Shown here piece by piece: positions 1 to 37,103 of a stretch of 37,103 nt of DNA; the stretch's first letter is position 1; the number at the start of each line of letters is the position of its first letter. The notes beneath the pieces are model-generated. The model saw only the letters and a list, made by a program, of their open reading frames with translations, searched no databases and had not been told where the DNA came from. The DNA is from a virus, in the IMG/VR virus record IMGVR_UViG_3300007960_000067, positions 1 through 37,103 of that record; one strand, written 5' to 3'. A program made the translations under genes and the position numbers.

Positions 1-36
1 CAAGCGTAAAAAAATCCGCAAAATTTGAGACGGTCT

Positions 37-504
37 ATGCCAGCAAAATCAGGAAGACCAAGAAAGCCGACAGCACTCAAGGTGCTGCACGGTGATTTCG
101 ATAAAGACCCGCAACGGCGACCAAAGGCAGAGCCAAAAGTCGACACCGGCAGGCCCAAGACACCTGCACACCTTGACCGATTGTCTAAAAATGAATGGAA
201 GCGGATTTGCTCGGAACTCGAACAGTTAAAAGTTTTGACGCCCGTGGAACGCGGGGCACTTGAACAGTATTGCGTAGCGTACAGCGAATGGCGACAAGCA
301 GTTGACACAGTGCGAAAAGAGGGCCGCTACTATCAAACAGAAAAAGGCGTCACGGAACATCCGGCTGCGAAAGCAATGAGGGCACTGTCTACGATTTGTC
401 ACAGATATCTGTGCGAATTCGGTTTGACACCATCGAGCCGGTCACGTCTGCACGTTACCGAAGAGACTGAAAACGATTCACTAGAGGCCAAGTTCCTTGG
501 ATGA
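37..504 (+). CDS. terS: Terminase small subunit, P27-like
   Basis: The small subunit recognises phage DNA and recruits the large terminase for packaging. The 155-residue product opens with the basic GRPRKPTALKVLHG stretch typical of P27-family small terminases, followed by a helical region. The frame is open from a TTG at 25, but ATG at 37 places the family motif at the N-terminus and is preferred. The gene overlaps the large terminase by 8 bases and follows, across the joined ends, an HNH endonuclease, the usual HK97-type packaging order. Family assignment rests on motif and position. Confidence 0.88.
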   Translation: MPAKSGRPRKPTALKVLHGDFDKDPQRRPKAEPKVDTGRPKTPAHLDRLSKNEWKRICSELEQLKVLTPVERGALEQYCVAYSEWRQAVDTVRKEGRYYQTEKGVTEHPAAKAMRALSTICHRYLCEFGLTPSSRSRLHVTEETENDSLEAKFLG

Positions 505-2056
505 TGCCGCAGGTCAGCACGTTGTCGACTTCTTTCGCCAGTGTCTGGTACACGTGAAAGGTGCGCTCGCGAACCAGCCATTCGAACTGATGCCGTGGCA
601 GGAAAAGATTGTTCGCGAATTGTTTGGCACGAAGCGAGCTGACGGCACGCGGCAATATCGCAAGGCCTACATCGAGATTCCGCGAAAGAACGGCAAATCG
701 ACATTTGCAGCCGGCTTGGCGTTGTATCTGCTGCTGTGCGACCACGAAGAAGGAGCCGAAGTCTATTCGGCAGCGAGTACCCGTGATCAGGCGTCACTGG
801 TTTACAGCATGGCGGCTGAGATGCTGCGGAAATCAAAGGTATTGTCAAAGCACGTCAAGATCCGCGACAGTGTGAAGCGGGTGATACATCCAAAGTCGAA
901 CAGTTTTTATCGAGCGATCGCCGCCGATGCTGACGCGGCTCACGGTTTCAACGCTCACGGAATCATTTTCGACGAGGTCCACACACAACCAGACCGCGAC
1001 CTGTGGGATGTGCTCGATACGTCGACCGGTGCAAGACGGCAACCGCTCACAATCGCAATCACCACGGCGGGTCATGACCGCAGTTCAATTTGCTGGGAGT
1101 TGCACAAGTACGCAAAAGCCGTGAAGGCTGGCGAGATTCAGGACGAATCGTTTTATCCTGTCATCTTCGGAGCGGAACACGGCGACGACTGGAACGATGA
1201 AGAGGTATGGCGGAAGGCGAATCCGTGCATCGATGTCGCTGTCAGCATGGACTACCTCAAAGAGCAGGCAGCAAGAGCTGAAGAGAATCCAGCATTCGAA
1301 AACACGTTCCGCCGATTGCACCTGAACCAATGGACAGAACAGGAATCACGAATCATTCAAATGGCGAAGTGGGATAACTGTTTTTCTCCGAACGAAGAAC
1401 ATTCATTGCACGCACTGAAGGGGCGTCAATGTTACGGCGGGCTCGACCTGTCATCAACTCGTGACGTTACGGCGTTCGTTCTTGTGTTTCCTGAAGACGA
1501 TGGCGGGGTCATTGTTCATCCGTGGTTTTGGATTCCTGAAGATAACGTCGACCAGCGAGCCGGACAGGACCAGCGGATGATTCGCAACTTTGCGAGCAAG
1601 GGTTTTGTTGAACTGACCGACGGCAATGAAGTCGATGTGTTGTATCTGGCTGACCGGTTGTTTGAAATCTGCCAAGACTTTGACGTGCAATACATCGGGT
1701 TCGATCCTTGGAACGCGGCAGGCGTTACTCAATTGCTCAAAGAGCGAGGTCTGCCAGATCACGTGTTGCTCAAAATGCCTCAGACGTTCAGCACATACAA
1801 CGAGCCGTTCAAAAAGTTGCTGTCAATGATGGGCAACCAGAAGTTTCGGCACGACGGGAACGCGGTGCTTCGCTGGATGGCTTCAAACGTCGCTCACAAG
1901 GAAGACCCGAGCGGGAACATTAGGCCGGACAAAGGCAAGTCGGCGGAAAAGATCGACGGAATTTGTGCAATGCTGATGGGCATTGCTTTGGCGACTCATT
2001 ACGGCACTGACACGAGCGTTTACAACACAAGCGGCAGCGGTGTTGTCTTATTCTAG
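497..2056 (+). CDS. terL: Terminase large subunit
   Basis: This is the packaging motor and head-filling nuclease. Residues 61-69 (IPRKNGKST) form the Walker A loop and 156-160 (IIFDE) the Walker B with its catalytic acid. The C-terminal RNase H-like nuclease begins with an Asp in GGLDLSST near residue 317. At 519 residues it has normal length for the HK97/phage_Terminase family. An in-frame stop at 482 excludes a much longer form, so TTG at 497, overlapping the terS stop, is the best start. Confidence 0.96.
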   Translation: MDDAAGQHVVDFFRQCLVHVKGALANQPFELMPWQEKIVRELFGTKRADGTRQYRKAYIEIPRKNGKSTFAAGLALYLLLCDHEEGAEVYSAASTRDQASLVYSMAAEMLRKSKVLSKHVKIRDSVKRVIHPKSNSFYRAIAADADAAHGFNAHGIIFDEVHTQPDRDLWDVLDTSTGARRQPLTIAITTAGHDRSSICWELHKYAKAVKAGEIQDESFYPVIFGAEHGDDWNDEEVWRKANPCIDVAVSMDYLKEQAARAEENPAFENTFRRLHLNQWTEQESRIIQMAKWDNCFSPNEEHSLHALKGRQCYGGLDLSSTRDVTAFVLVFPEDDGGVIVHPWFWIPEDNVDQRAGQDQRMIRNFASKGFVELTDGNEVDVLYLADRLFEICQDFDVQYIGFDPWNAAGVTQLLKERGLPDHVLLKMPQTFSTYNEPFKKLLSMMGNQKFRHDGNAVLRWMASNVAHKEDPSGNIRPDKGKSAEKIDGICAMLMGIALATHYGTDTSVYNTSGSGVVLF

Positions 2057-2065
2057 GGGCGGGCG

Positions 2066-3691
2066 ATGGAATACGGTGTGACGGAATTGATCGTTAACGC
2101 ATCACCACTGGAAAACCCAAACATCAGTTTGAGAGATCCAGCGGTGTGGCAGAGTATATTCGGTGGTGGGGCATCGGACAGCGGGGTGTCAGTGACGCCC
2201 ACAAGCGCGATGGGTTACCCACCGTTGTGGCGAGCCATTAATTTAGTGGCGGGCGACGTGGCGAAATTGCCGTTGAACGTGTACCGGCGACTGCAGGACG
2301 GGGGCAAAGAGACGGATAAACGGCATCCCGCATGGCAACTACTGACACGCCAAACATCGAAAACATCCGACGCCGTAACGTTCCGGGAGTGCCTGACAGC
2401 ACATGCATTACTGCGGGGCAATGGGTATGCGGCGATTCAGCGAAATAACCGCATGGAACCGGTTGAGATGCTGATTCTGAATCCATCGGAAACCTACCCG
2501 GTGATGTTCGATGGATCGCTGTATTATGTCACAACAATCGCCGGTGACGAAATCAAGCTTATGGCTCGCGACGTGTTCCACATTCGCGGGCTGTCGAGCG
2601 ATGGGCTGACAGGCTATGACATTGTGTCGCTGATGGCTGACGCGTTGGGCGTTGGTATGGCTGCTCAGAAGTTCGGGGCCAAGTTTTTCGGGCAGGGTTC
2701 CAACATGAGCGGTCTGATGATGGTTCCCGGGCACTTTAGCGAGGAGAAAGTGCGGAACACTCGAGCGGCGTGGGACTCCATGTACGCCGGGATTACGAAC
2801 TCGCACAAAGTGGCTCTGTTACAGGATGGCGTCAAGTTTCAGCAGATGACGATTGCACCGGAGCAGGCCCAGTTCCTACAGACACGACAGTACGAGGTTC
2901 GCGCGACAGTGGCGAACATCATCGGTTGCCCGTCACACAAACTAGGTGACGATACCAAGACATCATACAGCAGTCTTGAGGCGGAGAATCAAAGCTACCT
3001 CGATGAGTGTCTGGATCGATGGCTGAAAAAGTGGGAAATGGAATGCTGTTTAAAACTGCTGAGTGCCACGCAAAAGGCAAACGATACCCACTTCATCGAA
3101 TTCAATCGCAAAGCACTATTGCGAATGTCGGCCAATGACCGGGCAAACTACTACAGCCGGCTGCAGGAGCATGGAAACCTAACTATTAACGATGTCCTGC
3201 GGTCGGAGAATATGCCAACGATTGGCGAAAAGGGCGATAGGCGATACCGACCAGGCAACCTTGTTGAGATCGGTGAAGAATCAGACGAGGTGCAGCAACA
3301 GTCAGTAGTTGAGCCTCCACAGGAAGACGAGGACAACAACAACGACACGACGGAACCTGACACAAACAATCGCTTGTTGCGTGCGTTTGTGCAATCCAGT
3401 GTTGACAAGGCAACTCAGATCGAGCGTGATCGAGTCGTCAAAGCGGCACAGAAGGAAGACAACTTCATCGCGTGGGCTGACTCGTTTTATGCCGACTGGA
3501 TAGAACACAACAGCACAACACCAGAGGTCCAGAAAGCATTTGTAAAACACGCGGCACAATCAAAGCATGAACTCATGGAAGTTGCTGGCAGTTGCACGGC
3601 AACCAGTCTGGCAGGTGCTGTGGCTGAGTGCGTGGCAACATGGACCGGCAGGAGCGAAATACTCACAACCACAATCACAGGGGAAGAATAA
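2066..3691 (+). CDS. Portal protein, HK97-like
   Basis: The portal forms the dodecameric channel at the capsid vertex through which DNA enters and leaves. The first 400 residues have the HK97 portal pattern: the PPLWRAINLVAGDVAKLPL helix, a TYPV strand, DVFHIRGLSSDGLTGY and the IGCPSHKLGD region. The RBS is AGGGGCGGG just upstream of ATG. Residues about 405-445 are a low-complexity acidic linker (EEDEDNNN type), followed by a helical tail of about 100 residues not usual in HK97 portals. It overlaps the protease start in TAATG. Confidence 0.95.
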   Translation: MEYGVTELIVNASPLENPNISLRDPAVWQSIFGGGASDSGVSVTPTSAMGYPPLWRAINLVAGDVAKLPLNVYRRLQDGGKETDKRHPAWQLLTRQTSKTSDAVTFRECLTAHALLRGNGYAAIQRNNRMEPVEMLILNPSETYPVMFDGSLYYVTTIAGDEIKLMARDVFHIRGLSSDGLTGYDIVSLMADALGVGMAAQKFGAKFFGQGSNMSGLMMVPGHFSEEKVRNTRAAWDSMYAGITNSHKVALLQDGVKFQQMTIAPEQAQFLQTRQYEVRATVANIIGCPSHKLGDDTKTSYSSLEAENQSYLDECLDRWLKKWEMECCLKLLSATQKANDTHFIEFNRKALLRMSANDRANYYSRLQEHGNLTINDVLRSENMPTIGEKGDRRYRPGNLVEIGEESDEVQQQSVVEPPQEDEDNNNDTTEPDTNNRLLRAFVQSSVDKATQIERDRVVKAAQKEDNFIAWADSFYADWIEHNSTTPEVQKAFVKHAAQSKHELMEVAGSCTATSLAGAVAECVATWTGRSEILTTTITGEE

Positions 3692-4404
3692 TGGCGGAAG
3701 TTAACATCTACGGGCCGATTGGCTACGACGGCGAAGATGGCGTAACCTCACAGCGGTGGGCCGACATGGTCAAAGACGTTGCCGGGGATGAGCCACTCAC
3801 AATCAATGTGAACAGTCCCGGTGGAAGCGTGTTTGACGGGCTCACGATCTACCAGACGCTGGTGAATCGGCCAGGTGAAAATCATATTGTCATACAAGGC
3901 GTGGCAGCATCGATCGCTTCAGTCATTGCGATGGCTGGCGATACCATCACAATGGGTCAAGCGAGCCGGCTGATGATTCACAATCCAATGGGACCGAGTG
4001 CGTTGGCGTTCGGCACGGCTGAAGACCTGCGAGACGCGGCAGCGGACACATTGCAGACCGCAGACTTACTTGATTCAATCCGCGACACGCTCGTTGACGT
4101 GTATTCAGCTCGGACGGGGCAGGATCGTAAACAATTGCTGGATTGGATGGCAGGTGAAAAGTGGCTCACTGCCGCCGATGCCAAAAAACACGGATTCGCC
4201 GATAAAGTGACGCCAAACAAGACTGTCACTGCTCGCACATTCGGCGAATTCTACGCCAAGGCAATTGAAGATCGGGACGAACTCGCTGAACTGGCGGCAC
4301 TGGCCAAGACAATAACCGTCAGAACCGGGCCGGAACTGCCAAAATCGTCCCGTGAGGCTTTGCGATTGGCAAAAGCAAAAATGTTGTTGACAGCGGAGTC
4401 ATAA
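3691..4404 (+). CDS. Head maturation protease, ClpP-like (S14)
   Basis: This serine protease cleaves scaffold segments from the capsid during head maturation. The ClpP fold is shown by NVNSPGGSVFDG (residues 39-50), a catalytic Ser at 74 in GVAASIAS, and the His at 97 in RLMIHNPMG. The third acid lies further on and is not fixed by eye. The frame is open to 3628, but ATG at 3691, overlapping the portal stop, gives the usual family N-terminus (MAEVNIYGPIG). The 237 residues fit the phage ClpP-like head proteases, and it sits in standard portal-protease-capsid order. Confidence 0.94.
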   Translation: MAEVNIYGPIGYDGEDGVTSQRWADMVKDVAGDEPLTINVNSPGGSVFDGLTIYQTLVNRPGENHIVIQGVAASIASVIAMAGDTITMGQASRLMIHNPMGPSALAFGTAEDLRDAAADTLQTADLLDSIRDTLVDVYSARTGQDRKQLLDWMAGEKWLTAADAKKHGFADKVTPNKTVTARTFGEFYAKAIEDRDELAELAALAKTITVRTGPELPKSSREALRLAKAKMLLTAES

Positions 4405-4414
4405 CAGTTAAAGT
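4387..4414 (+). promoter_or_regulatory. Candidate promoter for the capsid gene
   Basis: TTGACA (4387-4392) is followed after 16 bases by TAAAGT (4409-4414). This is a good -35 and a moderate -10, overlapping the protease gene end. It would start a transcript near 4421 with a leader of about 160 bases before the capsid gene. Seen by eye only. Confidence 0.4.
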
Positions 4415-4429
4415 GTGGCAAAATCTAAT

Positions 4430-4463
4430 CGGTGAAACGTCTGCATGAGCGGGCAATTCACCG
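4430..4463 (+). promoter_or_regulatory. Leader hairpin before the capsid gene
   Basis: CGGTGAA (4430-4436) pairs with TTCACCG (4457-4463) over a 20-base loop, just downstream of the predicted start site. Together with the terminator-like structure that follows it makes the capsid leader look structured. Confidence 0.35.
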
Positions 4464-4483
4464 CGTAACGGCAACAAAGCAAG

Positions 4484-4540
4484 AGCAGCGTTGGCCTTTG
4501 ACGAAGACTATTCTTCGCCAGTGGTCAACGCTGCTTTTTT
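4484..4540 (+). terminator. Bipartite terminator in the capsid leader
   Basis: A perfect 10-bp outer stem, AGCAGCGTTG (4484-4493) with CAACGCTGCT (4526-4535), encloses a second hairpin CGAAGA/TCTTCG (4502-4517). It is followed by a T run at 4535-4540, 43 bases before the capsid ATG. It may end upstream transcripts or act as an attenuator for those from 4387. Confidence 0.75.
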
Positions 4541-4582
4541 CGTTGGTCTCTGGTGAAAACACCAAACATAAAGGGACCAACA

Positions 4583-5947
4583 ATGACAACTCCTATTCAG
4601 GAACTGGTTGATCAGCGTGTCAAGCTGATCAATGACGCTCGGGCGTTTCTGGCCGAGTGCGAAAAAGATCACGGCGGTCTTACCGACGACGAGAATGCAC
4701 GCTTTGATGCGATGCACAACGACGCAGACAAGCTCAAGGATCATATTGACGAACTGCACAAGGCTGAACAGGCCGCAGCAGAACGAGTGAAGCGACAGGA
4801 AGCCGCCGAGGCTGAACTCGCAGCACTACAGAACGCTGGCGACTTCGACAAGATCCGGGCTGCACAGGGTGGCAAGCCGGGCGACAAGCCTGCAATCAAT
4901 CGGCTTGAGGCCGTCAATTCAGTCCTTCAGGACTGGGCAGCGAATGGCCGAGCGGGCGTCATGAGCAATCCCGAATCGCAGGAACAGCTCAAGGCTTCCG
5001 GGTGTTCTTGGGACAGCCAGGCCGGTGGCCTGTACATCCCGCTGCACAATGAGGCACCGAAGAATCTGGCGGACTTCCAGAACGCTCAGAGCATCGGCAC
5101 GAGCACGGCAGGTGGTCACACTACTTTCCCGGGCTTCGTGACGAACCTTGAGCGGGCACTGCTTCAGTTTGGTGGTGTACGTCAGGCTGCGACAATCGTG
5201 CGGACGGCGACAGGTTCTGCTCTGGACTGGCCGACAGTCAACGACACCAGCAACACAGGTGCCCTGTTGTCTGAAAACGTCCAGGACGCTGAACAGGATG
5301 TGACCTTCGGCAACTTGACGCTCGATGCGTACAAGTACACGTCAAAGATTGTCCGAATCAGCACCGAGCTGATGCAAGATAGTGCGTTCAATATGGGTTC
5401 TGTTGTCGGTTCGCTTCTCGGCGAGCGACTCGGGCGAATCCAGAATACGCATGGCACGACTGGTACTGGTTCAGGCCAGCCAAACGGTATCGTGACCGCT
5501 GCCACGCTCGGCAAAACTGCTGCCAGTGCATCAGCAATCACGATGGATGAAATGCTTGACCTTCAGGCATCTGTTGATCCGGCTTACCGTTCCGGCGCGA
5601 TGTGGATGTTTAACGACGCGACTCGCAACTACGTACGCAAGCTGAAAAGCACCGACAGTGTCTACCACTGGCAACCCGGTGCAACGGCTGGCGATCCTGA
5701 CCTGTTGTTCAACAGCGGCGTGATTATCAATCAGGACATGGCCAGCATCACGAACAGTGCTAAGACAGTGCTTTACGGAGCGTTGTCGAAGTACCTTGTT
5801 CGCGAAGTGCTCGGCGTCACGTTGGTTCGTATGGACGAACGTTATGCCGACTACGGACAGGTTGCGTTCGTTGCCATCATGCGTTTTGATGGGGATCTGC
5901 TCGACGCGGGAACCAACCCAGTCAAGTACCTGCAGCAGGCTGCGTAG
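4583..5947 (+). CDS. Major capsid protein, HK97 fold
   Basis: This is the shell subunit. Residues 1 to about 110 are charged and coiled-coil, like the HK97 delta domain that serves as scaffold and is removed by the protease. After it come GGHTTFPGFVTNLERALLQF and the E-loop/P-domain core (LDAYKYTSKIVRISTELMQD, then NTHGTTGTGSGQPNGIV), typical of HK97-type major capsids. The frame is open from GTG 4553, but AAAGGGA at 4569-4576 sits correctly before ATG 4583. Length 454 residues, normal for an uncleaved precursor. Confidence 0.95.
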   Translation: MTTPIQELVDQRVKLINDARAFLAECEKDHGGLTDDENARFDAMHNDADKLKDHIDELHKAEQAAAERVKRQEAAEAELAALQNAGDFDKIRAAQGGKPGDKPAINRLEAVNSVLQDWAANGRAGVMSNPESQEQLKASGCSWDSQAGGLYIPLHNEAPKNLADFQNAQSIGTSTAGGHTTFPGFVTNLERALLQFGGVRQAATIVRTATGSALDWPTVNDTSNTGALLSENVQDAEQDVTFGNLTLDAYKYTSKIVRISTELMQDSAFNMGSVVGSLLGERLGRIQNTHGTTGTGSGQPNGIVTAATLGKTAASASAITMDEMLDLQASVDPAYRSGAMWMFNDATRNYVRKLKSTDSVYHWQPGATAGDPDLLFNSGVIINQDMASITNSAKTVLYGALSKYLVREVLGVTLVRMDERYADYGQVAFVAIMRFDGDLLDAGTNPVKYLQQAA

Positions 5948-5961
5948 CACGAACTGAATCG

Positions 5962-5985
5962 CCGGGGCTCAATGTCGAGCCCCGG
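5962..5985. terminator. GC-rich hairpin after capsid gene
   Basis: CCGGGGCTC (5962-5970) pairs perfectly with GAGCCCCGG (5977-5985) across a 6-base loop. Only a weak T-rich stretch follows, so partial termination or 3'-end protection of the abundant capsid mRNA is more likely than a full stop. Confidence 0.6.
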
Positions 5986-6017
5986 TACTTTGCTCACACA
6001 ATAAGGAGTTGCCAAAC

Positions 6018-6380
6018 ATGGCCACACATTGGAATAAAGATTTCATTTCGGGTTATGAAAACGTGACCGGAGCCGCACAAACGCTGACAGCCGAAGACCA
6101 CGGCAAGGTGTTTCGCGTGAACGTTGCTGACTGCGTGTTCACGCTGCCATCAACGGAAGCTGGCCTCGTGTATCACTTTGTCATTGACACCGTGTCAGCC
6201 ACCACGGGTTGCAGTCTGTCACCAGCTGCCGCTGACAACATCAATGGCGGAGTTGACAACAAAGACTTGATTAACACTGCAGCAACCGACGTAAAGGGTG
6301 ACGCTGTCACGCTGATCGCAGATGGCGATGAGGGGTGGTTGACGCTCAACATGCACGGCATCTGGGCCGCTGAAGCGTAG
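6018..6380 (+). CDS. Small head-associated protein, candidate decoration protein
   Basis: I do not recognise a family by motif. The 120-residue product is predicted as mostly beta-strand, with repeated Thr/Val stretches and no membrane segment or signal peptide. It lies immediately after the capsid gene and between two strong hairpins, giving it its own small transcript segment, which suits a highly expressed virion protein such as a capsid decoration protein. AAGGAG (6003-6008) sets ATG at 6018 as the start rather than TTG 6009. The function is inferred from position only. Confidence 0.7.
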   Translation: MATHWNKDFISGYENVTGAAQTLTAEDHGKVFRVNVADCVFTLPSTEAGLVYHFVIDTVSATTGCSLSPAAADNINGGVDNKDLINTAATDVKGDAVTLIADGDEGWLTLNMHGIWAAEA

Positions 6381-6396
6381 TTGATTTGATTAAGAC

Positions 6397-6420
6397 GCGG
6401 GGGCGCGACTGTGCCCCCGC
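6397..6420. terminator. GC-rich hairpin
   Basis: GCGGGGGC (6397-6404) pairs with GCCCCCGC (6413-6420) over an 8-base loop, followed by TGTTCTTCT. It has the same style as the hairpin at 5962 and marks the other edge of the small head gene. Confidence 0.6.
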
Positions 6421-6444
6421 TGTTCTTCTGGAAAGAGTGAATTC

Positions 6445-6678
6445 ATGACCACAATGACAATTAAGTTGACGCACAGCAGTAACGTTCCCGGAGCTGAAGG
6501 CGAGCCAGGCGACGTGATCACTTGCGATGCCAAGATTGCTGCACAGTTTCTGGACGGTCGTGGTGCTGTGATTGTTTCAGGATTAGATTCTGACGTCAGC
6601 CGAGTGTCAGAGTCAGAACCTGACGAAAAGCCAGCGAAGGCTACTAAGAGGAAACCACGCGCAAAGGTTTCTGAATAG
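6445..6678 (+). CDS. Small unknown head-region protein
   Basis: A 77-residue product with a compact N-terminal half (IKLTHSSNVPG...GDVITCDAKIAAQFLDGRGA) and a charged C-terminal tail with basic KATKRKPRAK. The N-terminal pattern resembles small phage proteins found beside connector genes. No function can be assigned. GAAAGAG precedes the ATG, and its stop shares one base with the next start, so it belongs to the head-tail joining operon. Confidence 0.7.
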   Translation: MTTMTIKLTHSSNVPGAEGEPGDVITCDAKIAAQFLDGRGAVIVSGLDSDVSRVSESEPDEKPAKATKRKPRAKVSE

Positions 6679-7253
6679 TGGATCAGGTCACATACAAAGT
6701 CACGACAGAACCGACAACAGAGCCGCTCACCCTGACTGAGTTCAAACAGTCACTGCGTGAACTCACGTCTGATTTCGATGATGAACTCACTCGGATCATG
6801 AAAGCAGCGAGGCGGCAGGTCGAGCATGATTCAGAGCGGCGGTTGATCACTCAGACTGTCAAACAGTTTCGAGACAAATTCCCTGCAACCGACACGTTGG
6901 AAATCAGGACTGCACCGGTTCAGTCGGTAACTTCTGTGACCTACACCGATACGGATGACCAGAGCCAGACGTTCTCAAGTTCGAATTACACAGTGGATTT
7001 GACGACAACACCACCACGGATTGTGCTGAAGGATGGTTACTCATGGCCGGCGACGCCAGAAGACATCCCGAACGCAGTTACAGTTGAATTTGTCGCCGGT
7101 TACGGAGCCGCATCGGATGTGCCTCCAGAAGCAGTGTTGGCAATTATTGAACTGGGGAAGAGTGTTTGGAATCAGTGCGACGGATCACCGCACACAGCAA
7201 CTTATGACCGCCTGATGTCTAAGTTGCGATGGACGGAGGTGGGCCTTGTCTAA
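6678..7253 (+). CDS. Head-tail connector, gp6/phiE125 gp8-like
   Basis: This protein joins the portal to the tail side as a ring (adaptor). The 191-residue sequence has the family features: LTLTEFKQSLRELTSDFDDEL near residue 20, RRQVEHDSERRLITQT, a beta-rich middle (PVQSVTSVTYTDTD) and a C-terminal AVLAIIELGKSVW helix. It starts with GTG sharing one base with the preceding stop. The adjacent head-closure and gp10-like genes confirm the context. Confidence 0.88.
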   Translation: MDQVTYKVTTEPTTEPLTLTEFKQSLRELTSDFDDELTRIMKAARRQVEHDSERRLITQTVKQFRDKFPATDTLEIRTAPVQSVTSVTYTDTDDQSQTFSSSNYTVDLTTTPPRIVLKDGYSWPATPEDIPNAVTVEFVAGYGAASDVPPEAVLAIIELGKSVWNQCDGSPHTATYDRLMSKLRWTEVGLV

Positions 7254-7587
7254 GTGCCGCACATACAACAAGCGGGTGCAGGTGCAGCAGTCAAACGCGA
7301 CAGCCGACGCTCATGGGCACGTTGATGAGACAGATGAATCGAATTGGGACCATTACACGTCAACCTATGCGGCAGTGCAGACAAAAGGCGGACGTGAGTT
7401 TTGGAAAGTGGATCAAGTCGCGGCAGATGTGTCGCACGTCTGGATGTGTCCCTGGTCAGAGACACTAGCAGCAGCAACGCCGAAAATGAGAGTCGTATAC
7501 GACAGCCAGAACTATGAAATCCTGAGCGTGATCGATATTGATGAAGCACACAATGAGATCGAGATCCAGACACGGCGGGCAGTGTAA
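7246..7587 (+). CDS. Head closure protein, SPP1 gp16-like
   Basis: This protein closes the head after packaging and forms the tail attachment face. The 113 residues match the head-tail joining family (PF05521 type) by pattern: CRTYNKRVQVQQ at the start, YAAVQTKGGREFWKVDQVAAD in the middle, and MRVVYDSQNYEILSVIDIDE near the end. GGAGGTGGG (7235-7243) lies just before TTG 7246, which supports that start despite the overlap with the upstream gene. Confidence 0.88.
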   Translation: MSKCRTYNKRVQVQQSNATADAHGHVDETDESNWDHYTSTYAAVQTKGGREFWKVDQVAADVSHVWMCPWSETLAAATPKMRVVYDSQNYEILSVIDIDEAHNEIEIQTRRAV

Positions 7588-8099
7588 TGACCGTGACAAT
7601 CACAGGAGAAAAAGAACTTGATCATGTGCTGTCGCACATGCGAAAAACGGCAGCACGGCGGGCCGTGTCAACTGGTATGGCAAAGGCTGCTCAGCCACTG
7701 GCTAAGGAATTGAAAAAAGCAATCCCGTCAAGAATGAAGGAAGCTCGAAAGACGGTCGGATGGCGGCGGTTGAAAACGAAAGAGGCACCGGGCGGCGGGG
7801 CAAAAGTCGGATGGAAAGTTGGACGCACGGCCAAAAAGGCCGGCAACGAAAAATTCAAAGAACGATCCGGGCGAAAAGGCGTGGGGCTCGGTCGCGGTTT
7901 GCAATGGGTGCAGAAGGGCACAAAGGATCGACAGACAGGCAAGAAAGGCGGGCCGGTTCGATTCACTGGTCGCTTTCCAAAGTCAGCACCAACAGCAGGC
8001 GAGTTGGCACAGCGGAACAAAGGACAGACAAGGCAGATTCTTCGTGAGTGGGTTTGGAAGGGTATCAAGAAAGAGATAGCGAAAGGCAAAGCGTTTTGA
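7587..8099 (+). CDS. Tail completion protein, HK97 gp10-like
   Basis: HK97 gp10-like proteins act at the head-tail junction. The start TVTITGEKELDHVLSHMRKT and the AAQPLAKELKKAIPSR segment fit the family, and the position between head closure and DUF3168 genes is standard. The 170-residue protein is unusually basic through its middle (many Lys/Arg/Gly from about residue 50 to 130). ATG shares a base with the preceding stop (TAATG). Confidence 0.85.
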   Translation: MTVTITGEKELDHVLSHMRKTAARRAVSTGMAKAAQPLAKELKKAIPSRMKEARKTVGWRRLKTKEAPGGGAKVGWKVGRTAKKAGNEKFKERSGRKGVGLGRGLQWVQKGTKDRQTGKKGGPVRFTGRFPKSAPTAGELAQRNKGQTRQILREWVWKGIKKEIAKGKAF

Positions 8100-8497
8100 G
8101 GTCGGGGCTGGTGTCACTACTGACGGGAGAATCAACGATCAGTGCAATCGTGGGAAGCCGCGTGTACGTGTCGAAAGCTCCACAGTCAGCAGTTCTGCCA
8201 TACATCATCATCACGCAAATGAGTAGTAACGAAAACCAAACAATTGACGGATCAACCGGGTTACGTTTTGTCGACTTCGATATTGATTGCAAAGCGGATC
8301 GGTCTGTCGAATCGGAAACACTCGGAAACGCCGTCCGAACATTCATCGACGACTACACCGGAACAGCAGGCAGTGAGACAGTCAAGGCTGTCTTGCTGAA
8401 CGATGAAAGCACACAGTACGAACCACCAACCGATGGGTCTGACACAGGCATCTATACCACCTTGCTCGATGTCACGATCCAATACACGCCAGCATAA
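8096..8497 (+). CDS. Tail terminator/completion protein, DUF3168-like
   Basis: DUF3168 proteins cap the tail tube. The 133-residue product shows the family order: a start LRSGLVSLLTGESTISAIVGSRV by pattern, then LPYIIITQMSS, a central beta strand (FDIDCKAD), a helix with FIDDYTG, and a final TTLLDVTIQYTPA strand. The frame is open from 8048, but TTG at 8096 overlapping the upstream stop (TTGA), with GAAAGG at 8081-8086, is the best start. Confidence 0.82.
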   Translation: MRSGLVSLLTGESTISAIVGSRVYVSKAPQSAVLPYIIITQMSSNENQTIDGSTGLRFVDFDIDCKADRSVESETLGNAVRTFIDDYTGTAGSETVKAVLLNDESTQYEPPTDGSDTGIYTTLLDVTIQYTPA

Positions 8498-8509
8498 AGG
8501 GGGACCGAC

Positions 8510-8920
8510 ATGGCAAAAATCCAGACTAAAGGCGCTGTGATTGACCAAGACATTGCATCAGTACTGACGCCGATTGCGCAAATCATTTCATTCAGTCACT
8601 CAGGTGCTGAAACCGAAACGTACGACGCCACCACGATTGACACGACCGGCGCAGGAAAAGAGTACGCAGCCACTGGATACGCGGAAGGCGGCACGTTCGA
8701 TTTTACGCTGTTTTATGACAGCGAACTGGCTGGTCATCAGGCACTCACCGACGATCTGACAACACCTGCCGAACGAAATTACAGCGTCACGCTCGCAGGT
8801 GGAACTGAAATGACGTTTACAGCTGCTGGTATCTCGTTCGGATTCCAGGGCGACATGGCCGACGCAGTCAAGGGTGATGTCAGCCTGAAGCTTGACCAGT
8901 TGATGTCTTACACCACGTAG
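8510..8920 (+). CDS. Major tail tube protein
   Basis: This is the tube subunit of a non-contractile tail. The 136-residue sequence has the usual tube-protein order: a short N-terminal strand, ETYDATTIDTTG, a FDFTLFYDSEL strand, RNYSVTLAGGTEMTFTAAGI, and a closing GDVSLKLDQ strand. Its place, after the tail terminator and before the chaperone pair, is that of the lambda gpV-type tube gene. AAAGGGGGACC precedes the ATG. Confidence 0.88.
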   Translation: MAKIQTKGAVIDQDIASVLTPIAQIISFSHSGAETETYDATTIDTTGAGKEYAATGYAEGGTFDFTLFYDSELAGHQALTDDLTTPAERNYSVTLAGGTEMTFTAAGISFGFQGDMADAVKGDVSLKLDQLMSYTT

Positions 8921-8928
8921 GAAATAAA

Positions 8929-9297
8929 ATGAAAGCCAAGCTAATACGTGACGCAAGAGTCACGCCGGGTGCCCCTGACGATGACCGCATGGAAGTCAGG
9001 GACGGCGTGAGGTACTGGCCTGAAGGTACTGTACTGGAAGACCGCCGTGCTTATCGATTGGTCCAGATGGGCATGGCGGAACCTGCTGACGATGAATGCA
9101 CGCTCAAAGCGTGCATGACAACTGCGGAAATGAAAGCGGCTCAGATCAAACAGGAGATGGTGGGCAAAGGCATCATGCCGGAAGACTACCAGCGATACCT
9201 GGACGGCGAGATTCTCGGCTACGACGAAGACGGCAACGACATCCCGGGGCCGAATTACATAGACCCAGATGAGGACGACGACGAAGATGACGATTGA
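8929..9297 (+). CDS. Unknown tail-region protein with acidic tail
   Basis: The 122-residue protein begins with a small globular region (MKAKLIRDARVTPGAPDD, then RYWPEGTVLEDRRAYRLVQMG) and ends with about 35 mostly acidic residues (PDEDDDEDDD). I do not recognise it. It lies between the tube gene and the chaperone pair and overlaps the next gene's start by 11 bases. The acidic end could bind basic tail or head proteins, but that is inference. Confidence 0.75.
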   Translation: MKAKLIRDARVTPGAPDDDRMEVRDGVRYWPEGTVLEDRRAYRLVQMGMAEPADDECTLKACMTTAEMKAAQIKQEMVGKGIMPEDYQRYLDGEILGYDEDGNDIPGPNYIDPDEDDDEDDD

Positions 9298-9667
9298 TCG
9301 AGCAACACTCCTGAAACCACTGGCGGCGAAGACTGAACGCGTCGACCTGCCGGAATTCGGGCCGGATGCGTTTGTGATTGTTCACGGGATGAATGCTCGT
9401 GAGAAGAACGATCACGATGCGTCAATGATGAACCGCAAATATACCGGGCTCGATCCCGCAAAGGTGAAGACGCAGAAGGAACGGCTGGTGATCTGTTGCG
9501 CACGCGACGAAAACGGACAGCCAATTCTGCAACCCGACGATGTTGAAGCGGTCGGTAACTGGCCGGCTGATGTTCTGAATCGCGTCTTCGACGTAGCGAA
9601 CCGATTAAGCGGCGGAACGGGAGACAAGAACGCGGCAAAAAACTCGGAAGAAACTGGCGACGAATGA
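9287..9667 (+). CDS. Tail assembly chaperone gpG-like
   Basis: The 126-residue protein lies where lambda gpG-type chaperones lie, between tube and tape-measure genes, and starts TIDRATLLKPLAAKTERVDLPEFG like many such chaperones. ATG at 9287 is preferred over upstream starts. Its 3' end carries A AAA AAC in the correct phase for a -1 shift into the following frame, which gives a gpGT-type fusion. Such chaperones coat the tape measure during tail assembly and are absent from the finished tail. Confidence 0.85.
   Translation: MTIDRATLLKPLAAKTERVDLPEFGPDAFVIVHGMNAREKNDHDASMMNRKYTGLDPAKVKTQKERLVICCARDENGQPILQPDDVEAVGNWPADVLNRVFDVANRLSGGTGDKNAAKNSEETGDE
9637..9643 (+). promoter_or_regulatory. Programmed -1 frameshift site (gpG/gpGT)
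   Basis: AAAAAAC at 9637-9643 is read A|AAA|AAC in the gpG frame, the canonical X XXY YYZ heptamer. After slipping, the frame from 9643 is open without interruption to the stop at 9966. A short CCGC/GCGG hairpin lies at 9668-9678, 24 bases downstream. Confidence 0.85.
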
Positions 9668-9966
9668 CCGCGATGCGGCTTGCTGAACACGTCGCACACA
9701 CAACTGACGTGGATGGCATGCTCGAATCGATGTCGCCGGAACAGTTTGACGAATGGTGTGCGAAGGATGCAGTAGAGCCAATCGGCTACGCGTCGCAGAC
9801 TTTAGGAATGATCGTGCATTTGATCTACTCTTACATGACGCATGATAGCTCGGTCGATCCGTCCATGTTCATGCCATGGACGAAACATCAGTCCGAAGCT
9901 GCGAACGGAAACCGTCAGGCGAAGCAGTTACTGAACCAGATCGCGGGAGGCGTGCAGAATGGCTAG
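9664..9966 (+). CDS. Tail assembly chaperone gpT-like, made by frameshift
   Basis: This 100-residue frame (GMLESMSPEQFDEWCAKDAVEPIG..., resembling the DEW-type segment common in gpT proteins) is most likely expressed as the C-terminal half of a gpGT fusion of about 226 residues spanning 9287-9966. It also has its own ATG overlapping the gpG stop (ATGA), so separate translation cannot be excluded. The frame upstream of the ATG is open back to the slippery site. Confidence 0.8.
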   Translation: MTAMRLAEHVAHTTDVDGMLESMSPEQFDEWCAKDAVEPIGYASQTLGMIVHLIYSYMTHDSSVDPSMFMPWTKHQSEAANGNRQAKQLLNQIAGGVQNG

Positions 9967-11935
9967 TCTCGGCGATCTCGTAGTCAATCTGCGGGCGGAC
10001 AATTCACACTTTCAAAAAAATGTGAAGCAGTCGCAAGGAGCGATATCGAGTTTTGCTGCAGCAGTTGCCGCGATCGGTGCAGGAGTCGGGCTTGCGAAGC
10101 TCGCAGCAGATGCGGAAACCTTGCAACTGCGTTTTAAGTCATTGCTTAAGTCTGGGTCCGCGGCAGCCGCAATGCTCGATGAGATTGGCGAGTTCGCGGC
10201 AAACACTCCATTCGGTAAGATCGAGATAGCAGACGCAACCCGCACTTTGCTGGGCTTCCAGATGGGGGCTCAGGAGTCACTGGCAACCGTCAAAAATCTA
10301 GGGGAAGTGGCTGCTCAATCTGGCGCGAGGATGTCAGATCTTGCGAACATTCTCGGGAAGGCTGTTGCGAAAAATAAAGTAGAGGCAGAAACGCTCAACC
10401 AGTTAATTGAGCGGCAGGTTCCAATTCTGCGAGCACTGGCTCAAGTCACCGGCGAGTCAGAAGCCAGTCTATACAAACTAGCCTCAGCAGGTGCGATTAG
10501 CGGAGAAGATCTGCAAGCCGCATTCACGCTGATGGGCACGAGTAGCGACTACGCTGCCGGGGCAATGGCAGAGTTGGCGACTACGACCGCGGGGCAATGG
10601 TCAACAATGATTGACAACGCCACATTGCTCGGTGAAAAAGTCGGCAAGGTGCTGTTGCCTCCAATTAATGCAACCCTATCCGCCGTAACAAAACTACTAC
10701 AGCAGTTTAGTGGGTTTGCGACTGTGGCCGGCAGCATTAGTGGTGTCATGGTTGTCGCAGCGGCTGCAGTTTGGGCGACGCAAAAAGCCATCGCCGCATT
10801 TACTACGGCAATGAACATCGCACGGTCAGCACAAATTGCAATGTTGGCACTTCAGGGGCCGTCAGGGTGGGCGGCAATCGCAGCCGGTGTGGCGATCGGT
10901 ACAGCTGCAATCTATGCGATGAACACGGCAATTGCTGACACGACCGAAGAGGCAGCTGAGCTACAGGCTGAAATGCAGGGCGTTGCCGATGCGGGGAACG
11001 CCGCCTCGACATGGGAGCCACCAATCGTCGAGGGGTGGCGTGATGTCGAGCAGTTGATGAATTCAATTCGTAAGCCTCGCCCGAACGATGACATCGAAAA
11101 GTTTAAGCAAGAGATCGAGAAGCTAGGCGACGACCTGGAACGTGCTGATCGTTTGTATGACGTTTTCGCAACGCACTCGCTGAACGCGAATATGTCACTT
11201 GAGACGACACTCAAAAAAGCACGCATGGAAATGTCGGGCTTCAACGCTGCAGTTGCGGAGGCTCAGCAAGAGTTGGCGTACGTGCAGGACAACATGGATG
11301 CCAATCAGCGAGGCAATGCAGAGTTCATTGCGATGGGCGTCGACCCGCAGGAGGTAGAAAGGCTGGCTCAAATACAGCGGGAAATAGACGAGGTTACAGA
11401 AGCTCGGGAACGCGAGCGTCAAGCCACTGCGGACGCTGCACGACAGGCAGAACAAGCGGAACAACGTAAACTCGCCACACAAAAAACATTCAATGAGCAG
11501 ATCCGAAATGCAGAGCAGGACTTACGGGTTCAGCTCGGCCTGATATCGGAGATTGACGCAGCGATAGAAGATGCTGCAGCGGCTGGAGCATCCCCAGAGC
11601 AACAGGCACGGTTACGAGAAATCATGGAGGCTCAGAAGAAATTAGATGATGCGAGTACAAGAAGCAAAACACAGTTTGCTGGCATTACTCAACGCGGATC
11701 GGCAGAAGCGTTCAAACTGATTGCGTCATCTGCGAGTCAGTCAGCACAGGTCACGCAAGCCGGAAAAGCGACCGCTGCAATCGCAAAGGCTCAGGCGTCC
11801 AAAAAGGTTGCGTCGGTCGCTAGCCAGTCACCACAGGTCGTGGAAGCCAAAAAGGCGAACATTGTACTTGCAAAGATTGAGAAGAACACGAAGCCACAAC
11901 AGGCGAACGGGCCTGCAGTACAGGAGGCCGTCTAG
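9959..11935 (+). CDS. Tape measure protein
   Basis: The tape measure fixes tail length and travels with DNA on injection. Residues about 8-200 fit the tape-measure N-terminal domain (DNSHFQKNVKQSQGAISSF, EFAANTPFGKIEIADATRTL, NQLIERQVPILRALAQVTG). Hydrophobic stretches lie near 260-330, then a long coiled coil around 375-530 (KFKQEIEKLGDDLERAD, EVTEARERERQATADAARQA), and an Ala/Gln/Lys-rich end. At 658 residues and roughly 1.5 A per residue, a tail of about 100 nm is expected. RBS CGGGAGG precedes ATG 9959. Confidence 0.93.
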   Translation: MASLGDLVVNLRADNSHFQKNVKQSQGAISSFAAAVAAIGAGVGLAKLAADAETLQLRFKSLLKSGSAAAAMLDEIGEFAANTPFGKIEIADATRTLLGFQMGAQESLATVKNLGEVAAQSGARMSDLANILGKAVAKNKVEAETLNQLIERQVPILRALAQVTGESEASLYKLASAGAISGEDLQAAFTLMGTSSDYAAGAMAELATTTAGQWSTMIDNATLLGEKVGKVLLPPINATLSAVTKLLQQFSGFATVAGSISGVMVVAAAAVWATQKAIAAFTTAMNIARSAQIAMLALQGPSGWAAIAAGVAIGTAAIYAMNTAIADTTEEAAELQAEMQGVADAGNAASTWEPPIVEGWRDVEQLMNSIRKPRPNDDIEKFKQEIEKLGDDLERADRLYDVFATHSLNANMSLETTLKKARMEMSGFNAAVAEAQQELAYVQDNMDANQRGNAEFIAMGVDPQEVERLAQIQREIDEVTEARERERQATADAARQAEQAEQRKLATQKTFNEQIRNAEQDLRVQLGLISEIDAAIEDAAAAGASPEQQARLREIMEAQKKLDDASTRSKTQFAGITQRGSAEAFKLIASSASQSAQVTQAGKATAAIAKAQASKKVASVASQSPQVVEAKKANIVLAKIEKNTKPQQANGPAVQEAV

Positions 11936-12810
11936 TGACTGTGACCTACAGGGGCGTCAAGCCGGGATTTCCTAAAGGCAAAAACAGTCTCGGAATCCGC
12001 ACCTACACGAACGCGTTTGTGCTCACGACAGACAGTCGGGCGGATAGTGTGTTTCAGGTCGGTAGTCACGCCAGCCTGCCGACAATTGGCTCCGTGTTTA
12101 GCGGTGACCCTGCGGCTTACTGCGTCTCGTTGAGCGTCGAAAACACAGAACCGTGGACAGGATGGACAGTAACCGCAGAATACACGACCGACGTGTTTGA
12201 GCCGGCTGAAGAAAACCCAGTCGACGATCAACCGCGAATCTCATGGTCATCGGAAATTTATCAAGAGCCAGTATTCAAGGATACGGATGGCAACGCAGTC
12301 CTCAATAGTGCTGGTGACTACTTTATCGACCCCGCACCGACGCGTGATGTTTCACACCTAATTGCTCGCATCACACAAAACGTGACAAGCGTGCCATCAT
12401 GGGCGTTGAGTTATCAAAACGCGATCAACAACGGGACGATTACGATTGACGGTCTGAGCATTGCGGCTGGGCTCGCAAAGGTGCAGAGGATTGATATCGG
12501 AGAACCTGAGCTGCGTGGGAATTACACGTTTCGCAAGGTGACTCTTGAGATCCACATCCATCGAGACGGATGGAATCTGCAACCGCTACAGGCCGGATTC
12601 AACCAGAAGGTTGGCGGAGTGGTGAAGCCGATTTTAGTGAAAGACATCGACAGCGGCGGCAACAGTAAAGATAGCTCGCCGGTGTCGCAGCCAGTCCCAC
12701 TCGCGGCAGACGGAACGATCTTACAGAACCCCACACCAGCGACAGCGATCTTCGGCGACTTCACAATCTATCAGGAACTCGACCTGAGCAACCTGCCGGG
12801 GATTTCCTGA
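11935..12810 (+). CDS. Putative distal tail/tail-tip protein
   Basis: A 291-residue, beta-rich protein with no motif I can name with certainty. It starts with GTG at 11935, set by AGGAGG at 11922-11927, sharing one base with the tape-measure stop. Its place directly after the tape measure is that of distal tail or baseplate-hub proteins. Residues about 165-205 (LSYQNAINNGTITIDGLSIA) and 180-215 look like a paired-strand core. The function is inferred from order only. Confidence 0.7.
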   Translation: MTVTYRGVKPGFPKGKNSLGIRTYTNAFVLTTDSRADSVFQVGSHASLPTIGSVFSGDPAAYCVSLSVENTEPWTGWTVTAEYTTDVFEPAEENPVDDQPRISWSSEIYQEPVFKDTDGNAVLNSAGDYFIDPAPTRDVSHLIARITQNVTSVPSWALSYQNAINNGTITIDGLSIAAGLAKVQRIDIGEPELRGNYTFRKVTLEIHIHRDGWNLQPLQAGFNQKVGGVVKPILVKDIDSGGNSKDSSPVSQPVPLAADGTILQNPTPATAIFGDFTIYQELDLSNLPGIS

Positions 12811-13187
12811 TGCCAGTTGTGATGTCCGAAGAGTTTGCAGCACAAGTGGCTAAGGTGGTCAGGGAAACCTTGCGCCGTGAACGCAGTACACAGAGCCACA
12901 GCGGCAAGTGGCAGGGCGTGAGTTCACAGCGGTCATATTGGGCAATCACTAACTCTGCAATCACTGCACCGTCGAACGGCGTGACATCACCAACGACCGG
13001 CACGATTGAATATCTGCGAGTCAATGACAGCGGCGATCTGGTCCGCACCGGCGAAACGGAAACGCTGACGCATCGGTGGGAAGGTATCACGCTGGAAGCC
13101 AACACGCTGATACGAGTCATGGCGACAGAGAATGAGGTGATCCTCGTAGGGGCCGATTGCGAAGCTCTGGGGAGTCCACCATCATGA
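12810..13187 (+). CDS. Small tail-tip protein, unknown
   Basis: A 125-residue protein with an N-terminal helix (EEFAAQVAKVVRETLRRE) followed by beta-strands. ATG overlaps the preceding stop (TGATG), and its end overlaps the next gene. It sits among tail-tip genes and is likely structural or an assembly partner. No family recognised. Confidence 0.7.
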   Translation: MPVVMSEEFAAQVAKVVRETLRRERSTQSHSGKWQGVSSQRSYWAITNSAITAPSNGVTSPTTGTIEYLRVNDSGDLVRTGETETLTHRWEGITLEANTLIRVMATENEVILVGADCEALGSPPS

Positions 13188-14203
13188 GTCTGATTGGGAG
13201 GTGTTGTCATTGTGAGGAACGGACATCGTGCTATGGGTGCGACATAAGCGCTGGTATTACAGGCTGGGTGATGGATTTTTCACCAATGTCCTACAGCGTA
13301 AGCATGGAAGCTGCCCACACTGTCAATACTGAGCCGGATAGCGGAACGTATTGGCACAAGCGAGTGTATCCATCTATTTCCAGCGTTGGTGAATCCAACA
13401 TTCTTACAGGTGTTGGAACTTATCACCAAGATGGCGTCTCGCCATCCACTGCAGCAACATGTATGTGGGGTGGTGCGGTCGGTCATGATGTGGCGTACAC
13501 TGGAACCGCAGTTACGTTTGGGACTAATTTAGCCGTCGCAAAAAACTGTTCGCCAATTTTTCCCGTAGAGACGAGCGTGACTGATTACGCTGGGGCATTC
13601 CAGCATCCCTACGATTTCGCCCGCAATACAGAGAGTGTTGTAATGGTGACAGGCGATCAGGGGCTTACTGGGTGTGGTGGAATGAGATACACGCACGGAA
13701 CAACATTCCGTGGATTCAGTTACCTTCTGCGCATGTCAGGAGCGGGGGAATCCGGCGCAGTCGTAACAGGACATGTCCGATTATCACTCGACTTGTATTT
13801 CTTGAACACGGTATACACGGTCGCAAACACAACAGAATCAGTGTTTAGTCAGTACCGCACGGGCACATCGATTATAGTCGGTGCTCAGTCACGGTTTAAT
13901 TCACCTGAAAACTTCGCAGCTGAAGAAGAGTTGGTGTCCAATGTGTACCCAGAACACACACGCCCCGGATCAGGGCACACACTCGAAGAGTGTGGCGCGC
14001 CGACGAGGTGGTCCGTATTGTATGGCGAACCAAAGCGTCAGTTGTGGTCAAAGGTGGTGAGTTGTGGCGACTTAACAGACTCTATTGAACTGCCTTTGTT
14101 GCAGCAGGTTGACGGGTGGTACTCCGGCGTTCCGTCCCTCTGGAATGCCATCGGCATTCGAGACATTCCGGCCACGATAACAGTGACGCCGGTGGCAGCA
14201 TGA
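13184..14203 (+). CDS. Tail-tip protein with Cys-rich N-terminus
   Basis: The 339-residue protein begins with paired cysteine knuckles in residues about 7-19 (CCHC and CYGC), a pattern able to bind a metal. A long beta-rich region with many Thr, Ser and Gly follows. ATG at 13184 has GGGGAG just upstream and overlaps the preceding stop. I do not recognise the family. Position suggests a tail-tip or adhesin component, possibly with a structural zinc or iron site. Confidence 0.72.
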   Translation: MSLIGRCCHCEERTSCYGCDISAGITGWVMDFSPMSYSVSMEAAHTVNTEPDSGTYWHKRVYPSISSVGESNILTGVGTYHQDGVSPSTAATCMWGGAVGHDVAYTGTAVTFGTNLAVAKNCSPIFPVETSVTDYAGAFQHPYDFARNTESVVMVTGDQGLTGCGGMRYTHGTTFRGFSYLLRMSGAGESGAVVTGHVRLSLDLYFLNTVYTVANTTESVFSQYRTGTSIIVGAQSRFNSPENFAAEEELVSNVYPEHTRPGSGHTLEECGAPTRWSVLYGEPKRQLWSKVVSCGDLTDSIELPLLQQVDGWYSGVPSLWNAIGIRDIPATITVTPVAA

Positions 14204-14829
14204 CACACAACCTCATGACAAAACGAACACAAGCAGCGGCAGTGGTACTCCTGTTGTTGCTGATTGGTTGCCGCCAATCATTGACACCTGAACCACTACC
14301 GAAGCCCACACCGAAACGGGAGCGAAGCCCAATGGCCGAAACGCTTACACCTAACAGCGGCCCATCATACGCCAACATTGTCACTGAGGGGGATCTGCTA
14401 TGGATCGATTGGAAAGCCTCGCAGGATAATACGAACCGAACATTCGGCTGCGAAACACCGGTTAGTATCTATTCAGACATCACCTCCCTGACACTGAACT
14501 TCAAGGCGAGGATTGACACTGACCCGCTTGATGTCGACTTCAAAGTCCGGATCGATGGCGGATCATGGACATCCGTCGATACAGTCACAGTATCAGCGAC
14601 TTCATTCACCAGCTACCAAGCCAGTTGGTCTGGTTCATTCGGTGCGGCGACAAGATCGTCGCTGTTTGAATTTAATATCGCTGTTGGATCGATCAACGGG
14701 GCACAGGCTGACTTTGATATTGATTGGGTGCGACTGACAATCGACGGAACCGAAGTCATTGGCGGCGAGTTCAACCCGGCTTGGAGTTTCAACTCAAATA
14801 GAATATGGGCCCCAGGAGTGCTGCACTGA
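14200..14829 (+). CDS. Lipoprotein-like tail-region protein with nested start
   Basis: The long form (209 residues, ATG 14200 overlapping the previous stop as ATGA) opens with KR, a hydrophobic run AAAVVLLLLLIG and Cys 24: a lipoprotein signal with an LIGC-type lipobox. A Pro-rich stretch (residues 28-44) follows, resembling Rz1-type outer-membrane spanins or anchored exclusion lipoproteins. A second in-frame ATG at 14332, with GGGAG about 10 bases upstream, would give a 165-residue form without the signal, consisting of the beta-sandwich-like domain. The products could be a tail protein and a membrane-anchored version. Confidence 0.75.
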   Translation: MTHNLMTKRTQAAAVVLLLLLIGCRQSLTPEPLPKPTPKRERSPMAETLTPNSGPSYANIVTEGDLLWIDWKASQDNTNRTFGCETPVSIYSDITSLTLNFKARIDTDPLDVDFKVRIDGGSWTSVDTVTVSATSFTSYQASWSGSFGAATRSSLFEFNIAVGSINGAQADFDIDWVRLTIDGTEVIGGEFNPAWSFNSNRIWAPGVLH

Positions 14830-17540
14830 TGTTAAAGAACACCGCCAGTCAAGTTGTTGGCTTTTTCATGGTGGACTCCACCGATGGGGAGACCGGGATC
14901 ACAATCGGAACGCCCACGGTTTATATCACTAAAGATGGGGGCACCCAGGCAACTGGGGGCGGAACGTCGACTCATGAGGGGAATGGGCAATGGACCTACG
15001 CCCCGACGCAGGCAGAGACCAATGCGGACCATGTCTTCTTTACAATGAAGCTGTCGGGGGCAATCACTCAGAGCCTGAATGTTTACCCGGGAACGATTGC
15101 CAGCTTGGCTACTCAGGCTTCTGTTGACACGATAGACGGGATTGTTGATTCCATCCTTATCGATACCGCAGAAATCGGAGCAGCTGGTGCTGGACTCACT
15201 ACTCTAGCGACTCAGGCCAGTGTCGATGTCATCGATGGTAATGTTGACGCAATTCTCGTTGATACAGGTACAACAATCCCTGCTTCCCTAACGACTATTG
15301 ATAATGAAATCGCAGCCATCGATGGGATTGTCGATGCCATTCTGATTGACACTGCAGAGATTGGTGCTGCTGGTGCTGGATTAACTGCTCTCGCCACACA
15401 AGTTAGTGTCGATACAATCGATGGGATTGTAGATTCTATTCTGGTTGACACGGCAGAGATCGGCACAGCGGGAGCGGGATTAACAGCCCTGGCAACCCAG
15501 ACAAGTGTGAACACAATCGACGGCATTGTGGATGCAATCTTGGTCGACACAGGTACAACCATTCCAGCTTCTCTCACCACCATTGATGATGAGATTGCAA
15601 CGATTGATGCCAACGTAGATGCCATCCTTATTGATACGGCGGAAATCGGAGCGGCAGGTGCTGGTCTCACAGCGTTGGCAACCCAGGCCTCAGTCGATGT
15701 CATCGACACCAATGTCGATTCGATCCTGGTTGACACGGCAGAGATTGGAGCAGCAGGGGCTGGACTCACTGCCCTTGCGACACAGGCGAGCGTGGACACC
15801 ATTGATGGAATTGTAGATGACATTCTGATTGACACTGCGGAGATCGGTGCAGCAGGTGCTGGGTTAACTGCACTTGCAACGCAAGCTTCTGTAGACACCA
15901 TTGACAGCAATGTTGATGCGATTCTTGTGGACACTGCGGAGATCGGAGCGGCAGGGTCTGGGTTAACTGCACTTGCAACGCAAGCTTCTGTAGACACCAT
16001 TGACAGCAATGTTGATGCGATTCTTGTGGACACTGCGGAGATCGGAGCGGCAGGGTCTGGCCTCACTGCGTTGGCAACACAAGCTTCGGTGGATACGATT
16101 GACTCTGTTGTGGATGGCATTAAAGCTGTTACTGACAACTTGCCGAGCAGCGGCGCATTAACAAACTTGCCAGTTGACGTGGTGAAAGTGCTCGGAGGAG
16201 CGCTTGCTGAAACGACGAGCGGAAGGATTGTGGCGAACTTCAACACGTTCTTCGATAATGGCGACTCGAACAGCACTAAGACTCAAGATGACATCGGCGG
16301 CGGAACCGTCAGCGGAACCGTTGACGCCAATGTAGTGCAGATCAAGGGGTCAGGACTAACGGAAACGACAGCCGGTCGTCTGGCTGCGAACATTTCTACC
16401 GTGTTTGACAACGCAGACGCAGCGACCACGAAAACAGCTGACGATATTGGGACGGCCACAGTTAGTGGCACCGTAAACGCCAATCTTACACAGGTGCTCG
16501 GGACAGCAGTTACAGAAACGACATCAGGGCGGCTTGCTCAAAACGCTTCCGTGTTCTTTGATAACGACGACGGAGCAAGCACGAAAACTCAGGACGACAT
16601 CGGGTCAGCATTGGTGACCGGTACAGTCAATGCGAATGTAACACAGGTCAAGGGTACGGCATTAACGGAAACTTCTACCGGAAATCTGGCTGACAACATA
16701 TCGCAGTTTTACGACCTGGACACGACCACGACTAAGACGGTGGACGATGTCGATCAGGCAACTGTCACAGGCACGGTCAACGCCAACGTGACGCAGTTCC
16801 TTGGTACAACAATCGCTGAAACCACAGCAGGCCGAATCGCGGCAAACTTTGATGAATTCTTTGACAATGACGACGCGGCCAGTGCAGTCACTCTGCAAAC
16901 AATCCAGGACATTGACGACAACTTTGCGTCAGTCGCCGGGTCTGGTGCCAGGACTATCACAGTCAATGTCAAGGACACGGCAGGCACGCCAGCCAACCTT
17001 GAAAACGCACGCGTGAGACTCACGGAAGGCGTCAACACTTTCGTTGTCGATACTGATGCGAGCGGTAATGCTGTGTTTGCCCTCGATGATGCGACCTACA
17101 GCTACGCGATTTACAAGGCGGGATACACATCCGAGACCGGCACAATTGTCGTGACGGCAGATGCAACAGTGAATAAAGATATCGCACAATCAAGCATCAC
17201 CCCGAGCAGCGGCAGTGACACGTCAACGGGCGTGCTGGTCTGCTACGACGAAAACTACGCACCAGAATCGGGTGTCACATTCTCAATGCAGATGACAGCG
17301 GGGCCGGGTGTGGCCGGTGACTCACTGGATACGACAGTTAGGACCGCCACAAGTGCCGCGACAACGGGACTGGTACAATTCACAAACTTGGTTCGCGGGG
17401 CAACGTATCAACTTTGGCGTTCGACGTTTACGAGCTCTAGCGTGTTTGGTTCGATCGCAACCGCAAACGCGAAAGTCACGGTAGTTGTGCCGGATGCCGC
17501 ATCATTTAATCTACCTGAAGTTCTAGGCACTGACGCATAA
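14829..17540 (+). CDS. Long repeat-rich tail fibre protein
   Basis: A 903-residue fibre. Residues 1-90 form an N-terminal domain (TPTVYITKDGGTQATGGGTS..., QAETNADHVFFT) seen in several tail proteins. Nine LATQxSVDxID units of about 33 residues follow, two carrying an extra 29-residue insert. Five 50-51-residue units then repeat ETTxGRxxxN and DDIGxxTVSGTVNAN. A carboxypeptidase-regulatory-like beta domain (VNVKDTAGTP...) and a final beta domain complete it. The repeat part looks like a trimeric coiled-coil shaft, and the end is the likely receptor-binding tip. ATG at 14829 overlaps the previous stop. Confidence 0.88.
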   Translation: MLKNTASQVVGFFMVDSTDGETGITIGTPTVYITKDGGTQATGGGTSTHEGNGQWTYAPTQAETNADHVFFTMKLSGAITQSLNVYPGTIASLATQASVDTIDGIVDSILIDTAEIGAAGAGLTTLATQASVDVIDGNVDAILVDTGTTIPASLTTIDNEIAAIDGIVDAILIDTAEIGAAGAGLTALATQVSVDTIDGIVDSILVDTAEIGTAGAGLTALATQTSVNTIDGIVDAILVDTGTTIPASLTTIDDEIATIDANVDAILIDTAEIGAAGAGLTALATQASVDVIDTNVDSILVDTAEIGAAGAGLTALATQASVDTIDGIVDDILIDTAEIGAAGAGLTALATQASVDTIDSNVDAILVDTAEIGAAGSGLTALATQASVDTIDSNVDAILVDTAEIGAAGSGLTALATQASVDTIDSVVDGIKAVTDNLPSSGALTNLPVDVVKVLGGALAETTSGRIVANFNTFFDNGDSNSTKTQDDIGGGTVSGTVDANVVQIKGSGLTETTAGRLAANISTVFDNADAATTKTADDIGTATVSGTVNANLTQVLGTAVTETTSGRLAQNASVFFDNDDGASTKTQDDIGSALVTGTVNANVTQVKGTALTETSTGNLADNISQFYDLDTTTTKTVDDVDQATVTGTVNANVTQFLGTTIAETTAGRIAANFDEFFDNDDAASAVTLQTIQDIDDNFASVAGSGARTITVNVKDTAGTPANLENARVRLTEGVNTFVVDTDASGNAVFALDDATYSYAIYKAGYTSETGTIVVTADATVNKDIAQSSITPSSGSDTSTGVLVCYDENYAPESGVTFSMQMTAGPGVAGDSLDTTVRTATSAATTGLVQFTNLVRGATYQLWRSTFTSSSVFGSIATANAKVTVVVPDAASFNLPEVLGTDA
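15105..16133 (+). repeat. Nine-copy shaft repeat in tail fibre
   Basis: Nine units beginning LATQ encode a shaft of VDxIDxxVDxILxDTAEIG heptads. Most are 99 bases long. Units 2 and 4 carry a GTTIPASLTTID insert. The protein is nearly invariant while third codon positions differ widely, except for two adjacent identical units. Confidence 0.9.
15861..16058 (+). repeat. Perfect 99-bp tandem duplication
   Basis: Bases 15861-15959 and 15960-16058 are identical, exactly one 33-codon shaft unit. Other units differ at many synonymous sites, so this copy is recent. Confidence 0.92.
16179..16930 (+). repeat. Five-copy 51-residue repeat in tail fibre
   Basis: Units begin near 16179, 16332, 16485, 16638 and 16788. 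Each has ETTSGR, a FFDN-type turn, KTxDDI and a closing VSGTVNAN or VTGTVNAN, except that the last diverges after its FFDNDD segment. Confidence 0.85.
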
Positions 17541-17549
17541 GGAAAACCC

Positions 17550-17732
17550 ATGCTCAAAGATACTATTCAATCCGATTCGTCGTTGCTCGCACTGCATGAC
17601 GCGGGTAATGACTCAGGTTTGTTGACAGCACTGAATGCAGCAACGGAACAGGTTGTCACCAGTTACCCTGGGCAGACAGCACGGTCGGTAAGGTCGGTAC
17701 AGATTGGTCCTACGACGTACAACGCACACTGA
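17550..17732 (+). CDS. Small unknown protein, probably frameshifted
   Basis: As read, 60 residues from ATG 17550 (RBS AAGGAAAA). No family recognised. The frame ends at 17732, yet the -1 frame is open from 17612 and reads a plausible C-terminus (VGTDWSYDVQRTLTGGE, then IITDITGSAIVSRDNAS) to a TGA at 17795-17797. That stop overlaps the next gene's ATG as ATGA, the junction used by most genes here. The intact ancestral gene was therefore probably 17550-17797, broken by a one-base change, or it uses a frameshift I cannot pinpoint. Confidence 0.55.
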   Translation: MLKDTIQSDSSLLALHDAGNDSGLLTALNAATEQVVTSYPGQTARSVRSVQIGPTTYNAH

Positions 17733-17793
17733 CAGGTGGTGAGATCATCACCGACATTACAGGGTCAGCAATTGTCAGCAGGGATAACGCATC

Positions 17794-18159
17794 ATGAGCC
17801 CGGAAGTATTGGCGAACATCGAGCAGGCAACCGACTGGAGCAACCTGAGTGCTCTGGGAACACTCATGGCGTTGGTGTTGTGGTTTGCCATGAAGGGCTT
17901 GCCGAGCATTATGGAAAAGTGGGAAACCGCGTCGCAAACCGCGCGTGCTGATTTTCGCGAAGTGGTCACAGGACTGATTGAAGACCAAAGATCGCAGCGG
18001 GCGGAGTTTCGCGAGGAGCTTCGACTGCACCGTGAGATGTCGCAAGATTTGTCAAATGCAGGACACGAAGCAATGCGAGGTCTGGCTGAATCCGTCGACC
18101 AACTGCGAGCTGAGGTACATGCGACACGCTGCGAGGTTACACATCACGGTGACACCTAA
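17794..18159 (+). CDS. Small membrane protein with coiled coil
   Basis: Residues about 20-40 (LGTLMALVLWFAMKGLPSIM) form one membrane segment. A long charged coiled coil follows (ADFREVVTGLIEDQRSQRAE, EELRLHREMSQDLSNAGHE). This plan is shared by BhlA/XhlA-like holin-associated proteins and by inner-membrane spanins, but sequence alone does not decide. It stands apart from the lysis-type module at 33.6 kb. The ATG overlaps a stop in the frame discussed for the preceding gene. Confidence 0.75.
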   Translation: MSPEVLANIEQATDWSNLSALGTLMALVLWFAMKGLPSIMEKWETASQTARADFREVVTGLIEDQRSQRAEFREELRLHREMSQDLSNAGHEAMRGLAESVDQLRAEVHATRCEVTHHGDT

Positions 18160-18188
18160 AGCATTACTGCACCACAAAAGGAGCTGTC

Positions 18189-18425
18189 ATGGCAGCGAAG
18201 AAACCTGACCTGGTCGATGATATTCTTGCAGTGCCAAGAAGTGCAAAGTGCATTACATGGTTTGACAAACTCGACAAAGACAAACAATCCATTGCTCTCG
18301 CTGTTCGCGCGAAAATGCCGAAGCAGTTAGGATTATATCAGCCGATTGCTAAGCGACTGATTGACAAACTGGGTTTGCAAGTAACTCCGGGCACTGTTGC
18401 AGTATGGCTCAAAAACCATGAGTGA
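18189..18425 (+). CDS. Small HTH-like protein
   Basis: A 78-residue helical protein with a helix-turn-helix-like end (YQPIAKRLIDKLGLQVTPG, then TVAVWLKNHE). AAGGAG lies 8 bases before the ATG. It overlaps the metallophosphoesterase gene by 8 bases, so the two are translationally coupled and may work together. DNA binding is a suggestion from shape, not from a recognised family. Confidence 0.7.
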   Translation: MAAKKPDLVDDILAVPRSAKCITWFDKLDKDKQSIALAVRAKMPKQLGLYQPIAKRLIDKLGLQVTPGTVAVWLKNHE

Positions 18426-19623
18426 GCCTGAATCACTCGTTGATGAGATCGTCGGAGACATCCCGTCAAACAACACGGCCGACACATCGGAGAACGTGCT
18501 GGTCGATGAATCACCTGACGGGCTCAAGGTTTCAATCCGAACCTACAAGCAGATCGAGACAGCAAAGGCCGCTCTTGAGCATGCTGGTATCGATCAGGTT
18601 GTCTGGGAACCAGAGCGGGTGCGGATCAATAGTTACCAGGTCACACTCGGTGCAAAAAGCACGGACAGCGGCAAGCCTGAGAAACGGCAGATGATCGCAA
18701 TTAGCGTGGTCTGCAAACGCCGTTTCCGTGACTCAATCGTTGACGCCATCGACGAGCTGGCAAAGCGAGTCCACAAGCGATCGTACAAACTGCCCGCAAT
18801 CCGCAAACGCAAGCAGAAGGCCGACGCATCCACACTGGTTGTGGGATTGGTTGACAACCATTTCGGGAAACTCTGCTGGGGTCCAGAAGTCGGCAGCAAC
18901 TACGACCTGAAGCTTGCAGCGGAACTGTATGCCAGGGCAATCCGTTCGTCAGTCGAACACTGCAAAGCGGGCAACATTACGAAGGCAATCCTGCCGATCG
19001 GTAACGACTTCCTTCACGTTGACAACCGGATGTTGCAGACTGAGCAAGGCACCCCGCAGGACTTCGACGGGCGATTTCAGAAGATGCTTCAGGTTGCTGA
19101 AGAAGCGATTGTGTCAGCGGTTTCTGAACTGCGTGCTGTGTGTCCGGTCGAGTGCATCCATGTACCAGGTAATCACGATCGCACCACGTCAATGTTACTG
19201 GCTCGCTGCGTGCATTGGGCCTTCCACGGTGACAAGCACGTCACTGTTGATACGTCACCATGCCCTGTCAAGGTGAGGCAGTTCGGCGAGTGCATGTTGC
19301 TATTTGCGCACGGCGACGGGCCAAAGATTAAACACCTCATTGAAATGATGCCGGTCAAGTGGGCCGACGAATGGGCACGTTCAAAACGCTGTCGAGAAAT
19401 CCTCACTGGTCACCTACATCAAGAGAAACGAATCGAGCGGATTGGCACGCATGAGGAAGCCGGTGTGAAGGCTCGCATCCTGCCGAGTCTCAGCGGAACG
19501 GACTGGTGGCACTTCACGAGCGGCTACAGCCTGAGCCAGAAGGCGACGCAGAACCTGCTGTACTCGCACGACTACGGCATGACCGCAATCTACAGCGAGT
19601 CAGCAGAACAGTTGTTGTCATGA
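18418..19623 (+). CDS. Calcineurin-like metallophosphoesterase
   Basis: A phosphoesterase with a two-metal centre, acting on nucleic acid ends or nucleotides in relatives. All motif blocks are visible: Asp146-x-His148 (VDNHFG), GND at 195-197, GNHD at 251-254, AHGD at 297-300 and GHLH at 331-334. The first 130 residues form a separate N-terminal region with a basic stretch (RKRKQK). ATG 18418 overlaps the small HTH-like gene. Such enzymes appear in phages, but the substrate is unknown. Confidence 0.88.
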   Translation: MSEPESLVDEIVGDIPSNNTADTSENVLVDESPDGLKVSIRTYKQIETAKAALEHAGIDQVVWEPERVRINSYQVTLGAKSTDSGKPEKRQMIAISVVCKRRFRDSIVDAIDELAKRVHKRSYKLPAIRKRKQKADASTLVVGLVDNHFGKLCWGPEVGSNYDLKLAAELYARAIRSSVEHCKAGNITKAILPIGNDFLHVDNRMLQTEQGTPQDFDGRFQKMLQVAEEAIVSAVSELRAVCPVECIHVPGNHDRTTSMLLARCVHWAFHGDKHVTVDTSPCPVKVRQFGECMLLFAHGDGPKIKHLIEMMPVKWADEWARSKRCREILTGHLHQEKRIERIGTHEEAGVKARILPSLSGTDWWHFTSGYSLSQKATQNLLYSHDYGMTAIYSESAEQLLS

Positions 19624-19892
19624 TGGTCACGCTGCTTGGCAAGCGTTACCGCATCGAACGACCTCGAAGCATCACGCACGACGGCGAGCCACAGCACGGC
19701 GAGTGTGATCCACCGGACAAGCCAGGTAAAGCAATCCGCGTGGCCGATTATCTCGATGACCGCGTTGAGCTTGAGACGTACCTGCACGAAGCACTTCACG
19801 CCTGCGACTGGACCAAAGATGAATCGTGGGTTGAAACAACTGCTCATGACCTGTCCGTCATGCTTTGGCGGCTCGGATATCGCCGGGTCTGA
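19620..19892 (+). CDS. Mini zinc-metallopeptidase-like protein (HEALH)
   Basis: Only 90 residues. Residues 56-60 read HEALH, an HExxH zinc site, in the helix LETYLHEALHACDW, with acids 8-12 residues later (KDESWVE) that could supply the third ligand. The front half is short and mixed. ATG-ATG at 19620 overlaps the phosphoesterase stop. It could be a tiny peptidase or a zinc protein that has lost catalysis. A SprT- or ImmA-like relation is possible but not shown. Confidence 0.72.
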   Translation: MMVTLLGKRYRIERPRSITHDGEPQHGECDPPDKPGKAIRVADYLDDRVELETYLHEALHACDWTKDESWVETTAHDLSVMLWRLGYRRV

Positions 19893-20004
19893 TTATTTTT
19901 GCAATCTGCAAAGATTTTGCCCGAATTGGGGTTTCAATTCCGGTGCTGCTCGCCGATAGTGTCTTTCAGTGCAAGACACAAAACAAACGGCCAGGAAAAA
20001 CAAA
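19893..20004. promoter_or_regulatory. Module boundary with two inverted repeats
   Basis: The gap contains TTTGCA-ATC-TGCAAA (19898-19912), a short perfect inverted repeat, and a hairpin GAATTG/CAATTC (19923-19940, six-base loop). No clear T run or strong promoter is seen. It may hold an operator or weak terminator between modules. Confidence 0.35.
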
Positions 20005-20349
20005 ATGCTGCCGAGTGAATACATTAAACGCGGATGGTGCCAAGGAGCACATGCGATCAGCCACAACGGTCGCCGGTGTGACCTTGACTCACCGAAGGTT
20101 AAACAAGTCGATATCGTCGGGGCGTTGTTGCTGTCGGACGAAGCACCGGCGAACAAGTTCGAGTTGGTCATGCAGGCCGTCGACGATGATCGTAAACGCC
20201 GATTGAGCGAGTGTGAAGATTTGACTGCTTTAACTTCGGAGCGATGGCGAGAGCTGAAGAAGCCATCGGCAACGCTGATCGAGTGGCAGGATCAGGAGTT
20301 TCGAACGAAGGAAGATGTTATCCGCGTACTAAGGAGCGTAGGACTATGA
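20005..20349 (+). CDS. DUF6197-like protein
   Basis: A 114-residue protein whose first half (YIKRGWCQGAHAISHNGRR, then DIVGALLLS) follows the pattern of DUF6197 proteins common in phages and actinobacteria, whose role is unknown. AGGAAA precedes ATG 20005, preferred over an upstream start at 19969. It overlaps the next coiled-coil gene. Confidence 0.72.
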   Translation: MLPSEYIKRGWCQGAHAISHNGRRCDLDSPKVKQVDIVGALLLSDEAPANKFELVMQAVDDDRKRRLSECEDLTALTSERWRELKKPSATLIEWQDQEFRTKEDVIRVLRSVGL

Positions 20350-20648
20350 TGACGCGAGAGGACTTGGAGCGAAAGATCAGGATATCCCAAGGGATAATTG
20401 ATGAGCTTAACACGGAAAACCAAGAGCAGCAGTTGTACATCAATCATCTGCTGCAGGTCAAAAAGGATCTGAGCGAGTCGATCAAGCGAATGCTGAAAGC
20501 GGCTGACAGGATGTCGGATCTGTTTGCTGATATGCGAACAGCAAACGTCACTGCGGATGTGCAGGACAAACTGGCAGAAGTCCGCGACGAAAAGGTCAGG
20601 TCAAAATTCAGTAAGGTGACAATCGGAGAGGACGGCAGGTATGAATGA
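20346..20648 (+). CDS. Coiled-coil protein, unknown
   Basis: A 100-residue, highly charged, helical product (REDLERKIRISQGIIDELN, QEQQLYINHLLQVKKDLSES), probably a coiled coil through residues 5-60. ATG-ATG at 20346 overlaps the previous stop. No family recognised; a structural or regulatory partner of neighbouring small proteins is possible. Confidence 0.72.
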   Translation: MMTREDLERKIRISQGIIDELNTENQEQQLYINHLLQVKKDLSESIKRMLKAADRMSDLFADMRTANVTADVQDKLAEVRDEKVRSKFSKVTIGEDGRYE

Positions 20649-20748
20649 CCCAACAGGACTGCTTAACGACGCTCTAGCCTTTGGCTGCACAATGTTTGTC
20701 GGTTGTCTGACGTTGATTATGATCGCCGTTGGCAAGCCGCACAAATGA
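20641..20748 (+). CDS. 35-residue membrane microprotein
   Basis: A very short gene: ATG 20641 to TGA 20748. Residues about 13-30 (FGCTMFVGCLTLIMIAVG) make one hydrophobic segment ending in KPHK. GAGAGG lies about 9 bases before the ATG, and both ends overlap neighbours in the usual way (ATGA with the next gene), which supports translation. Role unknown. Confidence 0.6.
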   Translation: MNDPTGLLNDALAFGCTMFVGCLTLIMIAVGKPHK

Positions 20749-20930
20749 CAGGTGACGAGTTGTATCAGTGGCTCAAGCTGTACTGGCGACAGGACGGAAG
20801 TAGGCTCAAACACCTATACGGGTATGCCGTGCGAGGCGGGCGAATTGCTTACGCCAATCCAGCCGACGCGGTCATTTGGAAACATCGAGACACCCGGCAG
20901 CGGGAACACTATCAACCATATCAACTTTAG
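20745..20930 (+). CDS. Small unknown protein
   Basis: A 61-residue protein (TGDELYQWLKLYWRQDGSR, HLYGYAVRGGRIAYANPADA), aromatic-rich. ATG 20745 overlaps the microprotein stop. No family recognised. Confidence 0.6.
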   Translation: MTGDELYQWLKLYWRQDGSRLKHLYGYAVRGGRIAYANPADAVIWKHRDTRQREHYQPYQL

Positions 20931-20998
20931 AAGGCGATGTCGGTGCCATAGGTGTTCGAATTGATGCCGCTGCCGGGTTATTTTCAGGAGAGATGCAC

Positions 20999-22477
20999 AT
21001 GGATATTCATTTCAATACGCGGTCGCTGAGCGACTACCAGACATTCCTGCGTGTTCGGAAATGTCCGGTTTACAAGTTCCGCGGGAGTTGCGCCGTAGTC
21101 CCGGATGAATACGCTGATATGGTAGGAGTTGGCGGCAGACTGCCGACTGAAGATAACACATACCAAAGCCTACATGGGCTGTTCGACTACCAAAGAGACA
21201 TTGCGAAGACTGCAATCCGCAAAAAGAAATACGCCATTTTTGCCGATTGTGGACTTGGCAAAACCCTGATGATTCTTGAGTTTGCGATTCATGCAGCAAA
21301 AACGACTGGCAGGAAAGTCCTTATTGTATCTCCGCTAATGGTAGTCCGTCAGACAATCGCGGAAGCATTGAAGTGGTACGGCGATGAACTGGACATTGGG
21401 CGAGTCAATGCGAGTGAACTGCCGGAGTGGCTGAGCAACACTGAATCAGGAGCACAGATAGGCGTCACAAATTATGAATCCATCCGGGAGGACCTGCCAG
21501 CGGGTGGTATAGGTGCTTTGATATTGGATGAATCATCCATGCTGAAAAGTCATTACGGAGCATGGGGAACAAGGTTGATCGAGCTTGGGCGTGGTGTGCC
21601 ATACAAATTGGCTGCTACCGGAACACCTGCACCGAATGACAGGATTGAGTTTGCCAATCATGCTGTGTTTCTCGATCGAGCCAGAACGGTTAACGAGTTT
21701 CTGGCTTCATACTTTGTTAACCGTGGCCAGACCAACAACCGATGGGAATTGAAGCCACACGCTCTAAAGCCGTTCTACAGGTCGCTTGCAGACTGGTCGA
21801 TATTTCTCACGAATCCATCAACTTATGGTTGGCGTGATAACGTTGGTGTCACTCCGCCGATCCACATCCACATTGATGACGTGCCACTCACTAACGAACA
21901 GAGGACAGCAGCACAGCAGCTCACTGGTGACTTAGTCACTGCCAACATAGGTGGCATCGGCCAGCGGAGCAAGTTGTCTCAAATCGCAAAAGGCAAAGGC
22001 GGAATCCCAACAAACAAGCCCGCGTTCATTCGATCGCTTGTTGAAAGCTGGCCAAGTGAATCAACAATCATATGGTGCAATTACAATGATGAGCAGGACC
22101 GAATGGAAAAGACATTTCCTGATGCTGTCAGCGTATCTGGCGCAACTAAGGAATCCGATAGAGAATCCGCGATAGACAGATTCTTGGCAGGTGATGTCAA
22201 GGTGCTGATAACGAAGCCTAAGATATTAGGTTTCGGACTGAACCTGCAGATTGCAACTCGCCAGATATTCAGCGGGCTAAAGGATTCATATGAAGAATTT
22301 TATCAGGCGGTTAAACGCAGCAACCGCATCGGCTCAACAAAACCTTTGAACGTGCATATACCTGTCACCGAGTTAGAGGTGCCGTTCGTTGATAATGTGT
22401 TATCGAAAGCAAAACGTGTCGAAAGTGATGCTGAGGAACAGGAAATACTGTTCAAATCAATTAACGAGAAGGAGTGA
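20999..22477 (+). CDS. SNF2-like SF2 helicase
   Basis: An ATP-driven DNA translocase or helicase of 492 residues. Walker A is DCGLGKT (83-89), motif II ILDES (175-179), motif III ATGTP (206-210), and motif VI QAVKRSNRIGS near residue 440, in the SNF2-like order with two RecA-like lobes. AGGAG at 20986-20990 fits ATG 20999; the open frame extends to 20876 without a good start. It begins the replication/recombination module and probably assists fork restart or DNA remodelling. Confidence 0.88.
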   Translation: MDIHFNTRSLSDYQTFLRVRKCPVYKFRGSCAVVPDEYADMVGVGGRLPTEDNTYQSLHGLFDYQRDIAKTAIRKKKYAIFADCGLGKTLMILEFAIHAAKTTGRKVLIVSPLMVVRQTIAEALKWYGDELDIGRVNASELPEWLSNTESGAQIGVTNYESIREDLPAGGIGALILDESSMLKSHYGAWGTRLIELGRGVPYKLAATGTPAPNDRIEFANHAVFLDRARTVNEFLASYFVNRGQTNNRWELKPHALKPFYRSLADWSIFLTNPSTYGWRDNVGVTPPIHIHIDDVPLTNEQRTAAQQLTGDLVTANIGGIGQRSKLSQIAKGKGGIPTNKPAFIRSLVESWPSESTIIWCNYNDEQDRMEKTFPDAVSVSGATKESDRESAIDRFLAGDVKVLITKPKILGFGLNLQIATRQIFSGLKDSYEEFYQAVKRSNRIGSTKPLNVHIPVTELEVPFVDNVLSKAKRVESDAEEQEILFKSINEKE

Positions 22478-22483
22478 CTAGCA

Positions 22484-22837
22484 ATGAAAGTGGAAGTTGA
22501 CATTGATCCCTTTGACGCACTGCGTGCGATTCAGAACGAAGTGCATGAATGTGCAGTCGATAGGGGATGGTATGACGGAAGCACTGAACGAAACCAAGCG
22601 GAACTAATTGCATTGATTCATTCAGAGCTCAGTGAAGCGTTAGAAGCGTTTCGTTGCGACAATCCGCCAGACAAACACCTGCCAAAATTCGGCAATGCCG
22701 AGATCGAATTAGCAGATTGCGTGATTCGCATTCTGGACATGTGCGAACATGAGCGTATTGATCTGAGCAGTGCATTGCGAGCAAAGATGCAATTCAACTG
22801 GACACGTGAACGGCGACACGGCGGGAGGAAGTTCTAA
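22484..22837 (+). CDS. MazG-like nucleotide pyrophosphohydrolase
   Basis: The 117-residue all-helical protein shows the acidic metal-binding pairs of the MazG/dUTPase-like superfamily: HSELSEALEA (Glu 48, 51, 54) and EIELADCVIRILD (Glu 75, Asp 78), and ends RERRHGGRKF, typical of phage MazG-like proteins. It would hydrolyse (d)NTPs to monophosphates and may lower alarmone or shape the nucleotide pool. It lies 6 bases after the helicase and shares one base with the next start. Confidence 0.85.
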   Translation: MKVEVDIDPFDALRAIQNEVHECAVDRGWYDGSTERNQAELIALIHSELSEALEAFRCDNPPDKHLPKFGNAEIELADCVIRILDMCEHERIDLSSALRAKMQFNWTRERRHGGRKF

Positions 22838-23730
22838 TGAGCGACTTCGAAATCTATCACGGTGACTGTATACCGCACATGATGAATGACATGGAACCTG
22901 AAAGCGTAGACTTCTCAGTCTTTAGTCCGCCATTCCCATCACTGTACGCTTACACTGACAGTGAATCCGACATTGGCAACGTTGATGCAATGAGCGGTGA
23001 GGCGACAGTGCATATGAGCTTTCTGTTCAATGCACTGTTTCGGGTTCTAAAGCCCGGACGGGCCGCTGTGGTTCACGTGTGCCAGATACCACGGATGAAG
23101 CGAAGTGGTGGAGTTGGTCTATGCGACTTTCGCGGAATCAATATCCGGCTGGGTGAGCGGGCTGGCCTCGTCTATGAATACGACTGGAGCGTGAGAAAGA
23201 ACCCGCAAGCACAGGCGATTCGAACCAGATCACGTGAACTACAATTCGCTGGACTGGAATCCGACCGTGCTGCTCAACGAGGAACCTTGCAGGACTACCT
23301 AATTAAGTTTCGCAAACCGGGTGAAAACAAAACACCGATCAATGCATCTGGTCAAGTCAGCCGGAATGACTGGATTGATTGGGCTGAGGGTTGCTGGGAC
23401 GACATCCACGAGACTGACACGCTCAACACGGCAGCCGCAAAAGGTGACGGCGACACAAAGCATATTTGCCCGTTGCAATTAGAGGCGATTCGCAGATGCG
23501 TGTTGCTGTATTCCGATCCGGGCGAGTTGGTGTTCAGTCCGTTTACCGGAATCGGATCGGAAGGGTACATGGCTGTCGGTGGCAAGTCGCCAAAAACTGG
23601 CCGCAGAATTGACAATCCACGCAGATTCTATGGGTGCGAACTTAAGCAAGAATATCACGCAGCAGCGGTCAAGAATATCACTAAAGCCATCCAGTCCCGC
23701 GAGTCAGCTAAACAGGAAATGCTATTCTGA
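22837..23730 (+). CDS. Orphan DNA methyltransferase, SPPF type
   Basis: Residues 30-33 are SPPF, the motif IV of N4-cytosine (and some N6-adenine) methyltransferases. The AdoMet site FSPFTGIGSEGYMAV comes near residue 230, giving the beta-class motif order. The 297-residue protein fits PF01555-type enzymes. No restriction nuclease accompanies it, so protection from host restriction or regulation of phage DNA is likely. It belongs to the replication operon. Target sequence unknown. Confidence 0.88.
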   Translation: MSDFEIYHGDCIPHMMNDMEPESVDFSVFSPPFPSLYAYTDSESDIGNVDAMSGEATVHMSFLFNALFRVLKPGRAAVVHVCQIPRMKRSGGVGLCDFRGINIRLGERAGLVYEYDWSVRKNPQAQAIRTRSRELQFAGLESDRAAQRGTLQDYLIKFRKPGENKTPINASGQVSRNDWIDWAEGCWDDIHETDTLNTAAAKGDGDTKHICPLQLEAIRRCVLLYSDPGELVFSPFTGIGSEGYMAVGGKSPKTGRRIDNPRRFYGCELKQEYHAAAVKNITKAIQSRESAKQEMLF

Positions 23731-23846
23731 CAGCAACTGGGCAGAGGTGGAACCCTAGAGGCTACGAGGCAGGACACGGCAGGAAGTCAGTAGCCGCTCA
23801 GTTGTTTCAAAGCAGCGGGCCAGATCGACGCGAGGATACAACAAAG

Positions 23847-24151
23847 ATGGCGAAAAAAAAAAGACTCGAAATCGTCGTGCCTGTGCCAATGCCAACGTGG
23901 AACAGGTTGCTGGCGATGAACAGATTCCAGCGGATGAAAGTGCGGCATTTACTTCACGCGTTCATATCACTTTCCATCACATACGGAAGAGACTGGCCGA
24001 CCCTGACGGTCTATCGGGGAAAGCAGCAATCGACGGAATTGTTGAAGCTGGAATACTTCCAGACGATTCGGCCAAGTTTGTCGAAGAGGTTCGCCATCAG
24101 CAAATTAAAGGAAGCAAGGAAGAGACGGTAATTGTGATTCAGGAAATCTAA
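23847..24151 (+). CDS. RusA-like Holliday junction resolvase spread over two frames
   Basis: Frame one, from ATG 23847 (94 residues, to 24131), begins LEIVVPVPMPTWNRLLAMN, a RusA-like N-terminus. The -1 frame, open through the whole region and ending at 24151, carries the catalytic core: RVHITFHHIRKRLADPDG, KAAIDGIVEAGILPDDS, whose acids match the RusA active site. A run of ten A bases (23853-23862) right after the start lies in both frames. Either the gene is frameshifted, uses slippage, or two proteins overlap. The resolvase would cut recombination intermediates made by the Sak4-like protein. Confidence 0.65.
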
Positions 24152-24170
24152 CTTTTAGAAAGGCTGAGAA

Positions 24171-24950
24171 ATGAAGATTAACAGAGGCAAAAAACACAGG
24201 CCAAGACGTACGCTACTCTACGGCGTGCATGGTGTTGGCAAATCGCAGTGGGCGGCATCGGCCCCGGATGTCGTGTTCCTGAATCTTGAGGACGGACTGG
24301 ATGACATCGACTGTGCCAGTACCGACGTAATCACGCGATTCGATCGCGTCAAGGAGATACTGAACGAACTGAGTGCCGAGAAGCACGAGTTCAAAAACCT
24401 CGCGATTGACAGTGCTGACTGGCTGGAAAAGCTGATCCACAAGGAAGTTGCTGACGACCACGGCAAGACGCACATCAGTGAAATCGGCTACGGTGCTGGC
24501 TACAAATCAGCAATGGCGAAATGGCATCAACTGCTGTTTGGCCTCGACTGGATTCGTAACGAACGCGGCATGGGTGTCATCCTGCTGGCTCACTGCGACG
24601 TGAAGCGGTTCGAGTCACCGGAACAGGAAAGCTATGATCGATACCAGCCGGCCTTGCATCCGCTGGCGGCAGCGGCTCTGCAGGAATGGTGTGATGAAGT
24701 TCTGTTCGCTTCCTACCGGGTGTTCACGAAAAAGGAAGATCAGGGATTTAACAAGGAGCGGAACATCGCGGTTGGTGATGGCGAGCGGTACATCCGCACG
24801 CAGGAAACACCAGCAGTGCTGGCAAAGAACCGGCTCGACCTGCCGGCTGAGTTGCCAATGCCAAAGAACAACGGGTTTGCTGCGTACTCGCAGTATTTTC
24901 CGGGCAATATCGACGGCGTCGTCGTTGATGGATCATCGAAGCAAAAGTAG
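24171..24950 (+). CDS. Sak4-like RecA-type ATPase (recombinase)
   Basis: The 259-residue ATPase has Walker A GVHGVGKS at 18-25, an acidic LNLEDGLDDID stretch, a Walker B-like LAIDSADWLEKL, and the AHCDVKRFESPEQESYDRYQ segment typical of phage AAA_24/Sak4 proteins. These are single-strand annealing recombinases that work with an SSB. The adjacent DUF669-like gene is the usual partner. AAAGGCTGAGAA precedes the ATG. Confidence 0.85.
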   Translation: MKINRGKKHRPRRTLLYGVHGVGKSQWAASAPDVVFLNLEDGLDDIDCASTDVITRFDRVKEILNELSAEKHEFKNLAIDSADWLEKLIHKEVADDHGKTHISEIGYGAGYKSAMAKWHQLLFGLDWIRNERGMGVILLAHCDVKRFESPEQESYDRYQPALHPLAAAALQEWCDEVLFASYRVFTKKEDQGFNKERNIAVGDGERYIRTQETPAVLAKNRLDLPAELPMPKNNGFAAYSQYFPGNIDGVVVDGSSKQK

Positions 24951-24986
24951 GTTTGCAAAGTTTAACTTTTTGAGGAGTAGAGAAAA

Positions 24987-25439
24987 ATGGCTGATCTAAG
25001 TGGGTTCGATGCAAATGAAGTCGAACCGAATAAAGCGTTCACAGCGTTGCCGGCTGGTGACTATCCTGTCATCATTACGGATTCAAAAATGAAGCCGACC
25101 AAGAACGGCAACGGCAAGTACCTTGAACTGTCGCTTCAAGTGCTGGACGGACAGCACCAGAATCGGAAACTGTTTGACCGGCTGAACCTTGTCAATCCAA
25201 GTGACGTTGCGGTGCAGATTGCAAAGGGCACACTATCGGCGATCTGTCGAGCGGTTGACGTGCGAACACCGCAGGACTCGTCTGAACTGCACAACAGGCC
25301 ACTGGTGGCAACCGTAAAAATCCGCAAGGACCAAAACGGCAACAACCAAAACGAGATCGGCGGGTACAAGCCTCGCAGTGCGGCACCTGCCGAACAACCT
25401 GCACAGCCAGCACCGGCTGCCGGTGGCTCACCGTTCTGA
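24987..25439 (+). CDS. DUF669-like single-strand DNA-binding protein
   Basis: The 150-residue protein has the DUF669 pattern (LPAGDYPVIITDSKMKPTKN, GKYLELSLQVLDG, RKLFDRLNLVNPSDVAVQIA) and an Ala/Pro/Gln-rich tail ending GGSPF, reminiscent of an SSB tip. DUF669 proteins are SSB-like in phage recombination modules and pair with Sak4 ATPases. GAGGAG lies before ATG 24987. A strong terminator follows. Confidence 0.82.
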   Translation: MADLSGFDANEVEPNKAFTALPAGDYPVIITDSKMKPTKNGNGKYLELSLQVLDGQHQNRKLFDRLNLVNPSDVAVQIAKGTLSAICRAVDVRTPQDSSELHNRPLVATVKIRKDQNGNNQNEIGGYKPRSAAPAEQPAQPAPAAGGSPF

Positions 25440-25462
25440 TCTGAGTTTGTTGCTTCTCTCCG

Positions 25463-25524
25463 CCAGCGGTGCGGTAGGGTTCCTCTCGCCCTGTCTCAGC
25501 AACCGCACCGCTGGTCTTTTTTTT
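25463..25524 (+). terminator. Bipartite intrinsic terminator
   Basis: A perfect 13-bp stem, CCAGCGGTGCGGT (25463-25475) with ACCGCACCGCTGG (25502-25514), has an AGGG...CCCT pairing inside the loop and eight T at 25517-25524. The next gene's RBS follows at once, so any read-through translates it. Confidence 0.88.
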
Positions 25525-25537
25525 GAAAGGTGAACCC

Positions 25538-25771
25538 ATGCCCGGTGTCGATGGTGTCCTTGATGTCAATCTGCCAGTTGAAGTTGAACGGCCAACAGCC
25601 GAAGAAAGTGCGAAACGCCGACCGATTCGGCGGGCGGTGTATCGCGTGATGAAATCGCTTGATGCGGTTGAGGTTGGGCCAGATTTGGGCGAGTATCAAA
25701 AGGGCGTTTGCAAGATCATCGCTCAGGCAATCATAGACGTTGAGAACCTCGTGGACGGTGTTGAAGCATGA
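25538..25771 (+). CDS. Small unknown protein before helicase
   Basis: A 77-residue protein (ESAKRRPIRRAVYRVMKSLD, then KGVCKIIAQAIIDVENLVDG), helical and slightly basic. GAAAGG precedes ATG 25538 directly after the terminator. It overlaps the helicase start by 4 bases and is probably co-translated with it. No family recognised. Confidence 0.7.
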   Translation: MPGVDGVLDVNLPVEVERPTAEESAKRRPIRRAVYRVMKSLDAVEVGPDLGEYQKGVCKIIAQAIIDVENLVDGVEA

Positions 25772-27459
25772 AACCCCGTTACTACCAACAGGAAGCCCAT
25801 GACTCGGTCTGGGACTACCTACGGAACCAATCGGGCTCACCGCTCGTTGTTCTACCGACAGGTGCTGGTAAGTCGCTTGTCATTGCCATGCTGGTCGAGC
25901 AGGCCCGCAAGTACGATGCACGCGTCATCGTGCTGCAACACAGGAAAGAGCTGATCCAACAGAACGCTGAGAAGATTCAGATACTATTGCCTGGCATTCC
26001 GATCGGCATTAACTCGGCAGGCTTGAGGCGTCACTCGTTCGACCAAGACGTGATTTGTGCAGGCATTCAATCGGTCTATGGTAAAGCTCACGAGTTCGGC
26101 AAACGCGAACTCATCATTGTCGATGAAGCTCACCTGCTGAGCGAAAAATCCGATTCAATGTACGGCAAGTTCCTGTCTGAGATTCGCGAGATAAATCCTA
26201 AGGCTCGACTGGTTGGACTGACAGCAACGCCGTTCCGCACGGGCGAGGGTCCGATCTGTGGGCGTCACAAATTGTTCCAGCGGATCTGTTACGAGGCACA
26301 GACGGGTGACCTGATTCAGCAAGGATTTCTTTGCCCCGTCACAAACAAGCCGGCAGCCGCTAGCGTTGACACATCACAGATCAGGAAAACAAAGAATGAG
26401 TTTGTTGGCGTGGCTGTCGAGCAGGCATTTGACACAGACGACAACGTGGCCGCAGCTTGTGATGAGATCGTCGCAAAGTGTCACGACCGGCACAGCGTGC
26501 TTGTGTTCGCTTCAGGTGTTCATCATGCAGAAGGTGTGGCGGAATGTTTGCGAGGGATCACAGGAGAAACTGTGGTCGTTGTCACGGGCGACACGCTGCC
26601 GTTCATGCGTGAGGGATACATCGAAAAGTTTCAGCTTGGACAACTTCGCTGGCTGGTAAATTGTGACGTGTTGACAACTGGATTTGATGCCCCGTGTATC
26701 GATGGGATTGCCGTCCTGCGTGCGACTATGTCGCCGGGACTGTTCGCGCAGATTGTCGGTCGAGGACTACGCAAGCACGACAGCAAGACAGATTGTCTTG
26801 TGCTCGACTTCGGCGAAAATATCAAACGACATGGATCGCTCGACGATCCAGAATACGGCAGGGCGTCGGGAGCTGCACGGGGCGAAGGCAAAAAGTCCGA
26901 AGCGAACGGACGCGGAAAGGAGTGTTTCAACTGCGGGATTGATGTCGCCGCTAACGCTCGCATCTGTTCGGAATGCGGGTTTGCCTTTCCTGCGAAACAT
27001 GAGACACAAGCCGACGAGGAATCGACACTCACGGGCACACCAGAGCCCGAAGTGTGGGACGTCGTTTCGGTCAACTGGGTTCGTCATCAGAAGAAAAACG
27101 ATCCAGACGCACCGCCGACTCTACGCATGATATACGAGTGTAGACCGGAAGGCATGACGGGCAACATGGTGTCGGAACAGATTAGCGAATGGGTTTGCAT
27201 TGAGCACGAAGGATTCGCTTTCCGAAAGGCTCAGTTGTGGTGGGCTGAACGGACAGACGAGGAATTCCCCGAGTCAGTCGATATCGCCTGCCAGATGCTG
27301 TCGCAGCCAATCGCTCGACATCCAGCGAAAATGACAACACAGGTCGATGGCCGATGGAAACGGATTCAGAGTGTTGAGTTTAATTGTGAGAAACCGGTAT
27401 TGACGGATTCGGTACGACCTGCCTACTCTGCGGTTGACTTAGATGATTTGCCTTTTTAG
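25768..27459 (+). CDS. DEAH-box SF2 helicase with zinc knuckle and SSB-like tail
   Basis: This 563-residue helicase has Walker A PTGAGKS (30-36), DEAH (119-122), LTATPFR (151-157) and motif VI QIVGRGLR (329-336). Residues 386-403 form a CxxC...CxxC zinc ribbon (CFNCG, CSECG). It ends VDLDDLPF, close to the acidic DDIPF tip by which bacterial SSB recruits partners. The related phage helicases act in replication initiation or fork restart. ATG overlaps the upstream stop (ATGA). Confidence 0.9.
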   Translation: MKPRYYQQEAHDSVWDYLRNQSGSPLVVLPTGAGKSLVIAMLVEQARKYDARVIVLQHRKELIQQNAEKIQILLPGIPIGINSAGLRRHSFDQDVICAGIQSVYGKAHEFGKRELIIVDEAHLLSEKSDSMYGKFLSEIREINPKARLVGLTATPFRTGEGPICGRHKLFQRICYEAQTGDLIQQGFLCPVTNKPAAASVDTSQIRKTKNEFVGVAVEQAFDTDDNVAAACDEIVAKCHDRHSVLVFASGVHHAEGVAECLRGITGETVVVVTGDTLPFMREGYIEKFQLGQLRWLVNCDVLTTGFDAPCIDGIAVLRATMSPGLFAQIVGRGLRKHDSKTDCLVLDFGENIKRHGSLDDPEYGRASGAARGEGKKSEANGRGKECFNCGIDVAANARICSECGFAFPAKHETQADEESTLTGTPEPEVWDVVSVNWVRHQKKNDPDAPPTLRMIYECRPEGMTGNMVSEQISEWVCIEHEGFAFRKAQLWWAERTDEEFPESVDIACQMLSQPIARHPAKMTTQVDGRWKRIQSVEFNCEKPVLTDSVRPAYSAVDLDDLPF

Positions 27460-27475
27460 TTCGTGGGATATTGCA

Positions 27476-27559
27476 ATGTCAACATCGCAGAAGCGGCTTA
27501 ACGCACAGGATCGGCAGTTAGAAAAGCAGAGAAGGTACAACGACGATGTCTGTGTATGA
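27476..27559 (+). CDS. 27-residue protein related to a later cassette gene
   Basis: ATG 27476 to TGA 27559. SQKRLNAQDRQLEKQR matches SQARLQAQQRQLEKQR in the gene at 29163, so it is probably a diverged or truncated paralogue. After the TGA the same frame reads CGICAPESVFDGYRSC, with cysteine spacing reminiscent of that gene, so the stop could be a recent lesion. A second short frame (27546-27632, 28 residues) overlaps its end. Both are uncertain. Confidence 0.4.
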   Translation: MSTSQKRLNAQDRQLEKQRRYNDDVCV

Positions 27560-27633
27560 CGGGGCGGAGGATGTGGCATCTGTGCCCCGGAATCCGTGTT
27601 CGATGGCTACCGTTCATGTCGGTGGTGAGTGAG

Positions 27634-27761
27634 CAGATAACGCTTGAATTAACCGGGCGGCATTATGGAAACGACGTTGAGCAACCAAGAACCACAAACG
27701 AAGCCAGACACGGTTGAACCGCCGAGCGACTGCCGCTCCGGTTCAATTCTTTGTTCTCTGC
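27634..27761 (+). other. attC-like recombination site A
   Basis: R'' box AGATAAC (27635-27641) and R' box GTTCTCT (27753-27759) pair except at one base. L arms: GAATT-AACCGG-GCGGC (27646-27661) pairs with GCCGC-T-CCGGTT-C-AATTC (27732-27748), leaving extrahelical T and C in the 3' arm. Unpaired spacers GCTT and TTT separate R from L. The variable loop (about 70 bases) contains the ATG of the methyltransferase frame. Confidence 0.75.
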
Positions 27762-28420
27762 CGTCTCCGTTTTACGACAAGGATGGCATCACGATCTACC
27801 ACCGGGATTGCCGGGACATTTTGCCAGCACTCAGCGAGTTTGACGTGTTGTTGACGGATCCACCATACGGTGTCGGATTGACGCACAAACAGCACAAGTG
27901 GTTTAGACAGAACGGCAACGGCTATGCGAGCACGACGGACGACGCGGCTGCGGTGAACGTTGCGGTGGAAGTCATCAGCCAAATTGTCGCGACAGGCCAG
28001 CGGTGCGTGTTGACTCCGTGCACGCGGCACGCATGGAAATACCCGCAACCGGTGGCCGTTGATTGTGCGTTCAATAAAGCTGGGGCCGGAATGCACTCGT
28101 GGGGATTCCAGTGCGGACACTTGATCCTGTATTACGGCAAAGACCCGAAGCGACCGGGTTGCTACCCATCGGGATATGAGCAGCACCCGAACGACACAGC
28201 ACCGAAGAATGGACACCCGTGCCCGAAACCGGAGCGGTTTTGGAAGTGGTTGACGGAACGAGTGAGCGTGGAAGGCGAGTTGATTGTAGACCCGTTTATG
28301 GGAAGTGGCACCACACTGTGGACGGCAAAGTTGCTTGGCCGCCGTGCCGTGGGAATTGAGATCGAGGAAAGATATTGTGAGATCGCCGCCAACCGTCTCG
28401 CGCAGGGCGTGCTGTTTTAG
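27665..28420 (+). CDS. Orphan DNA methyltransferase, DPPY type, cassette-borne
   Basis: Motif IV is DPPY at 65-68 (VLLTDPPYGVG). The AdoMet motif VDPFMGSGTTLWTAKLLGRR lies near residue 210, followed by the usual VGIEIEERYCEIAANRL end. The order is beta-class (N6-adenine or N4-cytosine). ATG 27665 lies inside attC-like site A, so the first 33 residues are attC-encoded; recognisable enzyme begins at SPFYDKDGITIYHRD. No start codon is seen between. Its stop lies 3 bases before the start of site B. No restriction enzyme is nearby. Confidence 0.85.
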   Translation: METTLSNQEPQTKPDTVEPPSDCRSGSILCSLPSPFYDKDGITIYHRDCRDILPALSEFDVLLTDPPYGVGLTHKQHKWFRQNGNGYASTTDDAAAVNVAVEVISQIVATGQRCVLTPCTRHAWKYPQPVAVDCAFNKAGAGMHSWGFQCGHLILYYGKDPKRPGCYPSGYEQHPNDTAPKNGHPCPKPERFWKWLTERVSVEGELIVDPFMGSGTTLWTAKLLGRRAVGIEIEERYCEIAANRLAQGVLF

Positions 28421-28517
28421 GCAGAGAACGACCGGGTTAACCGGGCCGCTGCCAAGAGGCTCGGATTTGTGGACACGCCGCGACGGCGGCTCCGTGTTCA
28501 CCGCTTTGTTATCGGGC
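28421..28517 (+). other. attC-like recombination site B
   Basis: R'' AGAGAAC (28423-28429) and R' GTTATCG (28508-28514). The L arm GGT-T-AACCGG-GCCGC pairs with GCGGC-T-CCG-t-GTT-C-ACC (about 28487-28502), again with an extrahelical T and C in the 3' arm. It directly follows the methyltransferase stop. Confidence 0.75.
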
Positions 28518-28558
28518 ATTCCGGGTCGAAAAAGTTTCAGATTATTTTGATTCAGGTA

Positions 28559-28589
28559 TTGCGGGAATCAAGACGATTGTTAAAATCGT
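28559..28589 (+). promoter_or_regulatory. Candidate cassette promoter with operator palindrome
   Basis: TTGCGG (28559-28564), 16 bases, TAAAAT (28581-28586). The -10 lies inside ACGATT-GTTAA-AATCGT (28573-28589), a perfect inverted repeat suited to a repressor. It is 52 bases before the first gene of the cassette. Confidence 0.45.
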
Positions 28590-28640
28590 AGGTATGGAAA
28601 GCGACAGTCGCGAGCCGAAACCAACGCAGGAGAAACAAAG

Positions 28641-28883
28641 ATGACCAAAACAATCGGAACCGTGCTGCCAACGAAAGCAAGCCTTGCTGCCAGCGACGTC
28701 TACGCCAAGCGGGTTGCTAGCGACAAGGAAAGAATCGCCGACAAGGAACTGAAGGGCTGCACTCGGCGGGTTGTGGGCGGTGAAGTACGGTACTACGACA
28801 CGACCGACCAATACGCGATCGTGAGCCGACAAGGCAAGGTGCTGTGGTTCGCGGTAACTCCAGACGGTGATTATCGGATATGA
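28641..28883 (+). CDS. Unknown cassette protein
   Basis: An 80-residue protein: a Lys-rich helical front (KASLAASDVYAKRVASDKER) and a small beta unit (RRVVGGEVRYYDTTDQYAIV, GKVLWFAVTPDG). AGGAGA lies 9 bases before the ATG. It overlaps the next gene (ATGA), forming a two-gene cassette between sites B and C with its own promoter candidate. Not recognised. Confidence 0.7.
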   Translation: MTKTIGTVLPTKASLAASDVYAKRVASDKERIADKELKGCTRRVVGGEVRYYDTTDQYAIVSRQGKVLWFAVTPDGDYRI

Positions 28884-29062
28884 GTCACGGCGGAAAACGC
28901 AAAGGGGCGGGTCGCAAGTCTCGCCCCGATAGCCGGTCGGTGCCGAAGTCGATCAAGGTCAGCCAGCAGGTGGCGGATTACCTCGGCGAACGCGGAACTG
29001 GTGTGATCGAAGATGTGATCCGGCGAACGAAGGATTTCCGGGAGTGGGTCACGTCCCGATAA
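28880..29062 (+). CDS. Small putative ribbon-helix-helix protein
   Basis: A 60-residue basic protein with a GGKRKGAGRK start, common in small phage proteins, then VPKSIKVSQQVADYLGERG and VIEDVIRRTKDFREW, in the strand-helix-helix order of RHH regulators. It may repress the palindromic promoter at 28573 and pair with the upstream 80-residue protein, as in toxin-antitoxin operons. That is inference. Its TAA stop lies inside the R'' box of site C. Confidence 0.68.
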   Translation: MSHGGKRKGAGRKSRPDSRSVPKSIKVSQQVADYLGERGTGVIEDVIRRTKDFREWVTSR

Positions 29063-29144
29063 CGACCTGCGTAACCGGGCGGCGTAAGTGACGCTGCCAT
29101 CGTGAACCGGCTTTGTGCCGCTCCGGTTCACGCATTTGTTCTGC
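29057..29144 (+). other. attC-like recombination site C
   Basis: The clearest example. R'' CGATAAC (29057-29063), spacer GACC, L'' TGCGT-AACCGG-GCGGC (29068-29083), a 33-base loop, L' GCCGC-T-CCGGTT-C-ACGCA (29117-29134), spacer TTT, R' GTTCTGC (29138-29144). All three L segments pair perfectly, leaving only the extrahelical T and C. Confidence 0.8.
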
Positions 29145-29162
29145 GGCAAGTGGGAGCGTGTA

Positions 29163-29354
29163 ATGGCAATAGACTTTGGGCCACAGCGAGCGATGCCATC
29201 GTCACAAGCTCGACTGCAGGCACAGCAACGACAGTTGGAAAAACAGCGAAACGAAAAACCAGAATCACACGAGTATAGATGCGGCTTTCACGACGAGAGA
29301 AAGCGGCGGTGTCTGTTGCGTGAGTACCACTGGGGTGAGTGCGAATTCGAATAG
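29163..29354 (+). CDS. Small Cys/His-containing cassette protein
   Basis: A 63-residue protein: Gln/Arg-rich helix (SSQARLQAQQRQLEKQRNEK) then YRCGFHDERKRRCLLREYHW and GECEFE, three Cys and two His that could bind a metal. GGGAG precedes ATG 29163. It is the only gene between sites C and D, and its stop is 2 bases before site D. The helix resembles the short frame at 27476. No family recognised. Confidence 0.68.
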   Translation: MAIDFGPQRAMPSSQARLQAQQRQLEKQRNEKPESHEYRCGFHDERKRRCLLREYHWGECEFE

Positions 29355-29356
29355 CC

Positions 29357-29448
29357 GTAGAACGCTCCACATCACCGGGCCGCCGCCTTGTGGCCCCGAC
29401 TTCAGAGGACGCGCGGACGGCGGCTCCGTGTGCATGTGATGGTTATGC
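29357..29448 (+). other. attC-like recombination site D
   Basis: R'' GTAGAAC (29357-29363) and R' GTTATGC (29442-29448). L arm CACAT-CAC-CGG-GCCGCCG (29368-29385) pairs with CGGCGGC-T-CCG-T-GTG-C-ATGTG (29418-29438). All segments are complementary, with extrahelical T, T and C on the 3' arm. The next gene's ATG falls in the R' box. Confidence 0.78.
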
Positions 29449-29684
29449 CGCGATTTACCAGTGCGAAATGGAAGAGAGAACGACGAAGCCACATGGACGA
29501 GGCTGGGCCGTTGTGGTGGAACATGTTTACAGAGGAGTTGGAAACAGGATTTGAAGAACACACAGCATTCGTTCCGGCGTCCGTCGTAGGAAATTTGATG
29601 GAAACGCTGTTTGAACGCGGGGTATTGTCAATCGACGATCTGCGAAACATCACAGGCAACGAGTCGCTTGAGGTGACGGATTAG
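29445..29684 (+). CDS. Unknown cassette protein
   Basis: A 79-residue protein (SAKWKRERRSHMDEAGPLWW, NMFTEELETGFEEHTAF, NLMETLFERGVLSIDDLRNI), mostly helical, acidic towards the end. ATG 29445 lies in the R' box of site D, and an in-frame ATG at 29439 is a possible alternative. The stop lies just before another AAC-type box (GGCATAAC, ending 29693), so the gene occupies exactly one cassette interval. Not recognised. Confidence 0.65.
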   Translation: MPRFTSAKWKRERRSHMDEAGPLWWNMFTEELETGFEEHTAFVPASVVGNLMETLFERGVLSIDDLRNITGNESLEVTD

Positions 29685-29685
29685 C

Positions 29686-29727
29686 GGCATAACAATGCCT
29701 TTAACCCGTTCCCATTTTGTGGGAACG
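29686..29727 (+). other. Partial R''-like box and hairpin closing the cassette region
   Basis: GGCATAAC (29686-29693) repeats, inverted, the R' box sequence of site D (GTTATGCC). It is followed by the hairpin CGTTCCCA/TGGGAACG (29707-29727), but no matching GTT box or L arm. It is either a degraded attC-like site or a cassette boundary plus ordinary hairpin. Confidence 0.45.
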
Positions 29728-29763
29728 TGATCGACAGTCAGCAAAAACGCAACTGAACGAAAC

Positions 29764-29964
29764 ATGACGCGCCCAAAATCTGACATACGGATTTCGCTCA
29801 AGAATCGCGATGGCAAAACCACGCGACTGAATCTGACGGAACTGCTGGACGGCAGTTGGCTGATTTGTCGCGACGGAAAACAGGCCCAGCAAATCCCGTC
29901 AGCGACATCAACAGAAGTGGCCGACAAAATTAGGCAATGGCTCGTCAGTCAAAAGAGAATGTGA
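29764..29964 (+). CDS. Small unknown protein before primase
   Basis: A 66-residue protein (SDIRISLKNRDGKTTRLNLT, ELLDGSWLICRDGKQAQQIP), beta-rich with a C-terminal helix. It ends 3 bases before the primase gene. No family recognised. It may be a primase accessory by position. Confidence 0.65.
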   Translation: MTRPKSDIRISLKNRDGKTTRLNLTELLDGSWLICRDGKQAQQIPSATSTEVADKIRQWLVSQKRM

Positions 29965-29967
29965 GAG

Positions 29968-32082
29968 ATGAAAATACCAGAAGAGCTGAGAAACCTGCAG
30001 CAGTGGCACTGCTGGAAGTCAGTTGACGGCACAAAGATCCCAGTACAGGTCAACGGTCAAACGGCAAAGTCGAACGATCCGACGACATGGACGGACTTCA
30101 ATACCGCCGATGCGGCATCTGTCAATTTTAGCGGTCTGGCGTTCGAGATCGCTGAACCGTACTGCGGAATCGACCTGGACAACTGCCTCGATGATGACGG
30201 CGTCAAGCAATGGGCATGGTCGATTCTTGGTCGGTTCGACGGCGTTGCCTATGCCGAAATTTCACCGAGTGGCAAAGGCATTAAGCTACTAACGCGAGCA
30301 AGGAAAGTTGATCGTGCCAGATGTGTTCACAAGATTGGCGACAACAAGCAACAGGTCGAATGCTACGACGGTAAACGGTTCTGGACGGTAACAGGTGAAA
30401 TCTACAATCGGCAGACCAACATCGGCGATGGGCAGGAGGCGGTTGATTGGCTCTGCCGCGAATACCTGATGCCAGTTGATCCTGCTCCATATAACCCGCC
30501 GGCACTTTCCGCACAGGCTGCACTGGAACAGCGAGCGGCAAGGTACATCGACAACGCTGACCCAGCCGGTGAAGGCGATCGAAATAACGCAGCGTTCCGC
30601 CTTGCCGGACACCTCCGAAAACTGGACGACCTGGGCGAACGTCTGAGCGAATCACGGGTACTCGAACTGGTCAGGCTGTGGAACTCGCGGAACCCCGAAC
30701 CGCTGCCAGACTCAGAGATTGAAAAGGTGGTGTCAAGTGCGGGGCGGAACGGCACGCCAAGACAGGTCGAACCGGCTCGCGTATTCGAGCCAATCGATGA
30801 CAGTGATGTGGACCTGTCTCGCCTGATGCGATCGATATCGGGGCAAACCGTGTTTCCCGCCGATTGCCTCAAGGTACCTGGGCTGATCGGTGACATCATC
30901 GAGTACAATCTTGCAACGGCACACTACCCACTACCAGAGCTGGCACTCGCTGGGGCGATCTCGCTGATGTCGACGGTCACGGGCGGTAAGGTCGAAGGCT
31001 TGCGGTGCCGATCAAATCTGTACGTCATGGGGTTGGCACCTTCCGGCGGCGGGAAAGATCACTCACGAAAAATCAACCGCAAGATTTTGCTACATGCCGG
31101 ACACGGCCACATCTGCGGGCCAGAGAGAATCGGAAGCCATGCCGGCATCGTTTCGGCATTGGCAGAAAACTGGAACACGCTGTTCCAGATCGACGAAATT
31201 GGGCGGATGCTGGCGACCATGCACAGTGCTCAGATGTCGCCTCACTTGTACAACATCGCGTCAGTGCTGATGCAGGTCTACAGTTCAGCCGATGACATCT
31301 GGCAGGCAGACGCCTACGGCGACAGAAAAAAGGTCAAAACGCTGGAATACCCGCATTGCGTGGTATACGGATCGAGCGTGCCTGACGGGTTCTGGGAATC
31401 TCTGACAAAGCAAAATCTGTCAGATGGGCTGATCGGTCGCTTTCTGGTGTTTGAGGAGCCCGAATACGTCAACTACCAAAATCCTGCTGACGTGGACCTG
31501 CCGGAATCGATCGTAACACGTGCCCGCGAGTGGCTGGAGCTTCGCACGCATGACGGCAATCTGTCAGGAGTGTCACGCCATGACGCGGCACATCCGAGAC
31601 GCTTAGACGTGAGCGAGGAAGCCCGCAACAGGCTTCACCAACATGCCGTCGATATCAGCGAGAAGCGAAAAAAGGAAGATCCGATCGAGGCGGCTATCTG
31701 GTCACGTCATGCCGAGAAGACGAACAAACTGGCCTTGCTGTTCGCTTGTTCCAGGTGGCAGGCAGATGGCGTATTTCCGTCAATCAACCTAGAGGATGCC
31801 GATAAGGCCGTCAGGCTCAATAACTGGCTGACGCGGCGAATGCTGATCCGCTCGGGAGCGTATGTTTCAGAGAGTCAAGTCGAAAAGGATCGTCTGAAAG
31901 TCCTCAGATTGATTCAGACACGCCCCGAATGGACCCGGACCGAATTGACCCGCAAGACCCAATGGCTACGCTCACGCGACCGCACAGAGGTTCTAAACGA
32001 CTTGCTGGAAGCTCAGTTGATTGTTACAGAGCAGCGGGAGCGTGATTCGCTGCGGACTGTTACGATCATCAGGGCTGTTTGA
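29968..32082 (+). CDS. Prim-Pol-like primase fused to helicase-like domain (DUF3987)
   Basis: A 704-residue replication protein. Residues 1-170 match the primase-polymerase region: CGIDLDN (66-72) with catalytic acids and SPSGKGIK (99-106). About 185-265 is a linker with a PriCT-like helical part. Residues 310-600 are a helicase-like ATPase with Walker A GLAPSGGGKDH (355-365) and a Walker B-type FQIDEIGRM. A winged-helix end follows (LIQTRPEWTRTELTRKTQ). It would prime and open the origin. No DNA polymerase gene is present, so the host enzyme is needed. Confidence 0.88.
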   Translation: MKIPEELRNLQQWHCWKSVDGTKIPVQVNGQTAKSNDPTTWTDFNTADAASVNFSGLAFEIAEPYCGIDLDNCLDDDGVKQWAWSILGRFDGVAYAEISPSGKGIKLLTRARKVDRARCVHKIGDNKQQVECYDGKRFWTVTGEIYNRQTNIGDGQEAVDWLCREYLMPVDPAPYNPPALSAQAALEQRAARYIDNADPAGEGDRNNAAFRLAGHLRKLDDLGERLSESRVLELVRLWNSRNPEPLPDSEIEKVVSSAGRNGTPRQVEPARVFEPIDDSDVDLSRLMRSISGQTVFPADCLKVPGLIGDIIEYNLATAHYPLPELALAGAISLMSTVTGGKVEGLRCRSNLYVMGLAPSGGGKDHSRKINRKILLHAGHGHICGPERIGSHAGIVSALAENWNTLFQIDEIGRMLATMHSAQMSPHLYNIASVLMQVYSSADDIWQADAYGDRKKVKTLEYPHCVVYGSSVPDGFWESLTKQNLSDGLIGRFLVFEEPEYVNYQNPADVDLPESIVTRAREWLELRTHDGNLSGVSRHDAAHPRRLDVSEEARNRLHQHAVDISEKRKKEDPIEAAIWSRHAEKTNKLALLFACSRWQADGVFPSINLEDADKAVRLNNWLTRRMLIRSGAYVSESQVEKDRLKVLRLIQTRPEWTRTELTRKTQWLRSRDRTEVLNDLLEAQLIVTEQRERDSLRTVTIIRAV

Positions 32083-32106
32083 TGATTTTGTTCTTTTTCT
32101 TCCAAA

Positions 32107-32153
32107 AGTGTGTGTAAAGTTCTTGACCTGTGCCGATAGTGTGTGTATAGTTC
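32107..32153 (+). promoter_or_regulatory. Strong promoter with paired operators, copy 1
   Basis: TTGACC (32123-32128), 17 bases, TATAGT (32146-32151). The direct repeat AGTGTGTGTAAAGTTC (32107-32122) and AGTGTGTGTATAGTTC (32138-32153) starts 31 bases apart, one before the -35 and one covering the -10. It drives the small early genes that follow. Confidence 0.82.
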
Positions 32154-32269
32154 CACCATAACGAGAAGTAAACATGGTGACGCGACACCAAACCCGGCTT
32201 GAGCCGAAAACAACGCGGACTGCTTTAGACAGTCAACTCTTTCACACCTCACAATTTTGGAGAATTAAA

Positions 32270-32479
32270 ATGACTACGATTCAGAATGAATGTGCGAAGA
32301 TGGCAGCAGCAACTGTAGCAATGGAAACATTTCAGCAGTGTGTTCGTGAAGAACTGCTGATGGAGTCGCGACTCGAAGCGAACCCAAACTGCCCACAAGC
32401 ACAGAGTGACTACGAAATTGCGGCAGCGGCCACCGACTACGCGGAAAGCGAAGTTGAACGCCTCGGCGGCAACTGGTAG
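32270..32479 (+). CDS. Small unknown early protein
   Basis: A 69-residue helical acidic protein (NECAKMAAATVAMETFQQCV, QSDYEIAAAATDYAESEVER). GGAGA lies 8 bases before ATG 32270. An in-frame ATG at 32174 is possible but lacks a good RBS. It is the first gene of the 32107 promoter and is cut off by a terminator, so a short abundant transcript is expected, a pattern typical of host-takeover genes. Function unknown. Confidence 0.7.
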   Translation: MTTIQNECAKMAAATVAMETFQQCVREELLMESRLEANPNCPQAQSDYEIAAAATDYAESEVERLGGNW

Positions 32480-32490
32480 AGCAAGAGAAT

Positions 32491-32547
32491 GGCCGCCCGT
32501 CTGGAGTGCTTGCCTTGCAGCAAGAACCGGGGCGGCCTTTTTTTTTT
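32491..32547 (+). terminator. Bipartite intrinsic terminator
   Basis: GGCCGCCC (32491-32498) pairs with GGGCGGCC (32530-32537), with CTTGC/GCAAG inside the loop, then ten T (32538-32547). It separates the two promoter units. Confidence 0.9.
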
Positions 32548-32555
32548 GGAGAAAA

Positions 32556-32600
32556 AGTGAGTGTAGAGTATTGACGATGCCGAAACAGTGTGTATAGTTC
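32556..32600 (+). promoter_or_regulatory. Strong promoter with paired operators, copy 2
   Basis: TTGACG (32571-32576), 16 bases, TATAGT (32593-32598). Operator-like repeats AGTGAGTGTAGAGTA (32556-32570) and AGTGTGTATAGTTC (32587-32600) are again 31 bases apart. Start of transcription is expected near 32605, which coincides with an ATG. Confidence 0.8.
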
Positions 32601-32640
32601 GGGCATGACAACAACAAGCACCACACTGAAAGGCAAAGCA

Positions 32641-32856
32641 ATGACACTTACAGACAACCAACAAAACGCACTGAAGACAATCCGCCGCACAAGTGTTGAC
32701 GGCGTGGGTCGCACAACAGACATTCGTGCAGCAAAAGGATTAGACCGAAAAGGCGTTGTGAGAATCCTCACGCTGGACGGTGACAACGTCTCGGATCATC
32801 GTGGCATCGCAGGGAATCGAACAGGCACGAAGTGTGCAAGATGTGAAATCTTGTAA
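32641..32856 (+). CDS. Small unknown early protein
   Basis: A 71-residue basic protein (TDNQQNALKTIRRTSVDGVG, RTTDIRAAKGLDRKGVVRIL) with a possible winged-helix-like core and two late cysteines (CARC). AAAGG precedes ATG 32641. An in-frame ATG at 32605 would be leaderless. No family recognised. Confidence 0.66.
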   Translation: MTLTDNQQNALKTIRRTSVDGVGRTTDIRAAKGLDRKGVVRILTLDGDNVSDHRGIAGNRTGTKCARCEIL

Positions 32857-32890
32857 TCATCAGGAAATTTTTCCAACGAAAGGCGAAAAG

Positions 32891-33073
32891 ATGACGACCT
32901 ATTCAGAACGAGAACTGTGCATTGCGAACGATGAAGGCGTGATTGAGGATGGTTTCTATGACTTGCTTGAAGCTCAGGACAGGGCCAATGAAATTGGGGA
33001 CGGTGAGGTGACGTATCGCGACCGTTACGACGAATCGGGCGACTGGATTGAAGAAAGCGACGACGATGAGTGA
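32891..33073 (+). CDS. Small acidic early protein
   Basis: A 60-residue strongly acidic protein (VIEDGFYDLLEAQDRANEIG, DRYDESGDWIEESDDDE). GAAAGGCGAAAAG precedes the ATG. It overlaps the next gene by 8 bases. Acidic small phage proteins often act as DNA mimics or inhibitors, but nothing here proves that. Confidence 0.68.
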   Translation: MTTYSERELCIANDEGVIEDGFYDLLEAQDRANEIGDGEVTYRDRYDESGDWIEESDDDE

Positions 33074-33248
33074 ACGAAGAAACATCACGCAGCCCGCTGA
33101 CTGGTGGGCTGCGTTTGAGGCACAAGCCAAGGAACTCGGCTTCACGCTGTCTGAGTGGGTGGGCGAGTGCTGCCGGGTACAGCTACTGGAGCAAGCTTCG
33201 GCTGGCCTGTCACAGCGACCAGCAGCAAACAGACCGCGAAAGGAATAA
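33066..33248 (+). CDS. Small putative ribbon-helix-helix regulator
   Basis: A 60-residue protein: a short strand (RRNITQ), helix (ADWWAAFEAQAKELG), turn and second helix (TLSEWVGECCRVQLLEQA), the order of RHH/Arc-type DNA-binding proteins. ATG 33066 overlaps the preceding stop. It lies in the unit controlled by the paired-operator promoters and is a candidate to bind them. A strong terminator follows. Confidence 0.62.
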   Translation: MSERRNITQPADWWAAFEAQAKELGFTLSEWVGECCRVQLLEQASAGLSQRPAANRPRKE

Positions 33249-33275
33249 CAGACCGCCAACATCCAAGAAATCTTT

Positions 33276-33305
33276 AGCCCCGGGGTTCATCCCCGGGGCT
33301 TTTTT
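33276..33305 (+). terminator. Strong intrinsic terminator
   Basis: AGCCCCGGGG (33276-33285) pairs perfectly with CCCCGGGGCT (33291-33300) across TTCAT, followed by a T run to 33305. It ends the early transcripts. Confidence 0.95.
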
Positions 33306-33551
33306 CGTCTTGAGCTGAACTTGACTCCAAACCCTAAATTCAAGAGTTCAAGGGCCGATTTGAAACGAGTTTGAAACGAGAAAATGGCAAAAGAGTAGTA
33401 TTTTTGTTATATATATATAGAATTCATTCTTATTTTCAATACCCTATATACTAACCCCTAAATATACTCTCAGACCCCCTCTTTTTTATTTATAGGGGTT
33501 TTTGACATCACGGCTGAACCACCGGCCAATCAGTGAGGCGACGAAAACCCG
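33306..33551. other. AT-rich non-coding region, candidate replication origin
   Basis: No gene is seen between 33249 and 33621. This stretch holds TTCAAGAG/TTCAAGGG near 33339, an 11-base tandem repeat TTTGAAACGAG (33359-33369 and 33370-33380), then about 120 bases rich in A and T including alternating TA. AACCCCTAAATA (33453-33464) pairs with TATTTATAGGGGTT (33487-33500), followed by TTT: a terminator-like hairpin. Direct repeats beside easily melted DNA after the primase module suggest an origin. Confidence 0.45.
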
Positions 33552-33583
33552 TTGACATGCCGGCAAAATCTGCTAGCTTGCCG
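33552..33583 (+). promoter_or_regulatory. Candidate late/lysis promoter with inverted repeat
   Basis: TTGACA (33552-33557), 16 bases, TAGCTT (33574-33579). CGGCAA (33561-33566) and TTGCCG (33578-33583) are inverted repeats spanning spacer and -10, an operator-like layout. It is 39 bases before the holin-like gene. Confidence 0.55.
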
Positions 33584-33621
33584 ACACGGATTCTCTTACG
33601 ACTCGAACCACGGATGGCAGC

Positions 33622-33807
33622 ATGTTCAAAGCAATTCTTGACATGGTTGGATCGAAAAAGGCAATCGCAGCGGTTGCCGGGCTCATTGTGTCGTTCGCCC
33701 TGAAGTACGGGCTGGAACTTGACACCGAATCGGTTGCTGCGGTCATTTCGCCGATCCTAGCCTACATCCTTGGGCAAGGATTCGCCGATCAAGGCAAACA
33801 CGCATGA
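33622..33807 (+). CDS. Holin-like small membrane protein
   Basis: A 61-residue protein with two hydrophobic segments (AIAAVAGLIVSFALKYG, about 14-30, and VAAVISPILAYILGQG, about 39-54) and short charged ends (MFKAILDMVGSKK, DQGKHA), the plan of small class II holins. It heads the lysis-type module, right after a promoter, and overlaps the next gene by 4 bases. Holins make holes that release or activate the endolysin. Assigned by topology and context. Confidence 0.7.
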   Translation: MFKAILDMVGSKKAIAAVAGLIVSFALKYGLELDTESVAAVISPILAYILGQGFADQGKHA

Positions 33808-34127
33808 CGATCGACATCAACTGGCCATTGATCCTGCGATACGCTCTAGGAGTGGCTCTGGTCGCGTTTGTTGTCATTCGAACGCTCTGGCCGGCGATCA
33901 TGCAACTTGCCGGTATATTGTACGCTCGGCTGTGGTACAGCGAATCTGAGCCAGTAGCCGAGTCCAGCGACATGTCAGCACCAGCCGGCTACAAAGAACA
34001 CGCAGCCAAGATCCGTGACGCCGTGGCAGCAAACTGCCCCGATGACGTGCTCTGCACTTACCTGCTTGGAGGCTACACAGTGGCTCAGGTACTCGCATAC
34101 GAAGTGGCAAGGCTAACCGAAGCATGA
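33804..34127 (+). CDS. Membrane protein of lysis module
   Basis: A 107-residue protein with one membrane segment at about 8-28 (WPLILRYALGVALVAFVVIR) and probably a second hydrophobic stretch (AIMQLAGILYARLW), then a soluble C-terminal part with two cysteines. It overlaps both neighbours (ATGA type). It could be an antiholin or spanin-like component. Not recognised. Confidence 0.68.
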   Translation: MTIDINWPLILRYALGVALVAFVVIRTLWPAIMQLAGILYARLWYSESEPVAESSDMSAPAGYKEHAAKIRDAVAANCPDDVLCTYLLGGYTVAQVLAYEVARLTEA

Positions 34128-34450
34128 AGCCCGCATCGTCCATCCTGGCACTGATTGCCGCTGTTGTGCTTCTGTGGCCGCGTGCCGATGTGCAACCAGT
34201 CGACGACGTTGCACGGGCTTTCGATTCGTACGAGTCCATGTGGCGTGAGGTCGCTCGACAAACCGCTAACGCATTGGAGGGAGGTGATCTTACATCTGAT
34301 GTGGAGGTCCAGTCGCACCTGTCAGAGCGGTTGCAGCACGCTCGAAAAGAAGCCTTCGAAGTGATCGCCAGAAAAGAGCAGGACCAACTCGGCGACGGCG
34401 AATGGACCGCCGAGAAGCACGCGGCAATCCTGCGGAGCTACGTGCGATGA
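34124..34450 (+). CDS. Small secreted or anchored protein of lysis module
   Basis: A 108-residue protein whose start (KPASSILALIAAVVLLWPRA) is a signal peptide or signal anchor, followed by a charged helical domain (SHLSERLQHARKEAFEVIAR). No lipobox is seen. Its layout, N-terminal hydrophobic segment plus helical periplasmic part, would suit an inner-membrane spanin. Inference only. Confidence 0.66.
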   Translation: MKPASSILALIAAVVLLWPRADVQPVDDVARAFDSYESMWREVARQTANALEGGDLTSDVEVQSHLSERLQHARKEAFEVIARKEQDQLGDGEWTAEKHAAILRSYVR

Positions 34451-35295
34451 AGCAAATGCTACAAAAGTGCTCACAGGCTGATTTTGACTACCTTGACGAG
34501 CGGGTAACCTGTTTGGCTGTCAGCGAATCCGACTTCCCCGGCTGGGAAGACCGGTTGCGAGATCCTGCTGCCTCGCCGTTGCCCCACATTCGCACGCAAC
34601 GGCAGAAGATGAACGATTGCCAAGGTCAGTCGCTGTCGACAGGCACCGAAGCCCGCCGCCATTACTCAACTGGCGAAATGCAGCAGCTCGCCGACGTGTA
34701 CGCGTACAACGCGACCGAGTACGTGACAGGTCCAAACAACGTCGGACGAGATCGCGGCACAAACATCCTGTTGGGCGTGCGAGTGCTAACCGAAGGCATC
34801 CCGCAACACGGCATCGCTCCGGGACTGCCGCTCGAAGAAAACTGGCGATACAACACCTACGAGCGATCGGCCAGCCGCTTCATCGACCGAGCAAAACAGG
34901 TCGAGATCGTCGACGGATGTGTCGCCGAGCAACTGCCCATGCCTCCGTTCCGGGAAATGCTGATTGCCGTCGCAGCTCGCGGAACTGGTCACATCGGAAC
35001 CTACTGGCCACCGTCATGGGCCAAAGTGAACAACCGCCGGTGGATGAAGTCAGCACCTCGTCGTGGCGGTGGACATGCAACACAAATCGTATGGGCCGAG
35101 TGGGTTGATGAGCTACGGCAATGGCTTTTAATCGTTGCCAACAGTCACGGCGATGGTTGGTACTACATGAGCGAGTCAGCATACACGGCGTTGCAGCGTG
35201 TACAGTTTCGGCCTTATGGGGCTCGCTTGCTGATGCCGCTTGAAGCAAAGCAAAAGTTCGTCGACTGGAAATCCGATAGCCCGTATTTCGATTGA
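34447..35295 (+). CDS. Papain-like cysteine peptidase, candidate endolysin
   Basis: A 282-residue protein with a papain-type set of residues: Cys58 (KMNDCQGQSLSTG), His210 (RRGGGHATQIVWAEWVD) and Asn232 (LLIVANSHGDGWYY). No signal peptide is seen, so it would accumulate in the cytoplasm until the holin opens. Lying beside holin-like and membrane genes, it may cut peptide links of the wall. A role in virion protein processing is the alternative. ATG 34447 overlaps the previous stop. Confidence 0.72.
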   Translation: MKQMLQKCSQADFDYLDERVTCLAVSESDFPGWEDRLRDPAASPLPHIRTQRQKMNDCQGQSLSTGTEARRHYSTGEMQQLADVYAYNATEYVTGPNNVGRDRGTNILLGVRVLTEGIPQHGIAPGLPLEENWRYNTYERSASRFIDRAKQVEIVDGCVAEQLPMPPFREMLIAVAARGTGHIGTYWPPSWAKVNNRRWMKSAPRRGGGHATQIVWAEWVDELRQWLLIVANSHGDGWYYMSESAYTALQRVQFRPYGARLLMPLEAKQKFVDWKSDSPYFD

Positions 35296-35304
35296 GGTGA
35301 TGCC

Positions 35305-36126
35305 ATGACAAAAACGGAATTGACAATCGGGATGGCTGTTGCCGCTCTAATGGTGGCGATATTTTTACCTGCGGCGGAAACCAAAAACACCGAACCAATC
35401 AAGCCTCCTACACAGACAGAAGTGGAAGCGGCATTACAATTGTCTGCTGATGTCAAGACAATACTCAATAGAACCGAGGGCTTGGCAATCACGCTCGGCA
35501 GGATCGAAAAGCGATTGGCTGATATGGAAATCGCTGGCAACACGCAAGAGCCAGAACCAGTGACGCAAGAGCCAGAACAGGCGAAAACGATTGTTCGTTT
35601 TTACACTGCGGACGATTCTTGGCAATGTCTGGCGTGCGAACAGCAAAAGAAGAAGCTCAAAGCTAATCCGCCATCGTTCGAGTACGAGACAATCAGAGGC
35701 CCGAGCGAGGGTAAGTCACCGACAGGTAAATACCCTACATGGGAAGTAATCAGGCCCGATGGCAGTAAGTCGATTCGAGAAGGTCAGTACGCCGTCGAAT
35801 CACTTAATCAGTGGGTCAACGGCAACAGTCAGGTCCGTTATACGTTCGATGAGCTACGGCAATGGGTTCGTGACAACTACCACCAGACAAGCTCGCTCAT
35901 GGCAGACGTCAAGCCTCGTTCATCCGTCTGGCGACACCTGCAAGACAGCAATCACGGGTTTACATCAGCACAGGTCACAGGGCTCTCACAATGGGAGGCA
36001 CTACGTCTACATGACGCACACCATCAGGAACGAATCACGCCTTATCGTGGATCGGCAAAGGCAATTCCTGTCAGGCCGTTGATAATCAAAGAACGGCCAA
36101 GCTATGCGAACAGGAGTCTATTTTGA
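35305..36126 (+). CDS. Membrane-anchored thioredoxin-like protein
   Basis: A 273-residue protein: one N-terminal membrane segment (about 8-24), a coiled coil (about 38-75), a Glu/Pro/Gln linker, then a thioredoxin/glutaredoxin-like domain from about 95 (IVRFYTADDSWQCLACEQQ) with CLAC at 108-111 and a cis-Pro-type KYPTW at 143-147. A His-rich C-terminal region follows (HLQDSNHGF, RLHDAHHQE). A periplasmic redox role is likely. GAGGTGATG precedes ATG. Confidence 0.74.
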   Translation: MTKTELTIGMAVAALMVAIFLPAAETKNTEPIKPPTQTEVEAALQLSADVKTILNRTEGLAITLGRIEKRLADMEIAGNTQEPEPVTQEPEQAKTIVRFYTADDSWQCLACEQQKKKLKANPPSFEYETIRGPSEGKSPTGKYPTWEVIRPDGSKSIREGQYAVESLNQWVNGNSQVRYTFDELRQWVRDNYHQTSSLMADVKPRSSVWRHLQDSNHGFTSAQVTGLSQWEALRLHDAHHQERITPYRGSAKAIPVRPLIIKERPSYANRSLF

Positions 36127-36410
36127 GCCCGTTTACGATCGATGCACGAGACAAGACCGGACCCCGCTTCGCTGAACTTGTGCGAGAGCTGATTAGCGGC
36201 ACGGTCGCAGCGGGGCCGGTCGAGATTAACCTGCCCAATGACATGGCGGTTATCTTCAGTCGCGAATCTGATCACATCGAACTGACGTGGGACGAGGCAC
36301 CAGAGGTCGATCTGTTCGGCCCAATTGACCCGGACATCATCCGCATCAGAGCATACGAGAACGAAGCCTTCATTGATTTGCGGCTGACCAACGTGAGGAT
36401 CAAATACTAA
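36123..36410 (+). CDS. Small unknown protein
   Basis: A 95-residue, beta-rich acidic protein (SPFTIDARDKTGPRFAELVR, AVIFSRESDHIELTWDE, IIRIRAYENEAFIDLRL). TTG start at 36123, with AGGAG about 8 bases upstream, overlaps the previous stop as TTGA. No family recognised. Confidence 0.66.
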   Translation: MSPFTIDARDKTGPRFAELVRELISGTVAAGPVEINLPNDMAVIFSRESDHIELTWDEAPEVDLFGPIDPDIIRIRAYENEAFIDLRLTNVRIKY

Positions 36411-36411
36411 T

Positions 36412-36801
36412 ATGACTGAACGCCTCACAGGACAGGCCGCACAACTCTATGTTGCTGACCAAATGGACAGCTACAACGTGATGTCATTGGCCTACAGCAC
36501 AGCATCAGGTGACCTCATCAAGTGGTCAACGCTGGTCGATTGTGCTGCACAACTGCACGCATCGGGGTGGCTGGAGACGCATGCCCTTGCTTGTGGCGTC
36601 AACGGCGATGCAAATGATGAAGACACTCAGGAGCGTGTTGCACGTGAGGCATTCACTGAATGCGAACGGGTTGGGATCATTCCTATTGCTACCATCTGGA
36701 CGTTCTTCGGATCATGGGCAGTACGGCAAGCTGCATGGTGGTTTATCAAGGCTCTCGTGCGACGGTATCTGGTAGGAGGCGGTGATGCCGGTTGCTCCTA
36801 A
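36412..36801 (+). CDS. Unknown protein with hydrophobic end
   Basis: A 129-residue helical protein (AAQLYVADQMDSYNVMSLAY, LHASGWLETHALACG) whose last 35 residues (IIPIATIWTFFGSWAVRQAA, WWFIKALVRRYL) could associate with the membrane. It overlaps the HNH gene by 17 bases. Not recognised. Confidence 0.65.
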   Translation: MTERLTGQAAQLYVADQMDSYNVMSLAYSTASGDLIKWSTLVDCAAQLHASGWLETHALACGVNGDANDEDTQERVAREAFTECERVGIIPIATIWTFFGSWAVRQAAWWFIKALVRRYLVGGGDAGCS

Positions 36802-37057
36802 GTCATTCGGTGCCAAGAACCGAGAAGTCAGGCGAGGCACCAAGCAGGAACGTGGCTACGGTGGCGAGTGGTCACGTATCAGCCTGATGGTCAGGGCTGA
36901 GCATCCGGTGTGCCAAGTGTGTCATGCTGCACCATCGGAAGACGTTGACCACATCATTCCTTTCAGGGGCATAAAAGATCCGCTCAGGACTCAACGAAGC
37001 AACCTGCAAGCGATCTGTCGGGCTTGTCACACTGCCAAGACGGCGCGTCAGTTGTGA
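36785..37057 (+). CDS. HNH endonuclease
   Basis: A 90-residue HNH nuclease: CxxC at 43 and 46 (HPVCQVCHA), catalytic DH at 55-56 (DVDHIIPF), Asn 73 (RSNLQAICRACH) and CxxCH at 78-82. In HK97-like phages an HNH enzyme next to the terminase stimulates cos cleavage, and this gene leads directly to the terS end of the window. GGAGG precedes ATG 36785. Size is typical. Confidence 0.92.
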   Translation: MPVAPKSFGAKNREVRRGTKQERGYGGEWSRISLMVRAEHPVCQVCHAAPSEDVDHIIPFRGIKDPLRTQRSNLQAICRACHTAKTARQL

Positions 37058-37103
37058 CAGAGGGAGGGGGGGCAAAATGTCAGGGACCATGAGACACCAG
37101 AAC
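37058..37103. other. Window end, possible cos region
   Basis: After the HNH gene comes a G-rich run (GAGGGAGGGGGGG) and an ATG at 37079 whose frame stays open to the end. If the ends were joined it would close after 11 residues inside the first 12 bases. With bases 1-36 this is the whole HNH-terS gap, the usual place of cos. No terminal repeat is visible. Confidence 0.4.

Follow-up and report, generated by a model that had tools for sequence, protein, structure and literature searches.

A RusA-type resolvase fold that appears to be divided between two overlapping reading frames in a phage genome

The window analysed here is the whole 37,103-nucleotide stretch of an IMG/VR virus record, and the genes around the locus studied are those for a pyrophosphatase, a DNA methyltransferase, a Sak4-like annealing protein, an SSB, helicases and a primase. 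A recombination-gene neighbourhood of this kind is a common location for a resolvase. At the locus in question two open frames overlap behind a run of ten A residues (A10; Table 1). Frame 0 starts at ATG 23847 and encodes 94 residues (MAKKKRLEIVVPVPMPTWNRLLAMNRFQRMKVRHLLHAFISLSITYG...EYFQTIRPSLSK...KRR) up to the stop codon at 24129-24131. The -1 frame, which encodes RVHITFHHIRKRLADPDGLSGKAAIDGIVEAGILPDDSAKFVEEV and within which RLADPDGLSGKAAIDGIVEAGILPDDSAKFV is found, remains open from 23759 to 24151, the A10 run (exactly 23853-23862) included. The position of the run and the layout of the two frames agree with the first-pass annotation. Ahead of the catalytic core, ATG, GTG and TTG codons of the -1 frame are limited to GTG 23897, which has no Shine-Dalgarno sequence. 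ATG 23847 comes into the catalytic frame if the run gains one A or loses two. The RusA-like part of frame 0 continues beyond the run, to about 23981. The window has just one more homopolymer of this length, a T10 at 32538-32547. Elsewhere in the window, a long repetitive ORF (14805-17540) has repeats of the type IDGIVDAILIDTAEIGAAGAGLTALATQASVD, and the strand opposite to it is open for 354 codons (15212-16276).

Table 1. Features of the two-frame locus (window coordinates)
Feature	Position	Strand
Frame-0 ORF, 94 residues: putative RusA N-half (strand 1, PTWN loop, helix 1), EY..IRP motif and basic tail	23847..24131	+
Open region of the core (-1) frame, stop to stop	23759..24151	+
Conserved catalytic RusA core, equivalent to E. 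coli RusA residues 48-117; last codon is the stop 24149-24151	23939..24151	+
Catalytic motif DPDG of the -1 frame, 107 nt past the frame-0 PTWN codons	23999..24010	+
Frame-0 PTWN codons; GTG 23897 of the core frame arises from the Trp codon	23892..23903	+
Double-coded junction: helix 1 (frame 0) and entry to the first core strand (core frame)	23939..23981	+
Frame-0 motif EYFQTIRPSL within the core, conserved beyond the core's own constraint	24051..24080	+
A10, candidate slippage site leading from ATG 23847 to the core frame	23853..23862	+
GTG, the sole core-frame start codon, without Shine-Dalgarno; alternative start	23897..23899	+

The chain encoded by the conserved part of the -1 frame is the catalytic half of RusA. 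On its own it is modelled by AlphaFold2 with a pLDDT of 92.7, and RusA entries rank at the top when the model is searched with Foldseek and VIA-align. Against residues 48-117 of E. coli RusA the VIA Z score is 7.5 (67 residues, rmsd 2.3), the next unrelated entry scoring 4.1. The only part of RusA that the core chain lacks is residues 1-47. Among 51-52 aligned members D21, D23, K28, D32 and D43 (core numbering) are invariant. The family phrog_34 (RusA-like resolvase) is matched by 51 of 52 cores, and the core profile finds RusA in the PDB with an E-value of 0.0065. Pfam PF05866 is matched by 3 of 51 cores, the window's own core not being among them. Pentatricopeptide matches of the core profile were set aside as repeat matches, with no passing stretch. 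The core chains also match phrog_1532 (80 aa, function unknown) in 32 of 52 cases, and the length of that family suggests that it represents RusA cores without the N-half in annotated phages.

Relatives were collected from viral contigs in a scan that used the core as query, followed by profile scans for the core and for the N-terminus of frame 0. After removal of a false match (L055), this first lineage comprises 71 distinct loci, the window counted, and includes contigs of two bacterial MAGs. In all 71 the ORF bearing the PTWN motif occupies frame 0 and the catalytic core the -1 frame; a continuous rusA frame is found at none of them. The spacing from PTWN to the core is 107 nt in 69 loci and 110 or 113 nt in the other two. 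One member (L015) is the named methanogen virus vir555 (BK063671.1, 12539-12834), whose annotation contains the frame-0 ORF only (DBA35050.1, hypothetical), leaving the RusA core of the -1 frame unannotated. A divergent member from a whole-genome profile search led to a second lineage in 46 viral contigs. Its 45 loci (genome member included) keep the -1 relation, with exactly 110 nt between P-S/T-W-N and DEDN, and none has a continuous frame. Searches of plasmids for relatives, of GenBank phages for the second lineage, and directly with the frame-0 protein of the window gave no match. The two-frame RusA layout noted behind the A10 run by the first-pass annotation is more than chance, being present in the 71 and 45 loci, with stops in both frames well under the expected numbers. 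The split arrangement appears, from sequence comparison, to recur in dozens of distantly related phages and to have been overlooked by annotation.

A locus beyond the 71, L038, carries its core in the +1 frame, in an ORF of its own. Its ORF1 no longer overlaps the core and yet retains EYDKAIRPKAKKK at its end, whereas frame 0, if read over the core, contains a stop and gives EYSKTITTSTSKK, with RP lost. L038 can be viewed as a natural control, fitting the idea that a functional frame-0 tail was retained upon its relocation, but it is a single contig and may contain an error. A search for unsplit relatives of this locus returned L038 alone.

Selection on both frames was assessed by simulating stop codons in one frame, given the protein of the other frame and the codon usage of each locus, using 60 first-lineage representatives less than 80% identical. 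Over the core, 0 frame-0 stops are observed against about 138 expected, a number whose precision, like that of the other simulated values, is overstated by counting related loci as independent, although the effects are very large. This simulation rules out chance as the reason why frame 0 stays open there. Conversely, given the frame-0 protein, 5 core-frame stops are present between PTWN and the junction against about 49 expected. With context-specific codon usage the depletion persists, at 5 against 33 expected where the next bases would complete a stop and 116 against 177 elsewhere. The third frame, taken as a control, is not depleted (188 against 147). In the second lineage there are 0 frame-0 stops over the core (about 21 expected) and 0 core-frame stops upstream (about 23 expected), and again the third frame is not depleted (29 against 15).

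Amino acid conservation beyond that required by the other frame leads to the same picture. In the core frame it sets in abruptly, about 56-68 nt past PTWN. Over the core, frame 0 has a motif of its own, E-Y-x-x-M-I-R-P-x-x-S/K-K (EYxxMIRPxxSK), in which Y is found in 55 of 59 loci against 16 expected, R in 49 of 59 against 8, and P in 49 of 59 against 13. The second lineage has a conserved Leu..Ser..Tyr motif in frame 0 over its core. In 13 close pairs, 59 of 89 changes upstream of the core are at frame-0 third positions, and 56 of 99 inside the core are at core third positions. Since the changes in the core are mostly core-synonymous and nonsynonymous in frame 0, the C-terminal half of the frame-0 protein is weakly constrained outside its motif. 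Stop avoidance and frame-specific motifs together indicate selection on both frames, as in a true overlapping gene pair; two genuine overlapping proteins, listed as an alternative in the first-pass annotation, are now the best supported reading.

The computed results (conservation of the layout, selection on both frames, identity of the core and collinearity of both halves with RusA) favor a conserved overlapping gene pair encoding complementary halves of a RusA-type resolvase, with slippage on A10 in the window; we regard this as probable, well short of certain. The frame-0 protein would provide strand 1, the PTWN loop and helix 1, which make up the N-terminal half, and its further course over the core would bear a separate EY..IRP..K motif and a basic tail, whereas the -1-frame protein would provide the catalytic sheet with the metal-binding Asp residues. 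If both frames are translated, the products would be two separate polypeptides, most likely assembling into an active resolvase, with the presumed activity of a Holliday junction nuclease. In most relatives the core-frame protein would start upstream of frame 0, beside its start, or internally behind a Shine-Dalgarno sequence. In the window, RNA polymerase would slip on A10 after ATG 23847, so that the second protein is made from the shared start.

The routes to the core frame vary among the loci. Many have a core-frame start upstream of, or beside, the frame-0 start, and in the second lineage nearly all have upstream core-frame starts, the core frame there having N-terminal motifs such as FPNASPDLLARN or LPAHLHGQVIAQL. 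In five loci (L003, L044, L084, L110 and L115) a stop within the overlap interrupts the core frame; in each of the five this stop is followed at once by a start that has a Shine-Dalgarno sequence, compared with 8 of the 55 remaining loci with such a start in that position (Fisher p about 2e-4). The window and L031/L036 lack a start of this kind, and an A10 or A9 is found immediately past the frame-0 start. The A-run of L031 is directly flanked by a core-frame TAA. An A9 is also present in L007/L076, both of which have an upstream ATG. Altogether, 5 of 78 distinct loci have an A-run of at least nine in this segment, where about 0.26 are expected. Some core frames have further motifs before the overlap: a conserved FPNASxDxLxRN-like motif in L166, L171, L189, L190, L198 and L202, LPxxYRxQ-like motifs in L072, L100, L150 and L173, and, ahead of the core in the same frame, zinc-finger-like Cys motifs (CSLC..YCQQC, CPHC..YCDC) in L074 and L110, the latter with a stop and a new start between the Cys motif and the core.

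RNA polymerase slippage on such A-runs is an established route to a second frame, according to a review (PMC5009743). Because the window offers no usable start, its A10 adjoins the ATG and the route is an established one, slippage on A10 is most likely the means of access to the core frame in this phage. The overlapping pair could instead be expressed in the window from GTG 23897 or a non-canonical start, without slippage, which we consider unlikely, although it is the strongest of the alternatives. GTG 23897 is in frame, and an NTG is present at that position in every relative with the Trp. However, the GTG has no Shine-Dalgarno sequence, the relatives show no preference for ATG at the NTG base, and in L115 a core-frame stop lies right behind that NTG. 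The absence of ATG preference also led us to reject a general role as start codon for the NTG that the PTWN Trp codon creates. Slippage on A10, the idea put forward in the first-pass annotation, is the best available route from the start codon to the catalytic frame in this phage, but it is not general: most relatives lack a long A-run and several have core-frame stops downstream. Nor would slippage there unite the RusA N-terminus with the core, since frame 0 is RusA-like past the run, to about 23981; the second protein would lack the RusA N-half.

The model of the frame-0 protein is helical with moderate confidence (pLDDT 71.5) and gives no convincing fold match. The family has no match among PDB sequences, and in PHROGs and Pfam one stray member match each, none meaningful. 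The core chain alone might be a working minimal nuclease, with the frame-0 protein a separate overprinted regulator or DNA-binding partner. The confident model of the core by itself, the frame-0 basic tail, the frame-0 motif, for which RusA has no known counterpart, and the failure of Pfam and PHROGs to recognize frame 0 would fit such a scheme; but the part missing from the core is just RusA residues 1-47, and in both lineages the frame-0 N-half lines up collinearly with the beginning of unsplit RusA, and we therefore give this scheme a rather small chance. The collinearity comes from hhalign profile comparison with 13 unsplit RusA-like proteins, in which the two-chain reading concatenates frame 0, taken up to +90, with the core, taken from +47 onwards (both counted from PTWN). 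In the first lineage the concatenation scores 99.0, aligned over its whole length, against 93.9 +/- 1.1 when the columns of the N-part are permuted (0/300 reach 99.0), so that the gain from the N-half is modest. The second lineage shows a stronger effect, the concatenation scoring 43.1 against 26.3 +/- 1.1 with permuted columns (0/150), while fusing the frames at the junction by a -1 shift gives 31.7. These alignments support the correspondence of the frame-0 N-half to the RusA N-terminus in both lineages, and together with the identity of the core they uphold the original description of a RusA-like protein divided between frame 0 and the -1 frame.

The same comparisons bear on a programmed -1 ribosomal frameshift near 23940-23960, which would yield one RusA polypeptide and leave the frame-0 ORF as the unshifted by-product. 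Such a frameshift would suit the fixed spacing between motifs, the change of the constrained frame from frame 0 upstream to the core frame downstream, and the A-rich codons in the WERKK region of some loci. However, the fusion aligns less well with unsplit RusA than the two-chain reading does, and does not span the complete domain. Between the conserved Asn and the catalytic Asp it would have 33 residues where the unsplit L064 has 51 (counted from the sequences), making the product about 18 residues shorter than unsplit relatives in this interval. As about 45-50 nt are read by both halves of the fold, a single frameshift cannot yield both, and nowhere is the N-half in the same polypeptide as the core, the two being in different frames in all relatives. 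When 69 loci are aligned without gaps, they have no slippery heptamer in common at the frame junction, and a conserved -1 slippery site was rejected on this account. The core frame is stop-poor far upstream of any junction, has N-terminal motifs upstream in the second lineage, has starts with Shine-Dalgarno sequences after its late stops, and in L038 is the +1 frame. We consider a frameshift improbable. A frameshift lesion or a miscounted base in the assembly of an ordinary rusA, also raised in the first-pass annotation, is virtually eliminated: homopolymers are commonly error-prone, but the same split is present in more than 100 relatives with no continuous frame in any, and a miscount in A10 would not join the RusA parts, as frame 0 is still RusA-like past the run.

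The overlapping gene pair thus remains the preferred reading. A stronger formulation, to which we give about even chances, is that one small enzyme fold is stably maintained as two complementary half-proteins from overlapping frames of about 300 bases in at least two deep lineages, with the join double-coded and with varied routes of access. Overlapping phage genes are known, and a conserved enzyme fold divided between overlapping frames would, if true, be a new mode of encoding and a directly testable case of long-lasting selection on two frames. The varied start routes would provide a natural series on how a second frame is accessed. In practical terms, gene finders can overlook the catalytic half of a split RusA; in BK063671 frame 0 alone is annotated, as hypothetical, and phages of this kind therefore look from their annotation as if they had no resolvase.

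The closest known system is RusA itself (E. coli; PDB 1q8r/2h8c/2h8e; PF05866; phrog_34). The core chain corresponds to its residues 48-117 and keeps the invariant Asp/Lys pattern, the N-terminus of RusA has a collinear counterpart in the frame-0 N-half, and the neighbourhood is one of recombination genes. However, RusA is one polypeptide from one frame, whereas here the halves are in two overlapping frames with about 45-50 nt double-coded. No description of RusA with overlapping frames or split genes was found in the open-licence papers searched. The PRFect paper names RusA/RuvC among genes known to frameshift; as the work cited there concerns ruvC, we do not count this as a precedent. Genes using transcriptional slippage include Thermus dnaX, Shigella spa13 and IS elements, as described in the slippage review, whose accessible part does not mention RusA or resolvases (PMC5009743). 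They resemble the window in that a second frame would be read from one start codon. Unlike in those genes, the site here adjoins the start codon, would yield a second whole protein, and would serve a minority of relatives if at all. The G/GT tail chaperones of λ, made by a programmed -1 frameshift, similarly have the N-part in frame 0 and the C-part in the -1 frame in a conserved layout. Here, unlike in G/GT, the loci have no slippery site in common, the core frame extends open to the upstream side and has its own start in most relatives, and the fused product would miss part of the fold. The λ genes Rz and Rz1 are nested overlapping genes for the two subunits of the spanin complex, and offer a parallel for cooperating proteins from overlapping frames of one DNA. 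In the present case, unlike Rz/Rz1, the overlap covers nearly the whole length, and it is one small enzyme domain that appears to be divided.
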